A program made the position numbers and the translations under genes. A DNA stretch of 64,000 nucleotides, taken from positions 1-64,000 of the forward strand of contig JAHIRD010000159.1 of NCBI GenBank assembly GCA_018818835.1, written 5' to 3'. Below are positions 1-64,000 of the stretch, piece after piece; position 1 is the stretch's first letter; each line of letters opens with the position of its first letter. The DNA comes from Pseudomonadota bacterium. GTDB taxonomy: Bacteria > Desulfobacterota > Desulfobacteria > Desulfobacterales > Desulfolunaceae. The notes under the pieces are model-generated. The model was not told where the DNA came from. It worked only from the letters and a program-made list of their open reading frames with translations, and did no database searches.

Positions 1-101
1 ATTGAACAACAAAAAACGCCTGGAGAATAGTTTTTCAACCGTTTTTTGCTTTCGCTCTCGCTCAAACTAAAAAGCCGATTGAAAAAGCACTGCTATATCC
101 C

Positions 102-554
102 CTACCTAAAGAAAGGGGTCTTGCAGTGCGATTTTGATAAACCGGACAAAGGAAGGGTGCCCATACGCATCTGTTCGAAAAAATTTTCCGCGACACGATT
201 AAAGCCGTAAGCCAGCTCGGTTTTCAAAATGTCTTGTTCACTGAACCACCGAAGGGCTTGGCCTTCGGTGAGTACCAGCGAATCTATGTCCAGGTCCCAA
301 AATTTCAGGAAGACGTATTCTGTCCGGTCATTGAACTCATAGACATGGAACAGTGTAAAATCATTAAGATCCACACCAATTTCTTCTTTCATCTCTCTTT
401 CAATGCATGCCTGGGGCATTTCGCCCTCATCAACATGCCCTCCGGGAATATCCCACATATTGGCATAGGGAAGACCTGGGATGTCATCCCTTAAAAATAG
501 AAGAAGCTGGTCATTCGAGTTAACAAAAAGTATGCTGCATCCTTTTCGTTTCAT
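102..554 (-). CDS. Nudix hydrolase
   Basis: A 150-residue Nudix-fold protein, expected to hydrolyse a nucleoside diphosphate linked to another group. The Nudix box (GX5EX7REUXEEXGU) is complete at residues 39-61: G39, E45, R53-E54, E57-E58 and G60 are present, so the Mg-binding site should be intact. Length is normal for a single-domain Nudix protein. The start at 554 is preceded by a GGGGAG Shine-Dalgarno. Substrate cannot be told from sequence; a MutT-like or sugar-nucleotide role are both possible. The neighbour is a TetR gene on the same strand about 190 bp upstream, separated by a hairpin, so it is probably an independent unit. Confidence 0.85.
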   Translation of the reverse strand: MKRKGCSILFVNSNDQLLLFLRDDIPGLPYANMWDIPGGHVDEGEMPQACIEREMKEEIGVDLNDFTLFHVYEFNDRTEYVFLKFWDLDIDSLVLTEGQALRWFSEQDILKTELAYGFNRVAENFFEQMRMGTLPLSGLSKSHCKTPFFR

Positions 555-702
555 CTCCCCACCCTCATCGGAAAGGTTTAATTAATCGACATAATACGTG
601 TTGGGATAATCGAAATTGAAGGAACTAAAGCCCAACAAACGGATGCACTGGACGCTTGGCCATAAGGACAAGGGGACATGACATTCCCCAGAGAAAAATG
701 AA

Positions 703-737
703 AAACCATATCGAAACCACGTTCGATATGGTTTAAT
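703..737 (-). terminator. Intrinsic terminator of the TetR gene
   Basis: A 13-bp perfect inverted repeat (AAACCATATCGAA at 703-715, TTCGATATGGTTT at 722-734) lies directly after the TetR stop codon. On the minus strand it is followed by a T-rich tract (TTTTTCATTTTTC), as expected for rho-independent termination. A shorter T tract on the other side could make it weakly bidirectional. Confidence 0.7.
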
Positions 738-739
738 TT

Positions 740-1399
740 TTATGCCTTGGCGTCTTGTTGATCGTAAAAAATAATTTTTTTAAGTCGTGGAAGAAAAATA
801 AACATCAGCGTTTCCTTAACCCATTCCAGGTATTCCCGACTTGCGGGATCAAGTCCAAGAAATTGTGCATAGGTCGAGCTTGCGCCGAGGTAATTGGTAA
901 CAACCACGGTAAAACTGTAAACAAATCGCCTCACATCTTCAGGCGGAGCCGTGTAAGTGATCTTTTCCTGAAATGTGTTCAAAAAACCATCATGAAATGC
1001 AGTATACTTATCCACCGCAGGAAAGCTCGAGTAGTCCTCCACATGAGCCGTGTTCTGCATAATCAATCTGAAAAGATCCGGTGATTTTCGATGGAACTCA
1101 AAAAGCCGATCAATACAGAGTGAAAAACTTTTCCCCGTGGACATGGTATCCAGGTCCTTGTACCACGTGGTGGCAAAGGCATTGATTTCTTCAAGTAGTT
1201 CATTGACGACAGCTTCAAACAAGCCTGCTTTTTTCGGAAAATAATAATGGATGATTGGATGATCAAAATTCCCCGCTTTCCCTACCATCCGGACACTGGC
1301 AGAATGGTAGGGATGATTTGAAAAAACCATCCGGGCCGCCTGCAATATCCTTTTTCGAGTGTTTTCCCCTTTTCTGGTATTTTTCCAGTCTTCAACCAT
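740..1399 (-). CDS. TetR/AcrR-family transcriptional regulator
   Basis: A 219-residue one-component repressor-type protein. The N-terminal 60 residues carry the TetR helix-turn-helix signature (ENTRKRILQAARMVF, then HYYFPKKAGLFEAV), followed by a mostly helical ligand-binding domain with no recognisable subfamily motif. Length matches the family (190-225). The divergent 340-bp region upstream (1400-1745) is the natural place for its operator, but I found no clear palindromic site there. Ligand and targets are unknown; TetR proteins often regulate adjacent genes, and the nearest on either side are the Nudix gene and the signalling cluster. Confidence 0.85.
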   Translation of the reverse strand: MVEDWKNTRKGENTRKRILQAARMVFSNHPYHSASVRMVGKAGNFDHPIIHYYFPKKAGLFEAVVNELLEEINAFATTWYKDLDTMSTGKSFSLCIDRLFEFHRKSPDLFRLIMQNTAHVEDYSSFPAVDKYTAFHDGFLNTFQEKITYTAPPEDVRRFVYSFTVVVTNYLGASSTYAQFLGLDPASREYLEWVKETLMFIFLPRLKKIIFYDQQDAKA

Positions 1400-1745
1400 G
1401 TTCTTTGATTCCCCTGTTTTTAAAATTTTAACAAATCAAGCAGGTATTTATATGGATTCCAAGACTTTGTCAAGGTTTTAGCAAATTAAACATGAATAAT
1501 ATAAAAGCCTTATGCTGATATAAAATCAGACTATCATCGTTTCCAATATCGGATCCAAAATTATTTTACCGCAATGTACAAATATTAATGGTATCTTCAA
1601 CATAAATGCTTTTTCACACTATCTATCGTGTGTCAATCATCGCCATCTGGGCAAGCACCATATCACGCCGGATCGGATTTTATTCAACATACTCTGGGCA
1701 CTGTGGATTTGCATCGGGGCTCAATGTGATGGGGAAGACCTGGGA
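1400..1745. other. Intergenic region between TetR start and signalling cluster end
   Basis: About 345 bases without a supported gene. It holds the presumed promoter of the TetR gene and the 3' untranslated region of the REC-ATPase gene. No RNA gene, repeat copy or convincing promoter pair was recognised. Confidence 0.5.
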
Positions 1746-4145
1746 TCACACCGGAGTCCCGCAATAAGGGCAAGCGGTCCAGGGGGGCTCCAGATAATTT
1801 TTACAGACATTGCATCGGGCGATCATCTTCCCGCCGCAGTGGCAGCAGAAATCATAGCGATCAGTCATTCTTCCCCGGCATTTGGGGCACTCGATTTCAA
1901 GGGCGTTCTGGGGTCCGAGAACCCTCAGTATCTCTTCACATGTGGTCAACCCCGATTTAATTTTTTCTATACTGTCCTCAAGCAATGTTGTCATGCCGGA
2001 AAACTTTGCAACCCTGTTCAGATCGGATTCTCCGGCGCCTTGATGGATCAGCTGCTTGATTTCACCATTGACTGGAAACACTTCAAAGATTCCAATTCGT
2101 CCGGAATACCCGGTAAAATTACACGATTCGCACCCTGCACCCTTGAACGGTATAAAATCGACTTTCCTGGGATCAAGTCGCAAGGCTTTAAAAACATCGT
2201 CGGACACCGGCTCTTCTTTTCTGCAATCAGGACAGATTTTCCGAATCAGTCTCTGTGCAATAATACCGAGAAGGGCATCACATAAAACGTAAGGCTTTAT
2301 ACCCATGTCCCTCAAACGGGTAATGGAGGCGACGCTACCGTTTGTATGAAGGGTACTCAAGACCAGATGTCCTGTAAGCGCAGCATGAAACGCAATTTCA
2401 GCCGTATCAAAATCCCTGATTTCCCCAAGCATGATCACATTGGGGTCCTGCCTTAAAATCGCCCTTAGAACAGAAGAAAAGGTCAAGCCGATCTTTTCCT
2501 TGATCATAACCTGCTCAGCCATGCCCATATAATACTCCACCGGATCTTCAATGGTGGTGAAATTTTTGGTGATGGTGGCGTTTTTTTGGAGCAATGAATA
2601 AAGTGTACTGGTTTTTCCGCTTCCGGTGGGCCCTGTGGACAAAAGGCATCCCTGGGGCTGGCTGATCAGCAGATTGACCATTACCAGATCCTTTGACGAC
2701 ATTCCCAATTCATGAAGATCCTTGATGGACGCGTTCCGGTCCAGGATCCTCAGCACGATTTTTTCACCATTGATGGTGGGAAGTGTCGAAAGCCGCATGT
2801 CCACCATTCTGGTTGCGGTTTTCACCGTGACCCGACCGTCCTGTGGTCGCCGCCGTTCGGCAATATCCAGTTCGGCCATGACCTTGATCCTGGAGACAAT
2901 GGACGGATGCATGGTCAAAGGAACATGAATTTTATCATGCAGCAGGCCGTCAATCCTGTATCGAACCATGGTATGTTTGGTCTTGGGTTCAATATGAACA
3001 TCCGATGCACCATGACGCAAGGCATCGGATATGATTGCATTCACGATACGGATCGCTGGAGGCTGGTCCTTTTCCAAAAGGATTTGATCCAAGTCGATCT
3101 GATCATCATCATCCAATATGATTTCGATACTTTCCGTTGGATCGATCATATCTATCTGGGTCACCAGAGTATCCTGATCAGCCTCTTCGCCGTAGAGTTC
3201 TATGATTTTATCGTAAATCTCTTTATGTGATGCAAGAACCGGTTCTACGGGCATACCCGCAATGAATTTAAGGTCATCCACCTTGATATAGTCAGAGGGG
3301 TCACCCATGGCCACAATCAATTTGCCATCGGACCGTTTCAGAGGGACAATGAGATTGGTAAAGCAGATCTCTTTGGGAATCAGGGAGGCCAGAGCGGCCG
3401 GGACCTGAAACTGGGCCGGATCAACCCCATGAATATGAAGGTCCTGACGAATTATTTTGGCCAAAAGAGACTCGTCACAATACCCCAGTTCGATGAGTAT
3501 CAGAGGAAGGATTTTGTTGGTCGTCGATTGCATGGCAAGGGCTTTTTCAAGTTGATCTTGCCTGATCAGGTTTTTTTTCAAAAGCGTCAGTCCCAACTGG
3601 CTTCTGTGAGTGTTGACGAATTTACTCAACTGATTGATCTGTTTCTTTTGATTTACCTGTTCTTTTTTCAATGCCCTGTTTTCCTGGATCAAATCGTACT
3701 GTTCAAGGGCAAGGCTCACCGTCAGCCTCAAATCATCATCGTTCCAGGGTTTTGTGATAAATTTGTAGACTGCCCCTTCATTGACAGCACCCATAATAGA
3801 CTGGACATCCGCATACCCGGTCAACATGATACGAATGGTTTCAGGATAAACTTCTTTGACCTTGGTCAACAATTCAGATCCGGTCATGCCAGGCATTCTA
3901 TGGTCGGATATGATCAGCTGAATGATTTCTTTGGAAAGAATGGAAAGGGCTTGATCAGCCCCTGTGGCCAGATAAATTCTATAGTTTTCCCGTCTGAACA
4001 GTCGTTTCATGGCAGAAAGAACATGTTCTTCATCATCCACAAAAAGTAGTCCGTAACGACCATCGGGTTTATCGGGTTTGGCATCGTTGCTTTTCCCAGT
4101 GGTTTTTTCGGCTTTACCCAGAAATAATGTCGACAAATTTGCCAT
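1746..4145 (-). CDS. Response regulator fused to PilB/GspE-type secretion ATPase
   Basis: A 799-residue multidomain protein. An N-terminal REC domain (about 30-146) has the acidic pair in LFVDDEE and the phospho-acceptor in ISDHRMP. After a coiled coil comes an MshEN/GspE-N-like domain (about 178-320). The T2SSE motor (about 355-735) has Walker A GPTGSGKTS, an Asp box (TIEDPVEYY), Walker B (NVIMLGEIRD), a His box (STLHTN) and the CxxC...CxxC zinc site typical of PilB/GspE. The last 55 residues are two further zinc ribbons (four CxxC pairs). Known family members power assembly of type IV pili or type II secretion. The REC fusion implies the motor is switched by phosphorylation, perhaps also by c-di-GMP through MshEN; both are inferences. 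It is the last gene of a seven-gene leftward signalling cluster. Confidence 0.88.
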   Translation of the reverse strand: MANLSTLFLGKAEKTTGKSNDAKPDKPDGRYGLLFVDDEEHVLSAMKRLFRRENYRIYLATGADQALSILSKEIIQLIISDHRMPGMTGSELLTKVKEVYPETIRIMLTGYADVQSIMGAVNEGAVYKFITKPWNDDDLRLTVSLALEQYDLIQENRALKKEQVNQKKQINQLSKFVNTHRSQLGLTLLKKNLIRQDQLEKALAMQSTTNKILPLILIELGYCDESLLAKIIRQDLHIHGVDPAQFQVPAALASLIPKEICFTNLIVPLKRSDGKLIVAMGDPSDYIKVDDLKFIAGMPVEPVLASHKEIYDKIIELYGEEADQDTLVTQIDMIDPTESIEIILDDDDQIDLDQILLEKDQPPAIRIVNAIISDALRHGASDVHIEPKTKHTMVRYRIDGLLHDKIHVPLTMHPSIVSRIKVMAELDIAERRRPQDGRVTVKTATRMVDMRLSTLPTINGEKIVLRILDRNASIKDLHELGMSSKDLVMVNLLISQPQGCLLSTGPTGSGKTSTLYSLLQKNATITKNFTTIEDPVEYYMGMAEQVMIKEKIGLTFSSVLRAILRQDPNVIMLGEIRDFDTAEIAFHAALTGHLVLSTLHTNGSVASITRLRDMGIKPYVLCDALLGIIAQRLIRKICPDCRKEEPVSDDVFKALRLDPRKVDFIPFKGAGCESCNFTGYSGRIGIFEVFPVNGEIKQLIHQGAGESDLNRVAKFSGMTTLLEDSIEKIKSGLTTCEEILRVLGPQNALEIECPKCRGRMTDRYDFCCHCGGKMIARCNVCKNYLEPPWTACPYCGTPV

Positions 4146-4173
4146 GTATGACTTTTCCTTGTTTGATCATCAA

Positions 4174-5550
4174 TTACAGATCGGCGTTCACAGGAAGCTT
4201 GATAATAAATGTTGTCCCGTGTCCCTCTTCACTGGTCACGTGGATCTGTCCTTTGTGCTTTTGAATAATATTATGAACCAGATTGAGCCCCAGGCCCGTA
4301 CCCTTGCCGACGTCCTTTGTGGTGAAAAAAGGATCGAATATCCTGGGAAGGATATGACCGGGTATGCCCTGCCCGGTATCACGCACGGATAATTCCACAA
4401 ATTCACCCAGATTTCGGGTCGTGATTTCGATATCCCCTTTTTTTTCAATGGACTGGGCTGCATTAACCAGAAGATTCATGATCACCTGGTTCAATTGCCG
4501 GGGGTAACAGTTAATCATGGGTAGGGTCTGGTATGAACGGATCACTGTGGTCTTGTACTTCAACTCATTCCACACTATGCTCATGGTGGACTCGATGCAT
4601 TCAATCAGATCGGCACTGGTGGGATTTTCCTCGCCGGGATGTGCAAAATCCTTAAGGTCCGAGACAATTCTATTGATTCGTTCTGCTCCGTCCAGGGATT
4701 CATCCAAAAGCTGTGGAATGTCCTGTAAAATATATTCAATATCCAGCTTTCCGATTTCCTCTGCACCGGCTTTGTATTTTTCAATAAATTCAGGATTAAT
4801 GGAACGGATATCACACAAATCTCCAAAGGCCTTACACACGGCCAGATTTAAGGACAAGGCACGGGTCAGGTCCTGGGTATACTCTTTCAAGGTCCTCAGA
4901 TTGCTGCTTATAAAACCCATGGGATTATTGATCTCATGGGCCACTCCCGCAGCCAGATGCCCAATGGATGCCAGTTTTTCCTGATGCATCAATTGGGTCT
5001 GGGCCTCTTTGATTTCTTCACCTTTACGAACAACCTCAATTTCAAGGTTTTCAGCAAGCTGTCTGTATTTTTTTTCCGATTTTTCAAGAAGTTCGTTTTT
5101 CAACTGGATTTCTGCAAAGGAATCCTCTATCACTTGGGTGTGAAGGCCTGAAGTCAAAAAAACCTTATAATTTTCAGAAACAATATTTCCCATCATTTTT
5201 ACAATAAATAAAATCAGGGAATCCTTCTGTTTTTCCGAATAAACAGAATCATCTGAAAATCCCGCCACGAAAAAGGCAAGGGTTTCAAACTGATGAATCA
5301 AAGGTACGACTCTTATATTTTCATGGATGTGGATTATACCGGAACCGGTAACATTCAAAACCTGGGTATCCACAACAGGTTGGACCAGTGTATTGCTGTC
5401 AGCGGTCATGTGAAAGGTCCCATCCAAAAGGAGAATGCCCATAAAACCAAGATCTAATCCACGAAGATCGTTAAAAAATGAGCGCATCCTGTTTTGAGGC
5501 AGTAATTCCTCCAAAGCATAATCTCTGTCAAATCGTTTGTCACTCATCAT
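4174..5550 (-). CDS. Sensor histidine kinase
   Basis: A 458-residue kinase without predicted membrane segments. The first 150 residues form a probable cytoplasmic sensory domain of GAF/PocR-like character that I cannot name with certainty. A coiled coil follows, then HisKA with the phospho-accepting His in GVAHEINNP, an insertion between the HisKA helices, and an HATPase_c domain with N box (NLLVNAAQSI), G1 (DTGQGI), F box (DPFFTTKDVG) and G2 (GTGLGLNLV). All catalytic elements are present. The kinase core closely resembles that of the REC-kinase at 9833-11056, suggesting duplication. It lies 28 bp before the REC-ATPase gene, which is its most likely phosphorylation target. Confidence 0.88.
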   Translation of the reverse strand: MMSDKRFDRDYALEELLPQNRMRSFFNDLRGLDLGFMGILLLDGTFHMTADSNTLVQPVVDTQVLNVTGSGIIHIHENIRVVPLIHQFETLAFFVAGFSDDSVYSEKQKDSLILFIVKMMGNIVSENYKVFLTSGLHTQVIEDSFAEIQLKNELLEKSEKKYRQLAENLEIEVVRKGEEIKEAQTQLMHQEKLASIGHLAAGVAHEINNPMGFISSNLRTLKEYTQDLTRALSLNLAVCKAFGDLCDIRSINPEFIEKYKAGAEEIGKLDIEYILQDIPQLLDESLDGAERINRIVSDLKDFAHPGEENPTSADLIECIESTMSIVWNELKYKTTVIRSYQTLPMINCYPRQLNQVIMNLLVNAAQSIEKKGDIEITTRNLGEFVELSVRDTGQGIPGHILPRIFDPFFTTKDVGKGTGLGLNLVHNIIQKHKGQIHVTSEEGHGTTFIIKLPVNADL

Positions 5551-5617
5551 ATTAAGAACCTCTGATACATCGCCAAGCTGAGGCGCGCGGTTTTTAAACG
5601 TCGCCTCCTGCTATTGG

Positions 5618-5734
5618 TTGGCGACTTGATTCCGAATTATTCTACTCGTACTCGATCGGCTCACACATCCGCATCGGAGCCGATGACACAGCTTTTCGAT
5701 TACATGTACGAGTACGAGTGTTCTGGCTCGCCAA
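5618..5734. repeat. Nested inverted repeat in the signalling operon
   Basis: Three nested inverted repeats share one centre: TTGGCGA (5618-5624) with TCGCCAA (5728-5734); ACTCGTACTCG (5644-5654) with CGAGTACGAGT (5709-5719); ATCGGCTC (5655-5662) with GAGCCGAT (5677-5684). The middle pair is a perfect 11-bp match. It sits in the 219-bp gap between the GTPase and kinase genes and could fold in the mRNA as a processing or attenuation structure, or be a mobile palindrome. No U tract follows, so simple termination is unlikely. Confidence 0.6.
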
Positions 5735-5769
5735 CGTTAAGAAGTACAGGATCTCATGAATAATGATCA

Positions 5770-6420
5770 TCACCTCACACCACTCAATACCCCCAGAAAA
5801 TCCTCTTCGACAACACCGTATTTTTCATCCAGCCAATACACGGAATTAAGGTATCGATAACTTCGCGTCAGAATCTCTTTAAAACTTTCAAGAACACCTC
5901 TCCCGTGAAGTGCTGTGGCAAAATTCACCGGAATGCCTGTTTGTTCCCATAATTCAAGGATCTTTTCCTCAGGTTCAATATCCGTGAGATCCCGTTTGTT
6001 AAACTGGATGATCAATGGAAGACGGTCAAAATCCATGCCCAGCCTTCGGATATTTTTTTCGAGATTTTCAAAGCTTTCCATATTGTTCATGGCTTGACTG
6101 ACACGGGAATCAGCCACGAAAACAACGCCATCCGCCCGTGAGAGAACGGTTTTCCGTGTGGCGTCATGGGCGACCTGGCCTGGCACGGTAAACAGCTTGA
6201 ATAAAATGGTAAAACGATTTTTTGTTTTGACACCCAGGGGCAGTAGATCGAAAAAAAGGGTCCTATCGCCCTTGGTTTCAATGCTCATCAATTCTCCGCA
6301 TGCCACAGGGTTGACAACATTGTGCAGATGAATGAGATTGGTTGTCTTTCCACTCATTGCCGGTCCATAATACACAATTTTGACCGTCAGTTTTCTTCCA
6401 TTCTCATTCAGTTCAGCCAT
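5770..6420 (-). CDS. MglA-like small Ras-superfamily GTPase
   Basis: A 216-residue GTPase of the bacterial MglA/Rab-like family. Visible motifs are G1/P-loop GPAMSGKTT (about 19-27), a G3 region FTVPGQ in place of DTAGQ (characteristic of MglA), and G4 NKRD. MglA proteins set cell polarity and position type IV pilus or gliding machinery. The family usually works with an MglB/roadblock GAP, and no MglB-type gene is visible in this cluster, so the GAP must be elsewhere or absent. Its place in an operon with a PilB-type motor supports a role in localising or gating that motor. The start at 6420 fits the family N-terminus. Confidence 0.87.
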   Translation of the reverse strand: MAELNENGRKLTVKIVYYGPAMSGKTTNLIHLHNVVNPVACGELMSIETKGDRTLFFDLLPLGVKTKNRFTILFKLFTVPGQVAHDATRKTVLSRADGVVFVADSRVSQAMNNMESFENLEKNIRRLGMDFDRLPLIIQFNKRDLTDIEPEEKILELWEQTGIPVNFATALHGRGVLESFKEILTRSYRYLNSVYWLDEKYGVVEEDFLGVLSGVR

Positions 6421-6504
6421 AGATAATCACCTAACATTTAAATGATTCTTTCATCCCTTTTTCCATACGCATCCACATCGAATAGTGACATACCTTACTC
6501 CTTA

Positions 6505-7344
6505 TTATGATTCCTTGATCAGTGTCAGGATAACCCCCTGACCCAGAAAGGGCGTTGGAAGTGGTGAGATGTCAATGGAATAGTTTTTATCTGAAATGGA
6601 ATAATGTTTCACCCGCCGTCCCGAATTGTCCCTGAGCACGGACTGGACCTGGGACACCAGATAAGGGTTGGCATAATCATTGAGGCTTTCTCCGATCACA
6701 ATGGTCCCGGATGTTCCCCAGGATATCTCGCCCACCCGATTGTTCACCAGAACAATATTGTTTTCCTGGCTAACGCCAAGAATAGGAACTGGAATATTTT
6801 CCAATATGGCCTGGGAAAGCTCCAGGGCCTGGTTCCGTATGACCAGTTCCTGGGTTCTGTGCCGGACCTTTTCCTCCAGTTTATCGTTCATGTGTTTCAA
6901 CTCTTCATTCTGGCGTATGATGGTCCGGGTCAATTCTTCATTGGCCTTGATCAGATCATATTGTTCCAGGGCCTTACTGATTTCAAGTCTGAGGTTTTCA
7001 TCGTTCCATGGTTTTAAAAAAAATTTATAGATATGACCTCGGTTGATGGACTCGGTCATGGCGTCAACTTCCGTATATCCAGTTAAAATAATGCGGATCA
7101 CATCGGGGTATTTTTCTTTGATTTCGGCAAGAAATTCAGTCCCGCTCATTTCAGGCATTCGCTGGTCAGACATAACCAGATGCACGTCGTTTTTCTCAAG
7201 AATGTCAAGACCCTCTTTACCACTCGACGCTGTCAACAGAGTGTAATTTTCTTTTCTCAGCAATCGCTTCAACGAATTCAAAATATTGATTTCATCATCC
7301 ACACAAAGCACGGAGTGCCGAACAGGATTCGTATCATCACTCAT
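6505..7344 (-). CDS. Response regulator with coiled coil and PAS domain
   Basis: A 279-residue protein. The REC domain (about 10-127) has CVDDE and the acceptor Asp in VMSDQRMP. A coiled coil of about 45 residues (NEELTRTII...ELVIRNQALEL) leads into a PAS-like domain (about 170-270). There is no DNA-binding or enzymatic output domain, so it probably acts as a phosphorelay adaptor or protein-interaction switch. Its REC and coiled-coil sequences closely resemble those of the REC-HD-GYP and REC-ATPase proteins in the same cluster, pointing to repeated duplication of one REC module. The gene starts 23 bp downstream of the HDOD gene, so the two are likely co-transcribed. Confidence 0.82.
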   Translation of the reverse strand: MSDDTNPVRHSVLCVDDEINILNSLKRLLRKENYTLLTASSGKEGLDILEKNDVHLVMSDQRMPEMSGTEFLAEIKEKYPDVIRIILTGYTEVDAMTESINRGHIYKFFLKPWNDENLRLEISKALEQYDLIKANEELTRTIIRQNEELKHMNDKLEEKVRHRTQELVIRNQALELSQAILENIPVPILGVSQENNIVLVNNRVGEISWGTSGTIVIGESLNDYANPYLVSQVQSVLRDNSGRRVKHYSISDKNYSIDISPLPTPFLGQGVILTLIKES

Positions 7345-7366
7345 GGTTTGTTCCTTAGACCCTCGG

Positions 7367-8242
7367 TCATTTATTTATAAAAAAAAGACAGGCTTCCTTG
7401 ATTTTTTCATACACTTCGGGGAACCAGTCATCCGCATACATGAAATACTTTTCAAGAATTTTTTCCGACTGGGGGCTGACACTAGTGAGAATGGGAGACC
7501 GTTTATCTTTTTTGGGATTGATAGATGTAATCATATAACGGTTACAAATCACATCTCCCAGGTGGACAAGGGTTATCAGTTCTGGGTTGATCGCACCGCG
7601 AATGGGCAGATGGTGGTATTTCAAGGCATCGCAAAGACTGGTCGGCAACTGCCATTTTTGAGCCATCAATTCCCCGATTTTATTGTGGCGGATCTGGAGC
7701 AGTTTTTTTTCGGCGTCATAAATGGACACACCTTCCTGCCTGACCATACCCATCATCTCTTTGAGCACTTCCGGAAAATTCTGAGCCAGAATAATCAGCC
7801 CGATATCATGAAGCAGCCCGCTGACAAAACAATCATCCGGGTCCTGCAAACCGGCTTTCTCCGACAAGTATTTACTGGTTATGGCCACGCCAACGGAATG
7901 TTTCCACAAGTCTTCGATGTCAAAGGCCAAGCCCTGATCGTCGTTCATTGCAAATGCGTCAAACACCGAAACGGATACCACAATATTCCGGACTGAATTA
8001 AACCCCAGCCGGATCACGGCTTCGTGAATGGTACTCACTTTTGATCGGGCTCCATAAAAAGCCGAATTTACGAGTTTAAGTATTTTTGATACAATGGACT
8101 GATCCTTTTTAATGGTTTCACTTAACAAATCAATGGACGTGCTCGAGTTCATAAGCATGCGGTTCACCTCAAATGCAATCACAGGAAGTGTGGGCAAATC
8201 TTTGATGCTTTCGAGTATTTTGAGAAATTCGGCTGTTTCCAT
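7367..8242 (-). CDS. HDOD-domain signalling protein
   Basis: A 291-residue protein consisting almost entirely of an HDOD domain, with the typical opening (LPTLPVIAFEVNRML), the block SIVSKILKLVNSAFYG and the HDIGLIIL segment. HDOD proteins are HD-related but usually lack hydrolase activity and act as scaffolds or regulators in two-component networks, including twitching and stress regulation. An AGGA ribosome site precedes ATG 8242. It sits 20 bp downstream of the HD-GYP gene. The partner proteins are not identifiable from sequence. Confidence 0.85.
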   Translation of the reverse strand: METAEFLKILESIKDLPTLPVIAFEVNRMLMNSSTSIDLLSETIKKDQSIVSKILKLVNSAFYGARSKVSTIHEAVIRLGFNSVRNIVVSVSVFDAFAMNDDQGLAFDIEDLWKHSVGVAITSKYLSEKAGLQDPDDCFVSGLLHDIGLIILAQNFPEVLKEMMGMVRQEGVSIYDAEKKLLQIRHNKIGELMAQKWQLPTSLCDALKYHHLPIRGAINPELITLVHLGDVICNRYMITSINPKKDKRSPILTSVSPQSEKILEKYFMYADDWFPEVYEKIKEACLFFINK

Positions 8243-8262
8243 TGGAATCCTAAGGGAATCGT

Positions 8263-9645
8263 TTATTTAGCAATAATAAAAAATGCATCGGGTATTTCGT
8301 TGTTTTCCAATATTATATTAAGCTTTTTTAACAGATCCTCCGTGAGTTCGGTATTTTGTGGAAGAATAAAACGACCTTTTGGTGTATAAATGGCCCGGGT
8401 AATAACCATACCCGGTTCAAGGACTTCGAATGCGACTTGTTTTTCCTGTGCGAAATTAACACCCCGATCTTTAAGCACATCCATAAACAACTTTACGATA
8501 TCCGGGTCATATTTAGTAAACGAATTCTGCTTGAAGTGGAAAAGCGCAGCCTGCTGTAAAAGCTCGTCTTCCGAAAAGTGCTCCCGGGAAATATTTCTCC
8601 CAGAAAGATATTTTTCCAAATACGATGTCTTTTTTTTATTTGAGCCCTTTATGATCCGGTCATAGACATCTGAAATAGCGATAAATCTTGCACCTAAAGG
8701 AATCTCCGTTTCAATGAGACCGTCCGGGTAGCCTTTGCCATCATACTGCTCGTGATGATGTCGAATCAGGAGGCCAACTTCATCAAGTCTGTTGATAAAG
8801 GAGAGAATACTCTGTCCTTCCACGGGATGACTCCGGTACAGATCCATTTCCTCTTTAGAGCATCTGTTGTCATTATATTTTTCAATCAGTTCATTTGCAA
8901 AACCAATGGTCCCGATATCGTGCAAAATGGCTGCGATTTCAATCTGTGTAACCTCTTCTTCAGGAAGACCATATTTTCTTGCCAATTCGACTGCAAGGGA
9001 ACTGACTCGTTTTCCATGGCCCTTCATATAGGGATTAACCATTTCAGTCAGAGCACCAAAGGCTCTGATGGTGTTGAGCAGCCCCAGTTCCAGCTCTTTA
9101 TTGAGAAACTCCAGTTTTTTGTTCTGTTCAACGATTTCCAGTGAACGTTCCTCAATCTTTTTTTCCATGGTCCGGCCGAATTCGAAAAGCTGTTTATTTT
9201 GCTTCCGTGTCAGAAGCATAAGCTTTTTGTTTTCCTCGATAAGATCATAGTGATCAAGGGCTGTTTTTACTTGCATGATCAGCTCATCATCATTCCATGG
9301 TTTGGTTAGATATCTGTGGATTTCCCCCCTGTTCACGGCATCGACAATGGCACCCATTTCAGAATATCCGGTCAAGAGAAAACGGATGGCATCCGGACAG
9401 ATCTGTTTGGCTTTTTCAAGAAAGGCAGCTCCGTTCATTTTTGGCATTTTCTGGTCCGAGATAATCACAGATATTTTCTTTTCCTGCTCACCAATAAGAG
9501 TCAGGGCTTCCTCGCCCCCCGATGCTGTGAGGATGGTATAACCATGTCTTCTGAACAAACGTGCCAGTGATTTCAGAATCGCTTCTTCATCATCTACAAA
9601 AAGAATTATGTGTCTATTTTTTTCCTTATCCATTCGTTGATTCAC
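8263..9645 (-). CDS. Response regulator with HD-GYP c-di-GMP phosphodiesterase domain
   Basis: A 460-residue RpfG-type protein. The REC domain (about 13-130) has LFVDDEE and the acceptor Asp in ISDQKMP. A coiled coil precedes the HD-GYP domain (about 200-375), which shows the HD pair in LHDIGTIGF, the HHE segment and GKGYPDGL, so the metal centre and GYP signature are intact. A C-terminal extension (about 385-460: PGMVITRAIY...LTEDLLKKLN) resembles a segment found in many HD-GYP proteins. Expected role is phosphorylation-controlled hydrolysis of cyclic di-GMP, which could feed the MshEN-type domain of the ATPase at 1746-4145 (inference). Confidence 0.88.
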   Translation of the reverse strand: MNQRMDKEKNRHIILFVDDEEAILKSLARLFRRHGYTILTASGGEEALTLIGEQEKKISVIISDQKMPKMNGAAFLEKAKQICPDAIRFLLTGYSEMGAIVDAVNRGEIHRYLTKPWNDDELIMQVKTALDHYDLIEENKKLMLLTRKQNKQLFEFGRTMEKKIEERSLEIVEQNKKLEFLNKELELGLLNTIRAFGALTEMVNPYMKGHGKRVSSLAVELARKYGLPEEEVTQIEIAAILHDIGTIGFANELIEKYNDNRCSKEEMDLYRSHPVEGQSILSFINRLDEVGLLIRHHHEQYDGKGYPDGLIETEIPLGARFIAISDVYDRIIKGSNKKKTSYLEKYLSGRNISREHFSEDELLQQAALFHFKQNSFTKYDPDIVKLFMDVLKDRGVNFAQEKQVAFEVLEPGMVITRAIYTPKGRFILPQNTELTEDLLKKLNIILENNEIPDAFFIIAK

Positions 9646-9832
9646 TCATAAGATTTATATTTTATCCCTAAAGACGCGTCATCTCCTGTATGGCTTTTCC
9701 TTCTTCTCCTGATGATGCAAAACCCCATGGTAATCTTTTTTGCGGAGGAACCGTTCCATACGTTTGAGTCCATAGTTTTCATCTCCAATAAAAAGATAAT
9801 TTTTATTTTTTACCACCCATGAAAACCTTTTT

Positions 9833-11056
9833 TTAGTGCCTTATGGGCAAAGCAATCGTGAACTCAGTTCCCGTTCCCACTTCACTCCAAATCGTGATGG
9901 CACCGTTGTGTTTTTTGACGATATTATACGCCACATTCATACCCAGACCCGTACCTTTTCCCACCTCCTTGGTGGTAAAAAACGGATCAAATATTCGGGA
10001 TTGATTTTTTGGTTCAATACCGGATCCGTTATCTTTGATCCTGATTTGTATTCCCGCACCCCCAGGTTCAAGCTCCGTTGTAATTGTAATCTCTCCCATG
10101 GTTTCAATGGCCTGGGCCGCATTGATGATAATATTCATAAACACCTGATTCAATTGCTGGGGATAGCAGAGCAAATGTGGGATTTCACCGTAATATTTTT
10201 TAACCTCAGCCTTGTATTTGATTTCATTCCAGATCACATTCAAGGTTGAATCCAGGCAATCATTAATATCCGCTTCCTGCATGGTGTCCTCTCCAGGATG
10301 TGCGAAATCCTTGAGATCCTGAACAATTTTTTTGATCCGCTCCATGCCTTCACGGGATTCATTGATAAGATCTTCACTGTCATTGATCAGATAATCAATA
10401 TCAATCGTTTTTTCGAAATCCTCTATATCCTTTATGGACGCCATGATCTGTTTGTGGTCATCAGGGTTTAAGGTGCTTTTAATCTGCTCTAATGAATCCT
10501 TGTATTGTATTAAAAGGGCGTTGAAATCTTTCTGATATCCCCCAAGGGTTTTAAGATTACTGCTGACAAAACCTGTGGGATTGTTAATTTCATGGGCTAT
10601 CCCAGCGGCAAGTTGACCGATGGAAGCCATTTTTTCAGACTGATTCAGCTGGGCACTGGCCTTTTTGAACTCATCTTCCAAGGTGATGATCCTGAGTCCG
10701 GATCTGATACGGGCACTCAGTTCACCGATATTCAAGGGTTTAACCACGAAATCATCGGCACCGGCCTTGAGCCCTTCGATGGTATCTTCCTTTTCTCCCC
10801 GGGATGTAATTAAAATAATATAAATATACTGATCCACGAATTCTTCGCGAATTTTCCTGCACAACTCAAGCCCGTTCATTTCAGGCATGACCCAGTCTGT
10901 CACGAGGACACGAGCCCCGAATTCCTTCAGAAATCGCCATGCCTCCTTACCATTTTCAGCCAGAATGACTTTAAAATCAACATCGACAAGGAGCTTTAAC
11001 ACAAGCTTTCGGGCGACAATATCATCATCGGCAAAGATAATTTTTACTGGATCCAT
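9833..11056 (-). CDS. Hybrid REC-histidine kinase
   Basis: A 407-residue protein with an N-terminal REC domain (about 4-120; FADDD and acceptor Asp in VTDWVMPEMNG), a short coiled coil, HisKA (His in GIAHEINNP, with a long insertion between helices as in the 4174-5550 kinase) and HATPase_c (NIIINAAQAI, DNGSGI, DPFFTTKEVG, GTGLGMNV). No transmembrane or classical sensor domain is visible, so input is probably phosphotransfer into its REC domain. It is the first gene of the leftward signalling cluster, and its promoter should lie in 11057-11290. Confidence 0.87.
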   Translation of the reverse strand: MDPVKIIFADDDIVARKLVLKLLVDVDFKVILAENGKEAWRFLKEFGARVLVTDWVMPEMNGLELCRKIREEFVDQYIYIILITSRGEKEDTIEGLKAGADDFVVKPLNIGELSARIRSGLRIITLEDEFKKASAQLNQSEKMASIGQLAAGIAHEINNPTGFVSSNLKTLGGYQKDFNALLIQYKDSLEQIKSTLNPDDHKQIMASIKDIEDFEKTIDIDYLINDSEDLINESREGMERIKKIVQDLKDFAHPGEDTMQEADINDCLDSTLNVIWNEIKYKAEVKKYYGEIPHLLCYPQQLNQVFMNIIINAAQAIETMGEITITTELEPGGAGIQIRIKDNGSGIEPKNQSRIFDPFFTTKEVGKGTGLGMNVAYNIVKKHNGAITIWSEVGTGTEFTIALPIRH

Positions 11057-11453
11057 ACAGTAATCTTTTTTTGTCCGTAGTGTTCAATCAGGTTGTAATG
11101 CAACGATTTATAGGTGACAAGCTTCAAGGAAAATAGATATTTCTTAATCGTAAGTTTATTGATCTATTCTATGGATTATTCAGGAAATATTCAAGGGAAA
11201 TATGGAACCGCTTCACCGGAGAACGGTTTTTGGGCTATCACGATGCACATATCGTTCAGGTTTGATGGCTCATGGGAAGAACCCAAGTGTGGTTTTTTAT
11301 TAACCACCCGCTACCGGTGGTCGCTGAAGCACACAAAGATCACAAAGAAGCAACTATTATTCCCAAGCTTTTATCCCTTCTCTGTGTTCTTTGTGCCTCC
11401 GTGAAAGACCTGCTTTTTGGTTGTGGCTTTGCCGCGCTGTGTGCTTGGGTAAA
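11057..11453. other. Intergenic region with a degenerate AACCACCC-type repeat
   Basis: Nearly 400 bases without a credible gene. From about 11291 it contains a TTAACCACCCG motif followed by CTGAAG and complementary blocks CACAAAGA (about 11332-11348) and TTCTTTGTG (about 11388-11396). A reverse-oriented sequence of the same design lies at 37690-37917. I read it as a decayed intergenic repeat. The left part should hold the promoter of the signalling cluster. Confidence 0.4.
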
Positions 11454-13013
11454 TCAGGGAACAAGATACGTTGATGCGCGTTTCATATAACGCTCCACCT
11501 GATCTTTCTGCCAGGCCTCATCTTTTCCAAGTTCCTTTGCCATCACACGGGCAACCTCAGGGGCAGCTTCCATACTGGCCCTGGCATCAAGAATCAGGGA
11601 ACGGGTCCTGCGAGAAAGGACATCGTCCAGAAAAAAGGCCATTTCGTTTCTAACGGCCCAGACAACTTCGGCAAATCGATAAGGTAATCGCTCATGGATT
11701 TGCTTGCCAAGGGTCGGATCATCCTCGACGATCCGTTTGATCAAACGGGAGTTGTTGCCGTAAAGTCCATAGGGAGCATTGCCTTCATCATCCACGGACC
11801 AGCCGTTGAGGCTCAGATTTCGGGTCCGAGATTTTCGTAAATCCAGTGCTCCGATGGGAATGGCTGCGTCGATGGTGTCTTCACCCATTTTACGATAGGT
11901 TGTCCATTTCCCACCCGCAATGGTAATCAAACCCGAAGGAGACACATTCAAATGGTGGTCCCTGGACAGGGTCGCTGTTTTTTTCCCGTTTCCGGCATTG
12001 ATCAAAGGGCGAATGCCGGCAAAGGCGGAAAGAACGTCCGATGCCACCGGGTCTTTGGTCAGGTATTTGGCTGCATGACCCAGAAGGAAATCCAGTTCCT
12101 CCTTGAAAGGTAAGGGTTCGAGACTGGGTTTCTCAATGGCCGTATCGGTTGTACCCACAATCACCCGGTCATGCCATGGCACGGCAAAAAGAACCCGTCC
12201 GTCATCGGTATGAGGAACCATGATTGCCGTATCTCCAGGAAGAAATGATTTATCAAGAACAATATGCACACCCTGGCTGGGAGAAATGATATTTTCATGG
12301 GCATCCATATCCATCTTTAATATGGAATCCACAAAAATGCCCGTGGCATTGATCACGGCTTTTCCCATGACCTCATACTCGGTGCCGGTCAGTTTATCAG
12401 CCACGCACACCCCACTGATCAGATCATTTGATTTAATCAGGGACACCACCTGGGAATAATTGAGCACGCAGGCCCCCAGATCTTCGGCGGTCTGGGCCAA
12501 TGTCACAGCCAGGCGTGCATCATCAAACTGACCATCGTAATAAATCACCCCGCCTTTCAGATCACTGGGCTCCAAAGTGGGTATTTTCTCCAGCACCATC
12601 TCCCGTGAGAGTACAGTGGATTTCTTCAAGCCCAGCTTCCCGGCCAGAACATCATATACTTTCAAGCCGACTCCATAAAAAGGACCTTCCCACCAGCTGT
12701 AATTGGGAACGACAAAGGACTGGTGACGAACCAGATGAGGGGCATTTTGAAGAAGAAGCCCCCGTTCATGAAGGGCTTCGAGAACCAGAGAGATATTTCC
12801 CTGTTGAAGATATCGAATGCCGCCATGGATCAGTTTCGTACTTCGGCTTGAGGTGCCCTGTGCAAAGTCTCCCTGCTCCAGAAGAAGGGTACTGTACCCC
12901 CGGGATGCGGATTCCACAGCAGCTCCAAGCCCGGTGGCCCCGCCGCCAATCACAATCACATCCCAAATTTTTGTGTCTTTTTCAAGTCGTGCAATCATTT
13001 CACTTCGAATCAT
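11454..13013 (-). CDS. glpD: Aerobic-type glycerol-3-phosphate dehydrogenase (FAD)
   Basis: A 519-residue flavoprotein oxidising sn-glycerol-3-phosphate to dihydroxyacetone phosphate and passing electrons to the quinone pool at the membrane. The FAD Rossmann motif GGGATGLG is near the N-terminus, followed by the family blocks SSRSTKLIHGGIRYL, VGTTDTAIE and AGIRPL. An open frame extends 12 codons further upstream, but an AGGAGG Shine-Dalgarno sits just before the ATG at 13013, which I take as the start. The family name says aerobic, yet GlpD-type enzymes also occur in anaerobes and couple to menaquinone. Divergently oriented to the hypothetical gene at 13305. Confidence 0.9.
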   Translation of the reverse strand: MIRSEMIARLEKDTKIWDVIVIGGGATGLGAAVESASRGYSTLLLEQGDFAQGTSSRSTKLIHGGIRYLQQGNISLVLEALHERGLLLQNAPHLVRHQSFVVPNYSWWEGPFYGVGLKVYDVLAGKLGLKKSTVLSREMVLEKIPTLEPSDLKGGVIYYDGQFDDARLAVTLAQTAEDLGACVLNYSQVVSLIKSNDLISGVCVADKLTGTEYEVMGKAVINATGIFVDSILKMDMDAHENIISPSQGVHIVLDKSFLPGDTAIMVPHTDDGRVLFAVPWHDRVIVGTTDTAIEKPSLEPLPFKEELDFLLGHAAKYLTKDPVASDVLSAFAGIRPLINAGNGKKTATLSRDHHLNVSPSGLITIAGGKWTTYRKMGEDTIDAAIPIGALDLRKSRTRNLSLNGWSVDDEGNAPYGLYGNNSRLIKRIVEDDPTLGKQIHERLPYRFAEVVWAVRNEMAFFLDDVLSRRTRSLILDARASMEAAPEVARVMAKELGKDEAWQKDQVERYMKRASTYLVP

Positions 13014-13177
13014 ATGAACCTCCTGAGAATATAGGCTGGTGACAGGCATTACTTTTTTATCATTTCGACTGGACTGGAGCTTAAAAAATGTACTTCATCC
13101 GGAAGACCTTCGCAACCTGAATCTGGAAGGAGCCAGAAATTATTTCGTTTGACAACAGCTTGGATGGCAGCTTAATT

Positions 13178-13206
13178 TTGATGAACTCGTAAAAAATCGA
13201 CGGATT
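13178..13206 (+). repeat. End fragment of the 155-bp MITE-like repeat
   Basis: The 29 bases match the outer end (TTGATGAACTCGTAAAAA then TCGACGGAT) of the full repeats at 21701-21855, 31962-32116 and 54520-54674. Only this one end remains; the rest of the element is absent. It lies between glpD and the hypothetical gene. Confidence 0.75.
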
Positions 13207-13304
13207 AGCTTTTAACATCCATGACTTCCTTATTTAAAGCGTATATGGTATATTTTTTAAAATTAAGTTATGGCCCCTGACCCCTAACAGGATACGGCAA
13301 ATTC

Positions 13305-14213
13305 GTGAACAGACATTTGATTCTTGAAAAAATTGCTCAGAACATCAAATCATACGTGGATAAAGGATTTATTTTTGACGAAACAACCCTTCATTTTCTG
13401 GATTCGACGTTTTCCATCTCCAGCGCCGATGACCTTGCGAAACTTGATGATGTTGCCTATGATAATGAACGTGAGATTCTTCTATACCTGGTTGTCTCCC
13501 CGGATCATGCCTTCCTTGAAACCATAGAGTCCCTTCTGGTCCAAGAGAAATGGACCGACCATGACGAGTCATCCCTGGCCCTGATGCTAACCGCCATGGA
13601 CCCTTTTGCCCTGATCCGTTTTCCCGATGATCAACGATCCCTTGGTTTTCATGTCCCTACGGATGTAATCGAAGGTTTTATTAAAAAAATTCACATGGCC
13701 TATGTTTTTCCGGACATCCTATTGGCTGATATGGCCCGTGTCCCCATACATCTCAAAGGGACAGCAGGAGTTCTTATCAGGCATGCCGGACTTGAACTAA
13801 ATAAAGACACCTTGAATTTTTTTAACCGCTTTTTCCGTTCCTTTGTCATGTCCGATACGATTTTTGTTTCGCATCTGAAATGCGCACTTTCCGTATTATC
13901 TGCGTTTGAGTCATCCATGGATATCAAGGATCTTTTTATCAAACAATTCCATGATTACCAAAAACGGCTTGATCAGGTTCGAACCCTTGATGATATGGTG
14001 AAAAAAAACGCCATGGAAACACTGATGCTCCAGGGCGTTCGTATTCCCAGCATGACGGCTGAAAGCATCCTGGAAAAAATCGCAATGATCCGTTGTATCC
14101 TGATTGAGATGTATGGATGGATGAATGAGGCGGATTTGCCTTTGTCAAACGTTGATCTGGGTGATTTCACCGGAAAAGAAGGTATAAAAAAAATCGTCTC
14201 ATTCTTGTCCTGA
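13305..14213 (+). CDS. Hypothetical protein, probably cytoplasmic
   Basis: A 302-residue protein I do not recognise. It begins with GTG at 13305, is rich in Leu, Asp and Phe, has no signal peptide or clear membrane span, and appears largely alpha-helical. No catalytic motif stands out. Codon use resembles its neighbours, so it looks native rather than recently acquired. It precedes the deoxyhypusine-synthase-like gene by about 120 bp on the same strand, so they could be co-transcribed. Function unknown. Confidence 0.7.
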   Translation: MNRHLILEKIAQNIKSYVDKGFIFDETTLHFLDSTFSISSADDLAKLDDVAYDNEREILLYLVVSPDHAFLETIESLLVQEKWTDHDESSLALMLTAMDPFALIRFPDDQRSLGFHVPTDVIEGFIKKIHMAYVFPDILLADMARVPIHLKGTAGVLIRHAGLELNKDTLNFFNRFFRSFVMSDTIFVSHLKCALSVLSAFESSMDIKDLFIKQFHDYQKRLDQVRTLDDMVKKNAMETLMLQGVRIPSMTAESILEKIAMIRCILIEMYGWMNEADLPLSNVDLGDFTGKEGIKKIVSFLS

Positions 14214-14334
14214 CACATGAAAAAGCTTCATTTTTTTTTATATTTCTAATAAGGAAACCAGAACATAAATCTGATCCGGATATCCGAAAGATTCTCATGG
14301 TTTTTTATCGCATCCCAGACAAGGATATAATGTT

Positions 14335-15297
14335 GTGACACGACCCTTTGATGAAATTGATTTAAGCAAGGTAAGAACTTACTCAGCAAAAGAACGCCAA
14401 TCCAAAGTCACCACAAGCCATGAGGCCCGCCCACTCCGTGCCGGTATGAGCATGCGGGAGTTCATTGACGGGTTACCGGCCATCTTGAAAGCCGATGATC
14501 TCAAACAGGTGGCCAAAGCCGTTGTTTCGGCGAAAACCCGTAACAAACCGGTGATTGCCATGCTGGGTGGCCACGTGATTAAAACAGGATGCAGCCCGGT
14601 CCTTGGCGATCTTGCCAACCAAGGTTATATCACACATTTTGCATCAAACGGCTCGGCCTGTATCCACGATACGGAACTTGCCCGTTTCGGCCACACATCG
14701 GAAGATGTGGCCTCCCAGCTTGAAGACGGCTCTTTCGGCATGGCACACGACACAGCCGCCCTGGTCAACGGTGCTGCAAAACGATCAGCCGCAGGGCTGG
14801 AAGGTTTCGGACAAGCAGCAGGTGCCATGCTTATCGAAGAAAAAGCACCCCATGTGGAACGTGCTCTTCTCGCCCGTGCCCACCGCCTCAATATTCCTTA
14901 CACCCTCCATGTGGCCCTTGGAACCGATATTGTGCACCAGCATCCGGACGCGGACGGTGCCGCCATTGGCACGGCCTCATTGAGGGATTTCAGGATATTC
15001 GCCGCAACCGTATCCCGGCTGGGTGATGGCGGAGTGGTTCTCAACCTGGGAAGTGCCGTGGTCATGCCCGAAGTCTTTCTGAAAGCACTGTCACTGGCCC
15101 GGAATATCGGCCATTTGATCACCCATTTTACCACAGCCAATTTTGACATGATTCAACATTACAGGCCCTCGGTCAATGTGATTCAGAGGCCCACCCTGTC
15201 TGGCGGAAAAGGCTATTCCATCACGGGACACCATGAAATCATGATCCCCCTTCTTGCCGCCCTTATCTATGAAGAAGCTGAAAAACTGAACCTTTAA
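14335..15297 (+). CDS. Deoxyhypusine synthase-like protein
   Basis: A 320-residue member of the bacterial deoxyhypusine synthase-like group. Seen: the NAD-fold stretch MLGGHVIKTG, FASNGSACIHDTE, and LGTDIVHQHP. True deoxyhypusine synthase modifies eIF5A with spermidine, but bacteria lack eIF5A, and related bacterial enzymes act on polyamines (for example homospermidine synthase). The substrate here is unknown. A GTG start at 14335 is used. It lies 22 bp before hldE, an association that suggests an envelope or heptose-related role (inference). Confidence 0.75.
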   Translation: MTRPFDEIDLSKVRTYSAKERQSKVTTSHEARPLRAGMSMREFIDGLPAILKADDLKQVAKAVVSAKTRNKPVIAMLGGHVIKTGCSPVLGDLANQGYITHFASNGSACIHDTELARFGHTSEDVASQLEDGSFGMAHDTAALVNGAAKRSAAGLEGFGQAAGAMLIEEKAPHVERALLARAHRLNIPYTLHVALGTDIVHQHPDADGAAIGTASLRDFRIFAATVSRLGDGGVVLNLGSAVVMPEVFLKALSLARNIGHLITHFTTANFDMIQHYRPSVNVIQRPTLSGGKGYSITGHHEIMIPLLAALIYEEAEKLNL

Positions 15298-15319
15298 CCG
15301 GAAAAGAGGCTTTAACCCC

Positions 15320-16783
15320 ATGAATCTTCATTCCCTTACAGACCAACAAATTCTCGTCATCGGTGATGTCATGCTCGACTGCTATGTGTGGGGAGATGTC
15401 AGCCGCATTTCCCCTGAAGCTCCTGTCCCCGTCGTTAAAGTCGGAGAAAAAACAGACGTCATGGGAGGGGCCGGAAATGTGGCCTCCAACCTGGCTGGTC
15501 TGGGATGTTCGGTCACCCTGATTGGTGTGAAGGGTAATGATGCGGCAGGTAACCGCCTGGGTGGTCTGTGTCTGGAAAAGGGCATTGAGTCCGCCCTTGT
15601 CACAATTAAACAACGTCCCACCACGACAAAAACACGCATCATGGCACGGAAACAGCAGTTATTCCGTTTGGATGAGGAAGAGATCAGAATCCTTGATGAC
15701 ACAGAGAAAAAAGCCATTCTTTCTCTGTTTGAGGACAAACTGCCTTCATCGGATGCTGTGATTTTATCCGATTACGGCAAGGGAATCATGCAGACCCCCG
15801 GTATGTGTCAGGAACTGATCGCATTATGTAAAACATACCGGGTTCCCTCCCTGGTGGATCCCAAAGGCAAAAACTGGGAACGATACACCGGTGCGACCTG
15901 CATCACTCCAAACACCTTAGAGCTTGAAACCATAAGTGAAACAAGTTTTGATCATGACGAAGACATTCTCATGGATATTGTCAGCCGGACCAAAAAAAAA
16001 TACAAGGTCAAATGCCTTGTTTTAACCCGTGGATCCAAGGGCATGTTCGTTGCCGATTCTGATATCCCCCCGTTGTTTCTTCCCACCCAGGCACGGGAGG
16101 TGTTCGATGTATCCGGGGCCGGTGACACCGTGATCGCAACCCTGGCTGCAGGTGTTGCAAGTGGCCTTTCCTTTATCAAGGCCGCTGAACTGGCAAACAT
16201 CGCTGCAGGAATCGTGGTGGGCAAGGTGGGAACCCAGCCTGTCAATCTGATGGAACTTGATCTGGCCATCCAGGAAAAAGCAATGCACGGCCAGGACAAA
16301 ATCGAGGGCTATTACAAACTGGACTCGGTCATTGCCGCTAAAACTCGAATTCAGTCCTGGAAATCCAAAAAGGAAACCGTGGTGTTCACAAACGGCTGTT
16401 TTGACCTGCTCCATCCGGGTCATGTGGATCTGCTTCACAAAGCCAGGGAACTGGGTGACAGGCTGGTGGTGGGCCTGAACAGTGATCTTTCCGTGACCCG
16501 CCTCAAAGGAGAAAAACGCCCCATCCTGGCTGAACAGGACCGGGCTGCAATCCTAAGCGCCCTATCCTGTGTGGATCTGGTGGTGATCTTTTCCGAAGAC
16601 ACCCCCCTGTCCATCCTTGAAATCCTGAAGCCGGATATCCTTGTCAAAGGAGCGGATTACAAACCCGAGGATGTGGTGGGCAAGGATCTTGTGGAGTCTT
16701 ATGGGGGCAAAATCTGTCTCGTGCCCCTGATCGATGGTTACAGTACATCGGGCATCGAAAAACGTATCCTTGAACGATCCTGA
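15320..16783 (+). CDS. hldE: Bifunctional heptose-7-phosphate kinase / heptose-1-phosphate adenylyltransferase
   Basis: A 487-residue two-domain enzyme making ADP-D-glycero-D-manno-heptose for the LPS inner core. The PfkB-type kinase domain (about 1-320) shows GGAGNVASNLAGLG and the GAGDT anion-hole motif. The cytidylyltransferase-like domain (about 350-487) has TNGCFDLLHPGH with the HxGH motif and ends with the STSGIEKRI signature. Length is that of E. coli HldE (477). The gene converges on lpxK with only 4 bp between stops. Strong evidence for a Gram-negative LPS-producing host. Confidence 0.94.
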   Translation: MNLHSLTDQQILVIGDVMLDCYVWGDVSRISPEAPVPVVKVGEKTDVMGGAGNVASNLAGLGCSVTLIGVKGNDAAGNRLGGLCLEKGIESALVTIKQRPTTTKTRIMARKQQLFRLDEEEIRILDDTEKKAILSLFEDKLPSSDAVILSDYGKGIMQTPGMCQELIALCKTYRVPSLVDPKGKNWERYTGATCITPNTLELETISETSFDHDEDILMDIVSRTKKKYKVKCLVLTRGSKGMFVADSDIPPLFLPTQAREVFDVSGAGDTVIATLAAGVASGLSFIKAAELANIAAGIVVGKVGTQPVNLMELDLAIQEKAMHGQDKIEGYYKLDSVIAAKTRIQSWKSKKETVVFTNGCFDLLHPGHVDLLHKARELGDRLVVGLNSDLSVTRLKGEKRPILAEQDRAAILSALSCVDLVVIFSEDTPLSILEILKPDILVKGADYKPEDVVGKDLVESYGGKICLVPLIDGYSTSGIEKRILERS

Positions 16784-16787
16784 TAAA

Positions 16788-17930
16788 TCATAGGGTGTTC
16801 TGCCTCACACGGGAAAAGACCAGGTCCAGAAGGTCATCTTCCTTTTGGTCAAAGGCGATGTCAATGCCCATGACCAGAAGATCCAGTGGGAAACGAATCA
16901 TCTTTTGAATCCGTGAGAAATCCTTTTCCGTGGTCACGATGACCGAGACCCCGGAGTCTGCCGCTTTTTTTGCCACGGCATCCAGATCCTCCTGGTTGTA
17001 AGGATGATGGTCAGAAAACGCCATATAATCCTCAACATGAAATCCAAGATGGACAAGGGATTCCCTGAACCCCCCATTGTCGGCAATACCTGAAAAAGCA
17101 AAGACAGAGCCGGGAGACATGGTTCGGCTGTTCCAGGGGAGGACATGTCCGGTTCCGGCTTGGATGACACATCGCAACTGCGGGCTGTGTAAACTTGTTA
17201 TCACCGGTTTACACAGAATGTCATCGGAAACATCCATATTCCGAAGACATGTTTTAAAGTGACCCACCGGGTCCAAAACCCCCCGGGAGCGAGTCAGTAC
17301 AAACACATGACCCCGTCCAATCCCGGCAACAGGCTCCCGCATGGGGCCCCTGGGAAGAAGAAAACCGTTTCCAAAGGGTTTTGAGGCATCAAACAAAAGG
17401 ATGTCCAGGTCACGGTAAAGTGTTCTGTGCTGGAATCCATCATCCAGAAGAATCAGATCCGGAGAAAAGGCTTTGATGGCCTTCAGTCCAGTTTCATATC
17501 TGTCCTTACCCACAAAAACAGGAACTCCGGGCAGTAAATGGGCCATCATATAAGGTTCATCACCTGCTTCCCTGCACCCCATGAACACCTCTTTTCCATC
17601 GCTGACCATCCCGCCACGTCCTGAGGCGGAGCCTTTATAGCCCCGACTTAGAATCAGAGGACGGAATCCTTTTTTCTGGCACTCCCGTGCCAGATAAATA
17701 GTCATGGGCGTTTTCCCGGTGCCACCCACCGTGATGTTGCCGATGGAAATCACCGGACAGGGAAGGTTTCGGGGATGGATCAGTTTACGTTCATACAGCT
17801 GGTTACCGATTTTTACTCCCTGCACATAACACTTGGAAAGACCGCGCAATAAAGCATCAAAAAGGGAGGGGCCTTTTGGACCATCATCCCTGATCAGAGT
17901 TTCAATTTTATGTTTGAATCCGTGGGGCAT
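16788..17930 (-). CDS. lpxK: Tetraacyldisaccharide 4'-kinase
   Basis: A 380-residue lipid A biosynthesis enzyme that phosphorylates the 4' position of the disaccharide precursor at the inner membrane. The P-loop SIGNITVGGTGKTP, the SRGYKG segment and LLDDGFQH are all present. A TTG immediately upstream (17933) could also initiate; the ATG at 17930 is preferred. The gene follows the LptF/G-type permease on the same strand by about 65 bp, forming an envelope-lipid pair. Confidence 0.92.
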   Translation of the reverse strand: MPHGFKHKIETLIRDDGPKGPSLFDALLRGLSKCYVQGVKIGNQLYERKLIHPRNLPCPVISIGNITVGGTGKTPMTIYLARECQKKGFRPLILSRGYKGSASGRGGMVSDGKEVFMGCREAGDEPYMMAHLLPGVPVFVGKDRYETGLKAIKAFSPDLILLDDGFQHRTLYRDLDILLFDASKPFGNGFLLPRGPMREPVAGIGRGHVFVLTRSRGVLDPVGHFKTCLRNMDVSDDILCKPVITSLHSPQLRCVIQAGTGHVLPWNSRTMSPGSVFAFSGIADNGGFRESLVHLGFHVEDYMAFSDHHPYNQEDLDAVAKKAADSGVSVIVTTEKDFSRIQKMIRFPLDLLVMGIDIAFDQKEDDLLDLVFSRVRQNTL

Positions 17931-17995
17931 CAACCTATAATTTCCTTAGCCATTTCCATATGGGATGTTAACGAATTTTATTAAGAAGCACACCT

Positions 17996-19210
17996 CTATG
18001 GGGTGAGATCCTTCTTATCGGGGCTCGCCTTTTTTTTGTTTTTGAATCTTAGCAGAAACGCCCGGTAATAGTTCGGGATGAATTCCAGTCCAATGGGTTT
18101 TTCTTTTGCAACCCGAAGCAGCATGTAAAGTCCAAAAACGCCCATGATAATATTGGGCATCCACATTCCAAAATAAGGTGGAAACAAGCTGCTTTTCCCA
18201 CCGGACCACCCAAGTCCCATCAGGGCATAATACGCCAGAAAACAGGCCAGTCCCAAACCAAGCCCCGATGATTTCCGGGAAAAAGCCGACTTCAGCCCCA
18301 TGGGCATGGCCAGAAGTCCCAGGGTAAAACAGGCAAAGGGGATGGAAAATTTTTCATGAAGATCCATGATGGCCGCATTTCTCAACTCGTCACTGATTTT
18401 TGCATCACGGATATATGCCTTAAGTTCGGACACACTCATCTCATCCTGGTCTTTTACGGTGCTGACGGGTTTATTTTTTGCCTTTTCAATGGGGATGGTG
18501 ATGTCATACGTATCAAAACGGATGGTGTTCACCGAAAAGTCCTCGGGTTTTACCCGGATAATCATGCCATCAAACAGCCTCAGGGTAAATGAATCACTGT
18601 TTTCCGGGGTCACGAACCGTTTGCCCCTGGGGGCCACCACCGTGCTTTTATTTTTTTCGTTTCTCGAATCCTCGATAAACACATCCAAAAGCATCTTGTT
18701 TTTCACATCAACCGTGTTCACATAAAAAACAATTCCAGGCAGATGATCATTGAACACCCGTTCTTTGATGGCCGCATCCGCGCTTTGGGACATCATCTCG
18801 GCCACCAGGTCCTTATAGGCGTTTTTACTCCAGGAAAGCCCATAAACACTCAAGCCAAACGTCATGGCAAATCCGATAAGACAAAAAAGAAATACCGGGG
18901 CCATCAGGTGGTATATACTACAACCTCCGGCCTTGATGGCAATGATTTCCTTATCACTGGCCATTTTGAGAAAAGTCAGGAGCACCCCCATCATCACGGA
19001 CATGGGAATGGTGAATTTAAGAAATTCAGGCATGGAATAAATCACCAGAAGACACACAGAGCCAAGACTGACCTTATAGTTGACAACCAGATTGGTGATT
19101 TCAAGAATCTGGGCCAAAAGAAAAATAAAAGACAGAAAACCCAGATTAATCAGAAACGGAGGAATCATTTCCCGGAAGATATATCGATTAATAATTGAAT
19201 TCAGTTTCAT
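17996..19210 (-). CDS. lptF: LptF/LptG-family LPS export permease
   Basis: A 404-residue inner-membrane protein of the YjgP/YjgQ family, transmembrane subunit of the ABC machine that extracts LPS for transport. It has an N-terminal block of three hydrophobic segments (RYIFREMIPPF, then LLVIYSMPEFLKFTIPMS), the family motif DKEIIAIKAGG, a periplasmic beta-jellyroll region (about 120-270) and three C-terminal helices. The N-terminus fits LptF better than LptG, but the split is not certain. Only one of the usual LptF/LptG pair is in this window. Confidence 0.85.
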   Translation of the reverse strand: MKLNSIINRYIFREMIPPFLINLGFLSFIFLLAQILEITNLVVNYKVSLGSVCLLVIYSMPEFLKFTIPMSVMMGVLLTFLKMASDKEIIAIKAGGCSIYHLMAPVFLFCLIGFAMTFGLSVYGLSWSKNAYKDLVAEMMSQSADAAIKERVFNDHLPGIVFYVNTVDVKNKMLLDVFIEDSRNEKNKSTVVAPRGKRFVTPENSDSFTLRLFDGMIIRVKPEDFSVNTIRFDTYDITIPIEKAKNKPVSTVKDQDEMSVSELKAYIRDAKISDELRNAAIMDLHEKFSIPFACFTLGLLAMPMGLKSAFSRKSSGLGLGLACFLAYYALMGLGWSGGKSSLFPPYFGMWMPNIIMGVFGLYMLLRVAKEKPIGLEFIPNYYRAFLLRFKNKKKASPDKKDLTP

Positions 19211-19286
19211 GGTGTATGTGGGAAAACCCCTTTATGGTAAAAATGGACGTCCGTATCGTCCAGACCCAGGTTGATACCCTAATCAT

Positions 19287-19313
19287 CCATCTGTCGACTT
19301 TTTACGAGCTCAT
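19287..19313 (-). repeat. End fragment of the 155-bp MITE-like repeat
   Basis: Twenty-seven bases (CATCTGTCGACTTTTTACGA then GCTCAT) match one end of the 155-bp element in reverse orientation. No other part of the element is adjacent. It lies between the lptF-type gene and the O-methyltransferase. Confidence 0.7.
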
Positions 19314-19355
19314 AAAATAACCCGATAATACCATAAACCCATGTGATGTAAAGAA

Positions 19356-20396
19356 TTAGACAAAAAATCCTTGGTTTGTTGGAATTTTTGAAAAAACAAG
19401 CGCGGAGGATGTCGAGGATAGGTTCAGAACCTTGTGATGAGCAAGACCCAACGGACTCAACATATTACACAGATCTGACGTCATATAGGTTCGTCCGTTG
19501 TATGTGTTCAGCATCATATGAAGATCATAGAGGGCGCCACGGTATCCTGCATCAATGAAAAAATCATGGACCAAAAGGAGGCCTTGTTCAGCAAGTGCCG
19601 GAACCAGACGGGACAGTATCAGCTGAGTTTCATCACGGCCCTGGCAATGGACCACATTGGAGCATAAAACAATGTCAGCCCGGACAGATTCCAGGGCCTG
19701 GTCATCGTCAAGAAAATTGACCGCCTTGAAATCCAGACGATTTAAAAAAGGTTTTATCTCGGGGTTATCCAGGGCCAGGTGAATCACATCAGGCAGATCA
19801 CAAAAAACACCCCGCCAGGATGGATGACGTTTTAAAAATTCCATCAAAAAGGCTCCGGATCCTGCCCCTGCATCCAGAATCAGCCCCCCTTGGCCGGGGT
19901 TGATCCGGTCCCATAACTCCTTTGCCCGGATCCGGGCCACATTGTCCATGGCCCCCAAATAAAGGCCCAATGCAGCCCTGTACTCCTCAGGACTTTTTTC
20001 CATGACATTGTAAACCCGTTTCCCCTGGCAAAGGGTCTGTGAAAGATTCTGCCAGGATTCAACCATTTTTTTTTCAAAAACCAGGGCATCGCCCTGATAG
20101 GAATCAGCTGTTTTAATTAGAAACTGCTTTGAAAAATCAGAAAGACCCAAAAAGCCATTCTCTTTGTCAAGAAAACCCAGATGGCATAACACATCAAGAA
20201 AACGAAGACCGTAAGCCCTGTCCATACCCGTTTTTCGGCAGATGTCCTCGGCATGGCCCGGCCCATGTTCCAGGGCATCAAAAATGCCCAGTTCATGGGC
20301 GATTAGAAGCACACAGCTGATTCGGTAGGATGTTAAAAGATCCTGGAAATCACGAAAGGTTCCATGGCTTTCACTGATGGAATTTATTGAATTCAT
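19356..20396 (-). CDS. SAM-dependent O-methyltransferase, BzaC-like candidate
   Basis: A 346-residue class I methyltransferase of the plant-type/hydroxyindole O-methyltransferase family. An N-terminal winged-helix dimerisation domain (about 20-105) is followed by the SAM-binding motif LDAGAGSG and the family block LCSNVVHCQGRDE, with HDFF as the late acidic/His motif. The start at 20396 has an AGGTGGTG ribosome site. It is the third gene after a cobalamin riboswitch, behind bzaF-like and cobT. BzaC enzymes O-methylate 5-hydroxybenzimidazole to 5-methoxybenzimidazole and belong to this methyltransferase class, so that assignment follows from context. Family certain, substrate inferred. Confidence 0.75.
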   Translation of the reverse strand: MNSINSISESHGTFRDFQDLLTSYRISCVLLIAHELGIFDALEHGPGHAEDICRKTGMDRAYGLRFLDVLCHLGFLDKENGFLGLSDFSKQFLIKTADSYQGDALVFEKKMVESWQNLSQTLCQGKRVYNVMEKSPEEYRAALGLYLGAMDNVARIRAKELWDRINPGQGGLILDAGAGSGAFLMEFLKRHPSWRGVFCDLPDVIHLALDNPEIKPFLNRLDFKAVNFLDDDQALESVRADIVLCSNVVHCQGRDETQLILSRLVPALAEQGLLLVHDFFIDAGYRGALYDLHMMLNTYNGRTYMTSDLCNMLSPLGLAHHKVLNLSSTSSALVFSKIPTNQGFFV

Positions 20397-20450
20397 ATTT
20401 TTTCACCACCTGTTCCCTTCGATCACTTAAGAACATAGCGCGCTTATTCG

Positions 20451-20498
20451 TCGTATGGGACTTATGGGACCAATAGGACCTATGGGACGTATGTGTCC
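20451..20498. repeat. Short GTCC-type tandem array between cobT and the methyltransferase
   Basis: About five imperfect units of 9-10 bases (TATGGGACN on the plus strand, GTCCCATA on the minus) start directly after the cobT stop codon. Same style as the arrays at 25731-25817 and 33721-33990 but with a different unit sequence. Confidence 0.7.
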
Positions 20499-21560
20499 TT
20501 AAGCATTTGCGTTGACGATTCCGACTTCTTCGAAGGTCTTGATTTCGGCAAGAACACGGGTGGCGGCGTCCAGAAGTTCCATGGCAATGGCGGCACCGGT
20601 TCCCTCGCCCAGTCGAAAGCCCAGGTCCACAAGGGGGGCAAGACCCAGTCGTTCATGCATGAAGCGGTGTCCGGCTTCCACGGATCTGTGGCTTGAAAAA
20701 AGATAGTCCTTTGCACCGGGTGCAAGCTCACAAGCCACCAGGGCTCCGGCAGTGGATATCAAGCCGTCACACACAACAGGTATACCGTGTTTGGCAGCAC
20801 CGATCACAAGACCGGCAAGACCTCCGATTTCAAAGCCACCCACCTTGGACAAAACATCCAGGGCATCATGGGGATCGGGTTTATGAAGGACAAGGGACTG
20901 TTCGATCACTCTGATCTTGTTCACGAGTGCGTCATCCCCGATGCCCGTCCCACGGCCTGTGAGGGTATTTACCGGAAGACCGGAAAATGCCGCGATAATG
21001 GCCGTTGAGGGTGTGGTGTTTCCAATGCCCATATCACCGGTACCCAGCATATCCATACCGCCATCGGCCACAAGTTGATCCACAATTTCAATGCCCGCCT
21101 CGATGCTACGAATGGCTTCCTCGCGGCTCATGGCGGGTTCCTTGGCAAAATTCCGGGTCCCTTTGGCCACCTTTTTATGAAAAATGGGGAGCTCGGGATC
21201 AAAATCAAAATTCACACCCAAATCAGCCACATGGACTTGTGCCCCGGCATGACGGGCAAGCACGCTGATGGATGCTCCGCCCCCCACAAAATTAAATACC
21301 ATCTGGGCTGTCACTTCCTGGGGAAACAGACTGACACCTTCGGCCACCACGCCATGGTCTCCGGCACAGGTGACCACGATCTTTCTATTCAGCCGAACAT
21401 CAAGGGTACCGGCTATGGCTGCAAGGCGGGCTGACAAGGGCTCGAGAATACCTAAACTGCCTGCAGGGCGGGCCTGATTGGCAAGTCGGTCCATGGCTTT
21501 TTCATATACGCCCTGGTCCGGCGCTTTGATTGATTGAATCGCTTTATTGAGTATCTTCAT
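20499..21560 (-). CDS. cobT: Nicotinate-nucleotide:benzimidazole phosphoribosyltransferase
   Basis: A 353-residue enzyme that activates the lower-ligand base of cobamides by transferring ribose phosphate from nicotinate mononucleotide. Family blocks present: GDHGVVAEGVS, GTGDMGIGNTTPS, SSHRSVEAGH, and the C-terminal GEGTGAA containing the catalytic Glu. Length equals Salmonella CobT (356). A strong AGGAGGT ribosome site precedes ATG 21560. It sits between the bzaF-like gene and an O-methyltransferase, so its natural base is probably 5-hydroxy- or 5-methoxybenzimidazole. Confidence 0.94.
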   Translation of the reverse strand: MKILNKAIQSIKAPDQGVYEKAMDRLANQARPAGSLGILEPLSARLAAIAGTLDVRLNRKIVVTCAGDHGVVAEGVSLFPQEVTAQMVFNFVGGGASISVLARHAGAQVHVADLGVNFDFDPELPIFHKKVAKGTRNFAKEPAMSREEAIRSIEAGIEIVDQLVADGGMDMLGTGDMGIGNTTPSTAIIAAFSGLPVNTLTGRGTGIGDDALVNKIRVIEQSLVLHKPDPHDALDVLSKVGGFEIGGLAGLVIGAAKHGIPVVCDGLISTAGALVACELAPGAKDYLFSSHRSVEAGHRFMHERLGLAPLVDLGFRLGEGTGAAIAMELLDAATRVLAEIKTFEEVGIVNANA

Positions 21561-21606
21561 ATGAGTTACCTCCTGATCATCCGCCGCAATAGCAGCAGTA
21601 TTTTTC

Positions 21607-21646
21607 GCATAAGCATTTCCAGATTCCTGCCTGGGAATGCTTATGC
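21607..21646. other. Hairpin in the bzaF-cobT gap
   Basis: A 16-bp inverted repeat with one mismatch (GCATAAGCATTTCCAG at 21607-21622, CTGGGAATGCTTATGC at 21631-21646) lies just upstream of the cobT ribosome site. No T run follows it on the minus strand, so it is more likely an mRNA stabiliser or processing site than a terminator. Confidence 0.5.
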
Positions 21647-21700
21647 ATATTCTGTTTAAGCAACGGTTTTCGTTTTCTGTTCCTTGGAGCAGACTGACAT

Positions 21701-21855
21701 TTGATGAACTCGTAAAAAATCGACAGATGGCTATGGAAAAAGGTCCATAGGCAAGGCATAGTGTTTGGCCGGGCGTGAAGGCATACTTGTTCGTATGTCG
21801 AACGTCCGGCTAAACACTATAACGCCGCATATGGGACTTTTTACGACGCCATCAA
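21701..21855 (+). repeat. 155-bp MITE-like palindromic repeat, full copy 1
   Basis: One of three full copies, each exactly 155 bp. Ends are imperfect inverted repeats (TTGATGAACTCGTAAAAA / TTGATGGCGTCGTAAAAA, 3 mismatches in the outer 21 bp). The interior is also largely self-complementary, with an inner CTATGG/CCATAG hairpin. There is no internal gene. Its right end supplies the TGA stop codon of the bzaF-like gene. No target-site duplication is evident. Confidence 0.85.
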
Positions 21856-23207
21856 ATTTTATCTTTGCCAATATCCTGGCTGAAAATTTTATCTTTGCCA
21901 ATATCCTGGCTGAATACCTGCATGCCCTTTTTCATGGCACAGAAATCTCCGCACATGGTGCAGGTTTCCTGGGCTTCGGGCATACGGCTTTCCCGGATGG
22001 CCTTGGCCGTTTCCGGAAACATCAGATATTTTTCAAGATCATCCCAACGCATATCCCGTCTGGCCATGGCAGCCTGTTTTTCATTTTCCCTGCGGTCAGG
22101 GTATTTGGCCACATCCCCGATCCGGACGGCAAGTCGGGTGGTTCTCACCCCTTCCCTCACATCCGCCTCATTGGGCAGGGCCAGATGTTCGGAGGGGGTG
22201 ATGTAGCAGACCAGATCAGCACCATAGCGAGCCGAATTTGCCGCCCCAATGGCTGAAACCACATGGTCATACCCGGCACCGGTATCCAGGGGCAAGGGTC
22301 CGAGAACATAATAGGGGGCGTTTCCACTCATGCGTTTTTCAAGCATAATATTACCCTCAATTTCATCCAAAGGAACATGGCCCGGGCCTTCCACCATCAT
22401 CTGGCAGCCCATGTTTCTGCCCAACTCAGCCAATTCGCAATTGATGATCATCTCAGCCATCTGAGCCCTGTCGTGACTGTCATGAATGGCACCGGCCCGA
22501 ATGCCGTTGCCAAGCGAAAGCACAGCATCGTATTTTTTCATCAGGGCGCAGACCCTGTCAAACTGCTCATAAAGAGGATTTTCCCGCTTGTTCTGATCCA
22601 TCCAGGCCACCATGAAGGTTCCGCCTTTGGACACAAGCCCCCCGTAACGGTAACCCTGTTTCCGAAGCCGTTCAATGGTGTAAAGATTGATCCCGCAGTG
22701 AATGGCCATAAAGCTTAAGCCGTCATCCAACTGGCGTTCGATCAATTCAAAAAGATATTCCGGGTCCAGTTTGGACGGGTTTTTGTATTTTTTAGCGGCA
22801 TCGCTGAACGCCTGGTAAAGAGGTACATTACCTACCGGGAGATTGGAATGGGCAAGAACCGCCCGTCGAATGGCATCCAGGTCACCACCAGCGGAAAGTT
22901 CCATCAGGGTATCGGCACCCTCTTCTTCGGCGGCTATGGCTTTTCTTATTTCCGCATCCACATCGCAGATATCCGAGGACGTTCCAATGGATGCATTAAC
23001 CTTGGTCCTTAGTCCTGTCCCGATTCCCACAATCTTCTGTAAGGGGCGTCTGGGGTTATTGGCGATCACGATTTCACCCTTGGCCACGTAGTCACGAATG
23101 ATCTCCGCATTCATGGTTTCATCCAGGGCCACCTGCTTCATTTGGGGTGTGATGATGCCATCTCTGGCAAGTTCGAGTTGGGTTTTCATAGTCTGTTCCT
23201 TATTCAT
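21852..23207 (-). CDS. bzaF: ThiC-family 5-hydroxybenzimidazole synthase candidate
   Basis: A 451-residue radical-SAM enzyme of the ThiC family. ThiC makes the thiamin pyrimidine from aminoimidazole ribotide, and its paralogue BzaF makes 5-hydroxybenzimidazole from the same substrate in anaerobes. Seen: MVEGPGHVP, PLDTGAGYDHVVSAIGAA, CYITPSEHLALP, and a C-terminal cluster motif CTMCGDFC spaced C-x2-C-x3-C instead of the usual C-x2-C-x4-C. The cobalamin riboswitch upstream and cobT downstream strongly favour BzaF over thiamin synthesis. A second ATG (21 bp in) has its own AAGGA. The last 20 residues are a 10-residue tandem duplication, and the stop comes from an adjoining MITE. If a thiamin ThiC is absent elsewhere, dual use is possible. 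Confidence 0.82.
   Translation of the reverse strand: MNKEQTMKTQLELARDGIITPQMKQVALDETMNAEIIRDYVAKGEIVIANNPRRPLQKIVGIGTGLRTKVNASIGTSSDICDVDAEIRKAIAAEEEGADTLMELSAGGDLDAIRRAVLAHSNLPVGNVPLYQAFSDAAKKYKNPSKLDPEYLFELIERQLDDGLSFMAIHCGINLYTIERLRKQGYRYGGLVSKGGTFMVAWMDQNKRENPLYEQFDRVCALMKKYDAVLSLGNGIRAGAIHDSHDRAQMAEMIINCELAELGRNMGCQMMVEGPGHVPLDEIEGNIMLEKRMSGNAPYYVLGPLPLDTGAGYDHVVSAIGAANSARYGADLVCYITPSEHLALPNEADVREGVRTTRLAVRIGDVAKYPDRRENEKQAAMARRDMRWDDLEKYLMFPETAKAIRESRMPEAQETCTMCGDFCAMKKGMQVFSQDIGKDKIFSQDIGKDKI
21854..21913. repeat. 30-bp tandem duplication at the 3' end of bzaF-like gene
   Basis: Two perfect 30-bp copies (21854-21883 and 21884-21913) encode the doubled FSQDIGKDKI at the C-terminus. 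The duplication abuts the MITE copy, suggesting both came from one insertion or repair event. Confidence 0.9.
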
Positions 23208-23222
23208 TTTTCACGCCTTCCG

Positions 23223-23270
23223 AAAACAAAAAGGGCTCCGGAAGGATGAATATCCTTCTCAGAACCCTTT
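23223..23270 (-). terminator. Riboswitch expression platform: terminator overlapping the ribosome-site stem
   Basis: On the minus strand an 18-bp stem with one bulge (arms 23252-23270 and 23230-23247, loop GAAT) is followed by TTTTTGTTTT, a strong rho-independent terminator just upstream of bzaF. The CCTTCCG at its end can instead pair with CGGAAGG at 23222-23216, which is the Shine-Dalgarno of the first ATG. Both folds would lower expression when cobalamin is bound. Confidence 0.75.
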
Positions 23271-23284
23271 ACCTTCAAGCTCCA

Positions 23285-23452
23285 TACAAACACATTTAAG
23301 CACGTCTTCTGACTTCCGGTATTTCCCCTTGCACCTTCCCAATGCCAGAAGCATAAGTGGCTGCCCATGATCATGGGCTTTGCAGGTTATCACCCGGTTA
23401 CAGCGGCGGGTCCGTCACGGAATTGCACCGTGTTCCGTATACTTTAATGTTA
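23285..23452 (-). promoter_or_regulatory. Cobalamin riboswitch aptamer
   Basis: Read on the minus strand, the region has the B12-box features: a CACGGTGCAATTCCGTGACG segment, GGACCCGCCGCTGTAA, GCCACTT, GGGAAGG, and the closing GTCAGAAGACGTGC. Order and spacing match the cobalamin class. It lies upstream of the bzaF-like gene with a terminator between them, so it should turn the bzaF-cobT-methyltransferase unit off when cobamide is plentiful. This is the main reason the ThiC-like gene is assigned to cobamide rather than thiamin synthesis. Confidence 0.92.
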
Positions 23453-23510
23453 TAGATTAACATTTACAAAAACAAATTATCACATACAAAAAAGAAATCC
23501 ATTCGTCAAG

Positions 23511-24293
23511 TCATTCCTTAAACGTATGAATTTGAAACGTCCGGGTTTCATGGTCAATGTCCCCGGACCTTTTTTTCAGATAGGTGCGTTCCATAAAGGT
23601 AACCCTGTTGAATGAATCCACAAGAACGAGGGCAGACGATCGGGTTCCATAGGTTTCACTGTTAATAAACATGGGTGCAAGCAATCGTTCCCATTCAATC
23701 CCCACGCCGGTCTCAGGAAGGTCTTCATCCCTTGGGCAGCGTGAATCCTTCAACAAATCAAAAAGGGGCTCCGTGGGAATATCCCTCCCGGAAGAAACAA
23801 TCTTTGCAAATTCACGCTTGCCCTTTTCAACTTTGGGCCAGGGCGTGCCCAGGAACGCATTGCTGAGCCCATAGGTCCCAGATTTAATGGATGTGACATG
23901 TTGTCCCATATTTGAATAGTAATATAGCCCATGGCTGTCTCCGGCAAGAAGGTTGAAGCCGTTGTAATTCAATCCTTTTTTACGAATGGTTTCAAGATAA
24001 TCTAAAGGCCCTGTATCCCCTTGAAGATAGTCGCTCACAAGAAGGCCACGTGATGGGGCCTGGGCCTTGACCATGGATGGAGCCCTGAAATTGGTAATGG
24101 CTGCAAACTTTCCATTTCGATTTATGCCAAGCCACGTCCCAAGGCTCTGCCCGTCCCTGCCACCAAGGATGTCCGGCAGATCCGTCCAGAAATCAAGGGG
24201 CTGTGTGGGGCGATTATAAAATTCATCTCTGTTTGCGGCGATTATCAGCCTATAATCAGGATGGTTCATGTATGAAAACAGGATCAGGCACAT
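23511..24293 (-). CDS. NRDE/TANGO2-family protein
   Basis: A 260-residue protein of the NRDE (TANGO2) family. The N-terminal signature is clear: it begins MCLILF with Cys2, followed by AANRDEFYNRP, LGGRDGQSLGTWLGI and AAITNFR. Cys2 as the first residue after Met recalls N-terminal-nucleophile hydrolases, but no activity is established; eukaryotic TANGO2 has been linked to heme trafficking and lipid metabolism. The ribosome site is weak. It reads toward the riboswitch but ends before it and is probably a separate unit. Confidence 0.85.
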   Translation of the reverse strand: MCLILFSYMNHPDYRLIIAANRDEFYNRPTQPLDFWTDLPDILGGRDGQSLGTWLGINRNGKFAAITNFRAPSMVKAQAPSRGLLVSDYLQGDTGPLDYLETIRKKGLNYNGFNLLAGDSHGLYYYSNMGQHVTSIKSGTYGLSNAFLGTPWPKVEKGKREFAKIVSSGRDIPTEPLFDLLKDSRCPRDEDLPETGVGIEWERLLAPMFINSETYGTRSSALVLVDSFNRVTFMERTYLKKRSGDIDHETRTFQIHTFKE

Positions 24294-24400
24294 ATCTTAT
24301 CGTTGTATTTTATTAAGGTATTTGTTATTCTTCATATTTAACAGATTTTTTAATGATAACAAAGGTTTTATATATAATTTCCAACCAAGGAGGGTTCAAT

Positions 24401-25687
24401 ATGAGAAACGTTGTCGTCGTTAGCGGTTCAAGAACAGCGGTCGGCGCCTTTGGCGGTGGCCTGAAAAGTGTTGAGGTAATTGATCTTGGCGCTGCGGTTA
24501 TGAAAGAAACGTTAAAAAAAATCAATCTGCGTCCCCAGGTGAGTGCCGAAATGAAAGCCATTTCACCGGATGCGCTTAAAGATCAGGGCCTTATCGAGCT
24601 GGAAAGCAAAGCCCAGGACTGGAATGATTCTGCCACCCCCATCGTAGTTGATGAAGTGATCATGGGGAATGTCCTCCAGGCAGGCAAGGGTCAGAACACC
24701 TGCCGCCAGGCCATGATCAAAGCCGGTTTTCCCAAAGAGACCCCTGCCTATACGATTAATAAAATCTGCGGATCAGGACTGAAAGCCATTGCCATAGCCG
24801 CGTCCACCATTATGTCCGGAGAAGCGGATGTGATTCTCGCAGGTGGCCAGGAAAGCATGAGCAACGCACCCATGGCTCTTCTCAGTGCACGCTGGGGACA
24901 CCGCATGGAACTCACCGGCGTGGGTCAGGTCCACGACCTGATGGTTTATGACGGTCTGTATGAAATCTTTTATGGGTATCATATGGGAATTACCGCTGAA
25001 AACATTGTGGCCAAATACGGCATCTCACGTGAAGAACAAGATCAACTGGCCCTTATGAGCCATCAGCGTGCCATGGCAGGAATCAAGAACGGAATTTTCA
25101 AGGATGAAATCGTGGATATCGTGATCAAATCCAGAAAAGGTGACACTGTGTTCAACATTGATGAACGTCCCATGGAAACCAGCATTGAAAAATTGGCTGC
25201 CATGAGACCCGCCTTTACAAAAGACGGATCCGTCACTGCCGGTAATGCATCGGGCATAAACGACGGCGCAGCAGCGGTTCTTCTAATGACAGAAGAAAAA
25301 GCCAAAGAACTGGGCCTTGAGGTGATCGTCAAAATTAAAGCCTTTGGCAGCGGCGGTCTTGATCCTGCGTATATGGGCCTTGGTCCTGTTCCTGCTGTTC
25401 GAAAAATTCTCAAACGAACCGGCATGTCCATCAATGACATGGACATGATCGAACTCAACGAAGCATTCGCTTCCCAGGCCATCGGCTGCATGAAAGAGCT
25501 CAATATACCTGTGGAAAAACCCAATGAACTGGGCAGCGGAATATCCCTGGGTCATCCCATTGGCTGCACCGGAGCCAGACAGATGGTCACAGGCATGTAC
25601 CAGATGAAACGCAAAGGATACGCAACCGGCCTGATCTCCATGTGCATCGGCGGTGGTATGGGCATGGGCATGATCATCGAACGATAA
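24401..25687 (+). CDS. Acetyl-CoA acetyltransferase (thiolase)
   Basis: A 428-residue thiolase that condenses or cleaves acetoacetyl-CoA or 3-ketoacyl-CoA. The acyl-accepting Cys is in NKICGSGLKA, the catalytic His in GHPIGCTGAR and the second Cys in CIGGGMGMGM. The start is ATG 24401 behind an AGGAGGG site; the open frame extends 16 codons further but has no ribosome site. About 35 extra residues (RPQVSAEMKAIS to SKAQDWNDSATP) split the segment before VDEVIMGNVLQAG compared with typical 390-residue thiolases. It stands alone and is followed by a strong terminator. Confidence 0.92.
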   Translation: MRNVVVVSGSRTAVGAFGGGLKSVEVIDLGAAVMKETLKKINLRPQVSAEMKAISPDALKDQGLIELESKAQDWNDSATPIVVDEVIMGNVLQAGKGQNTCRQAMIKAGFPKETPAYTINKICGSGLKAIAIAASTIMSGEADVILAGGQESMSNAPMALLSARWGHRMELTGVGQVHDLMVYDGLYEIFYGYHMGITAENIVAKYGISREEQDQLALMSHQRAMAGIKNGIFKDEIVDIVIKSRKGDTVFNIDERPMETSIEKLAAMRPAFTKDGSVTAGNASGINDGAAAVLLMTEEKAKELGLEVIVKIKAFGSGGLDPAYMGLGPVPAVRKILKRTGMSINDMDMIELNEAFASQAIGCMKELNIPVEKPNELGSGISLGHPIGCTGARQMVTGMYQMKRKGYATGLISMCIGGGMGMGMIIER

Positions 25688-25697
25688 TGCTTTTCCA

Positions 25698-25725
25698 AAA
25701 ACCGGGGAAACCCTTCCCCGGTTTT
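25698..25725 (+). terminator. Intrinsic terminator of the thiolase gene
   Basis: A perfect 12-bp inverted repeat (AAAACCGGGGAA at 25698-25709, TTCCCCGGTTTT at 25714-25725) with a 4-base loop lies 10 bp after the stop codon. The stem ends in TTTT. Confidence 0.85.
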
Positions 25726-25730
25726 ACCCC

Positions 25731-25817
25731 GTCCACCAAGTCCACTCTGTCCACCAAGTCCACTCTGTCCACAATGTCCACTCAAGTCCACTCAGTCCAC
25801 AATGTCCACTTAAGTCC
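25731..25817. repeat. GTCCAC tandem array
   Basis: Ten head-to-tail units of 9-10 bases beginning GTCCAC (GTCCACCAA, GTCCACTCT, GTCCACAAT and variants) follow the thiolase terminator. Not coding: no start or ribosome site. Related in style to the arrays at 20451 and 33721-33990. Confidence 0.88.
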
Positions 25818-26033
25818 ACCCACAAAACACCCAGGCAAACCCTCACATAAACAATTAACATCATATGTTATTTTATCATCTTTAACCTATTTCAGGAAAT
25901 CTTAACATTTCCGGAATTTTTCCTTTACTTGGATTAAGGTACTTGTTAAACAAGTAGGGTTCAGATAATACATATTGACTTGAAAGCCTCTGGTTTTTTA
26001 AATTGTGATCAACGGATAAGGAGAACAGTTCAC

Positions 26034-26192
26034 ATGGGTATTGCACAAAAAATTGGTATTCTTATTTTCACCGGAGTTCCCGCCATCATGGGCGGTGGAA
26101 TTATTTACAGCCTTACCCATGGATTTAAAGGGGTCATTGTTTATGAAGTCGTTCTTTATCTGGCTGTATCCATTGTTTGTTTGAAAAAATAG
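26034..26192 (+). CDS. Small membrane protein
   Basis: A 52-residue hydrophobic protein with two probable membrane helices (IGILIFTGVPAIMGGGIIYS and VYEVVLYLAVSIVCL) separated by a short loop. The start at 26034 is chosen because AAGGAGAAC precedes it; the open frame runs upstream without a ribosome site. No family recognised. It lies before an AI-2E-type transporter gene but a probable terminator separates them. Confidence 0.65.
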   Translation: MGIAQKIGILIFTGVPAIMGGGIIYSLTHGFKGVIVYEVVLYLAVSIVCLKK

Positions 26193-26215
26193 TGATCCGC
26201 TGAATATGTTCCTTT

Positions 26216-26257
26216 CCCGATCTGTGTATACTTATAGAGCAGATCCGGGGAATTTTT
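26216..26257 (+). terminator. Probable intrinsic terminator
   Basis: CCCGATCTG (26216-26224) pairs with CAGATCCGGG (26240-26249) with one bulge and is followed by AATTTTTG. It would end transcription of the small membrane-protein gene. Confidence 0.5.
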
Positions 26258-26315
26258 GTTGTCTTCAAAGCCGTCTGAATTTCAACGTCTTGTTTTTTCA
26301 TTTGGAGTTATTATT

Positions 26316-27416
26316 ATGGCAAGAACATCCCGTGATATGATTTTATGGTTTTTTCTTGCCTTGTTTCTCTGCTCGCTGCTTCTGATGGGAAAGCTTTTCT
26401 GGCCTTTCATGTCGGTTCTTGTGCTCGGGGCTGTGGTAACCGGAATATTCTATCCGGTCTATCTTTGGATCAGAAAAAAACTCAGTCCGGCTTATGCCTC
26501 ATTTTTGACCTGCATTCTCATTTTCTTTGTTCTTTTCGTGCCCATGGTTTTTTTTATCACCGTACTTACAAAAGAAGCCCATGGTTTTGTTCTGTATGTC
26601 CGGGATGCAAACCTTGCCAATCAGCTGATCACCCTGCTTGAAAACAAAAAAATCCTTGAACGCCTGAACACCTTTCTTGCCAATTTCGATATCAAGCTCA
26701 GCTATGCCGAACTGGTCAAACCCATCAGTGACCTGAGCAATTTCATCGGGCTGTTTCTTCTCAATCAGGCCAAGTCCATTGCCGGACACCTTTTGAACTT
26801 CGTTATCAACTTCTGCCTGATACTGGTGATCACCTTCTATCTTCTAATTGACGGGAAACGACTGGTCTGGTTTATCATCGACCTCTCACCTCTGCCCAAT
26901 GACGAAGATGTTATACTGTTTAAAAAGTTCAAAGAGATGAGCGGAGCCGTTCTTATAGGAAACGGTTTAAGCGGGATGATCCAGGGATTTTTGGGAGGTC
27001 TGATTTTCGCTTTTTTCAGCCTTCCCTCCCCTATACTCTGGGGAGTGATCATGGCCTTTCTCGCATTTTTACCCATTGTGGGCATCGGTATCGTCTTTAT
27101 TTCCGCCTCGTTATTCATGCTTCTCAAAGGACGCGTTGCTGCCTTCGTCGGCATGTTAATTCTTTATGCACTATTATCAGGAGGCGTGGAATACATTTTC
27201 AAGCCCATCCTGGTGGGAAAACGTGTCAAGATGCACGCACTCCTGGTATTTCTTTCCATCATCGGAGGGATCTACATGTCCGGTATTCTGGGTATCATTT
27301 ACGGGCCCCTGATCGTGACCTTTTTTCTGACCTTGACAGACATTTACAACTCGAATTACCGGTCGCTTATCGATCCTGAAATAAAGCCGGCAGCGGATGA
27401 TATTAACCTAATCTGA
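26316..27416 (+). CDS. AI-2E/PerM-family permease
   Basis: A 366-residue inner-membrane protein of the AI-2E transporter family (TqsA/PerM/YdiK type) with about eight predicted helices. Family segments include [32 protein letters not shown] and the C-terminal [18 protein letters not shown]. Members export autoinducer-2 or act as Na+/H+ antiporters, and most are uncharacterised, so substrate is not assigned. ATG 26316 with GGAG eight bases upstream is preferred over an upstream TTG at 26256. gyrA starts 22 bp downstream, so the two may be co-transcribed. Confidence 0.85.
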
Positions 27417-27438
27417 CCTTAAATTGTGTAGGAGAACT

Positions 27439-30033
27439 ATGACAGACCTTGATACCCAATCAAAAATCAGCCTTGAGAGTGAAATGAAAAAATCATATCT
27501 CGAGTATGCCATGAGTGTCATTATCGGACGAGCCCTTCCCGATGTCCGTGATGGGCTGAAGCCTGTTCACAGGCGCTCGCTTTTCGCCATGCGTGAGCTG
27601 AAAAACGACTGGAACAAACCCTACAAAAAATCCGCTCGTATTGTGGGTGATGTCATCGGTAAATACCATCCCCATGGTGATACGGCAGTCTATGACACCA
27701 TTGTCAGAATGGCCCAGACTTTTTCCCTCAGATACCCCCTTGTGGATGGCCAGGGTAACTTCGGAAGTGTGGACGGTGACTCGGCCGCAGCCATGAGGTA
27801 CACGGAAATCCGCATGAAGCGGATCACCCATGAGCTTCTTGAGGACCTTGACAAGGAAACCGTCAACTGGACTTCAAACTACGACGACTCCATGACCGAA
27901 CCGTCAGTCCTTCCGGCCAAGATCCCCAATCTTCTCATCAACGGGTCATCGGGTATTGCCGTTGGTATGACCACCAACATTCCGCCCCATAACATTGTGG
28001 AAATTATTAATGGCATCTGCGCCATGATTGAGAATCCCGCAATCAGCTTCGAAGAATTAATGGAATATATTCCCGGACCGGATTTCCCCACCCATGGAAT
28101 CATCTTCGGAACCCAAGGCATCAAGGAAGCTTACAGCACAGGACGTGGTATTATCCGTGTTCGCGCCAAGGTTGAGATTGAGCGTGATGACAAGGGCGAC
28201 AACGAAAATATTGTGGTCACGGAGCTGCCCTACCAGGTAAACAAGGCACGCCTGGTGGAAAAAATAGCACAGCTCATGAAAGAAAAAGTAATTGAAGGTC
28301 TCAGATATGTCCGTGATGAATCGGACAGAACCGGTATGCGCATCGCCATGAGTGTGAAAAAAGATTTTATGGGAGAGGTTATCATTAACCAGCTGTTCAA
28401 ACACACCCAGATGCAGAACAGCTTTGGTATCATCTTTCTTGCTGTGGTGAACAACCGCCCCGAACTTCTCACACTTAAAGAAATACTTGAACATTTCATT
28501 CTCCACCGCAAAGAAATCATTGTCCGAAGAACCATTTATGATTTGAGAAAAGCCGAAGAGCTGGCCCATATTCTGGAAGGATACAAGATAGCACTGGATA
28601 ATCTGGATGAAGTGGTGGCCCTGATCAGGCGTTCAAAAACACCGGCCGAAGCCAAGGAAGGCCTCATGTCCCGATTCAGTCTTTCCGCCATCCAGTCCCA
28701 GGAAATCCTAAATTTAAGACTCCAGCGCCTCACAGGCCTTGAGAGGGAAAAAATCCTTGAAGAATATGACCGAATCATGAAAGACATTGCCTGGTTTAAA
28801 GAAATCCTGGCCAGCGACGCCCTTGTTCTTAAAATTGTCAAAGATGAGATGATCGCAATCCGGGAAGATTACGGAGACGCCCGAAAAACAAAGATTGTAG
28901 AAGCCAGCGCCGATCTGTCCATTGAAGATCTGATTGAAGAAGAAGACATGGTGGTCACCATCTCAAGCAAAGGTTACATCAAGAGAAACCCCATCACCCT
29001 TTACGAAAGCCAGCGCCGTGGCGGTAAAGGAAAGATGGCCATGGGAACCAAAGATGATGACTTTGTGGAACACCTGTTTGTTGCCTCAACCCACCACATG
29101 TTCTTGTTCTTCACCAATATGGGCAGGGTCTACTGGAGCAAGGTGTATGAACTGCCCGTTGCCGGTCGAACAAGTAAAGGAAGAGCCATTGTAAACTTCC
29201 TGAACTTTGTCAAAGACGAAAAACTTACCACCGTTCTTGCAGTACCTTCCTTTGAGGAAGGAAAAAACATCATTATGGCCACCAAAAACGGACTGGTCAA
29301 AAAGTCAGACCTGATGGCTTACAGCAGACCCAGACTGGGTGGCATCATTGCCCTTGATCTGGTCCCGGGCGATGAACTGGTGGCCGCACGGATTTCAGAT
29401 GGAACCATGGATGTTTTCCTGGGTTCCCAAAAAGGAAAATCCATCCGCTTCCACGAAAGCGATGCACGAACCATGGGACGTGTCTCTCGGGGTGTCCGGG
29501 GCCTGAGACTGGGGCCGGGTGACCGGATTGTCAGCATGGAAGTATTAAGCCATGGCCAGACCCTGTTTGCCGTCACGGAAAAGGGCTATGGTAAACGGAC
29601 CCTGATCGACGAATACCCGATCCGGAAACGGGGCGGCAAGGGTGTGATTTCCATCAAAACAACAGCACGAAACGGAGATGTGGCTGCCATCGTACTCGTG
29701 GATGAAGATGATGATCTCATGCTGATGACCGATACAGGCAAGTTGATCCGTATGGCCACCCGAGGCATATCCGTGATAAGCCGGAACACCCAGGGAGTGA
29801 AACTCATCGGTCTTGAAAAAAATGAAAAAGTCATCGGAGCTGTCCGTCTGGCTGAATCTGAAGAAGAGGATGAAGACACCATGACAGCCATTGCCGTTGC
29901 ACCCATGACAGCTCAGGATGGCTCTGAAGAGGAAGAATGGGACGACGAATCGGAAGAGGCCTTTGACGAATCGGATGACGAATCAGAAGAAGATTTCGAT
30001 GATGATGAACCGGAAGAAGACCCGGAGGACTAA
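27439..30033 (+). CDS. gyrA: DNA gyrase subunit A
   Basis: An 864-residue type IIA topoisomerase subunit that breaks and rejoins DNA during negative supercoiling. The active-site Tyr lies in [11 protein letters not shown]. The quinolone-resistance region ([20 protein letters not shown]) has Asp at the GyrA-83-equivalent position and Tyr at the 87-equivalent, by eye. The GyrA box QRRGGKG in the C-terminal beta-pinwheel marks it as gyrase rather than topoisomerase IV. The extreme C-terminus is a tail of over 30 residues, almost entirely Glu, Asp and Ser. ATG 27439 with GGAGAACT is chosen over an upstream TTG. No gyrB in the window. Confidence 0.95.
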
Positions 30034-30143
30034 ACTCCTCAAAAAACGATGACGTTTTTTTCATAACAAAACTCATGTTGTCATCGTTCAAACCGGATCT
30101 GACGGGTGAGGTTAAAACCCGAAAACCATGATTTTAAATAACT

Positions 30144-30178
30144 CAGACAGGAACAAAACAGATTGTTCCTGCCTGTTT
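30144..30178 (+). terminator. Probable terminator after gyrA
   Basis: CAGACAGGAACAA (30144-30156) pairs with TTGTTCCTGCCTG (30163-30175), one mismatch, followed by TTT. It falls between gyrA and gpsA. A weaker A6CG/CGT6 hairpin at 30041-30060 lies closer to gyrA. Confidence 0.5.
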
Positions 30179-30192
30179 AAGAAAGATTATTC

Positions 30193-31227
30193 ATGCCCAA
30201 ACATACTCAAAAGTCAATCAGCTCACTCACCATCGGTGTTGTGGGGGCAGGGAGCTGGGGCACGGCTCTGGCCAATCTCCTTGCCACGAAAGGTTACCCC
30301 ATTGATCTCTGGGTTTTTGAAACAGAGGTCAAGGAACACATTGAAAACAACCATGAAAACAACGTTTTTTTACCGGGGTTCCCCCTTTCGGATAACATTG
30401 TCCCCACCAACGACATCAAAACAGCCGTTGCAGGGAAAGACATTGTCCTTGTGGTGGTTCCCTCACATGTCATGCGAGAAACAGCCGGGCTTATGGCCGA
30501 GCATCTCTCAAAGGACACCCTGATCATCTCTGCATCCAAGGGCATCGAAAACAAAACCCATATGACCATGCTGGGTGTGTTAAAAGATGTGCTTGACCCC
30601 ATTGACCAGGACAAGCTGATTGTCCTTTCCGGTCCCAGCTTTGCCAAGGAAGTTGTCCAGCAGATGCCCACGGTGGTTGCCGTGGCCTCCACCAGTGCCA
30701 AAAATGCCAAACTGGTCCAGCATGTTTTTGCAACACCCCGTTTTCGGGTCTATACCAATGATGACCCCGTGGGCGTTGAAGTGGGGGGTGCCATCAAAAA
30801 TGTCATTGCCATAGCCGCCGGTATTTCCGATGGTCTGGGGCTGGGGCTCAATGCCAGGGCTGCTCTGATCACCCGGGGGCTTACCGAGATGAAGCGCCTG
30901 GGAGCCTGTTTCGGTACAGATCCCCATACCTTTGCCGGATTGGCCGGTGTGGGAGACCTGATGCTCACCTGCACAGGCAACCTTTCCAGAAACCATACAG
31001 TGGGTGTCCAGCTGGGTGAAGGTAAAACCCTGGATGAGATTCTTCTGGAAATGCGCATGGTAGCCGAAGGGGTGAAAACGACCCGGTCGGTGTACAATCT
31101 TTCACAGAATCTTGGGATCGAACTTCCCATCTGCAACGAAGTGTACAAGATTCTTTTTGAAAACCAGGATCCAAAAAAATCCATTAAACGACTGATGACA
31201 CGGACATTAAAACACGAACTGGACTGA
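30193..31227 (+). CDS. gpsA: Glycerol-3-phosphate dehydrogenase [NAD(P)+]
   Basis: A 344-residue cytoplasmic enzyme reducing dihydroxyacetone phosphate to sn-glycerol-3-phosphate for phospholipid synthesis. The N-terminal dinucleotide motif GAGSWGTALAN, the substrate block GPSFAKEV, the catalytic Lys segment VGGAIKNVIAIAAG, and GLGLGLNARAAL are present. Length is normal. radC starts 3 bp after its stop, so the two share a transcript. Confidence 0.94.
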   Translation: MPKHTQKSISSLTIGVVGAGSWGTALANLLATKGYPIDLWVFETEVKEHIENNHENNVFLPGFPLSDNIVPTNDIKTAVAGKDIVLVVVPSHVMRETAGLMAEHLSKDTLIISASKGIENKTHMTMLGVLKDVLDPIDQDKLIVLSGPSFAKEVVQQMPTVVAVASTSAKNAKLVQHVFATPRFRVYTNDDPVGVEVGGAIKNVIAIAAGISDGLGLGLNARAALITRGLTEMKRLGACFGTDPHTFAGLAGVGDLMLTCTGNLSRNHTVGVQLGEGKTLDEILLEMRMVAEGVKTTRSVYNLSQNLGIELPICNEVYKILFENQDPKKSIKRLMTRTLKHELD

Positions 31228-31230
31228 TCC

Positions 31231-31965
31231 ATGGAGAACTCAGTCACACATAAAAGCCAAGGCCACCGGAAGCGACTCCGGGAGCGATTCCTTGATTCAG
31301 GGCTATCCGGATTCCAGGATTATGAAGTCATTGAACTCCTGCTCACCCTGGCCACCCCGAGAAAAGATTGCAAAGAGGCTGCAAAAGCCGTTCTGAAACA
31401 ATTCAAAACCCTCCAGGGTGTGTTTGAAGCCTCTTCATACGAACTTTCAAAAATTGATGGAATCGGCCCATCCAATCAGTTGGGCCTCCGTCTGATCAAA
31501 GAAACGGCGGTTCGTTACCTGGGTAGCAGTCTTATCAATCAAGATCCCATTAAACATTCAAAAGACCTGATCAATTACCTGAACATGGCCATCCGTGACA
31601 GGACCAGAGAATGCTTTGTGGCCGTTTTTCTCAATGCCAAAAACAAGGTCATTGCAAGTGAAACCCTTTCCACCGGCACACTCACGGCAAGTTCGGTCTA
31701 CCCCAGGGAAGTAGTACAGTCTGCCCTTGATCATAAGGCCGCAGCCGTGATTTTCGCCCACAATCACCCCTCGGGGGATCCTACGCCTTCTCCCGAAGAC
31801 ATATCCATCACCCGACAGCTGGTGTTTGCCCTGAAGCTGATGGAAATAACAGTGCATGAACACCTTGTGATCGGGGCCGGCGGTCATTTCAGTTTTGCAG
31901 AGTCGGGTTACATTGCTCTGTTTAAACAGGAATTTAATGAGAAGCATAAGGTGTGTGAACCTTGA
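31231..31965 (+). CDS. radC: RadC-family JAB-domain protein
   Basis: A 244-residue RadC protein: an N-terminal helix-hairpin-helix region (FKTLQGVFEASSYELSKIDGIG) and a C-terminal JAB/MPN metallo-domain with the EX...HxHPSGDPTPSxxD signature (FAHNHPSGDPTPSPED). The metal ligands are intact, but the biochemical role is unsettled; the early link to DNA repair was withdrawn. The stop codon TGA (31963-31965) is the second to fourth base of the 155-bp MITE-like repeat, so the native C-terminus may have been altered by the insertion. Confidence 0.9.
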   Translation: MENSVTHKSQGHRKRLRERFLDSGLSGFQDYEVIELLLTLATPRKDCKEAAKAVLKQFKTLQGVFEASSYELSKIDGIGPSNQLGLRLIKETAVRYLGSSLINQDPIKHSKDLINYLNMAIRDRTRECFVAVFLNAKNKVIASETLSTGTLTASSVYPREVVQSALDHKAAAVIFAHNHPSGDPTPSPEDISITRQLVFALKLMEITVHEHLVIGAGGHFSFAESGYIALFKQEFNEKHKVCEP

Positions 31966-32116
31966 TGGCGTCGTAAAAAGTCCCATATGCGGCGTTATAG
32001 TATTTGACCGGACGTTCGACATACGGTTTAGTATGCCTTCACGCCCGGCCAAACACTATGCCTTGCCTATGGACCTTTTTCCATAGCCATCCGTCGACGT
32101 TTTACGAGTTCATCAA
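31962..32116 (-). repeat. 155-bp MITE-like palindromic repeat, full copy 2
   Basis: Same length and ends as the copy at 21701-21855, in opposite orientation (begins TTGATGGCGTCGTAAAAA, ends TTTTACGAGTTCATCAA). Its first bases overlap the end of radC and provide the TGA. The interior holds the diverged ATAGTATTTGACCGG / CCGGCCAAACACTAT palindrome. Confidence 0.88.
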
Positions 32117-32171
32117 CCTTTACATTCTGCCCATATGGCAGAGCTTAAAAAAAGGAATTCAGGATCATATC

Positions 32172-32444
32172 ATGGCACCTTCAAATCAATCCAAACCCAT
32201 TTGTTTTGGCCAATTAGAGAAGGTCTTTCCCAAAACTGAAAACGGATTACGGGAAAGTCCTGAACGATGCATTCAAGCCTGTGAACTCAAGACCGAATGC
32301 CTGAGAACAGCCTTGAGCAAAGATCCTAAAGCAAATGAAGTCCATGAGGAAAAAGTGGATAATGCCTATGATGCAGGCCTTTTAACCTTTTTTGAACGCT
32401 GGTCCAGAAAAAAACAATTAAACAAACAAAAAAACAGAACGTGA
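32172..32444 (+). CDS. Small hypothetical Cys-containing protein
   Basis: A 90-residue polar protein. ATG 32172 is chosen since AGGA precedes it by about 8 bases; the upstream open frame is repeat-derived. Three cysteines are closely spaced in CIQACELKTEC, with one more near the N-terminus (ICFGQ), which could bind metal. The C-terminus is Lys-rich. I do not recognise a family. It lies 50 bp before pgk on the same strand. Confidence 0.6.
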   Translation: MAPSNQSKPICFGQLEKVFPKTENGLRESPERCIQACELKTECLRTALSKDPKANEVHEEKVDNAYDAGLLTFFERWSRKKQLNKQKNRT

Positions 32445-32495
32445 TCATCTTCGATTTTATCGGAATACAGTGAAAATTACTTAATGGAGTGGATT

Positions 32496-33686
32496 ATGAA
32501 AACGATAAAAGATATTGATATTTCAGGCAAAAAAGTTTTTATCAGAGTTGACTTCAACGTCCCCATGGACGATAAGCAGAATATAACCGAAGACACTCGG
32601 ATCCGAACCGTTCTTCCCACCCTTAATTATGCCCTGTCCCAGAATTCAAAAATCATTCTGGCCTCCCATCTTGGTCGTCCCAAGGGGAAGGTTGTGCCAT
32701 CCATGAGTCTCAAGCCCGTGGCCGCCTATCTGTCCAAACTGATCGGAAAAGACGTGAAAATAGCCCCGGACTGTATCGGCCCCGAGGTCAAGGACATGAT
32801 CTCCACCATGAAAGAAGGGGATATTATCCTCCTTGAAAATCTTCGATATCACGAGGCAGAACAGAAAAATAATCCCGAATTTGCAAAGGAACTGGCCCTT
32901 TTGTGTGATGTCTACATCAACAACGCCTTTGCCGTATCCCACAGGGCCCATGCCTCGGTTGCAGCCATTACCGAATATGCAACAACTTCAGCTGCAGGTC
33001 TTCTCCTTGCCAAAGAAATCGATTTTTACAAAAAAGCCATGGAAACACCCAAAAGGCCCCTGGTGGCCATTGTGGGCGGGGCCAAAGTATCCAGCAAACT
33101 CGAAGCCCTTGAAAACATGCTCAAGCATGTGGACCGGGTCATCATCGGTGGAGCCATGGCCAACACCTTTTTGAAAAGCCAGGGCCATGATGTGGGCGCA
33201 TCCATGGTCGAAGACGACCTCCTTGAAACAGCAAAAAAAATCGTCAGCCAGGCCAAGGAAAAAGGCATTTCCTTTCACCTCCCCGTGGACGTCGTGGCTT
33301 CAGATAAATTCGAAGCCGACTCCCCAAACAAAGTGACCAGTGTCACAGACATCCCCAAAGGCAGCATGGCCCTTGATATCGGCCCCGACACCGTGGCCGA
33401 CTATTCCAAAGCCCTGGATAATGCCGGGACCATTGTCTGGAACGGCCCCATGGGCGTATTTGAAATGCCCGCGTTCAGTCAAGGCACCCTGGCCATCGCA
33501 AAAAAAGTAGCCCAGTCCCCTGCCCTGACCATCGTGGGCGGAGGCGACACCGATGCCGCCGTACACGCAGCCGGAGTCGCCGACAAAATGTCCTATATCT
33601 CCACCGGCGGCGGCGCCTTCCTCATGCTCATGGAAGGCAAAACCCTTCCCGGCGTCGATTGCCTGGAAAAAGCAGAAAAAAAATAA
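32496..33686 (+). CDS. pgk: Phosphoglycerate kinase
   Basis: A 396-residue glycolytic/gluconeogenic enzyme interconverting 1,3-bisphosphoglycerate and 3-phosphoglycerate. The N-terminal signature KKVFIRVDFNVPMD, the SHLGRPKG block, the GGAKVSSK hinge region and the C-terminal GGGDTDAAV nucleotide loop are present. Length fits (about 395). ATG 32496, with GGAG seven bases upstream, is chosen over ATG 32484. A large tandem array follows its stop codon. Confidence 0.95.
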   Translation: MKTIKDIDISGKKVFIRVDFNVPMDDKQNITEDTRIRTVLPTLNYALSQNSKIILASHLGRPKGKVVPSMSLKPVAAYLSKLIGKDVKIAPDCIGPEVKDMISTMKEGDIILLENLRYHEAEQKNNPEFAKELALLCDVYINNAFAVSHRAHASVAAITEYATTSAAGLLLAKEIDFYKKAMETPKRPLVAIVGGAKVSSKLEALENMLKHVDRVIIGGAMANTFLKSQGHDVGASMVEDDLLETAKKIVSQAKEKGISFHLPVDVVASDKFEADSPNKVTSVTDIPKGSMALDIGPDTVADYSKALDNAGTIVWNGPMGVFEMPAFSQGTLAIAKKVAQSPALTIVGGGDTDAAVHAAGVADKMSYISTGGGAFLMLMEGKTLPGVDCLEKAEKK

Positions 33687-33720
33687 TGGGTTGGCACGGA
33701 CGAACACGGTCTTGCACGGA

Positions 33721-33990
33721 CAGCATGGACTGTCACAGACGATCACGGACTGACACGGACAGCATGGACTGTCACAGACGATCACGGACTGACACGGACA
33801 GCAACAACAACAGTCCGTGCTCCGTCCATGTTCCGTCCATGTTCCGTCCGTGCTCGTCCGTGTTCCGTCCGTGCTCCGTCCGTGCTCGTCCGTGTTCCGT
33901 CCGTGCTCGTCCGTGCTCCGTCCGTGTTCCGTCCGTGCTCGTCCGTGTTCCGTCCATGTTCGTCCGTGTTCCGTCCGTGCTCGTCCATGT
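33721..33990. repeat. Large GTCCGTG tandem array with inverted left arm
   Basis: Right block (33813-33990): 17 units of 10-11 bases, consensus GTCCRTGYTC(C). Left block (33721-33798): two perfect copies of a 39-bp unit carrying the complementary CACGGAC/ACGGACAGC motif, so the two blocks can pair. It lies between pgk and tRNA-Met. Long open frames across it have no start signal and low-complexity SVLVRVPSVL-type sequence, so it is not coding. Confidence 0.92.
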
Positions 33991-34111
33991 CACCAAAAAA
34001 ACCCTTGACCTTTTCCCCCAAATACCTTAAAAACCCTCTTGTCTTTTTCAAACAGGCATTTCCTTGATTTTTAGGGCTCTGTCCGTGAATCTGACACAAA
34101 ATAACCATCAT

Positions 34112-34188
34112 GGCGATGTAGCTCAGTCGGTTAGAGCATGCGGCTCATATCCGCAGTGTCCTTGGTTCAATTCCGAGCATCGCTACCA
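34112..34188 (+). tRNA. tRNA-Met (CAT)
   Basis: A 77-base cloverleaf: acceptor GGCGATG pairing with CATCGCT (first pair G-T), D arm TAGCTCAGTCGGTTAGAGCA, anticodon loop CTCATAT giving CAT, T arm with GGTTCAATTCC, and an encoded CCA end. The D arm and anticodon stem resemble elongator Met more than initiator; an Ile-tRNA with modified CAT (lysidine) is a possible alternative. Confidence 0.9.
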
Positions 34189-34193
34189 TATTG

Positions 34194-34229
34194 AAAAGCC
34201 TTTCCGTATCATGCGGAAAGGCTTTTTTT
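34194..34229 (+). terminator. Terminator after tRNA-Met
   Basis: AAAAGCCTTTCCG (34194-34206) pairs with CGGAAAGGCTTTT (from 34214) and ends in a run of seven T residues. A perfect, strong intrinsic terminator. Confidence 0.9.
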
Positions 34230-34322
34230 GTTTACCAGGAATTCCCTTGAACCCATGATGGTCAAATGGTATATAGTCCATGATTTTATGATAAACCCAT
34301 GTTTCAGAGGAATAATGGCCAT

Positions 34323-34703
34323 ATGGACGTAAAGACCCGATTTGAAAGCATTGTTGAAAAACGTATCCGGGAAGCCATGGAACAAGGCAAATTTGACAAC
34401 CTGCCAGGTCATGGAAAACCCCTTGCCCTTGACGATGACGACCATGTGCCCGATGATCTGAAGCTTGCCCATAAAATCCTCAAAAATGCGGGATGTATCC
34501 CCAAAGAAATTGAAATCAATTATGAGATCAGACGCATGGAAGACTTGATTTCAGGCATGAATGATGTTTCCGACAAATACAGGGCCATGAAAAAACTGGC
34601 AGTTCTCAAGCAGAAAATGCTGATGAACAAAAGCTCTGCCGCCTTACACATCCCTGAACACTATGAACAGAACCTGGTTGAGCGTTTGGAAAAGAAATCC
34701 TGA
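34323..34703 (+). CDS. DUF1992 (DnaJ-homologue) family protein
   Basis: A 126-residue protein matching the DUF1992/DNAJC28-type family: RFESIVEKRIREAMEQGKFD, LPGHGKPLALDDD, and the downstream helical block with IPKEIEINYEIRRM. Function is unknown despite wide distribution. ATG 34323 is preferred to 34299 because GAGGAA lies in the right place. It is immediately upstream of ddl (22 bp). Confidence 0.85.
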   Translation: MDVKTRFESIVEKRIREAMEQGKFDNLPGHGKPLALDDDDHVPDDLKLAHKILKNAGCIPKEIEINYEIRRMEDLISGMNDVSDKYRAMKKLAVLKQKMLMNKSSAALHIPEHYEQNLVERLEKKS

Positions 34704-34725
34704 CACTGTGGATAATACGTAAACT

Positions 34726-35655
34726 ATGACAAAAAAAACCCTTGCATTGATTTCAGGCGGATTTTCATCGGAACGGGAGGTCTCCATCAGTGGAGGCAAC
34801 CAGGTCTTTGATGCTCTGGACAAGGACAAGTACCTGATCCAAAGGTATGACCCCAAATTCGATCTGATCCGGCTTGTCACCGATGCCCCTGACATTGACG
34901 TGGCGCTGATCATTCTCCACGGCCCCTATGGAGAAGACGGAACCATCCAGGGCATGCTCGAACTCCTTGACATCCCTTACCAGGGTTCGGGTGTCCTTGG
35001 CAGTGCCCTTGCCATAGACAAAGTGGCTTCCAAAAAAATATTCGAACAAAACAATCTGCCCGTACCTCCCTATCGCATTGCCAGGAAAGGCATGGCCTTT
35101 GATGAAAACGAATGCTTACATGAACTTGGCCTGCCCCTTTTTGTCAAACCGGCAACCGGAGGATCAAGCATCGGCATGAGCCGTGTGGCCAGCGGAAATG
35201 ACCTGGGAACAGCCCTTGAAAAAGCCTTTGAATACGATGATGTCATTCTGATAGAGCGATTCATCAAGGGAACCGAGTTGACATGCAGCGTGATCGGCAA
35301 TGAGGACCTCACTGCCTTGCCCTTGATTGAAATCATCCCGGCCAACCCCTCAAGCACCTTTTTTGATTACGAGGCCAAATACAGCCCTGGAGGGGCCACG
35401 GAGATCTGTCCTGCACGAATCAGTGATGACCTGACCCAAACCATGCAGGCCCTTTCAATCAAAGCCCACAAGGCCCTGGGTTTGAGGGGTTACAGCCGGA
35501 CGGATATGATTCTGAGTGATGGATCTTTTTATATCCTTGAAACCAACACCATCCCCGGCATGACCCGGACCAGCCTTTTGCCGCTGTCAGCCAAAACAGC
35601 CGGGATATCCTTCAGCCAGCTTTTGGATAGGCTGATCGAGCTTGCTCTTGAATAA
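34726..35655 (+). CDS. ddl: D-alanine--D-alanine ligase
   Basis: A 309-residue ATP-grasp enzyme making the D-Ala-D-Ala dipeptide for peptidoglycan. Typical blocks: LISGGFSSEREVSISGG at the N-terminus, HGPYGEDGTIQG, FVKPATGGSSIGM (ATP-grasp loop), and the C-terminal LETNTIPGMTRTSLLP. Length fits DdlB-type (306). It is not beside the mur cluster here. Confidence 0.93.
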   Translation: MTKKTLALISGGFSSEREVSISGGNQVFDALDKDKYLIQRYDPKFDLIRLVTDAPDIDVALIILHGPYGEDGTIQGMLELLDIPYQGSGVLGSALAIDKVASKKIFEQNNLPVPPYRIARKGMAFDENECLHELGLPLFVKPATGGSSIGMSRVASGNDLGTALEKAFEYDDVILIERFIKGTELTCSVIGNEDLTALPLIEIIPANPSSTFFDYEAKYSPGGATEICPARISDDLTQTMQALSIKAHKALGLRGYSRTDMILSDGSFYILETNTIPGMTRTSLLPLSAKTAGISFSQLLDRLIELALE

Positions 35656-35721
35656 TTCCGGATGGGCATTAAAATTTGAAGATATTAACGTAATAATGAA
35701 TTTTTTAATCAAGGAGACCCG

Positions 35722-37497
35722 ATGAATATTCTGGTAGTGGGAAGCGGCGGAAGAGAACACGCCCTTGTCTGGAAAATCGCCCAAAACAAAGCCGTAAAAA
35801 ACCTGTTCTGCGCCCCCGGGAACGCGGGCATTGCCCAGAATGCCACCTGTGTGGACATCAAAGCCGATGATATTGACGGACTTCTTTCCTTTGCCTTGTC
35901 AGAAAAAATCGATCTGACAGTGGTGGGGCCCGAAGCCCCTTTGGCTGCCGGAATTGTGGATATTTTTGAAAAAAAGGGCCTGACTGTTTTTGGAGCCAGC
36001 AAAAAAGCAGCCCAGCTTGAGGCCAGCAAAACCTTTTCCAAAAACCTGATGATCAAATACAAGATCCCCACGGCACAGGGCCAGAGTTTCACAAACTATG
36101 ATCAGGCTGAAAAATACATCAAAAGCATGGCTGCCCCCCTGGTGGTCAAAGCCGATGGTCTTGCCGCGGGCAAAGGGGTTTTGATCTGCAATACGGAAAA
36201 AGAAGCCTTAAATGCCCTGACTCTGATTCTTAAGGATCAGGCCTTTGGAAGTGCCGGCGCCAGGGTGGTCATCGAAGAGTGCCTGATTGGCGAAGAAGCT
36301 TCTTTTCTGGCCCTGACCGACGGAAAAACCGTTCTGGCCCTGCCCTCGTCCCAGGATCACAAACGAATCTTCGACAATGACGAAGGGCCCAACACCGGCG
36401 GCATGGGTGCCTATTCCCCGGCGCCTTTGGTGGACAGCATCATGCACGACAAAATCATGAACGAAGTCATGATCCCCACGGTCAACGCCATGGCAGCCGA
36501 AGGCATTCCTTACAAGGGGATTCTCTACGCCGGTCTGATGATTGACAGAGACAAGATCAAGGTTCTTGAATTCAATGCCCGTTTTGGTGATCCCGAAGCC
36601 CAGCCCCTTCTCATGCGCCTGAAAAGCGATCTGGTGGAACTTATGCTGGCCTGCATTGACGGAACCCTGGACCGTCACACCATGGATATTGATGACAAAG
36701 CAGCCGTCTGCCTGGTCATGGCCGCCGGAGGATACCCGAACAGCTATGCCAAGGGCAAAGTCATTACCGGCCTGGATGTAGCTGCAAAAATAAAAGATGT
36801 GGTTGTATTCCATGCAGGGACCCAGTTCAAGGGAAAATCCGTGGTCACCTCGGGTGGCCGTGTTCTGGGAGTCACAGCCCTGGGTGAAACCGTGGAAAAA
36901 GCCATTGACAAAGCCTACAAAGCCACGGCAAAAATCACCTGGGACAAGGCCTTTTACCGAAAAGATATCGGCCAGAAAGCCCTGGACCGCCTGAACACCC
37001 CGCCCAAAGTAGGCATTGTCATGGGCAGTGATTCGGATTTTGCCGTGATGAAAGAAACCCTTGTCACCTTGAAAAAATTCGGCATCCCCTATGAAATCAC
37101 CGTGGCATCGGCCCACAGAACACCAGAACGGGCCTGTGAATTCGCATCAACAGCACGAACACGCGGGATCCGTGTTATCATTGCCGCCGCAGGCCAGGCC
37201 GCCCATCTGGCCGGAGCCATGGCCGCCCACACCACCCTGCCCGTGATCGGTGTCCCCATTGATGCCTCGTCCTTGAACGGCCTGGATGCCCTCTTATCAA
37301 CCGTCCAGATGCCCCCAGGCGTTCCCGTTGCCACCGTTGCCATCGGAAAACCCGGCGCCACCAACGCAGGGATTCTTGCCGCCCAGATCCTTGGTGTTTC
37401 AGATCCCCAGATAGAAAAATATCTGGAAGACCATAAAAAAGACATGGCCAAAAGCGTTACTAAAAAGGCCGATGCTTTGGCTGCTAAATTAAAATAA
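35722..37497 (+). CDS. purDE: PurD-PurE fusion (GAR synthetase / AIR carboxylase-type mutase)
   Basis: A 591-residue fusion of two purine biosynthesis enzymes that are normally separate. Residues 1 to about 425 are phosphoribosylamine-glycine ligase (VVGSGGREHALVWK, KADGLAAGKGV, GGMGAYSPAP, LEFNARFGDPEAQ). Residues about 430-591 are a complete PurE class (VGIVMGSDSDFAVM, ASAHRTPER, AAGQAAHLAGAMAA). The linker is only a few residues with no stop or frameshift, so it reads as one polypeptide. PurD and PurE catalyse non-consecutive steps (2 and 6), so substrate channelling is not an obvious reason for the fusion. An AAGGAGA ribosome site precedes the ATG. Confidence 0.92.
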   Translation: MNILVVGSGGREHALVWKIAQNKAVKNLFCAPGNAGIAQNATCVDIKADDIDGLLSFALSEKIDLTVVGPEAPLAAGIVDIFEKKGLTVFGASKKAAQLEASKTFSKNLMIKYKIPTAQGQSFTNYDQAEKYIKSMAAPLVVKADGLAAGKGVLICNTEKEALNALTLILKDQAFGSAGARVVIEECLIGEEASFLALTDGKTVLALPSSQDHKRIFDNDEGPNTGGMGAYSPAPLVDSIMHDKIMNEVMIPTVNAMAAEGIPYKGILYAGLMIDRDKIKVLEFNARFGDPEAQPLLMRLKSDLVELMLACIDGTLDRHTMDIDDKAAVCLVMAAGGYPNSYAKGKVITGLDVAAKIKDVVVFHAGTQFKGKSVVTSGGRVLGVTALGETVEKAIDKAYKATAKITWDKAFYRKDIGQKALDRLNTPPKVGIVMGSDSDFAVMKETLVTLKKFGIPYEITVASAHRTPERACEFASTARTRGIRVIIAAAGQAAHLAGAMAAHTTLPVIGVPIDASSLNGLDALLSTVQMPPGVPVATVAIGKPGATNAGILAAQILGVSDPQIEKYLEDHKKDMAKSVTKKADALAAKLK

Positions 37498-37510
37498 TAT
37501 GTGTGTAAGC

Positions 37511-37633
37511 AGAAATTGCATCTTGCGGCCCATGCCGGCGTTCTCGGGTTTTCGAAATCCTCAACGTAGCGCTGCTACGCCTCCGGTTTCGAAAACCCTG
37601 CGGCCTTGGCCTGAACCACAATCTACAATTTCT
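37511..37633. repeat. Long imperfect inverted repeat after purDE
   Basis: A palindrome with outer arms AGAAATTG (37511-37518) / CAATTTCT (37626-37633), inner GGGTTTTCGAAA / TTTCGAAAACCC, and a GTAGCG-CT-GCTAC centre. It could fold into a large hairpin serving as a terminator or be a mobile palindrome. Not coding. Confidence 0.65.
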
Positions 37634-37689
37634 GAATCGAAACTATTTTTTGTTTCTCACAAGACTCGGGTTAGAAAGTTAAAAACAAA

Positions 37690-37917
37690 TTTACCACGAA
37701 GAAAAGATATCAACTCCAGCCCAAACTTCATGTCCTTCATGACCTTCATGGTGAGTATAAAAATCCCAGGCGTAGCTGGGATTGAAAAAAAGCAATTTAA
37801 ACATGAAGTTCATGAATAATAACATGCCTGCGGCAGGACAGCCGGAGGCACTGTTACTTGCTCTTCTTCGTGGTTCTTCCTGCTCTTCAGTGAGCGTAGC
37901 GAACGGGTGGTTAAAAA
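37690..37917. repeat. Degenerate intergenic repeat with CTTCATG units
   Basis: Bounded by ACCACGAAG at the left and CTTCGTGGT near the right, containing three tandem CTTCATGNC units (about 37736-37750) and ending in CTTCAG...CGGGTGGTTAA. Reversed, the right end (TTAACCACCCG...CTGAAG) matches the sequence at 11301-11328, so the two are members of one family. It runs into the start of the YrdC-family gene. Confidence 0.5.
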
Positions 37918-37918
37918 A

Positions 37919-38554
37919 ATGACCAGTAAGATTCTCAATATCCATGATCAAACACCCGAAGCAAACACCATCGCCCATGCTGTTCATATCATTAAAAACG
38001 GCGGCCTGGTTGTCTTCCCCACCTGGTGTTTGTACGGTCTGGCCACGGATGCATTAAATCCCAAGGCCATTCAAAGGGTCTTTGACATCAAGAAACGGCC
38101 CCCGGAAAACCCCATTCTTATTCTCATCAAGGACATCGACGAACTTAAGGGTCTGGTCAGAGACATTCCCCAGTCGGCCCAACGCATCATGAACCGATTC
38201 TGGCCAGGCAAGGTCACCCTGGTGTTTGAAGCCCGGGACTGCATTCCCCAAATCCTGACAGCCGGAACCGGAAAAATCGGCATCCGTATCCCCGAACATC
38301 CGGTGGCAGCCGCTCTGGTCAATTCACTGCCCCACCCCATCACCGGCACCAGCGCCAATATTTCCGGTGAGACTGGATGCAGCGATCTATCCCAAATGCC
38401 CCTTGAAATCATTGACAAAGCCGATCTTGTCCTTGATTCGGGACCCTTATCAGGCGGCCTTGGCTCTACGGTTGTTGACGTCACCTGCGACCCTGTCCGG
38501 ATCATCAGACAGGGCGCGGTTTCAACAGTTGAAATTTTTCAAGCCATCAGCTGA
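37919..38554 (+). CDS. Sua5/YciO/YrdC-family protein
   Basis: A 211-residue protein of the YrdC/Sua5 superfamily, whose best-known members make threonylcarbamoyl-AMP for t6A modification of ANN-decoding tRNAs. It has the family opening (HIIKNGGLVVFPTWCLYGLATDA), KKRPPENPILILI, FWPGKVTLVF and the terminal block GLGSTVVDVTCDPVRIIRQGAV. The SxTSAN-type segment appears as GTSANISG. ATG 37919 is chosen over an upstream GTG (37907) that lies in repeat sequence. A YciO-like relative without t6A activity cannot be excluded. Confidence 0.87.
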   Translation: MTSKILNIHDQTPEANTIAHAVHIIKNGGLVVFPTWCLYGLATDALNPKAIQRVFDIKKRPPENPILILIKDIDELKGLVRDIPQSAQRIMNRFWPGKVTLVFEARDCIPQILTAGTGKIGIRIPEHPVAAALVNSLPHPITGTSANISGETGCSDLSQMPLEIIDKADLVLDSGPLSGGLGSTVVDVTCDPVRIIRQGAVSTVEIFQAIS

Positions 38555-38602
38555 TAATTCATTGACAATCACGCCATTTTTACATATTAAACACACTCAA
38601 AT

Positions 38603-38689
38603 GCCGGAGTGGTGAAATTGGTAAACGCAGTGGATTCAAAATCCACCGGAGGCAACTCCTTGTCGGTTCAATTCCGACCTCCGGTACCA
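38603..38689 (+). tRNA. tRNA-Leu (CAA)
   Basis: An 87-base class II tRNA: acceptor GCCGGAG with CTCCGGT, anticodon arm GTGGA-TTCAAAA-TCCAC giving anticodon CAA, a long variable arm (CGGAGGCAACTCCTTG), T arm with GGTTCAATTCC, encoded CCA. It marks the left edge of the defence island. Confidence 0.93.
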
Positions 38690-38722
38690 AAAAAAGCTGA
38701 ACTTTTTAAGTTCGGCTTTTTT
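38690..38722 (+). terminator. Terminator after tRNA-Leu
   Basis: A hairpin AAAAAGCTGAACTT / AAGTTCGGCTTTTTT (one G-T pair) follows the tRNA directly and ends in T6. Confidence 0.85.
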
Positions 38723-39146
38723 GTGGGTCGGCACTTAAAATGGAAAACTTGACAAATAGATGAGAATGACATTTTTTGTCACCTCACAAAAAAAGGGTTT
38801 GATCAATTTTTTGATCGGCCTTTTTTATTTTTGAAAACCATCCTCTTTCTTATCTGAATATTTTTATCATTCGTTAAATTAAAAAATTATAGGGCCTAAA
38901 ATAAATCGGAAAAAAATTATTCAGACCTTTTTTTATTTTATACCCCTTCCCCGATATAAATTTTCTGACACAAAGACGCCCCACCTGTTATAGATGATAT
39001 CTTACATACCATTAACACACTGATAAAAAATATTTATATGATGACCTCATATGTCAACCACATATGATATATGACAATAAAATAGACCTTTGACCTTTGA
39101 CCTTTGACCTTTGGTAATAATTACAGTGGGAAGCCATGGACAAAAA
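38723..39146. other. AT-rich intergenic region before the restriction island
   Basis: About 420 bases without a gene. It holds an inverted repeat around TCATATGTCAACCACATATGA (about 39048-39068) and four tandem heptamers (GACCTTT, 39085-39114). No integrase, att duplication or promoter was recognised. Confidence 0.5.
39085..39114. repeat. GACCTTT heptamer tandem repeat
   Basis: Four perfect copies of the 7-base unit GACCTTT, just upstream of the hsdR relic. It could vary in copy number by slippage. Confidence 0.9.
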
Positions 39147-39360
39147 ATGTTATCTGAATTTGATATCATAAGCAATTATCTGATACCTGCCATTGCAGAT
39201 GATGGCTGGAACTCCAGACACCGAACCATCAGGAAGTGAAACTACGTCACGGGAAAGTCATTGTTCGTGGGAATTTGGACATGCACTGTTCGGTAAAGAC
39301 AAGGGTTAATGTCCTTTATTATAAGCCAGAAATTCACCTTGCTCTAAACCAGACCCTGAC
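39147..39360 (+). pseudogene. N-terminal relic of a second hsdR-like gene
   Basis: Translated from 39147 the frame gives LSEFDIISNYLIPAIADDGW; after a frameshift near 39233 the next frame gives HGKVIVRGNLDM and then VLYYKP. Both pieces align in order with the intact HsdR N-terminus downstream (LSERDICTKFITPSIVAAGW, EGRIMVRGNLAS, VLYAKP). It has an internal stop and a frameshift and ends before the helicase part. The relic sits some 330 bp upstream of the intact gene, as left by a partial duplication or replacement of a type I system. Confidence 0.75.
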
Positions 39361-39473
39361 AGCTTTTCAGTTGTTTACTATATTGAACTACCAGGAGATA
39401 TGTTATACAAAAGATTCAAAATAGCAAATGACTTGTTTCATGAGATTTTTGGTTGTTTACGGAGAAAAATTGC

Positions 39474-41909
39474 ATGGATAAATTAAAACTCAGTGAACGT
39501 GACATTTGTACGAAATTTATTACCCCCAGTATCGTTGCGGCCGGATGGCGGCAACGACAACTCCGTGAAGAAGTCCCAATTACCGAAGGGCGGATCATGG
39601 TTCGGGGGAATCTTGCGTCAAGGATTTCCAATCCGGAGGTAAAAGGCGGTCCGAAACGTGCTGATTACGTCCTCTATGCAAAACCCAATATACCTATCGC
39701 AGTCATCGAAGCCAAAATAAATAAACACCCCATCGGCCATGGAATGCAGCAGGCCCTCCTGTATGCCGAGATGCTTGATGCTCCGTTTGCGTTCAGCTCA
39801 AATGGCGACGGCTTTCTGATGCATGACAGAACCGGTTTGACTGACCAAACCGAAAAAGAACTGGCGTTGAAGGAATTCCCGAATCCTGAGGCCCTATGGA
39901 CGTTGTTTGAAACATGGAAAGGAATCTCATCCGAACCGGATAAATCAATTGTCGATCAGGCCTATTATTCTGACGGTTCCGGCAAATCACCCCGATACTA
40001 CCAACGGGTTGCCATTAACCGGACGGTAGAGTCTGTCATCAAAGGGCAGCGCCGGATACTCCTTGTCATGGCAACGGGTACCGGCAAAACCTATACAGCG
40101 TTTCAGATTATCTGGCGGTTATGGAAAGCGAAACGAAACAAACGAATCCTTTTTCTTGCCGATAGAAATATTCTGGTTGATCAGACAATGCAGCAGGACT
40201 TCGCTCCCTTTGGTGAGGTGATGCATAAGATCACGAATCGTACGGTAAAGAAAAATTATGAAATCTATCTCTCCCTGTATCAGGCGGTGACCGGAAACGA
40301 TGAAGAAAAACAGATTTTTAAAGATTTTCCCAAAGACTTTTTTGATCTGATCGTGATTGATGAGTGTCACCGGGGAAGTTCAAGAGAGGATTCTGCCTGG
40401 CGGGAAATTTTAGACCATTTTGATTCCGCAACCCACCTTGGGATGACAGCGACCCCTAAAGAGACAAATGAAATCAGCAATATCACCTATTTTGGTGAAC
40501 CCATTTACACCTATTCACTCAAACAGGGCATTGAAGATGGCTTCCTCGCTCCTTATAAAGTGGTTCGCATTGTTACGGATATGGATGCCGCCGGGTATAC
40601 CCCTGAAATAGGCAAAATAGACAAATACGGTCACGAGGTCGAGCAGCGCCAGTACAACACAAAAGACTTTGACCGGAACCTCGTGCTCACCCAACGAACA
40701 GAGCTGGTGGCAAAAAAAGTCTGGGAGTACCTTCAAAATACCGACCCCATGGCAAAGACCATTGTCTTCTGCGATGACCAGCCCCATGCAGAACGTATGC
40801 GCCAGGAACTGGTCAAATTGATTCCCGAAGCGGCTTCCAATCGCCGTTATGTGGTGCGCATTACAGGCGATGATACAGAAGGAAAAGCCCAGCTCTCTTA
40901 CTTTCTTGATAACGATGAACCCTATCCGGTCATTGCAACAACCTCCAAACTGATGACAACCGGCGTGGATGCAAAAACCTGTAAGCTAATCGTGCTGGAT
41001 CAGAACATCAACTCAATGACGGAGTTTAAACAGATCATTGGGCGTGGAACCCGTCTTCGTGAAGATTATCAGAAGCTCTTTTTCACCATCATGGATTTTA
41101 AGGGGGCCACCCGGCTTTTTGCCGACCCTGATTTTGATGGCGAGCCGGTTGTGATCTATGAACCGGGTGAGGATGATCCTGTTGTGCCACCTGAAGATGA
41201 CGGTCAAGGAGAAACCCTAACGGACGGGAATGGCAACCCGGTACTTCCCGAAAATTCATACCCTGATGCAGATCCTGATTGGGACACCACCAACGAAGTT
41301 CGGGAGAAACCGGCAAAATACCATATTGACGATGTGGCCGTCCGCACAGCTGTGGAACGGTCCCAATACCTTGATGTGGACGGCAGGCTGATTACCGAAG
41401 ACTACCGGGTATTCCTCAAAGAGGATATCAAACGAACCCTGACAGATCAGTATCAGACGCTGCACGATTTTCTAAGGCGCTGGAATGAAAGTGACCGGAA
41501 AAAGAAAGTGATTGACGAGCTTGAACGTTCAGGGATTCCCATTGATGTTCTGAAACAGGCGGTGACCGGGAGTGAGGCGTTTGATGTTTTCGATCTGGTG
41601 TCGCATATCGCCTTTGACCAGAAACCCCTGACCCGTAGAGAGCGGGCAGACAATGTAAAGAAACGGAACTACTTCGGAAAATACGGTGATCAGGCCCGTG
41701 AAGTTCTGGAATCCCTTCTTGAAAAATATGCCCACAACGGCATTGCCGACCTTGAAGACCCCAAAGTGCTTGAACTCCCTCCCTTTGACAGGTTTGGAAG
41801 CTTAACCCAGATACGACGGGGTATTTTTGGCGGCAACGATCAGTTTACCCAGGCCATTACAGAATTGGAACAGGCTCTGTATGATAACGACAAATCCATG
41901 AGTGCGTAA
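39474..41909 (+). CDS. hsdR: Type I restriction enzyme R subunit
   Basis: An 811-residue DEAD-box translocase-nuclease, EcoEI-like in layout. The N-terminal PD-(D/E)xK nuclease shows D in KRADYVLY and the ExK pair in AVIEAKINK. Helicase motifs follow: Walker A MATGTGKT (about 198), DECHRG (about 296), GMTATP, and motif VI GRGTRLRED. The C-terminal region interacts with HsdM. ATG 39474 with ACGGAG is chosen over an upstream TTG at 39453. First gene of a run of six closely packed genes; hsdM follows after 23 bp. Confidence 0.93.
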   Translation: MDKLKLSERDICTKFITPSIVAAGWRQRQLREEVPITEGRIMVRGNLASRISNPEVKGGPKRADYVLYAKPNIPIAVIEAKINKHPIGHGMQQALLYAEMLDAPFAFSSNGDGFLMHDRTGLTDQTEKELALKEFPNPEALWTLFETWKGISSEPDKSIVDQAYYSDGSGKSPRYYQRVAINRTVESVIKGQRRILLVMATGTGKTYTAFQIIWRLWKAKRNKRILFLADRNILVDQTMQQDFAPFGEVMHKITNRTVKKNYEIYLSLYQAVTGNDEEKQIFKDFPKDFFDLIVIDECHRGSSREDSAWREILDHFDSATHLGMTATPKETNEISNITYFGEPIYTYSLKQGIEDGFLAPYKVVRIVTDMDAAGYTPEIGKIDKYGHEVEQRQYNTKDFDRNLVLTQRTELVAKKVWEYLQNTDPMAKTIVFCDDQPHAERMRQELVKLIPEAASNRRYVVRITGDDTEGKAQLSYFLDNDEPYPVIATTSKLMTTGVDAKTCKLIVLDQNINSMTEFKQIIGRGTRLREDYQKLFFTIMDFKGATRLFADPDFDGEPVVIYEPGEDDPVVPPEDDGQGETLTDGNGNPVLPENSYPDADPDWDTTNEVREKPAKYHIDDVAVRTAVERSQYLDVDGRLITEDYRVFLKEDIKRTLTDQYQTLHDFLRRWNESDRKKKVIDELERSGIPIDVLKQAVTGSEAFDVFDLVSHIAFDQKPLTRRERADNVKKRNYFGKYGDQAREVLESLLEKYAHNGIADLEDPKVLELPPFDRFGSLTQIRRGIFGGNDQFTQAITELEQALYDNDKSMSA

Positions 41910-41932
41910 GCATTCCAAACATAGGAAACAAT

Positions 41933-43669
41933 ATGAGTATTGTCAGCAGTATCAAAGCGATCCAGGACATTATGCGTAAAGACGATGGTGTCGATGGGGA
42001 TGCACAGCGTATCGGGCAGCTCACCTGGATGCTTTTTCTGAAAGTGTTTGATCAGCGTGAAGAAGAATGGGAAGACAGTTTTGAAGGTCGAGGTGAAACC
42101 TATGTGTCACCCCTGCCTGAAGCGTGCCGCTGGAGAAACTGGGCAAAATATACAACGGATTCCGACGGAAAAAGCGCTCCGCAGATTGCCGCAAGTGATC
42201 TTATTGCCCATGTGAATGAAACCGTTTTCCCGGGTTTGAGAGAACTTCCTCTGGACACCATCGATGATGACGACAGCCGGGCAAAGGCAAAAGTGGTTCG
42301 TGAAGTCTTTGTGGACTCCAACAACTATATGAAGTCCGGCCCCCTGATGCTGGGAGTCATCGAAAAGCTGGATGAAGCCATCAATTTTCACGATTTCAAA
42401 ACCCGGTCAAACCTGGGCGATGTTTATGAAAAGATCCTCAACGACCTGCGCAGTGCAGGCAATGCCGGTGAGTTTTATACGCCCCGGGCCGTGACACACT
42501 TTATGGTCCAGATGGTTAACCCGATTCTTAAAAAGCGTGAAACCGTCCTGGACCCTGCCTGTGGTACCGGAGGCTTCCTCACCGCAACCATTGATCATTT
42601 CAATTCTCAGATTACAAAAAAATCCAGCGCGGAAGATAAAAAGGCCATTGAATCCTGTATTCACGGAATCGAAAAAAAACAGTTGCCCCACCTGCTCTGT
42701 ACCACCAATATGATGCTTCACGGCATTGATGTGCCGTCGCAGATCGAACATAAAAACACCCTGGCAAAAGCCTGGAACGACTGGTCACGAAATGAAAAAG
42801 TGGACTGCGTGATCACCAACCCTCCCTTTGGCGGGAGTGAAGAGGATGGTGTGGGAACCGACTTTCCTGCTGATCTGCGTACCCGTGAAACCTCCGACAT
42901 GTTTCTCACCCTGATTGTAAAGAAACTGCTGAAAGATGGCGGACGCGGAGCCATCGTTCTTCCCGATGGCAATCTCTTTGGTGAAGGGGTAAAAGCAAAG
43001 GTCAAACAGCTTCTGCTGGAGGAGTGCAACCTTCACACGATTATCCGCCTTCCCAATGGCGTTTTTGCACCGTACACCGGCATTAAAACCAATCTGCTTT
43101 TTTTTACCAAAGGAAAATCCACCGACACCATCTGGTACTATGAGCACCCCTATCCAACGGGGTACAAGAGCTACTCCAAAACCAAGCCCATTACCCTTGA
43201 TGAATTTCAGGCAGAAAAAGAGTGGTGGGGAAACGAATCAAACGGCTTTGCCGACCGTGTGGAAAGCGAACGTGCCTGGAAGGTGGATTTTAAATCTCGC
43301 AAGCGTGATGCCGAGGCCAAAGCAAAACCCCACTGGGATAAAGCCGAAGCGCTGAACAATCAGGCAGCCGAACTGGAGCGCCAGGCCAGAGAGACGAACG
43401 GAAATACAAAACAAGATCTGAAAGAACAGGCCGACAAGCTCCGTCAGAAAGCCAAAGATGAACAGTCCGCCGGTGACCGCATCTTCTGGCCTATCTACAA
43501 CCTTGATGCGAAGAATCCCAACTCACCGGAGGCGGAAAGCCATGATCCCGATGCATTGCTGGTGAAATTCAAAGAGATTTCCCGCCAGATTGCAGACACC
43601 GAAGAGCAGTTGAAACAGGCGTTGGCAGCGGCCTTTGCCCATCACGTTGAAGGGAACGGGCATGAGTAA
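41933..43669 (+). CDS. hsdM: Type I restriction-modification N6-adenine methyltransferase
   Basis: A 578-residue modification subunit. The HsdM N-terminal helical domain is followed by EFYTPRAV, SAM motif I DPACGTGGF (about 206) and catalytic NPPFGG (about 296). The C-terminal 130 residues are charged and coiled-coil rich, a longer tail than in short HsdM proteins. An AGGAAAC ribosome site precedes the start. Its stop overlaps the start of the YhcG-like gene (ATGAGTAA), implying translational coupling. Confidence 0.94.
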   Translation: MSIVSSIKAIQDIMRKDDGVDGDAQRIGQLTWMLFLKVFDQREEEWEDSFEGRGETYVSPLPEACRWRNWAKYTTDSDGKSAPQIAASDLIAHVNETVFPGLRELPLDTIDDDDSRAKAKVVREVFVDSNNYMKSGPLMLGVIEKLDEAINFHDFKTRSNLGDVYEKILNDLRSAGNAGEFYTPRAVTHFMVQMVNPILKKRETVLDPACGTGGFLTATIDHFNSQITKKSSAEDKKAIESCIHGIEKKQLPHLLCTTNMMLHGIDVPSQIEHKNTLAKAWNDWSRNEKVDCVITNPPFGGSEEDGVGTDFPADLRTRETSDMFLTLIVKKLLKDGGRGAIVLPDGNLFGEGVKAKVKQLLLEECNLHTIIRLPNGVFAPYTGIKTNLLFFTKGKSTDTIWYYEHPYPTGYKSYSKTKPITLDEFQAEKEWWGNESNGFADRVESERAWKVDFKSRKRDAEAKAKPHWDKAEALNNQAAELERQARETNGNTKQDLKEQADKLRQKAKDEQSAGDRIFWPIYNLDAKNPNSPEAESHDPDALLVKFKEISRQIADTEEQLKQALAAAFAHHVEGNGHE

Positions 43670-44723
43670 AAAAATCATGAACAGCAAAAACAACGAACCC
43701 CCTCAGTCATTCATCCGGGAGATCAAAGACCTGATTGAACAGCGGCGTTCTGAGATTGCGGTGACGGTCAATGCCGCTCTGACCCTGCTCTACTGGCAGG
43801 TTGGGCAACGCATCAATCAAGAGATTCTTGGCAATGATCGTGCAGAATACGGTAAATACATGTTGCAGGCCCTGTCTGCAAAATTGACTGCGGAATATGG
43901 CCGGGGCTGGAGTGAACGCAACCTGGCCTACATGATCCGCTTTGCCGAGACGTTCCCTGACCTTCAGATTTTGCAGACGCTGTGTGCAAAATTGAGCTGG
44001 AGCCATTTTAAAGACCTCATCTACATCAACGATCCGCTCAAACGAGATTTTTATGCGGAAATGTGCCGTTTTGAAAACTGGAGCGTGCGTACCCTGCGAG
44101 ATCGCATTGACTCCATGCTCTATGAACGCACAGCGCTTTCCCGTAAACCGGAAGAGCTGATTGGCCACGAGCTTAAGGCCTTGCGCAATGACGACAGGCT
44201 GTCACCGGATCTGGTGTTCAAAGACCCCTATTTCCTTGATTTCTTAGGTGTTCAAGACCGATATTATGAAAAAGATATCGAAGATGCCATCCTGCGCGAG
44301 ATGGAACAATTTCTGCTGGAGCTGGGAAGCGGCTTTGCCTTTATGGCCCGTCAGAAGCGGATTCAGATCGATAATGACGATTATTATATGGATCTGCTCT
44401 TTTATCATCGAGACCTGAACCGATTGATCGTCATTGACCTGAAACTGGGCGACTTCAAAGCACAGGACAAAGGTCAGATGGAACTTTACCTGCGTTGGCT
44501 GAGCAAACACGAACGGCGTGCCGGTGAAGCAGATCCTCTGGGGATCATTCTTTGCGCCGGTAAAAAACAGGAACTGGTGGAACTGCTGGAGCTGAATCAG
44601 TCGGGCATTCACGTGGCCGAGTATCTCACGGTACTGCCTGAAAAAGAGCTGCTGCAAAAGAAGCTGCATGACGCCATAACCCATGCCCGGCTACGCCTGG
44701 AAAACAGAGGTGATGCCCAATGA
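43662..44723 (+). CDS. YhcG/DUF1016 PD-(D/E)xK nuclease-domain protein
   Basis: A 353-residue protein of the YhcG family (DUF1016), comprising an N-terminal helical DNA-binding-type domain (WQVGQRINQE, GRGWSERNLAYMIRFAE) and a C-terminal PD-(D/E)xK-like nuclease domain (YYMDLLFYHRDLNRLIVIDLKLGDF, giving D...DLK). Such genes are often embedded in type I restriction operons, but their role is not established. ATG 43662 overlaps the hsdM stop, and its own TGA overlaps the hsdS ATG, placing it firmly inside the operon. An accessory nuclease or anti-phage effector is plausible. Confidence 0.85.
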   Translation: MSKKIMNSKNNEPPQSFIREIKDLIEQRRSEIAVTVNAALTLLYWQVGQRINQEILGNDRAEYGKYMLQALSAKLTAEYGRGWSERNLAYMIRFAETFPDLQILQTLCAKLSWSHFKDLIYINDPLKRDFYAEMCRFENWSVRTLRDRIDSMLYERTALSRKPEELIGHELKALRNDDRLSPDLVFKDPYFLDFLGVQDRYYEKDIEDAILREMEQFLLELGSGFAFMARQKRIQIDNDDYYMDLLFYHRDLNRLIVIDLKLGDFKAQDKGQMELYLRWLSKHERRAGEADPLGIILCAGKKQELVELLELNQSGIHVAEYLTVLPEKELLQKKLHDAITHARLRLENRGDAQ

Positions 44724-46696
44724 CTCCGGGAGAATTTTTAAACGAGTTCGGTGCCGTTGCCAATGCCCCCGGTGGGGTGCAGCGATTGCGGGAAATGATT
44801 TTGCAGTTGGCGGTTCAGGGGAAGTTGGTGGAGCAGAATCCGGAGGATGAACCGGCTAGTGAGTTATTGAAAAAAATCGAATCAAAAATAAAACTAATAG
44901 TTGAGAAAAAAGAAATTAATAAGCCAAAGCCTCTACCAAAGATCTCGGAGAACCTAATTCCCTGGAAAATTCCACAATCATGGAAGTGGACACGTCTGGG
45001 CGATGTTACATCCTATGCAGGTGCACAAAAAACAAATCCTTCTGATATTAATCCAGAAACATGGGTACTTGAGTTAGAAGATGTTGAAAAGATAACATCA
45101 AAAATTTTGAGAAAGGTTCAATTTAAAGATCGGATTTCAAAAAGTACCAAAAGTGTTTTCCAAAAAGGGGACGTTTTATATGGGAAACTTCGACCTTATT
45201 TAGATAAGGTTGTTGTTGCTGATGAAAACGGGGTTTGTACAACTGAAATGATCCCATTAAATGGATATGGGATTCTTAATAATGAATATATTCGTTGGTT
45301 CTTAAAATCTCCATGGTTTATTAAATATTCAAACAATTCAACACACGGTATGAATTTACCCCGATTGGGGACTGAAAAAGCGCGTAATGCCTATTTGTCG
45401 ATTCCACCCCTCGAAGAACAAAAACGAATCGTTGCCAAAGTGGATCAGCTCATGGCGCTCTGCGATCAGTTGGAAGCGCAGCAGCAGAAACGGTCAACGC
45501 TGGTGAAACACACCCGCATTTCAGCCCTTGAAGCCTTAGCCCATGCGCAAGGGGGTGACGAATTGCAGACCGCCTGGAAACGGGTGGAAGAGAATCTGTC
45601 CATGCTTTTTGAACATCCTGACGATGTGGAGGATTTGAAAAAGTGCGTGCTCCAGAATGCGGTGATGGGAAAACTCGTTGCTCAGAATCCCGATGACGAA
45701 CCCGCGAGTGAGCTGTTGAAAAAGATCGCCAAAGAGAAAGCAGAGCTGGCCCAAAAAGGGGAAATTAAGAAACCGTATACACTGTCACCAATCACAGATG
45801 CAGAGAAACCATTTAAGATCCCAAGAGGGTGGACAATTACTCGTTTTGTTTATTTGGCAAATGAGATTGCTACGGGTCCGTTTGGATCAATTATCCATAA
45901 AAGTGATTATATTGAAAATGGAGTACCTCTAATTAATCCTTCCCATATGATCAACTCAAAAATTGTTGAAAATATGTCTGTTTCAATATCAAAAAAAAAG
46001 GCTGTAGAATTAGAAGCTTACTCACTTAATGAGGGTGATATTGTAATGGCCCGCCGAGGAGAGATGGGAAGGTGTGCACTTGTAACAAAGCGCGAATCAG
46101 GTTGGCTTTGTGGCACTGGTAGTTTTGTTTTAAAATTTCATAAAACACTTTCAAGAGAATACATTTTATTATTATTTAGAACAGAATGGGTAAGGACATA
46201 CTTGGGTGGGAATTCTGTTGGGGCAACAATGACCAACCTAAACCATGGAATTCTAAATCGAATGCCAATTTTGTTACCTCCAATTGCAGAACAAAAACGA
46301 ATTGTTAAAAAAACACAATCCCTCTTATCTCTCTGCGACACCCTCCAGAAACAACTGGCAAAATCCCGCAAAGTGGCAGAACAATTAGCCCAATCCATCG
46401 TAGAGAGTATCACCGGAATGTCCACGGAGAAACAGGAACCCATGAAAGCACCAAAAACCGAACTGGTCAGCCGATTGAAACTGGCTAAAAAGCCGGGCAT
46501 GACAGATCATGCCCCCCTCAGTGCCATTCTCGTCAAAAACAACGATGAACTCTCCGCCAAAGCGCTCTGGAACAACTCCGGTCTTCCCATCGACGGGTTT
46601 TACAGACAGCTGAAAATCGAGATGGTCAAGGGCTGGATCGACGAGCCTGAGAAAGCAAAAATCCTGGAGGTGGATGGTCAGGGGAAATCACAATGA
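44720..46696 (+). CDS. hsdS: Type I restriction specificity subunit
   Basis: A 658-residue two-half specificity protein. Each half has a target recognition domain (about 75-240 and 370-530) followed by a conserved helical region (PLEEQKRIVAKVDQLMALCD and PIAEQKRIVKKTQSLLSLCD). The region leading into each half repeats too: QNPEDEPASELLKKI versus QNPDDEPASELLKKI. The recognition domains are visibly AT-rich compared with the conserved parts, a sign of domain swapping. An extra tail of about 90 residues after the second helical region is unusual. Start and stop overlap the neighbouring genes (ATGA at 44720, ATGA at 46693). Confidence 0.92.
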   Translation: MTPGEFLNEFGAVANAPGGVQRLREMILQLAVQGKLVEQNPEDEPASELLKKIESKIKLIVEKKEINKPKPLPKISENLIPWKIPQSWKWTRLGDVTSYAGAQKTNPSDINPETWVLELEDVEKITSKILRKVQFKDRISKSTKSVFQKGDVLYGKLRPYLDKVVVADENGVCTTEMIPLNGYGILNNEYIRWFLKSPWFIKYSNNSTHGMNLPRLGTEKARNAYLSIPPLEEQKRIVAKVDQLMALCDQLEAQQQKRSTLVKHTRISALEALAHAQGGDELQTAWKRVEENLSMLFEHPDDVEDLKKCVLQNAVMGKLVAQNPDDEPASELLKKIAKEKAELAQKGEIKKPYTLSPITDAEKPFKIPRGWTITRFVYLANEIATGPFGSIIHKSDYIENGVPLINPSHMINSKIVENMSVSISKKKAVELEAYSLNEGDIVMARRGEMGRCALVTKRESGWLCGTGSFVLKFHKTLSREYILLLFRTEWVRTYLGGNSVGATMTNLNHGILNRMPILLPPIAEQKRIVKKTQSLLSLCDTLQKQLAKSRKVAEQLAQSIVESITGMSTEKQEPMKAPKTELVSRLKLAKKPGMTDHAPLSAILVKNNDELSAKALWNNSGLPIDGFYRQLKIEMVKGWIDEPEKAKILEVDGQGKSQ

Positions 46697-48348
46697 GAAT
46701 CAACAGCCTGTATATCAAAGAGTTCCGCAACCTCCGGGAGTTCAGCATTGATTTCGTTTCGGAAGGGACGAATGCGGAAGGGACGAAGGTCACGTTTAAC
46801 AGCCACGCCATTATCGGCCAGAACGGCTCCGGCAAATCCAATCTTCTGGAAGCGATCATTATGATTTTCCGGGATCTGGATCTGAAAAACAAACCGCCGT
46901 TTGCCTATCGGATTTCGTATGAGATTCGGAACAATCATGTTGAGGTGGAAGCGGACGCCAATGAGACACCGGCAATCACGGTGAACGGAAAGAAAAGTTC
47001 GGCCACGGCGCTCAGTAAAGATGAAAACGGGCTTCTTCCTAAAAATGTCTTTGCCTACTACTCCGGAAAGAACGACCGCATTGAAGAGTTGTTTCATCGT
47101 CATCAAAAAAAGTTTTACGATGACCTGCTGAGTGATGAAACCATGCCCCTGCGTCGCCTTTTCCTCTGCCGGAATGTCCATTCCCAGTTTGTCCTTTTGG
47201 CCTATCTTATCGATAACGACCCCGAGGTGAAACGCGTCCTGTCGGATCTGGGCATTGAGGATCTGGAATCGGTACTTTTTTCACTCAAACGCCCCTACTG
47301 GTTTGGCAGCAACCCCTCAGAAGCAATCATAAAAAACGGGGATAACCGATTCTGGTACGCCCGGGGGAAGGTCCGCGATTTTCTTGATAAACTCTGGCAA
47401 TACGCAGTTGCCCCCATTGACTGTGAAGAATCCCGGACCGTTGATTTCCGCGACCGGAAAGAAAAATTCGAACTGCTCTACCTCTTCCTTCCGGATGAAA
47501 ACGCCCTGCATGGCCTGGCAAACTCATTTGCAGATGAGGCAACAACCGAACCGACAGCGGTCACTTTCTTCAAATACCTTGAGAGCACATATATCTCAGA
47601 CTTGATTGACGAAGTCAGAATCAAGGTGAAACATAAAAACACCGAAGGTGACATCTCCTTTCGAGAACTGTCTGAAGGTGAACAGCAACTGTTAACCGTT
47701 CTTGGCCTGATGCGCCTGACCAAAGAAGAAGAAACCCTCTTTTTGCTTGATGAACCGGATACACACCTCAACCCCATCTGGAAACTCCGCTACTTCGATG
47801 ATATCAAAAACGTCATTGGAAAAGACTCCTCATCTCAGATCATCATTACAACCCACGATCCCCTGATGATCGGAAGCCTGAAAAAAGAACAGGTCCGTAT
47901 CCTGAATCGAGACGATGGGTTTGTTGTGGCGAATGAACCCAGTGAAGATCCCCAAGGGATGGGCGTATCCGGGTTGTTGAAAAGTGATATGTTTGGTCTG
48001 CGCTCGACCCTTGATAATCCGACCCAGGAGCTGTTGAAAGAAAGAAACAGTTTGGTTGCTAAAGCGGGAAAAGAAACATTACCCCCCACCGAAAGAGCCC
48101 GGTTGGAAAAATTGCGGGTTCATCTGGATGATCTTGGTTTTATGTATGAAAGCAGAGATCCCATGTATCAACTTTTTATTGAGAAAATGTATGAAGCCCG
48201 AAGTGTGCCTCTTGAAGATATGTTTTCAAAAGCCGAGCTGGACGAACAGGAAAAACTCGCAGAGAAGATCCTGAAAGAGATGGTCAAGCAGGATAAACAG
48301 AGTCAGATTTCAGAGATAGCTAAAAACCTGAATATTGATGAGGCGTAA
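46693..48348 (+). CDS. Restriction-associated AAA ATPase (PtuA/Septu-like)
   Basis: A 551-residue ABC/SMC-like AAA ATPase. Walker A GQNGSGKSN (about 41) is near the N-terminus. The signature LSEGEQQL (about 326), Walker B LFLLDEPDTHLNP (about 351) and a His switch TTHDPL lie in the second half, with a long insert between. It overlaps hsdS by ATGA and the HNH gene by a shared A. The AAA plus HNH gene pair matches the Septu (PtuA-PtuB) and retron-effector arrangement; an Rlo-type ORF linked to a type I system is the alternative. Expected to sense phage and license the nuclease (inference). Confidence 0.83.
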   Translation: MRINSLYIKEFRNLREFSIDFVSEGTNAEGTKVTFNSHAIIGQNGSGKSNLLEAIIMIFRDLDLKNKPPFAYRISYEIRNNHVEVEADANETPAITVNGKKSSATALSKDENGLLPKNVFAYYSGKNDRIEELFHRHQKKFYDDLLSDETMPLRRLFLCRNVHSQFVLLAYLIDNDPEVKRVLSDLGIEDLESVLFSLKRPYWFGSNPSEAIIKNGDNRFWYARGKVRDFLDKLWQYAVAPIDCEESRTVDFRDRKEKFELLYLFLPDENALHGLANSFADEATTEPTAVTFFKYLESTYISDLIDEVRIKVKHKNTEGDISFRELSEGEQQLLTVLGLMRLTKEEETLFLLDEPDTHLNPIWKLRYFDDIKNVIGKDSSSQIIITTHDPLMIGSLKKEQVRILNRDDGFVVANEPSEDPQGMGVSGLLKSDMFGLRSTLDNPTQELLKERNSLVAKAGKETLPPTERARLEKLRVHLDDLGFMYESRDPMYQLFIEKMYEARSVPLEDMFSKAELDEQEKLAEKILKEMVKQDKQSQISEIAKNLNIDEA

Positions 48349-49166
48349 TGCGGAAAGTCGTGATTACCGGAACTCCACCCCAGGACTGGATTGACAAGGC
48401 AAATGAGCTTACAGCGCAGCTCAGAAAAGCCCCTGACTCAAAAGCACGAAATCAGATTCTGGCAGATAACGACGGTTTCTGGCGGGATGACAGGATTCGT
48501 GAATGGTTATTGAAACAGTTTGCCAACAAGTGCTGGTACACTGAAGCTGAAGAGTCGGTTTCTTCGTATCACGTGGATCATTTCCGCCCCAAAGGCCGAA
48601 TCACCAATCCGGATAAATCCAGAGAAGATGGGTATTGGTGGTTAACGTTTAACTGGGAAAACTATGTCATCGCCGGACAATTGATCAACACGAAAAAAAA
48701 TGATGTATTCCCCTTATTCGACTTGCCCCGCGCCCACGTAAGCTGGAGCGCAGCACAGCTTGACACAGAAGCAATCATTCTGATTGACCCGAAAACGGAT
48801 GAGGCCAGACTTATTTCGTTTGAAATGGACGAAGAAGACTGCTGCACGGCGGTTCCGGCGGGTGGGATTGATGGCGATGACCTGCTGAAAGCTGAAAATA
48901 CAATTGAGATTCTGGGGCTAAACCGACTTTCCCGTCTTAATAGCAAGCGCGGTAAAAAATGGCGTGACTGCAAAATGGCGATAGCTGATTTTCAAGGCGC
49001 TGCTTCCACAGCAGAGTTCCGACACCAAAAAAAGGTGTTGCGTGCTGCTGCTGTCTCCAAGTTACAGAATTATATAAAATACGAATCTGAATTCTCCTCT
49101 GTTGCAGAGGCGTGTATCCGAAAATGCGCACCTGAGCCGTTAGTCGCACAGGTATTTAACTCTTAA
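48348..49166 (+). CDS. HNH-type nuclease, PtuB-like candidate
   Basis: A 272-residue protein with the ββα-metal core HVDHFRPKGR (about 76-85) typical of PtuB/TIGR02646 HNH nucleases. In that family a CxYC-type zinc pair usually comes before the core; here the place is occupied by KCWYTEAEE, with only one Cys. The catalytic His-Asp-His are kept. It overlaps the ATPase gene at 48348 (TAATG), implying paired expression and probably a complex. Remaining Cys residues (EEDCC, RKCAPE) are too distant to be obvious ligands. Confidence 0.75.
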   Translation: MRKVVITGTPPQDWIDKANELTAQLRKAPDSKARNQILADNDGFWRDDRIREWLLKQFANKCWYTEAEESVSSYHVDHFRPKGRITNPDKSREDGYWWLTFNWENYVIAGQLINTKKNDVFPLFDLPRAHVSWSAAQLDTEAIILIDPKTDEARLISFEMDEEDCCTAVPAGGIDGDDLLKAENTIEILGLNRLSRLNSKRGKKWRDCKMAIADFQGAASTAEFRHQKKVLRAAAVSKLQNYIKYESEFSSVAEACIRKCAPEPLVAQVFNS

Positions 49167-49244
49167 CATTTAAGAATAATTTTTTTTATCGATGCTCAAA
49201 TTGAAGGTTTTTTCATAAAAATATGAAAATCAGGAGAATTAACA

Positions 49245-51584
49245 GTGAGTCGATTTTGTGGTGACCATGATGTAACTGCCGTTTTAGAAGCTGCTGACCA
49301 TTGGCGGAAGTCTTGCCTTGAAAAGGATGGCTCCGTTTTTCTTGAAGAAGACCTATGGAAATTAAATCATTTTGAAACTTTGAATGAGCTTGTCGTACAA
49401 AATCCTGATGTGGGTGACAGGAATTTTTTCGAAAAACTGGAATCACAACTGGAGACTGCTGATGAAGCTGTTAAAAAACTCGCTGCTGAAATGCTTTGGG
49501 TCAAGTTTCTTTGTTCAAGCAATATCCAACCATCGAAAAAACGTGAAGGTATTCAAACGATTTGGAGCTGGACTAAGGATAAGCTTTCTGAAAATTTAAT
49601 CTGGCTGAACGATGGAACCTTTAGAGGCGTCGGTAGCTCTGGCACTGGGTATAATACGAATCGGGGAAGAGAGTTTCAGTATTTTATTCGTCTAATGGTC
49701 GCATTTAAATCTTTAGATGTGTCTATACGTCAAAGCCTGATGAATAATGCCCTTGATATGTCAAAATGGCTTGAAAATATACCTGAGAATGATTCAAGAC
49801 AATTTCGGCATATGTTTTTATTTCTTCTTTTCCCGGATGAGTGTGAACGCATATTTGGGGGTACCGATAGAAAAAAAATAATCCAATCATTCACAGATAT
49901 GTCGAAATCAGAGGTGGATAAGCTATCAGCCAAAGAAGTCGATTTACATCTCAAAGAAATAAGGCAAAAAAATGAGGCCATACATAAAACCAAAAATCTT
50001 GATTTTTATACAAGTCCCTTACAAGACGAGTGGAATGGGGGGAAAAAGAGTCCCACAAAAACGGACAGACTTCTTAAGTCTCTTGAACAAGAAATGAACA
50101 AACTAAAAAACTGCCATGATTTAAACACAATTCTTTATGGTCCACCAGGTACCGGAAAAACATACAACACTGTAAATAAAGCCCTTGAAATCTGTGGTGT
50201 AGAGATCGAAGGCCTTGATCGAACTGAAATCAAAGAACGGTTTGACGAATTGATGGAAGCGGGACAAATCGTCTTTACGACATTCCACCAAAGCATGACC
50301 TACGAAGACTTTATAGAAGGAATCAAACCGAACATTGCCAGTGAGGAGGAGTCGGTTACCTATAAAATAAATGAGGGGATCTTTTATAGACTTGCAATCG
50401 AGGCATCCTTTTCTATTGTTGAAAAAAGTCAGAGCCATTCAGCTAAAGATGTTCTCGATTTTTCATCTGCTTATGACAGTTATATTGAAATCGTATCAGA
50501 TCGTCTGGAAAAATCAGAGGATGTTGATCTGAAAACAAAGTCTGGCGGCACTATTTATATCGACAGTATTTCCGACCATGGGAATATCAGTATTAAACAT
50601 TCCGGGAAAGAAAAAACATATATCGTATCAAAGACACGACTGACAAAACTAAACAGTGCAATTGATGATCTGGAAGGCGTTACCAACATTAACGATACAA
50701 TCAGATCCATTATTGGTGGTTGTAACTCCTCTGCATACTGGGCGGTTTTAAATGAAATCAGAAAGAAAAAGCCCCAGCAAGACAATCATAATCAGCGACC
50801 TGAAAAGATCAGTTTTAACGATAAAAAGGAAGCCGTTAAATCTTTTCTAAAACAGGATTATCAAGGAATTACAGGCAGGCCGTATGTACTGATCATCGAC
50901 GAAATAAACCGAGGCAATATCTCCGAAATATTTGGCGAACTGATCACACTGATTGAGGAAGACAAGCGACTGGGTCGTGAAGAGGCGATCGAAGTGACGC
51001 TTCCCTACAGCAAAGAAAAATTCGGGGTGCCGTCCAATCTGTTCATTATCGGGACAATGAATACCGCAGACAGAAGTATTGAAGCCCTTGATACAGCGTT
51101 AAGGAGACGATTCAGTTTTATTGAAATGCTTCCTGACTCTGATTTGATAAAAACAGAAGGAAAATTAAAGGATTCTGACGGGAAAATTGATGAGCTGGAT
51201 TTACCTGAAGTATTAAATACGATTAACCTTCGTATAGAAAAACTCCTGGATCATGATCATGCCATCGGCCACAGTTATTTTTTGTCTATTGAGAATCTGA
51301 ATGATCTCAAGACGGTGTTTCACAATAAACTCATTCCCCTTCTTCAGGAATACTTTTTCGGTGATATTGGCAAAATAGGTCTGGTTATCGGTAAAGGTTT
51401 CTTTGAAGATAAGAAAGACGAGCAGAAGGACGGCACTGATTTTTTTGCGGATTTCGGTGATTATGATACTGGAATTTTCATGGAGAAGAAGATCTATCAC
51501 TTGGTAAATGTCGAAAAACTGTCGGATGATAAATTCAGAGAAGCCCTTAAAAACCTGCTGAATAAAAAGTCCGGTGACGAATGA
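49245..51584 (+). CDS. mcrB: McrB-like AAA+ GTPase
   Basis: A 779-residue McrB-type motor. The N-terminal half (about 1-290) is a non-canonical recognition domain that I do not recognise, unlike the EcoK McrB DNA-binding domain. The AAA+ core carries Walker A LYGPPGTGKTYN (about 298), FHQSMTYEDFIEG, Walker B VLIIDEINRGN (about 551) and the McrB hallmark MNTADRSIEALDTALRRRF. A GTG start follows an AGGAG site. The stop overlaps mcrC (ATGA). Type IV restriction of modified DNA is expected; the modification recognised is unknown. Confidence 0.9.
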   Translation: MSRFCGDHDVTAVLEAADHWRKSCLEKDGSVFLEEDLWKLNHFETLNELVVQNPDVGDRNFFEKLESQLETADEAVKKLAAEMLWVKFLCSSNIQPSKKREGIQTIWSWTKDKLSENLIWLNDGTFRGVGSSGTGYNTNRGREFQYFIRLMVAFKSLDVSIRQSLMNNALDMSKWLENIPENDSRQFRHMFLFLLFPDECERIFGGTDRKKIIQSFTDMSKSEVDKLSAKEVDLHLKEIRQKNEAIHKTKNLDFYTSPLQDEWNGGKKSPTKTDRLLKSLEQEMNKLKNCHDLNTILYGPPGTGKTYNTVNKALEICGVEIEGLDRTEIKERFDELMEAGQIVFTTFHQSMTYEDFIEGIKPNIASEEESVTYKINEGIFYRLAIEASFSIVEKSQSHSAKDVLDFSSAYDSYIEIVSDRLEKSEDVDLKTKSGGTIYIDSISDHGNISIKHSGKEKTYIVSKTRLTKLNSAIDDLEGVTNINDTIRSIIGGCNSSAYWAVLNEIRKKKPQQDNHNQRPEKISFNDKKEAVKSFLKQDYQGITGRPYVLIIDEINRGNISEIFGELITLIEEDKRLGREEAIEVTLPYSKEKFGVPSNLFIIGTMNTADRSIEALDTALRRRFSFIEMLPDSDLIKTEGKLKDSDGKIDELDLPEVLNTINLRIEKLLDHDHAIGHSYFLSIENLNDLKTVFHNKLIPLLQEYFFGDIGKIGLVIGKGFFEDKKDEQKDGTDFFADFGDYDTGIFMEKKIYHLVNVEKLSDDKFREALKNLLNKKSGDE

Positions 51585-52843
51585 TCAGAAAGAACATTAT
51601 CACAGTTTTTGAGCATGAAAGCCTGAAGGTTACCGACGAAAGGCTTTCGCAATCCCAGCTTGAAAGCCTTCAGGCGTTTTATGGTGAAAAAGGGGTTCCC
51701 TACTTTTCCCTGATCCACAAAGGGATTAAGTTCAATTCTTATGTTGGCGTGATTCAGGTCGGACAGACAACCATCGAGATTCTCCCCAAGGCAGACGGCT
51801 TTAGTGACGAGACCCATTGGCGTGATGCCTTGATTGGAATGATCAAGGCTGTGGGTTTGTTTAAAATCAATGTGCCAACATACAGTTCGTTAAAGCTCAA
51901 ACCCAATTCCATTCTCGACCTGTATTTTGAGTTGTTTATCAACCAGGTCGAATACCTGCTCCATACAGGCCTTGTGAAAAAATATAGAAAAGTCGAAGGC
52001 AACAAGGATTCATTAAAAGGCCGGATCAAATTTAACACGCATATACCCAAGAATATCGTCCACAAAGAAAGATTCTATGTTTGCCACTCGGTGTATGACA
52101 ACCACCATCAGCTTCACTGTATACTATTCAAAGCCATACAATTATTAAAACGAATCAATACAAACCCTTCGTTATCAAACCGCTTAGGCACGTTATGCCT
52201 CAATTTCCCTGAAATGCCCGACATCAAAGTCACGGAATCCCTCTTTTCAAAAACACACTTCAACAAAAAAACTGAAAAATACCGGACAGCGATAGACATC
52301 GCACAACTGCTTTTATTAAATTTTCACCCTGATATTAAACGAGGGCAAAATCACGTTCTTGCTTTAATGTTTGATATGAACGTGCTTTGGGAAAAATTCG
52401 TTTATGTCAGCTTACGAAAACACAAAAGCCCTGATGCAACGATTAAAGCCCAAAACACCAAAAGCTTTTGGAAGCATGAAAACGGGAGACGAATAAACAT
52501 CAGGCCGGATATCGTTATGGATCAAAACACAGAAAATTGTGTTGTGTTGGACACGAAATGGAAGAATTTATCGGGCTCCTATCCCTCGATAGAAGATTTA
52601 CGGCAGATGTTTGTGTATATGAAATATTACGACACCAGACGTGTGGCCGTAATCTATCCTGGAGCAGACTATTTAAATGTGTCAGGTTGTTATTCTAAGG
52701 AAAGCCCAACTGAAATTGGTGATTTGAATTGTTGTTTAATTTCTCTTCCGGTAAACCCTGATATCAAATTATGGCAACGATCAATTCATGCTACTGTTTC
52801 AGAATGGAAAAATTCCGGTTCCCTTCAATTAGCCGAAATATAA
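51581..52843 (+). CDS. mcrC: McrC-like nuclease subunit
   Basis: A 420-residue McrBC partner. The N-terminal beta domain (IQVGQTTIEILPKAD) and the helical middle are typical. The PD-(D/E)xK nuclease is at NIRPDIVMDQNTENCVVLDT followed by KWK (PD...DxK). The gene overlaps mcrB by 4 bp and ends the defence block. McrC stimulates GTP hydrolysis by McrB and cuts DNA. Confidence 0.9.
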   Translation: MIRKNIITVFEHESLKVTDERLSQSQLESLQAFYGEKGVPYFSLIHKGIKFNSYVGVIQVGQTTIEILPKADGFSDETHWRDALIGMIKAVGLFKINVPTYSSLKLKPNSILDLYFELFINQVEYLLHTGLVKKYRKVEGNKDSLKGRIKFNTHIPKNIVHKERFYVCHSVYDNHHQLHCILFKAIQLLKRINTNPSLSNRLGTLCLNFPEMPDIKVTESLFSKTHFNKKTEKYRTAIDIAQLLLLNFHPDIKRGQNHVLALMFDMNVLWEKFVYVSLRKHKSPDATIKAQNTKSFWKHENGRRINIRPDIVMDQNTENCVVLDTKWKNLSGSYPSIEDLRQMFVYMKYYDTRRVAVIYPGADYLNVSGCYSKESPTEIGDLNCCLISLPVNPDIKLWQRSIHATVSEWKNSGSLQLAEI

Positions 52844-53120
52844 TCAAATCCAATATTTTTAATACGAATAATAAATACAAATAAACAATTCTATCCGGAT
52901 GAGCCGCAAATAAAGACACCAAAAAGTGTCTCAAAAACAGCAAACCTGACCACATCTGATGATTCTCTGATTATCATGGATGTACTGCGGTTTAGGGCCA
53001 CGGAATTACGGAATTACTGCGGAATTATTGGGGCTGAATTCAGGTTTAATTTTAGACTTGAAACCAACCATATTATGGCCTATATTAAATATCAAAAACA
53101 TTTTAACTCAGGTGAAATCC

Positions 53121-53384
53121 ATGAAACACATTAATATTTCAGAAGATATTATTTCGTTATCGGAATTCAAAAACAAAGCCTCCAAGATGCTCCACAATGT
53201 TCAGACATCTCACCGCCCACTTGTTATTACCCAAAATGGCAAGGCCGCAGCTGTGTTGATCTCTCCGTCTGATTTTGACCATCTGACTGAACAGACTCGA
53301 TTCATGGAGGCCGTCCAAAAAGGCCTGGATGATGTCCACCATGGACGGATCATATCAGATGATGATCTGGACAATGAAATATGA
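53121..53384 (+). CDS. Phd/YefM-family antitoxin
   Basis: An 87-residue antitoxin with the Phd/YefM fold: SLSEFKNKASKMLHNVQTSH, then PLVITQNGKAAAVLISPSDF, and an acidic tail that would bind the toxin. ATG 53121 is chosen with AGGTG upstream; the longer open frame is not family-like. It overlaps the start of a truncated ParE-like gene by 4 bp. Confidence 0.85.
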   Translation: MKHINISEDIISLSEFKNKASKMLHNVQTSHRPLVITQNGKAAAVLISPSDFDHLTEQTRFMEAVQKGLDDVHHGRIISDDDLDNEI

Positions 53385-53572
53385 ACCTCTTTTGGACTGA
53401 AACGGCCAAAGAGGATTTACGTGCCATCAAGTATTATATTTCCCAAGACAATCCGGCGGCCGCAAAGCAGTGGATTGAACGTTTGAAAGCCACCGTCTTT
53501 TTCCTGAGGAAAGCATTAAATCCTGAATATTGTAAGCCAGTTGAATTGTGTGCTTCCGGCAAACATGCATAG
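53381..53572 (+). pseudogene. Truncated ParE/RelE-family toxin
   Basis: The first 37 residues (MNLFWTETAKEDLRAIKYYI, then SQDNPAAAKQWIERLKA) are typical ParE/RelE. The remaining 26 are not, and the protein ends at 63 residues instead of about 95. The core beta sheet with the active residues is missing, so it is almost surely inactive. Probable deletion joined it to unrelated sequence just before the next antitoxin. Confidence 0.75.
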
Positions 53573-53630
53573 ATCAAAAAATAGACATAAGATCCAACAT
53601 GGTAATATCAGGAACTATGGAGGGATTATT

Positions 53631-53903
53631 ATGACAACATCCGTTAAGCTGGATGAAGAGTTAAAAAACAAAGTCCAGCATCTTGCCGACTTAAGGAACC
53701 GTTCTCCGCATTGGATCATGTGCGAAGCCATTCGCGATTACATAGATCGCGAAGAAGCCAAGGAACATTTTAAAGAAGAAGCTTTGGCGTCCTGGAAATC
53801 TTATAAGGAAACCGGTCGGTATCTGACTGGGCAGGAAGTGCGTGACTGGTTACAAACATGGGGGACAGATAAAGAATCAGAGATACCTCAATGCCACGAT
53901 TAA
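53631..53903 (+). CDS. Ribbon-helix-helix antitoxin (CopG/ParD-like)
   Basis: A 90-residue protein: N-terminal RHH DNA-binding motif (TSVKLDEELKNKVQHLAD, HWIMCEAIRDYIDREE) and a C-terminal tail with an antitoxin-like helix (VRDWLQTWG). ATG 53631 has a GGAGG site. Its stop overlaps the start of a frameshifted ParE-type toxin (ATG 53891). Confidence 0.85.
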   Translation: MTTSVKLDEELKNKVQHLADLRNRSPHWIMCEAIRDYIDREEAKEHFKEEALASWKSYKETGRYLTGQEVRDWLQTWGTDKESEIPQCHD

Positions 53904-54055
53904 TTATCACGAAAGGTGCCACCCGGGGGGTTGGAGAACTGCCATCAATTTCTTTTTGAAAAAAATCCACACGCCGCACAAAAAACCGCTCAAACGATTG
54001 AACAATATTTTTCTCTATTGGAGACTGGAAATTCTCATTTTAAGTGTCAAAACAG
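53891..54055 (+). pseudogene. Frameshifted ParE-family toxin
   Basis: From ATG 53891 the frame gives MPRLIITKGATRG and then stops at codon 23. After a run of six G (53925-53930) the neighbouring frame continues as ENCHQFLFEKNPHAAQKTAQ and TIEQYFSLLET, typical of ParE/RelE. One G fewer would restore a single frame through this region. After LLET the homology ends at repeated TTCTCATTTT sequences, so the C-terminal half is lost. A homopolymer sequencing error could explain the frameshift but not the truncation. Confidence 0.8.
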
Positions 54056-54104
54056 TTGGTTTTTCTCATTTTAAATGTCAAATAAATTCTCATTTTCGTG
54101 TCAA
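54032..54104. repeat. Three direct repeats resembling an IS21-type end
   Basis: TTCTCATTTTAAGTGTCAA (54032-54050), TTCTCATTTTAAATGTCAA (54063-54081) and TTCTCATTTTCGTGTCAA (54087-54104) are spaced 31 and 24 bases apart. Multiple short terminal repeats of this kind occur at ends of IS21-family elements. No transposase is present, and the ParE homology stops at the first copy. Confidence 0.55.
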
Positions 54105-54190
54105 GAATGCAAGAATCATCAATGATTTCAGCAAATGTATTCTCACGTTAAACGCCGACCCACATTTTTTGTTTTATCATTGTTAGGAAT

Positions 54191-54267
54191 GCCTCCGGCG
54201 GCCCTACCGGGGGTCCAGCTTCCCAGCCTTCGCGGGGACAAGCTTAAAAAGCTGGGCAAATATAATG
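54191..54267 (+). repeat. 77-bp direct repeat, left copy
   Basis: Runs from GCCTCCGGCGGCCCTACCGG to CAAATATAATG and includes AGCTTAAAAAGCT. It has an equally long partner at 55949-56025 in the same orientation, differing at only about four positions. The pair flanks the full MITE and the Fic gene. Confidence 0.85.
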
Positions 54268-54271
54268 GGGT

Positions 54272-54372
54272 TGTTTGACATACGACCAAGTATGACTTCA
54301 CACCCGGCCTAACACTATGCCTTGCCTATGGACCTTTTTCCATAGCCATCCATCGACTTTTTGCGAGTTCAT
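54272..54372 (-). repeat. Half copy of the 155-bp MITE-like repeat
   Basis: Matches the inner and one outer part of the element (GACATACG... through CCTTGCCTATGGACCTTTTT to TTTTTGCGAGTTCAT); the other half is missing. More diverged than the full copies. Confidence 0.75.
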
Positions 54373-54519
54373 TATAATTGTATGTACTCACCTTGTATTA
54401 ATTCCGGACAAAATAACTTAAATAAATATAATATATTTCTATTAAAACAGATATTTAATGTGGACATTAAACAGGACATATATTATCATGTATCACATCG
54501 GATATGATCACTATTAAAT

Positions 54520-54674
54520 TTGATGGCGTCGTAAAAAGTCCCATATACGGCGTTATAGTGTTTAGCCGGACGTTCGACATACGCATCAAGTATGCCGTAA
54601 CCACGGCCAAACACGATGCCTTGCCTATGGACCTTTTTCAATAGCCATCCGTCGACTTTTTACGAGTTCATCAA
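54520..54674 (-). repeat. 155-bp MITE-like palindromic repeat, full copy 3
   Basis: Third full copy, again 155 bp, same orientation as copy 2. It begins TTGATGGCGTCGTAAAAA and ends TTTTACGAGTTCATCAA. It lies about 50 bp upstream of the Fic gene and may influence that gene's promoter. Confidence 0.88.
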
Positions 54675-54727
54675 ATTTGGATAAATGACCAACTATATCA
54701 TAAAGATAAACTGGAAAAAATAATCTT

Positions 54728-55948
54728 ATGAACGCATTGAATCTCAGTTTACATCCAGCCTTGCCTGACGAACGGTTCGGTGAAATAAAAGATATGGCCC
54801 AGGAAGTCATCATCGCCTCGGCAACGTTAAATGGCCGTGTTGCCAAAGAAACAGCCGCCACGTTGGGAGACAGACTCAGACTGCTGAACAGTTACCATTC
54901 CAATCTCATTGAAGGGCACAAAACATCCATCGTAGATATTGAGGCTGCTTTAAATAAAGAATTTTCATCGGATGATGATAAACGGTATTCTCAAGAGCTG
55001 TGTGCAGGCCATGTTTTAACAGAACGGGCTTTGATGCAAGAGGTCTTGGCAACCCCTCCTGACACCCTGTGCAGCAGTGATTATTTGTGCAAGATCCACA
55101 AAGCGTTTTATTCCCAATTACCCGAACACCATCTGTTCACCCATGGTCAGGGTGGCTTTACCACCTATTCTGTAAATCCGGGGGAAATAAGGGATACAAA
55201 TGTTTCACTTGATGAGGGTCATTCCATTCATGGACCAGACTCAAACGCGTTAAAAGATAAACTGAATGAATTCAGATATTTGTACGACCCGGCCAATTTT
55301 CACGGGGATGAGCGCCTGATTGCCGCTGCTGCAAGCCATCACCGCCTTTCCTGGCTGCATCCGTTCAGGGATGGTAATGGCAGGGTTGCACGACTGTTTT
55401 CCGGCCTCTATTTAGCCCGGATTGGAATCAACACGGGAAACTTGTGGTCTTTATCCAGGGGTTTTTCAAGAAAAAAACAATGGTATATGATTAATCTGCA
55501 ATCCGCTGACTTACCGGATGCCGCTGAAAAAGGATTTAACCAGGCTTATTTTGCGGATTATTGTATGTATTTCCTGGAAGTCTGCCTGGATCAGATCCGG
55601 TTTATGGATAAAATGCTTGGTCTCAATATGATCGACCCCAGAATCGATTGGTATATCCAAAGCCGTGACAAAGCCCGTGGAGCTTCGGACCCCATTGACC
55701 CAAGAGCAGCCAAGCTGCTAAAAGCATTGTTTTTTTTAGGTGAAATCCCAAGGGGAAAAGCCCAAACGTACATGGGGATGGAAAAACAAACGGATCGTAA
55801 TGCCAGGCGCATTGTCAGCCAATTATTAAAGGAAGGGCTTGTCACCTCTGATAGCCATCGCGCACCCTTAAAAATAGGATTCCCAACCCATGTTTTAAAA
55901 TACTACTTCCCTGATTTATTTGACCCGAATGTGGTGGGGACTATTTAG
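54728..55948 (+). CDS. Fic-domain AMP-transferase (class II)
   Basis: A 406-residue Fic protein. The active-site loop HPFRDGNGR (about 211) is complete, including the catalytic His. An N-terminal inhibitory helix of class II type is visible as SNLIEG (about 56-61), so the enzyme should be autoinhibited. A C-terminal winged-helix-like domain (RRIVSQLLKEGLVTSDSHRA) is common in this subgroup. Fic proteins transfer AMP to targets such as gyrase or GTPases. The ribosome site is weak. Its stop directly abuts the right 77-bp direct repeat, so the gene looks like cargo between repeats. Confidence 0.9.
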   Translation: MNALNLSLHPALPDERFGEIKDMAQEVIIASATLNGRVAKETAATLGDRLRLLNSYHSNLIEGHKTSIVDIEAALNKEFSSDDDKRYSQELCAGHVLTERALMQEVLATPPDTLCSSDYLCKIHKAFYSQLPEHHLFTHGQGGFTTYSVNPGEIRDTNVSLDEGHSIHGPDSNALKDKLNEFRYLYDPANFHGDERLIAAAASHHRLSWLHPFRDGNGRVARLFSGLYLARIGINTGNLWSLSRGFSRKKQWYMINLQSADLPDAAEKGFNQAYFADYCMYFLEVCLDQIRFMDKMLGLNMIDPRIDWYIQSRDKARGASDPIDPRAAKLLKALFFLGEIPRGKAQTYMGMEKQTDRNARRIVSQLLKEGLVTSDSHRAPLKIGFPTHVLKYYFPDLFDPNVVGTI

Positions 55949-56025
55949 GCCTCCAGCGGCCCTACCGGGGGGCCAGCTTCCCAGCCTTCGCGGGGACAAG
56001 CTTAAAAAGCTGGACAAATATAATG
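55949..56025 (+). repeat. 77-bp direct repeat, right copy
   Basis: Nearly identical to 54191-54267 and begins with the base after the Fic stop codon. Together the two copies could recombine and delete the Fic gene. Confidence 0.85.
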
Positions 56026-56391
56026 TTTCAAAAGTTAACTGCCGGATACTCAAAACAAATAATTAACGACGGGGCACGGCAACCGGGCACGGAGCACCGT
56101 GCCCCTACGATTGAACAATTTGGGAAACCGACATCCAACAGCATCCCAACGATTATCCGAGGGTTTAAATCGTCGGTGACCAACACGCACAATCAGAGGG
56201 AAAATACTCCGGGTTTCAAATTATGGCAGCGGAATTATTGGGAACATGTTATCAGAAATGACGTGTCAATGAGCCAACTCAGGGAATATATCGTTTTCAA
56301 CTCCTTTAAATGGAAAGAGGATCGTTTCTATTGCCGAGACAATGATTTTGAGACCATAGGGACACATACTCCAGAAAACAAGTTTAAATGA
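56026..56391 (+). pseudogene. C-terminal remnant of a RAYT/Y1-type transposase
   Basis: The frame encodes EQFGKPTSNSIPTIIRGFKS and LWQRNYWEHVIRND, the conserved C-terminus of REP-associated (IS200/IS605-like) tyrosine transposases. The N-terminal part that should carry the HUH motif is missing, and the catalytic Tyr region is replaced by unrelated sequence. A GC-rich palindrome (GGGCACGG-AGCA-CCGTGCCC, 56085-56104) is within the frame. Inactive. Confidence 0.7.
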
Positions 56392-56494
56392 CGACGGAGT
56401 CCGTAGTCCGGGCGATGCATCGTGCCCTTGCCTTCATCCCGACAAAGGTGGTATGACTCATCACTGATGCATAACGAAATTCGTCATGGCGACC

Positions 56495-56515
56495 GGGCAC
56501 GGGACACCGTGACCC
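56495..56515. repeat. REP-like palindrome downstream of the RAYT remnant
   Basis: GGGCACGG-GACA-CCGTGACCC is a near copy of the hairpin at 56085-56104 in the transposase remnant. REP-like palindromes next to a RAYT gene are the expected substrate relationship. Confidence 0.55.
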
Positions 56516-56596
56516 CTATGCACAATTAAAAAAATTCACCCGGAATCAAGATATTGCAAAAAATTAGTGAAGGATCATCTCTCTTGAAACAAAGGG

Positions 56597-56623
56597 TGAT
56601 GAACTCGTAAAAAGTCGACAGAT
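56597..56623 (+). repeat. End fragment of the 155-bp MITE-like repeat
   Basis: TGATGAACTCGTAAAAAGTC followed by GACAGAT matches one end of the element. It lies a few bases before the ribosome site (CGGAG) of the SLC13-type permease gene. Confidence 0.8.
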
Positions 56624-56634
56624 CGGAGTATCGT

Positions 56635-58410
56635 ATGGACATTTGGATTGTTTCGATTATTTTAATTGTTACTGTATATTTTCTGGTCATGGAGAAAATT
56701 TCCGTCGATTTGACGTCCATAGGCATTATTGTGCTGCTGGTGGTTTTCAGAATTTTAACGCCAAAAGAAGCTGTCATGGGGTTTGCTAATCCGGCGGTCA
56801 TTACGATTGGTGCGATGTTTATTGTCGCCAAGGGAATGATGAGAACCGGGGGCGTTGAATTTATAGGACGGCAGATCATCAGACTGGCCCGTGGGAATTA
56901 CACCATTGCGTTAACGGTTGTTTTATTTACTGTTGCGGTTGCGTCTGCGTTTATCAATAATACGCCGATTGTTATTCTGTTTATACCGGTAGTGATGACC
57001 TTATGCTGTGAGTACAATCTAAGTCCGGCGAAGTTTCTGATTCCGATTTCTTACGCATCTATCCTTGCCGGCACCTGTACCCTCATAGGAACATCAACCA
57101 ATATTATTGTCAGTGACCTGAGCTTTGATTATGGTTTTGGTGCACTGACCATGTTTGAGCTTGCCTATATCGGCGTACCGATTGCAATTATTGGTATTAT
57201 CTTTCTGATCATCGCGTCCCCCAGGGTGCTTCCTTCACTTGCCAATCCGGTCTGCCACCTGAAAAACAGTGAGCATCGTCAATATCTGGCAGAGTTGAAG
57301 ATCCCAATGGAAAGCAGTTTGATCGGGCAAAGCTCCCAGGACGTTTTTGATAACAGGTACCCGGGCATGGAAACACTGGAACTGATCAGACAGTCCAGAA
57401 TCTATTACCCGGCCCGCGATAAGATGGCTGTTTCCGGCGATGATATCCTGCTGGTAAAAGTTGAGTTAAACGATCTGATAGAAATCCTGCACAAAGAAGC
57501 TGTTGAGCTGCCTGGTTCAAAAAAAGAACTGATGCTGGGAGCTCAGAAAGATGCACCCATAATTGTTGAATTAATTATTTCTCCCCATTCAACCTTACGT
57601 GGGCAGGAGTTGTTAAAAACACCCCTGGCAAATGATCCGGATGTCAATATCATAGCAGTCCAACGTCAGCGTTTTCATATATCCGAACAACAGGTTCATG
57701 ATGTCATATTGAGAACCGGCGACTTACTGTTGGTCTGGTGTCGTGAAAGTAAGCTTAAATCAATACGAACAGAGACAGATTATCTTGTGATTGAGGATGT
57801 CTATGAGGAGTTGATTCATAAACGAAAGGCCATATGGTCGGTTGTTAATTTTATAGGAATGATCGGAACAGCAACGCTTGGCCTGGCCGATATTATGACC
57901 TGTGCCCTGACAGCCGCATTTCTGATGATTATAACCGGTTGTCTGCAGATGCGGGTCGCCTACAAATCACTTCAGGGAGATGTCTTACTCCTGATTGCCG
58001 GTACGATTGCCCTGGGCGCTGCCATGGAAAAAACCGGTGCAAGTCAACTCTATGCCAATATGTTTATCAACCTTTTTTCCGGCTCATCACCTGTCATCGT
58101 TCTTGGCGCTATTATCCTGTTAACCAGTGTGAGCACTCATATTTTAAGCAATAATGCCACGGCTATACTTTTATTACCCATTGCAATATCAACAGCGATT
58201 GCCATTGGCGTTGACCCCAAGCCATTTATTGTTGGGATCTGTTTTGGTGCAAGTGCCTGTTTTGCATCCCCAATGGGGTATCAGACCAATCTGATGGTTT
58301 ACGGACCGGGTGGATATCGTTTTGTTGATTATCTAAAGCTTGGAATTCCGTTAAATCTGCTTGTCATCATAGGCGGAACCATTTTTATTCCGATGATCTG
58401 GCCTTTTTAG
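56635..58410 (+). CDS. SLC13/DASS-type permease with RCK_C domains
   Basis: A 591-residue membrane protein. The N-terminal membrane half (helices to about 195) contains NPAVITIGAMFIVAKGM and INNTPIVILFIPV. A cytoplasmic insert of about 200 residues with two TrkA-C/RCK_C-like domains (roughly 215-295 and 300-385) follows, and then a second membrane half with SNNATAILLLPIAIS and FASPMGYQTNLMVYGPGGY. The layout is that of SLC13-family anion (sulfate, dicarboxylate) transporters with regulatory RCK domains. Substrate cannot be assigned; sulfate would suit the inferred host. ATG 56635 with CGGAG. Confidence 0.88.
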   Translation: MDIWIVSIILIVTVYFLVMEKISVDLTSIGIIVLLVVFRILTPKEAVMGFANPAVITIGAMFIVAKGMMRTGGVEFIGRQIIRLARGNYTIALTVVLFTVAVASAFINNTPIVILFIPVVMTLCCEYNLSPAKFLIPISYASILAGTCTLIGTSTNIIVSDLSFDYGFGALTMFELAYIGVPIAIIGIIFLIIASPRVLPSLANPVCHLKNSEHRQYLAELKIPMESSLIGQSSQDVFDNRYPGMETLELIRQSRIYYPARDKMAVSGDDILLVKVELNDLIEILHKEAVELPGSKKELMLGAQKDAPIIVELIISPHSTLRGQELLKTPLANDPDVNIIAVQRQRFHISEQQVHDVILRTGDLLLVWCRESKLKSIRTETDYLVIEDVYEELIHKRKAIWSVVNFIGMIGTATLGLADIMTCALTAAFLMIITGCLQMRVAYKSLQGDVLLLIAGTIALGAAMEKTGASQLYANMFINLFSGSSPVIVLGAIILLTSVSTHILSNNATAILLLPIAISTAIAIGVDPKPFIVGICFGASACFASPMGYQTNLMVYGPGGYRFVDYLKLGIPLNLLVIIGGTIFIPMIWPF

Positions 58411-58591
58411 TGCACACAAAATGAAATTCTGTTATCAGAGCACGGTCGATTCATTCAATGGAATGGCTGTGGCTGGGGGTCACGTCTCCGTTTGACCTTT
58501 ATTATAATAAAAAAACAGGGGACAACCAATAACACACTCTCGAACAGTGGCTTAACCGTGTGTCCATTCTTTTGGAACACCATTCCTATTC

Positions 58592-58963
58592 CTATGAATT
58601 TTCTGGAGAGGTGACAACAGCCCAGACAGGTACCTGGCTGCCTTGGTGAATCAGGTGTAGGTATGGCGAGACGCCGGTCATAAAGGGGGGGCGATCCGCG
58701 TCAATGGTTTGGCGAAGCCCTCCCCCGGTTCCAAGAATAAGATAACGGGCCCGATGGGTCCAGTTCAGGGCTGGCTCCAGGTCAATGAAGGCCACAACAA
58801 CGGCTTCGTTGAAGCGCTGGGTTATCCCGGCCCAGGTCAACTCTTCCCCGGCCGGGATAATGCGTTGTTCCAGATAGGCGATGGCAACCTCCCTCTCCTG
58901 GGGGGTAAGGGAGGCGATCACATCACGGGCAAGATCGGTCCAGTTACATGTTTCGTCTGACAT
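58592..58963 (-). CDS. Small partner protein sharing a domain with the caspase-like protease
   Basis: A 123-residue protein I do not recognise as any named family. Its residues 58-77 (AFIDLEPALNWTHRARYLIL) closely match residues 58-78 of the caspase-like protein encoded 17 bp upstream (ALIFVDDEPLANWSHDCRYL), keeping D-x-EP-x2-NW-(S/T)H-x2-RYL. Both continue with a G-rich turn and PP(F/Y). The first 50 residues (LARDVIASLTPQEREVAIAYL) are helical and polar. The ribosome site is weak, so translation may be coupled to the upstream gene. It could be a substrate, inhibitor or adaptor of the protease. Confidence 0.75.
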   Translation of the reverse strand: MSDETCNWTDLARDVIASLTPQEREVAIAYLEQRIIPAGEELTWAGITQRFNEAVVVAFIDLEPALNWTHRARYLILGTGGGLRQTIDADRPPFMTGVSPYLHLIHQGSQVPVWAVVTSPENS

Positions 58964-58980
58964 GTGTCGTGGCTTTCGTT

Positions 58981-60369
58981 TTAATGCGATTCGGTTTCAC
59001 GTTCAGCTGCCCGGATGATCTGTCGGATCAATTTCTGGGCTTCTTTCTGTTCCGGTGGTTTGACAGCCAGAATATCATCCAATTCCGTGAGTCCGGGAAC
59101 AATTTTCGTTCTCATGATATGACGGTACTCCCTGGGATCATCCAGCCCATCAAACAGATGCCTCAGTTCTGCCAGCACAAAATCACGATAGACAAACAGA
59201 TAGCGCCATTTCTGATGCAAATGCTGATCTCCGGCATCGGTGCCATAGGCGGAATACACCGGGCTGTCATAGGGATCATGCACATCATCTGCGTAATAAA
59301 ACGCTTCACGGGTGGAAATTTTACCGCTGCTGTCGTAGTCGGGGTCGGACAAAAGGGCTGCGCCATAGGGATCGGCACTGGCAAAGGCGGCAATCCAGTC
59401 ACGAGCAAAGGGATCGAAATCCGGTCCACCGATGGAATTCTTGCCTTCCGTGCATGCAGCGGCAAAGGTTGTGCGGCTTGCCGTGCTGGACTCGATCACC
59501 ACGTCGTTAAACCCGCCGGAGTGGCATTGTTCCATCATGACGATCAAGTCAGCATACTGCGGAAGCTGGGCAATTTTTGCAGCAAAATCAGATGCCGTGT
59601 AATCGGGACCTGAATACGTGCAGATGTAGCTTTCCGTTCCATTGTGCCCCCCGTGGTTGTTTGTATGGATGAGGAGCAGGTCATCTTTCTTCAACTTGGT
59701 TTTCAGCGCATCAATGGCGTTTGCCAGAGCCGCCTTGGTCCCCGGGCCGTTGACGGTCATGGTATAGGCTGTGCCATCTCCGGGCCAGGAGGTTACAGGA
59801 TGAGGCCAGCCCGAGTAGTTGATCGTGCCGTCGAAATTGAGAACGGTAATTTTTGTATCGTCAAAATAAAACCGGTTCACAAGCTGCCTGTAGAGAAACT
59901 CCAGGTCGTTGGTGTGACGATTGTTGGACGCTCCGGAAAACAGGATCGCATAGCGGTTGCCTTTGCGCATCCTCCATGGAAAGACAATCTGCATTTCCGG
60001 CGTCCAAATTTTCCGAAGGGGATTCTGAGCCACGACGGGGAGGTGAAACGCCTTGAATGTCTCGGGCGGATTGACCAGGTAGGGTGGAAATCCGGCATTG
60101 ACCTCCTGATAAAGCTTTCCACTTTCCGCATCATGAAGAAGATACCGGCAATCATGTGACCAGTTGGCCAATGGCTCGTCGTCCACAAAAATAAGCGCGG
60201 TCTGCTTTTTCATGGAAATTTTCAGATGCCCCGCCTGAATGACACTTTTTGCCGGTTGAACGTCTTCAAGAACATAGAGATTGGTTGTTGCCCTCCGTTT
60301 TGCGGACAACCGCATGAAAGCACTGCCCTTAATAGCACTCATGATTTGTTTGTTGATGAGTTTAGCCAT
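58981..60369 (-). CDS. Caspase-like/C13-type clan CD cysteine protease
   Basis: A 462-residue protein. Residues about 45-115 form a shared domain (see the neighbouring small gene), followed by a caspase-fold peptidase (about 138-385). The catalytic His is in HTNNHGGHNG (H239) and the Cys in EQCHSGGF (C282), the clan CD His-Gly and Cys arrangement seen in legumain-type and caspase-like families. An EF-hand-like stretch DPDYDSSGKISTREAF follows. The C-terminus (about 400-462) is helical. ATG 60369 with AAGGAG is chosen over 33 extra upstream codons. No signal peptide is obvious. Specificity and biological role unknown; bacterial relatives act in defence or programmed death. Confidence 0.82.
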   Translation of the reverse strand: MAKLINKQIMSAIKGSAFMRLSAKRRATTNLYVLEDVQPAKSVIQAGHLKISMKKQTALIFVDDEPLANWSHDCRYLLHDAESGKLYQEVNAGFPPYLVNPPETFKAFHLPVVAQNPLRKIWTPEMQIVFPWRMRKGNRYAILFSGASNNRHTNDLEFLYRQLVNRFYFDDTKITVLNFDGTINYSGWPHPVTSWPGDGTAYTMTVNGPGTKAALANAIDALKTKLKKDDLLLIHTNNHGGHNGTESYICTYSGPDYTASDFAAKIAQLPQYADLIVMMEQCHSGGFNDVVIESSTASRTTFAAACTEGKNSIGGPDFDPFARDWIAAFASADPYGAALLSDPDYDSSGKISTREAFYYADDVHDPYDSPVYSAYGTDAGDQHLHQKWRYLFVYRDFVLAELRHLFDGLDDPREYRHIMRTKIVPGLTELDDILAVKPPEQKEAQKLIRQIIRAAERETESH

Positions 60370-60609
60370 GGGTTGACTCCTTTGATTTTGTCGCCAATAC
60401 GTGCCAGGTAACCAGAGGGCGACGTTCTCCAGAAACCCAACATGGTTTTTGTATCGAAGCCATATCAAAAAGGATTCTGGTTCAACATCAGGCTCGTCCG
60501 GGTTTCAAACCGCAACACCTTTGAATGCCGAGGATTATTAATGAGGACCGACCTGTAATTAAGGCCAAAAGGCGTTTTTCAGATCGCTTCTAATTTCATT
60601 GGAGACCCA
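60370..60609. promoter_or_regulatory. Upstream region of the caspase-like operon
   Basis: About 240 bases that should hold the promoter of the leftward protease-partner operon. No clear -35/-10 pair or operator is recognised. Confidence 0.35.
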
Positions 60610-60951
60610 GTGGTGAAGAGTAAAACGAGTCGAATCAGTGGACAGGATGTGTCACGTATTTATAGATATCTAACGATGGTCGATGAGAGCGTGGATGAGA
60701 TGTGCTTTTATTTTTTAATAGATTACACATATTTAATAAATAATCAATCTAAAAATGGTGTTTTTAACCATAAAAACACAAGGATGATATTCACATTATA
60801 CATATCATTATTTATAATATATACAGAATATTATATATTAATTAATTTTATAGACGTTCGTCATTTATTGATAAACGTCATCTCTGAATCATTTACACCA
60901 ATTATTTTATTCTTTTTTCAATATCGATTGAGGATATGTGTGGATTATTAA
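60610..60951 (+). CDS. Possible small AT-rich membrane-associated protein
   Basis: A 113-residue open frame with GTG start and a GGAG nearby. It has two hydrophobic stretches (IFTLYISLFIIYTEYYILIN and SFTPIILFFFQY). The region is markedly AT-rich, which favours both long hydrophobic frames by chance and foreign origin. No family recognised. Confidence 0.3.
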   Translation: MVKSKTSRISGQDVSRIYRYLTMVDESVDEMCFYFLIDYTYLINNQSKNGVFNHKNTRMIFTLYISLFIIYTEYYILINFIDVRHLLINVISESFTPIILFFFQYRLRICVDY

Positions 60952-61023
60952 AGTAATGACGGGGTCAGGGCGTCGCCCAAGAAATGGCTTTTGGAAGGGT
61001 AAAAACAAAATTTGGGAATTATC

Positions 61024-62031
61024 TTATTGTTTAGTAATACCTTGTAACAACCTTCCCAGGATGTCCGAGCCTGTTATGATTTGTTTATTATCGTGGCTCC
61101 ATAATAAGACGATGTCTTTTTTAATGACCTCGTCATTTTGAATCGAGGGTTCTATCTCAAATTTTTTCAGGATCTCCCCAAGGGGGAGGTCTGAGTTTGT
61201 GACGACAATGGGACGATGGATATATTTATAGGGATTGAACGTGGATTCATCGAACAAAGCACTTCGAATAAAACCATCTGAGTCAATCACAAATTCCGGT
61301 GATCCTTTTTCATTTATTATAATGACCCATTTCCGATACGATTGATTCAATTTTATCAGAAACTCATTGTTCAAAGATCTGTCTATGGTCGGGAATTCGG
61401 GTTTCCCATTTTTGATCGGCAATGAAATAATACTATTGTTATCGATTGGAACGCCTTCCTGGCTAATGAATATATCATCAATGGTAAGAAAATTTATGGC
61501 ACCGGTTCCTTCCACAAAATCAATGTCTTCTGTATCCTCTACATGCCTTTGGATGAGTTGTTTTAGATTTTCTTCTTTGAAGTATTGGATACTTTCCCCA
61601 CCCAGCCACTTATCCAATAATATAGCCGCAGGTTTAGCCACGGGATAAAGAATTATTTGATAAAACCGTATGACAGGGCTTAAAGCAGAAGCCATTTTTA
61701 AAGCATGCCTTGAGAAATATGCCTGGGGAATGATTTCGCCAACAAATGTAATCAAGAACGTTGAGAATATAAATGCAATGAATCCGGCCATCACGGAATT
61801 GGATAGAAGCGTCAGCAGTACATTAATACCCACATTGCCCCAAAGAATCGTTGTGAGCAAAAAGTTAGAGTCTGAACGCATGGCCAGGATTTTTTTTGCG
61901 GCCGTTGAATTATTCGACGCTTCAATCTCCAGACGAAGACGTGTGATGCTGAAAAAAGCAAGATTAAGTCCCGAAAATATTGCCGACTGTGAAAGGCAAA
62001 AGATAATGCCCAACCAAATGATTAAATTCAT
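61024..62031 (-). CDS. CNNM/DUF21-family membrane protein
   Basis: A 335-residue protein. A DUF21 transmembrane domain (about 1-150, with IFSGLNLAFFSITRLRLE and TFVGEIIPQAYFSRHALK) is followed by a cytoplasmic CBS-pair-like region (about 200-330), diverged from the consensus. The CorC/HlyC domain that often ends such proteins is missing, so it is a short variant. Family members are implicated in magnesium or cobalt transport, mostly by analogy. The GTG/ATG start at 62031 lies at a predicted N-terminal helix. Confidence 0.82.
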   Translation of the reverse strand: MNLIIWLGIIFCLSQSAIFSGLNLAFFSITRLRLEIEASNNSTAAKKILAMRSDSNFLLTTILWGNVGINVLLTLLSNSVMAGFIAFIFSTFLITFVGEIIPQAYFSRHALKMASALSPVIRFYQIILYPVAKPAAILLDKWLGGESIQYFKEENLKQLIQRHVEDTEDIDFVEGTGAINFLTIDDIFISQEGVPIDNNSIISLPIKNGKPEFPTIDRSLNNEFLIKLNQSYRKWVIIINEKGSPEFVIDSDGFIRSALFDESTFNPYKYIHRPIVVTNSDLPLGEILKKFEIEPSIQNDEVIKKDIVLLWSHDNKQIITGSDILGRLLQGITKQ

Positions 62032-62572
62032 TTTATTCCCTTAAATAGTGTCAGTGTGGTCACGAATATTTGCGGTGTGAGTTATTAATAATAGTTAGGT
62101 TTTGTTCTTAAATAAATCAATAATTTAAGTAAGTAACACTTTTTAACGCCGTTGGTTTTGAAGCAACTTCAGGTGATTTTTCATCAATTTTAATTACCAT
62201 GTTGCATCCCAAAGGGCAATAAAACAAACGGCACCACTTTCTCTATACGAATTCGGAGAAATATCCAAAACAAATATCGTATGTGAAAGAATTAAAAACT
62301 GACTTGACAATTTATTTTTTATTTCGAAAAAACATTCTTCCATGCAAAAGACTTATTAGGACTGATCCGGTTTTCAATGGTTCGGCATCCAGGCGGTTTG
62401 AATAATATCATCCAATTTTAAAACTTGAATGATTCCAGGGCTTATGCTAATGGTCAAAGAATTCGATGTCGTGGGGAAACGATTCAATAAACATACTTGC
62501 CTTAAAACGATCAACCATACACAAATCAATTACCTGTAACGGCGATTAGCGTTAAAAAAAAGGACTCCCATC
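62032..62572. other. Intergenic region without recognisable gene
   Basis: About 540 bases between the divergent CNNM and ferredoxin-domain genes. An AT-rich TTGACA-containing stretch near 62302 could be a promoter, but spacing to a -10 is poor. No repeats from the families above were found. Confidence 0.4.
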
Positions 62573-63736
62573 ATGAAAAAACATCCTGTTTATAAAAAAC
62601 TTCAAAAACACCTGGATCAACAGGCCGTGGGTTTTCCTGCAACACGTTCCGGGGTGGAGCTGGACATTCTGGGTCATATATTTTCACCCCAGGAAGCGGA
62701 AATCGCCTGCGTCATGAGCTATAAACCGGAGACAGCTGAAATCATTTTCAAACGTATGGAGCCTTCATTGGCTTCGGTTGACGAATTAAACGGGCACCTG
62801 GATCGTATTTTTTCCAAAGGAGGTCTCTTTTCCAAGGTGATTGACGGGCAGAGGCACTATGCCCTGGCCCCCCTTGTGGTGGGAATGTATGAGATGCAGA
62901 AGAACAGACTCACCCCTGAGTTCATCAATAATTTTGACAAATATACCCAGGAAAGAAACTTCGGAATTAATTTCCTGAGCACGGAACGGCCCCAGATGCG
63001 AACCATTCCCATTGCCGAGAGCATTACAATGGTCAATCATGTCAGTCCCTTTGATCAGGTGACATTGCTGATCAAAGAGGCCCGGGAGCCATTTGCCATT
63101 GTCGAATGCATCTGCCGTAAAAAACAGGAATTAAGCGGGTCCTCCTGTGACGTGACAAAAAGAAAGGAGACCTGCCTGACCCTTGCAGGTACTGCCGAAG
63201 GGGCCATACACCTGGGGGTGGGTCGACAAATATCACGAGATGAAGCCCTTTCCATCATCGAACAAAACCAAAAAGAAGGTTTGGTTCTTCAACCGTCCAA
63301 TTCCCAGGAGCCTGAGTTTATCTGTTCGTGTTGTGGCTGCTGCTGCGGTATGCTTGATATGTTCCAGCTTCTTCCAAAGCCCCTGGATTACTGGGCAAGC
63401 AACTTCCATTCAACCGTGGATGTGGATAAATGCAACGGCTGCGGCGTTTGTGAAACACGTTGTCAGGTCAAAGCCATCCGTGTCAACGATAAATCGAATC
63501 TTGCCCAGGTGGATCGAAATCTCTGCCTGGGATGCGGTGTCTGTATTCCAACCTGCCCGAAAACAGCCCTGTCCCTTGAAAAAAATACCTGTGAGATTGA
63601 ACCTCCAAAACGTATCGAAGATCTTTACGATCTGATCATGGAAAAGAAAAAAGGCCCCTTGGGGAAATTAAAGGTTACGTTAAAAATGGCTGTTGATGCC
63701 ATTCGCACGGGCCGGACAGAAATCCTTAAACGATGA
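62573..63736 (+). CDS. 4Fe-4S ferredoxin-domain protein
   Basis: A 387-residue protein with an N-terminal winged-helix-like region (about 25-110), a central domain with Cys-rich segments (VECICRKKQ, GSSCDV, KETC, then CSCCGCCCG), and two C-terminal 4Fe-4S motifs: CNGCGVCETRC and CLGCGVCIPTCP. The CSCCGCC cluster just before the ferredoxin domain is typical of an anaerobe-specific group of unknown function. The start at 62573 has AAGGACT upstream. Likely an electron-transfer or redox-sensing component in the cytoplasm. Confidence 0.83.
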   Translation: MKKHPVYKKLQKHLDQQAVGFPATRSGVELDILGHIFSPQEAEIACVMSYKPETAEIIFKRMEPSLASVDELNGHLDRIFSKGGLFSKVIDGQRHYALAPLVVGMYEMQKNRLTPEFINNFDKYTQERNFGINFLSTERPQMRTIPIAESITMVNHVSPFDQVTLLIKEAREPFAIVECICRKKQELSGSSCDVTKRKETCLTLAGTAEGAIHLGVGRQISRDEALSIIEQNQKEGLVLQPSNSQEPEFICSCCGCCCGMLDMFQLLPKPLDYWASNFHSTVDVDKCNGCGVCETRCQVKAIRVNDKSNLAQVDRNLCLGCGVCIPTCPKTALSLEKNTCEIEPPKRIEDLYDLIMEKKKGPLGKLKVTLKMAVDAIRTGRTEILKR

Positions 63737-64000
63737 AAAGTCAATAAAATCAGAGCGTAGCATATATGGACAATTGCTGATTAGCTGCAGTTGTCTTAAG
63801 ATTGACCTATTCACTGCCCCTGAGAGCAATCAATCGTATCCTTTCATGAATTAACCCAAAAACAAACCGCAACGCACCAACTGGTCAACCAGACAAGAAG
63901 AATGGGTAAATATTACAGATAGCTACACAAACGGTCAACTACAGTAACTTTATTTAGCCATCCCATCCACCATTCACAAAACACTCAAGTAGCATATACT
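63737..64000. other. Right edge of window
   Basis: The last 264 bases follow the ferredoxin-domain gene. No gene, repeat or terminator is recognised with confidence. Confidence 0.4.

Follow-up and report, generated by a model that had tools for sequence, protein, structure and literature searches.

In Streptococcus, the gene directly behind that of the cysteine protease SpeB encodes Spi, a propeptide-like inhibitor; SpeB is a secreted C10 enzyme with a papain-like fold, and we take the Spi/SpeB pair to be unrelated in sequence to the genes described here. PepSY domains are found in protease propeptides, and cystatin presents an Asn loop to the S1 pocket of legumain. In Plasmodium, the stand-alone propeptide-like protein SUB1-ProM is encoded beside subtilase genes and is a potent and selective inhibitor of SUB1 (PMC6993865). 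In eukaryotic legumain a C-terminal death-domain-like module (LSAM/activation peptide) restrains the enzyme, and residues Arg44 and His45 shape the S1 pocket for Asn (PMC4357240). No paper on prokaryotic legumains or on their control was found in a literature search.

The two genes considered here lie in the window, the whole 64,000-nucleotide stretch of DNA that was analysed, and their features are listed in Table 1. Open reading frames, strand, coordinates and the gap between the genes all agreed with an initial annotation of the same DNA. The ATG at 60369 was accepted as the right start of the larger gene because CAAAGGAG precedes it, making an alternative TTG open reading frame (495 aa) unnecessary. 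A scan for promoters and terminators gave no site above chance.

Table 1. Coordinates of the features in the window, split loci, and gene order at the loci carrying a free domain.
Feature	Position or locus	Strand	Remarks
C13 (legumain-type) cysteine peptidase gene	58981..60369	minus	462 aa; Pfam, profile and Foldseek
CAAAGGAG, Shine-Dalgarno-like	60377..60384	minus	upstream of ATG at 60369; direct reading
Peptidase N-terminal shared domain, residues 1-115	60025..60369	minus	BLASTP, alignment of 21 copies
Peptidase signature loop D63-x2-P66-x2-N69-W-x-H72	60154..60183	minus	alignment
Arg151-His152, counterpart of legumain Arg44-His45 (S1 Asn/Asp pocket)	59914..59919	minus	aligned with plant legumain NYRHQAD
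Catalytic His239 (HTNNHGGH)	59653..59655	minus	invariant, 9 aligned relatives
Catalytic Cys282 (MEQCHSGG)	59524..59526	minus	invariant, 9 aligned relatives
C-terminal three-helix tail, residues 391-461	58987..59199	minus	AF2 secondary structure, pLDDT 74-91
Free-standing shared-domain gene	58592..58963	minus	123 aa; 17 bp downstream of peptidase gene
Free-domain signature loop D61-x2-P64-x2-N67-W-T-H70	58754..58783	minus	between two strands; alignment and AF2
Split locus (G905)	L087:4984-7309		1-bp gap
Split locus (G1278)	L116:4807-5942		GTGA overlap; 231-aa peptidase and 147-aa partner
Free domain downstream of peptidase gene	L004, L006, L011, L105, window
Free domain upstream of peptidase gene	L009, L010, L038, L044, L087, L116
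Free domain convergent with peptidase gene	L008

The large protein was assigned to the C13 family on the basis of a match to Pfam PF01650 (28.6 bits, curated cut-off 22.8, E=1.3e-6), a profile match to the plant legumain 5obt in the PDB (E 2e-6) and a Foldseek search with its AF2 model, which returned legumains and metacaspases with a legumain in first place (E 1.9e-6). The top fold match of the model was 4n6o, which we take to be the cystatin E/M-legumain complex. The C13 hallmarks are present, with the catalytic His within NHG and the Cys within E-x-C. The clan CD assignment made in the initial annotation was therefore right, and its term 'caspase-like' was too loose, the enzyme being of the legumain type and not a C14 caspase. 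His239 and Cys282, named there, are invariant in the aligned relatives. The equivalent of the Arg151-His152 pair was present in 12/12 peptidases tabulated, and catalytic and S1 residues were intact at every complete pair of the window type; judged by these S1 residues, the peptidase is probably Asn/Asp-specific at P1. Its sequence has no hydrophobic N-terminus and no signal peptide, from which we infer a cytoplasmic location. The N-terminal domain and the peptidase are connected by a linker of ~20-30 residues, and in an alignment of peptidase relatives no Asn/Asp site for cleavage was conserved in this linker, so that the N-terminal domain is at most a candidate for a removable propeptide. The protease model from AF2 was of moderate quality (pLDDT 66), with poor active-site loops and linker; residues 94-126 of the linker were mostly below a pLDDT of 50, so that the placement of the N-terminal domain on the active site is unreliable. 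In some relatives the C-terminal three-helix tail is swapped for other modules.

The small protein and the N-terminal domain of the peptidase were aligned by BLASTP over 78 residues with 27% identity (E=2e-9), and the Smith-Waterman score of the two window copies was 92, against 25.5 +/- 4.2 for shuffled sequences (maximum 54, 0/5000 as high). A hidden Markov model (HMM) built from N-terminal domains alone matched the small protein at 1.8e-12, selected only this protein and the protease itself among the 443 open reading frames of the window, and recovered 11/11 free copies tested with E values of 1.7e-9 or better. These two places are the only ones in the whole genome at which the domain occurs. 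The region common to the protease and its neighbour, described earlier as a shared motif, is thus borne out, and by sequence comparison the similarity is one that spans the whole ~110-aa domain. Within it, the D, P, N and H of the signature loop were invariant in all 21 domain copies aligned. The AF2 model of the small protein (pLDDT 88, pTM 0.82) consists of two helices followed by six to seven strands. Its predicted elements (H8-17, H21-26, E28-36, E41-44, E47-50, E55-61, E72-78, E83-89) correspond one to one to those predicted for the N-terminal domain (H7-18, H23-26, E30-34, E43-46, E49-52, E57-63, E74-80, E86-91); the possibility of different folds, raised in the initial annotation, is answered by the match between these predicted secondary structures.

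The shared domain was present in none of the libraries searched (Pfam, NCBIfam and PADLOC), and comparison with Pfam gave nothing at E<=10, PepSY included; the PepSY loci available from relatives (n=3) did not suffice for a meaningful comparison of profiles. A match of the small protein to the NCBIfam model 'aroma_sacti' (E 0.14, below the cut-off) was rejected as chance level, as were glucanase and ribosomal matches. Foldseek with the small-protein model gave no match at E<0.6. The best hits of a fold search were 4fr9 (Z 4.2) and 2lra (Z 3.9), values under 8 and far too weak for assignment to PepSY or BLIP. We take 4fr9 to be a BLIP-like protein and 2lra to be Rv0603, presumably inhibitor/PepSY-type folds.

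The free domain adjoins a C13-type peptidase gene at 12 loci, comprising the window, nine further pairs of a free domain with a domain-peptidase, and two split loci. The small gene is therefore a recurrent neighbour of the protease, and the initial annotation's alternative, that its homologues are never adjacent, does not apply. The nine further pairs come from Desulfobacterota, Acidobacteriota, Verrucomicrobiota, Pseudomonadota, unclassified bacteria and one archaeal plasmid. Across the 12 loci the gaps between the genes are -32 to +158 bp (some start codons were chosen by us). Peptidase relatives were found in Desulfobacteraceae, Electrothrix, Planctomycetota, Acidobacteria, Verrucomicrobia, Betaproteobacteria, unclassified bacteria, the archaeal plasmid and the scanned genomes. 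The only plasmid carrying relatives was pMETHO01 of Methanomethylovorans hollandica, on which a free-domain gene absent from the PLSDB gene table (L044:7462-7836, minus strand) lies just upstream of the gene for an 804-aa C13 peptidase; the pair therefore occurs in Archaea. Two loci are exceptions and have no free copy. At L005 a fused peptidase is present with its protease intact. The C13 gene of Candidatus Electrothrix (L007:6001-7373) is broken: its C-terminal portion lies in a different reading frame and is interrupted by stops. The joint loss of peptidase and partner at L007 would fit a regulator role (n=1).

Four architectures of the domain were distinguished. In the first, a secreted chain carries one domain ahead of the peptidase (e.g. 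L042, L089 and L090). In the second, a secreted chain carries tandem domains before one peptidase (L039, L040 and L041, with internal repeat scores of 75, 81 and 52, respectively, and 0/1000 shuffles as high), so that a protease may also have both domains within its own chain. The third is the window type, a non-secreted domain-peptidase lacking a hydrophobic N-terminus and accompanied by a free domain. In the fourth, found at the split loci, the peptidase starts at the catalytic domain and is translationally coupled to a free domain; as the domain is carried only by the coupled neighbour gene, it can serve the peptidase in trans. The secreted C13 paralogue at L042:7465-10359, which has a sorting-domain-like C-terminal tail in addition to the domain, belongs to the genome of L006, where the operon form is present as well.

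In a tree of 26 domains, in which some branches are long and the position of L087 is unsure, all twelve N-terminal domains formed one clade (100/99) with the free copies outside it, and the same subgroups were mirrored on the fused and free sides (window/L004/L006, L008/L009/L010, L038/L044 and L011/L105). Separate clades with mirrored subgroups argue for co-inheritance of the two genes, and the tree is consistent with a single old duplication, after which both genes were inherited jointly, with transfers from phylum to phylum among the events. Few genomes carry the domain, which was found in 6/198 genomes of its own phylum and in 2/249, 2/195, 4/80 and 4/199 genomes of the other sets (~1-5% of genomes scanned), and none of the seven further genomes scanned from this family had it. 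The GC content of the cassette is 50-53%, compared with about 35-47% in the flanks. This patchy spread and GC contrast indicate that the cassette moved horizontally as a unit and probably works alone; it looks self-sufficient.

Because the pairing persists across several bacterial phyla and in one archaeon, the most likely role of the small protein is that of a dedicated regulator, probably an inhibitor, of the adjacent protease. A free homologue of a protease N-terminal domain, encoded alongside the protease as are SUB1-ProM and Spi, favours a trans-acting role. The large protein would be a cytoplasmic C13 peptidase with an N-terminal propeptide-like domain, and the small protein an additional, unattached copy derived from the old duplication. 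The latter would act in trans on the catalytic domain of the same peptidase, binding the enzyme and keeping its activity in check, and might also aid folding, as stand-alone propeptide-like proteins do elsewhere. That the two genes form such a self-contained protease/regulator cassette, with the small protein as an inhibitor in trans and possibly a folding helper, is a proposal to which we would give an even chance. The weak matches of the predicted fold to 4fr9 and 2lra agree with an inhibitor and are no proof of membership. Against a regulator stand L005, which has no free copy, and L108, where a distant copy of the domain occurs without any peptidase.

The main rival to inhibition is that the free domain is an obligate subunit, which would pair homotypically with the N-terminal domain and act as an activator or scaffold of an active or stable enzyme. 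Chains of the form D1-D2-peptidase do exist (L039, L040 and L041), the operonic coupling is tight and the genes are co-inherited, and human legumain loses stability when its regulatory C domain is absent (PMC4357240). The first domain (D1) of the tandem chains is, however, without the signature loop, whereas free copies retain it; the split loci have one domain only, and the L005 protease is intact although the free copy is absent. An obligate subunit is on balance unlikely. The same loop bears on a substrate reading, in which the protease would cut the small protein as a decoy or pro-effector recognised via the shared domain. An invariant Asn in an exposed loop, next to an enzyme with a legumain-like S1 pocket encoded by the adjacent gene, is what a substrate might offer. 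This Asn is, however, equally conserved in the protease's own domain, inside a compact fold, and the free protein amounts to little beyond the domain and a short non-conserved tail, with no effector segment to release; we therefore regard cleavage of the small protein as improbable. The initial annotation had likened the locus to bacterial caspase-based defence modules, a reading that a legumain-type enzyme without defence context does not support. PADLOC had no model for either protein and showed no consistent defence partner at the loci, and the immediate neighbours compared across loci were unrelated to one another, serving housekeeping or transport, and included no defence gene that recurred. 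In the window they encode a citrate-type transporter and a CNNM protein; elsewhere they encode a phosphate ABC transporter, GNAT, an esterase-like protein and sigma-54 activators. A toxin-antitoxin or anti-phage system, in which the legumain would kill or arrest the cell and the small protein would be an antidote released on infection, would suit a sparse, autonomous and horizontally moving cassette; given the lack of defence models and neighbours, and of peptidase relatives in the phages and viral contigs searched, it is the least probable of these readings.

Two neighbouring genes were noted separately. A Fic-domain protein encoded at 54728-55948 of the window (plus strand; PADLOC SoFic match, E 2e-27) is the nearest possible defence gene, ~3 kb away and on the opposite strand. 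At L105:4149-5324 (minus strand), a sigma-54 activator with an RtcR/PspF-type PADLOC match (E 5e-134) adjoins the pair.

Under inhibition by the small protein, the signature loop offers a lead to a mechanism. The loop residue was Asn in all copies fused to or beside C13-type peptidases that were aligned or read, and was a different one in each of five copies that are distant (L106 Q, L107 R, L108 R, L117 S and L118 D). It is as if a reactive residue tracked the specificity of the protease; few copies underlie this pattern, and the role of the residue may be purely structural. Were the loop residue to enter S1, as the Asn of cystatin does in legumain, it would be expected to vary with the specificity of the enzyme. 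In its widest form the proposal would be that legumain-type proteases are under the control of an unnamed prokaryotic inhibitor or propeptide domain, acting in cis, in tandem or in trans, with the invariant loop Asn entering S1 as a P1-like residue, which is speculative and decidedly unlikely as a whole. The distant copies of L106, L107, L117 and L118 are in secreted proteins, where they precede clan CD-like modules that are not C13-like. The distant copy at L108:5014-5982 (minus strand) has an ARFAHP loop and no peptidase in the same protein or beside it.

The analysis names a domain missing from current family libraries. If the proposed regulation is true, then the fused, tandem, fused-plus-free and split forms involve one regulatory domain, stand-alone propeptide-like inhibitors become known for another protease family, and the conserved pair provides a small, bench-ready system for how cytoplasmic legumains stay silent without the eukaryotic C-terminal module. 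The domain as modelled would have, like BLIP-like and PepSY proteins, a helix-loop-helix followed by an antiparallel sheet, yet with a Z of only about 4 and no Pfam match. Like bacterial caspase-based defence modules, the locus sets a partner gene beside that of a clan CD protease; unlike them, it encodes a C13 enzyme with no sensor, gasdermin, CARF, TIR or NTPase partner. As in the cystatin E/M-legumain complex, a protein (here a candidate) would inhibit a C13 enzyme; no sequence relation between the shared domain and cystatin was seen, and cystatin, unlike the small protein, is neither encoded with nor fused to its target. The window pair shares with SUB1-ProM and SUB1 a free homologue of the protease N-terminal domain at a conserved position beside the protease gene; SUB1 differs in being a eukaryotic subtilase (a serine protease) with its own propeptide fold, and inhibition is proven for SUB1-ProM and proposed by analogy for the window. 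The window peptidase has in common with eukaryotic legumain the C13 family, the catalytic dyad and the S1 Arg-His pair, and differs from it in its regulatory candidate, which is an unrelated N-terminal alpha/beta domain together with a free copy in trans.
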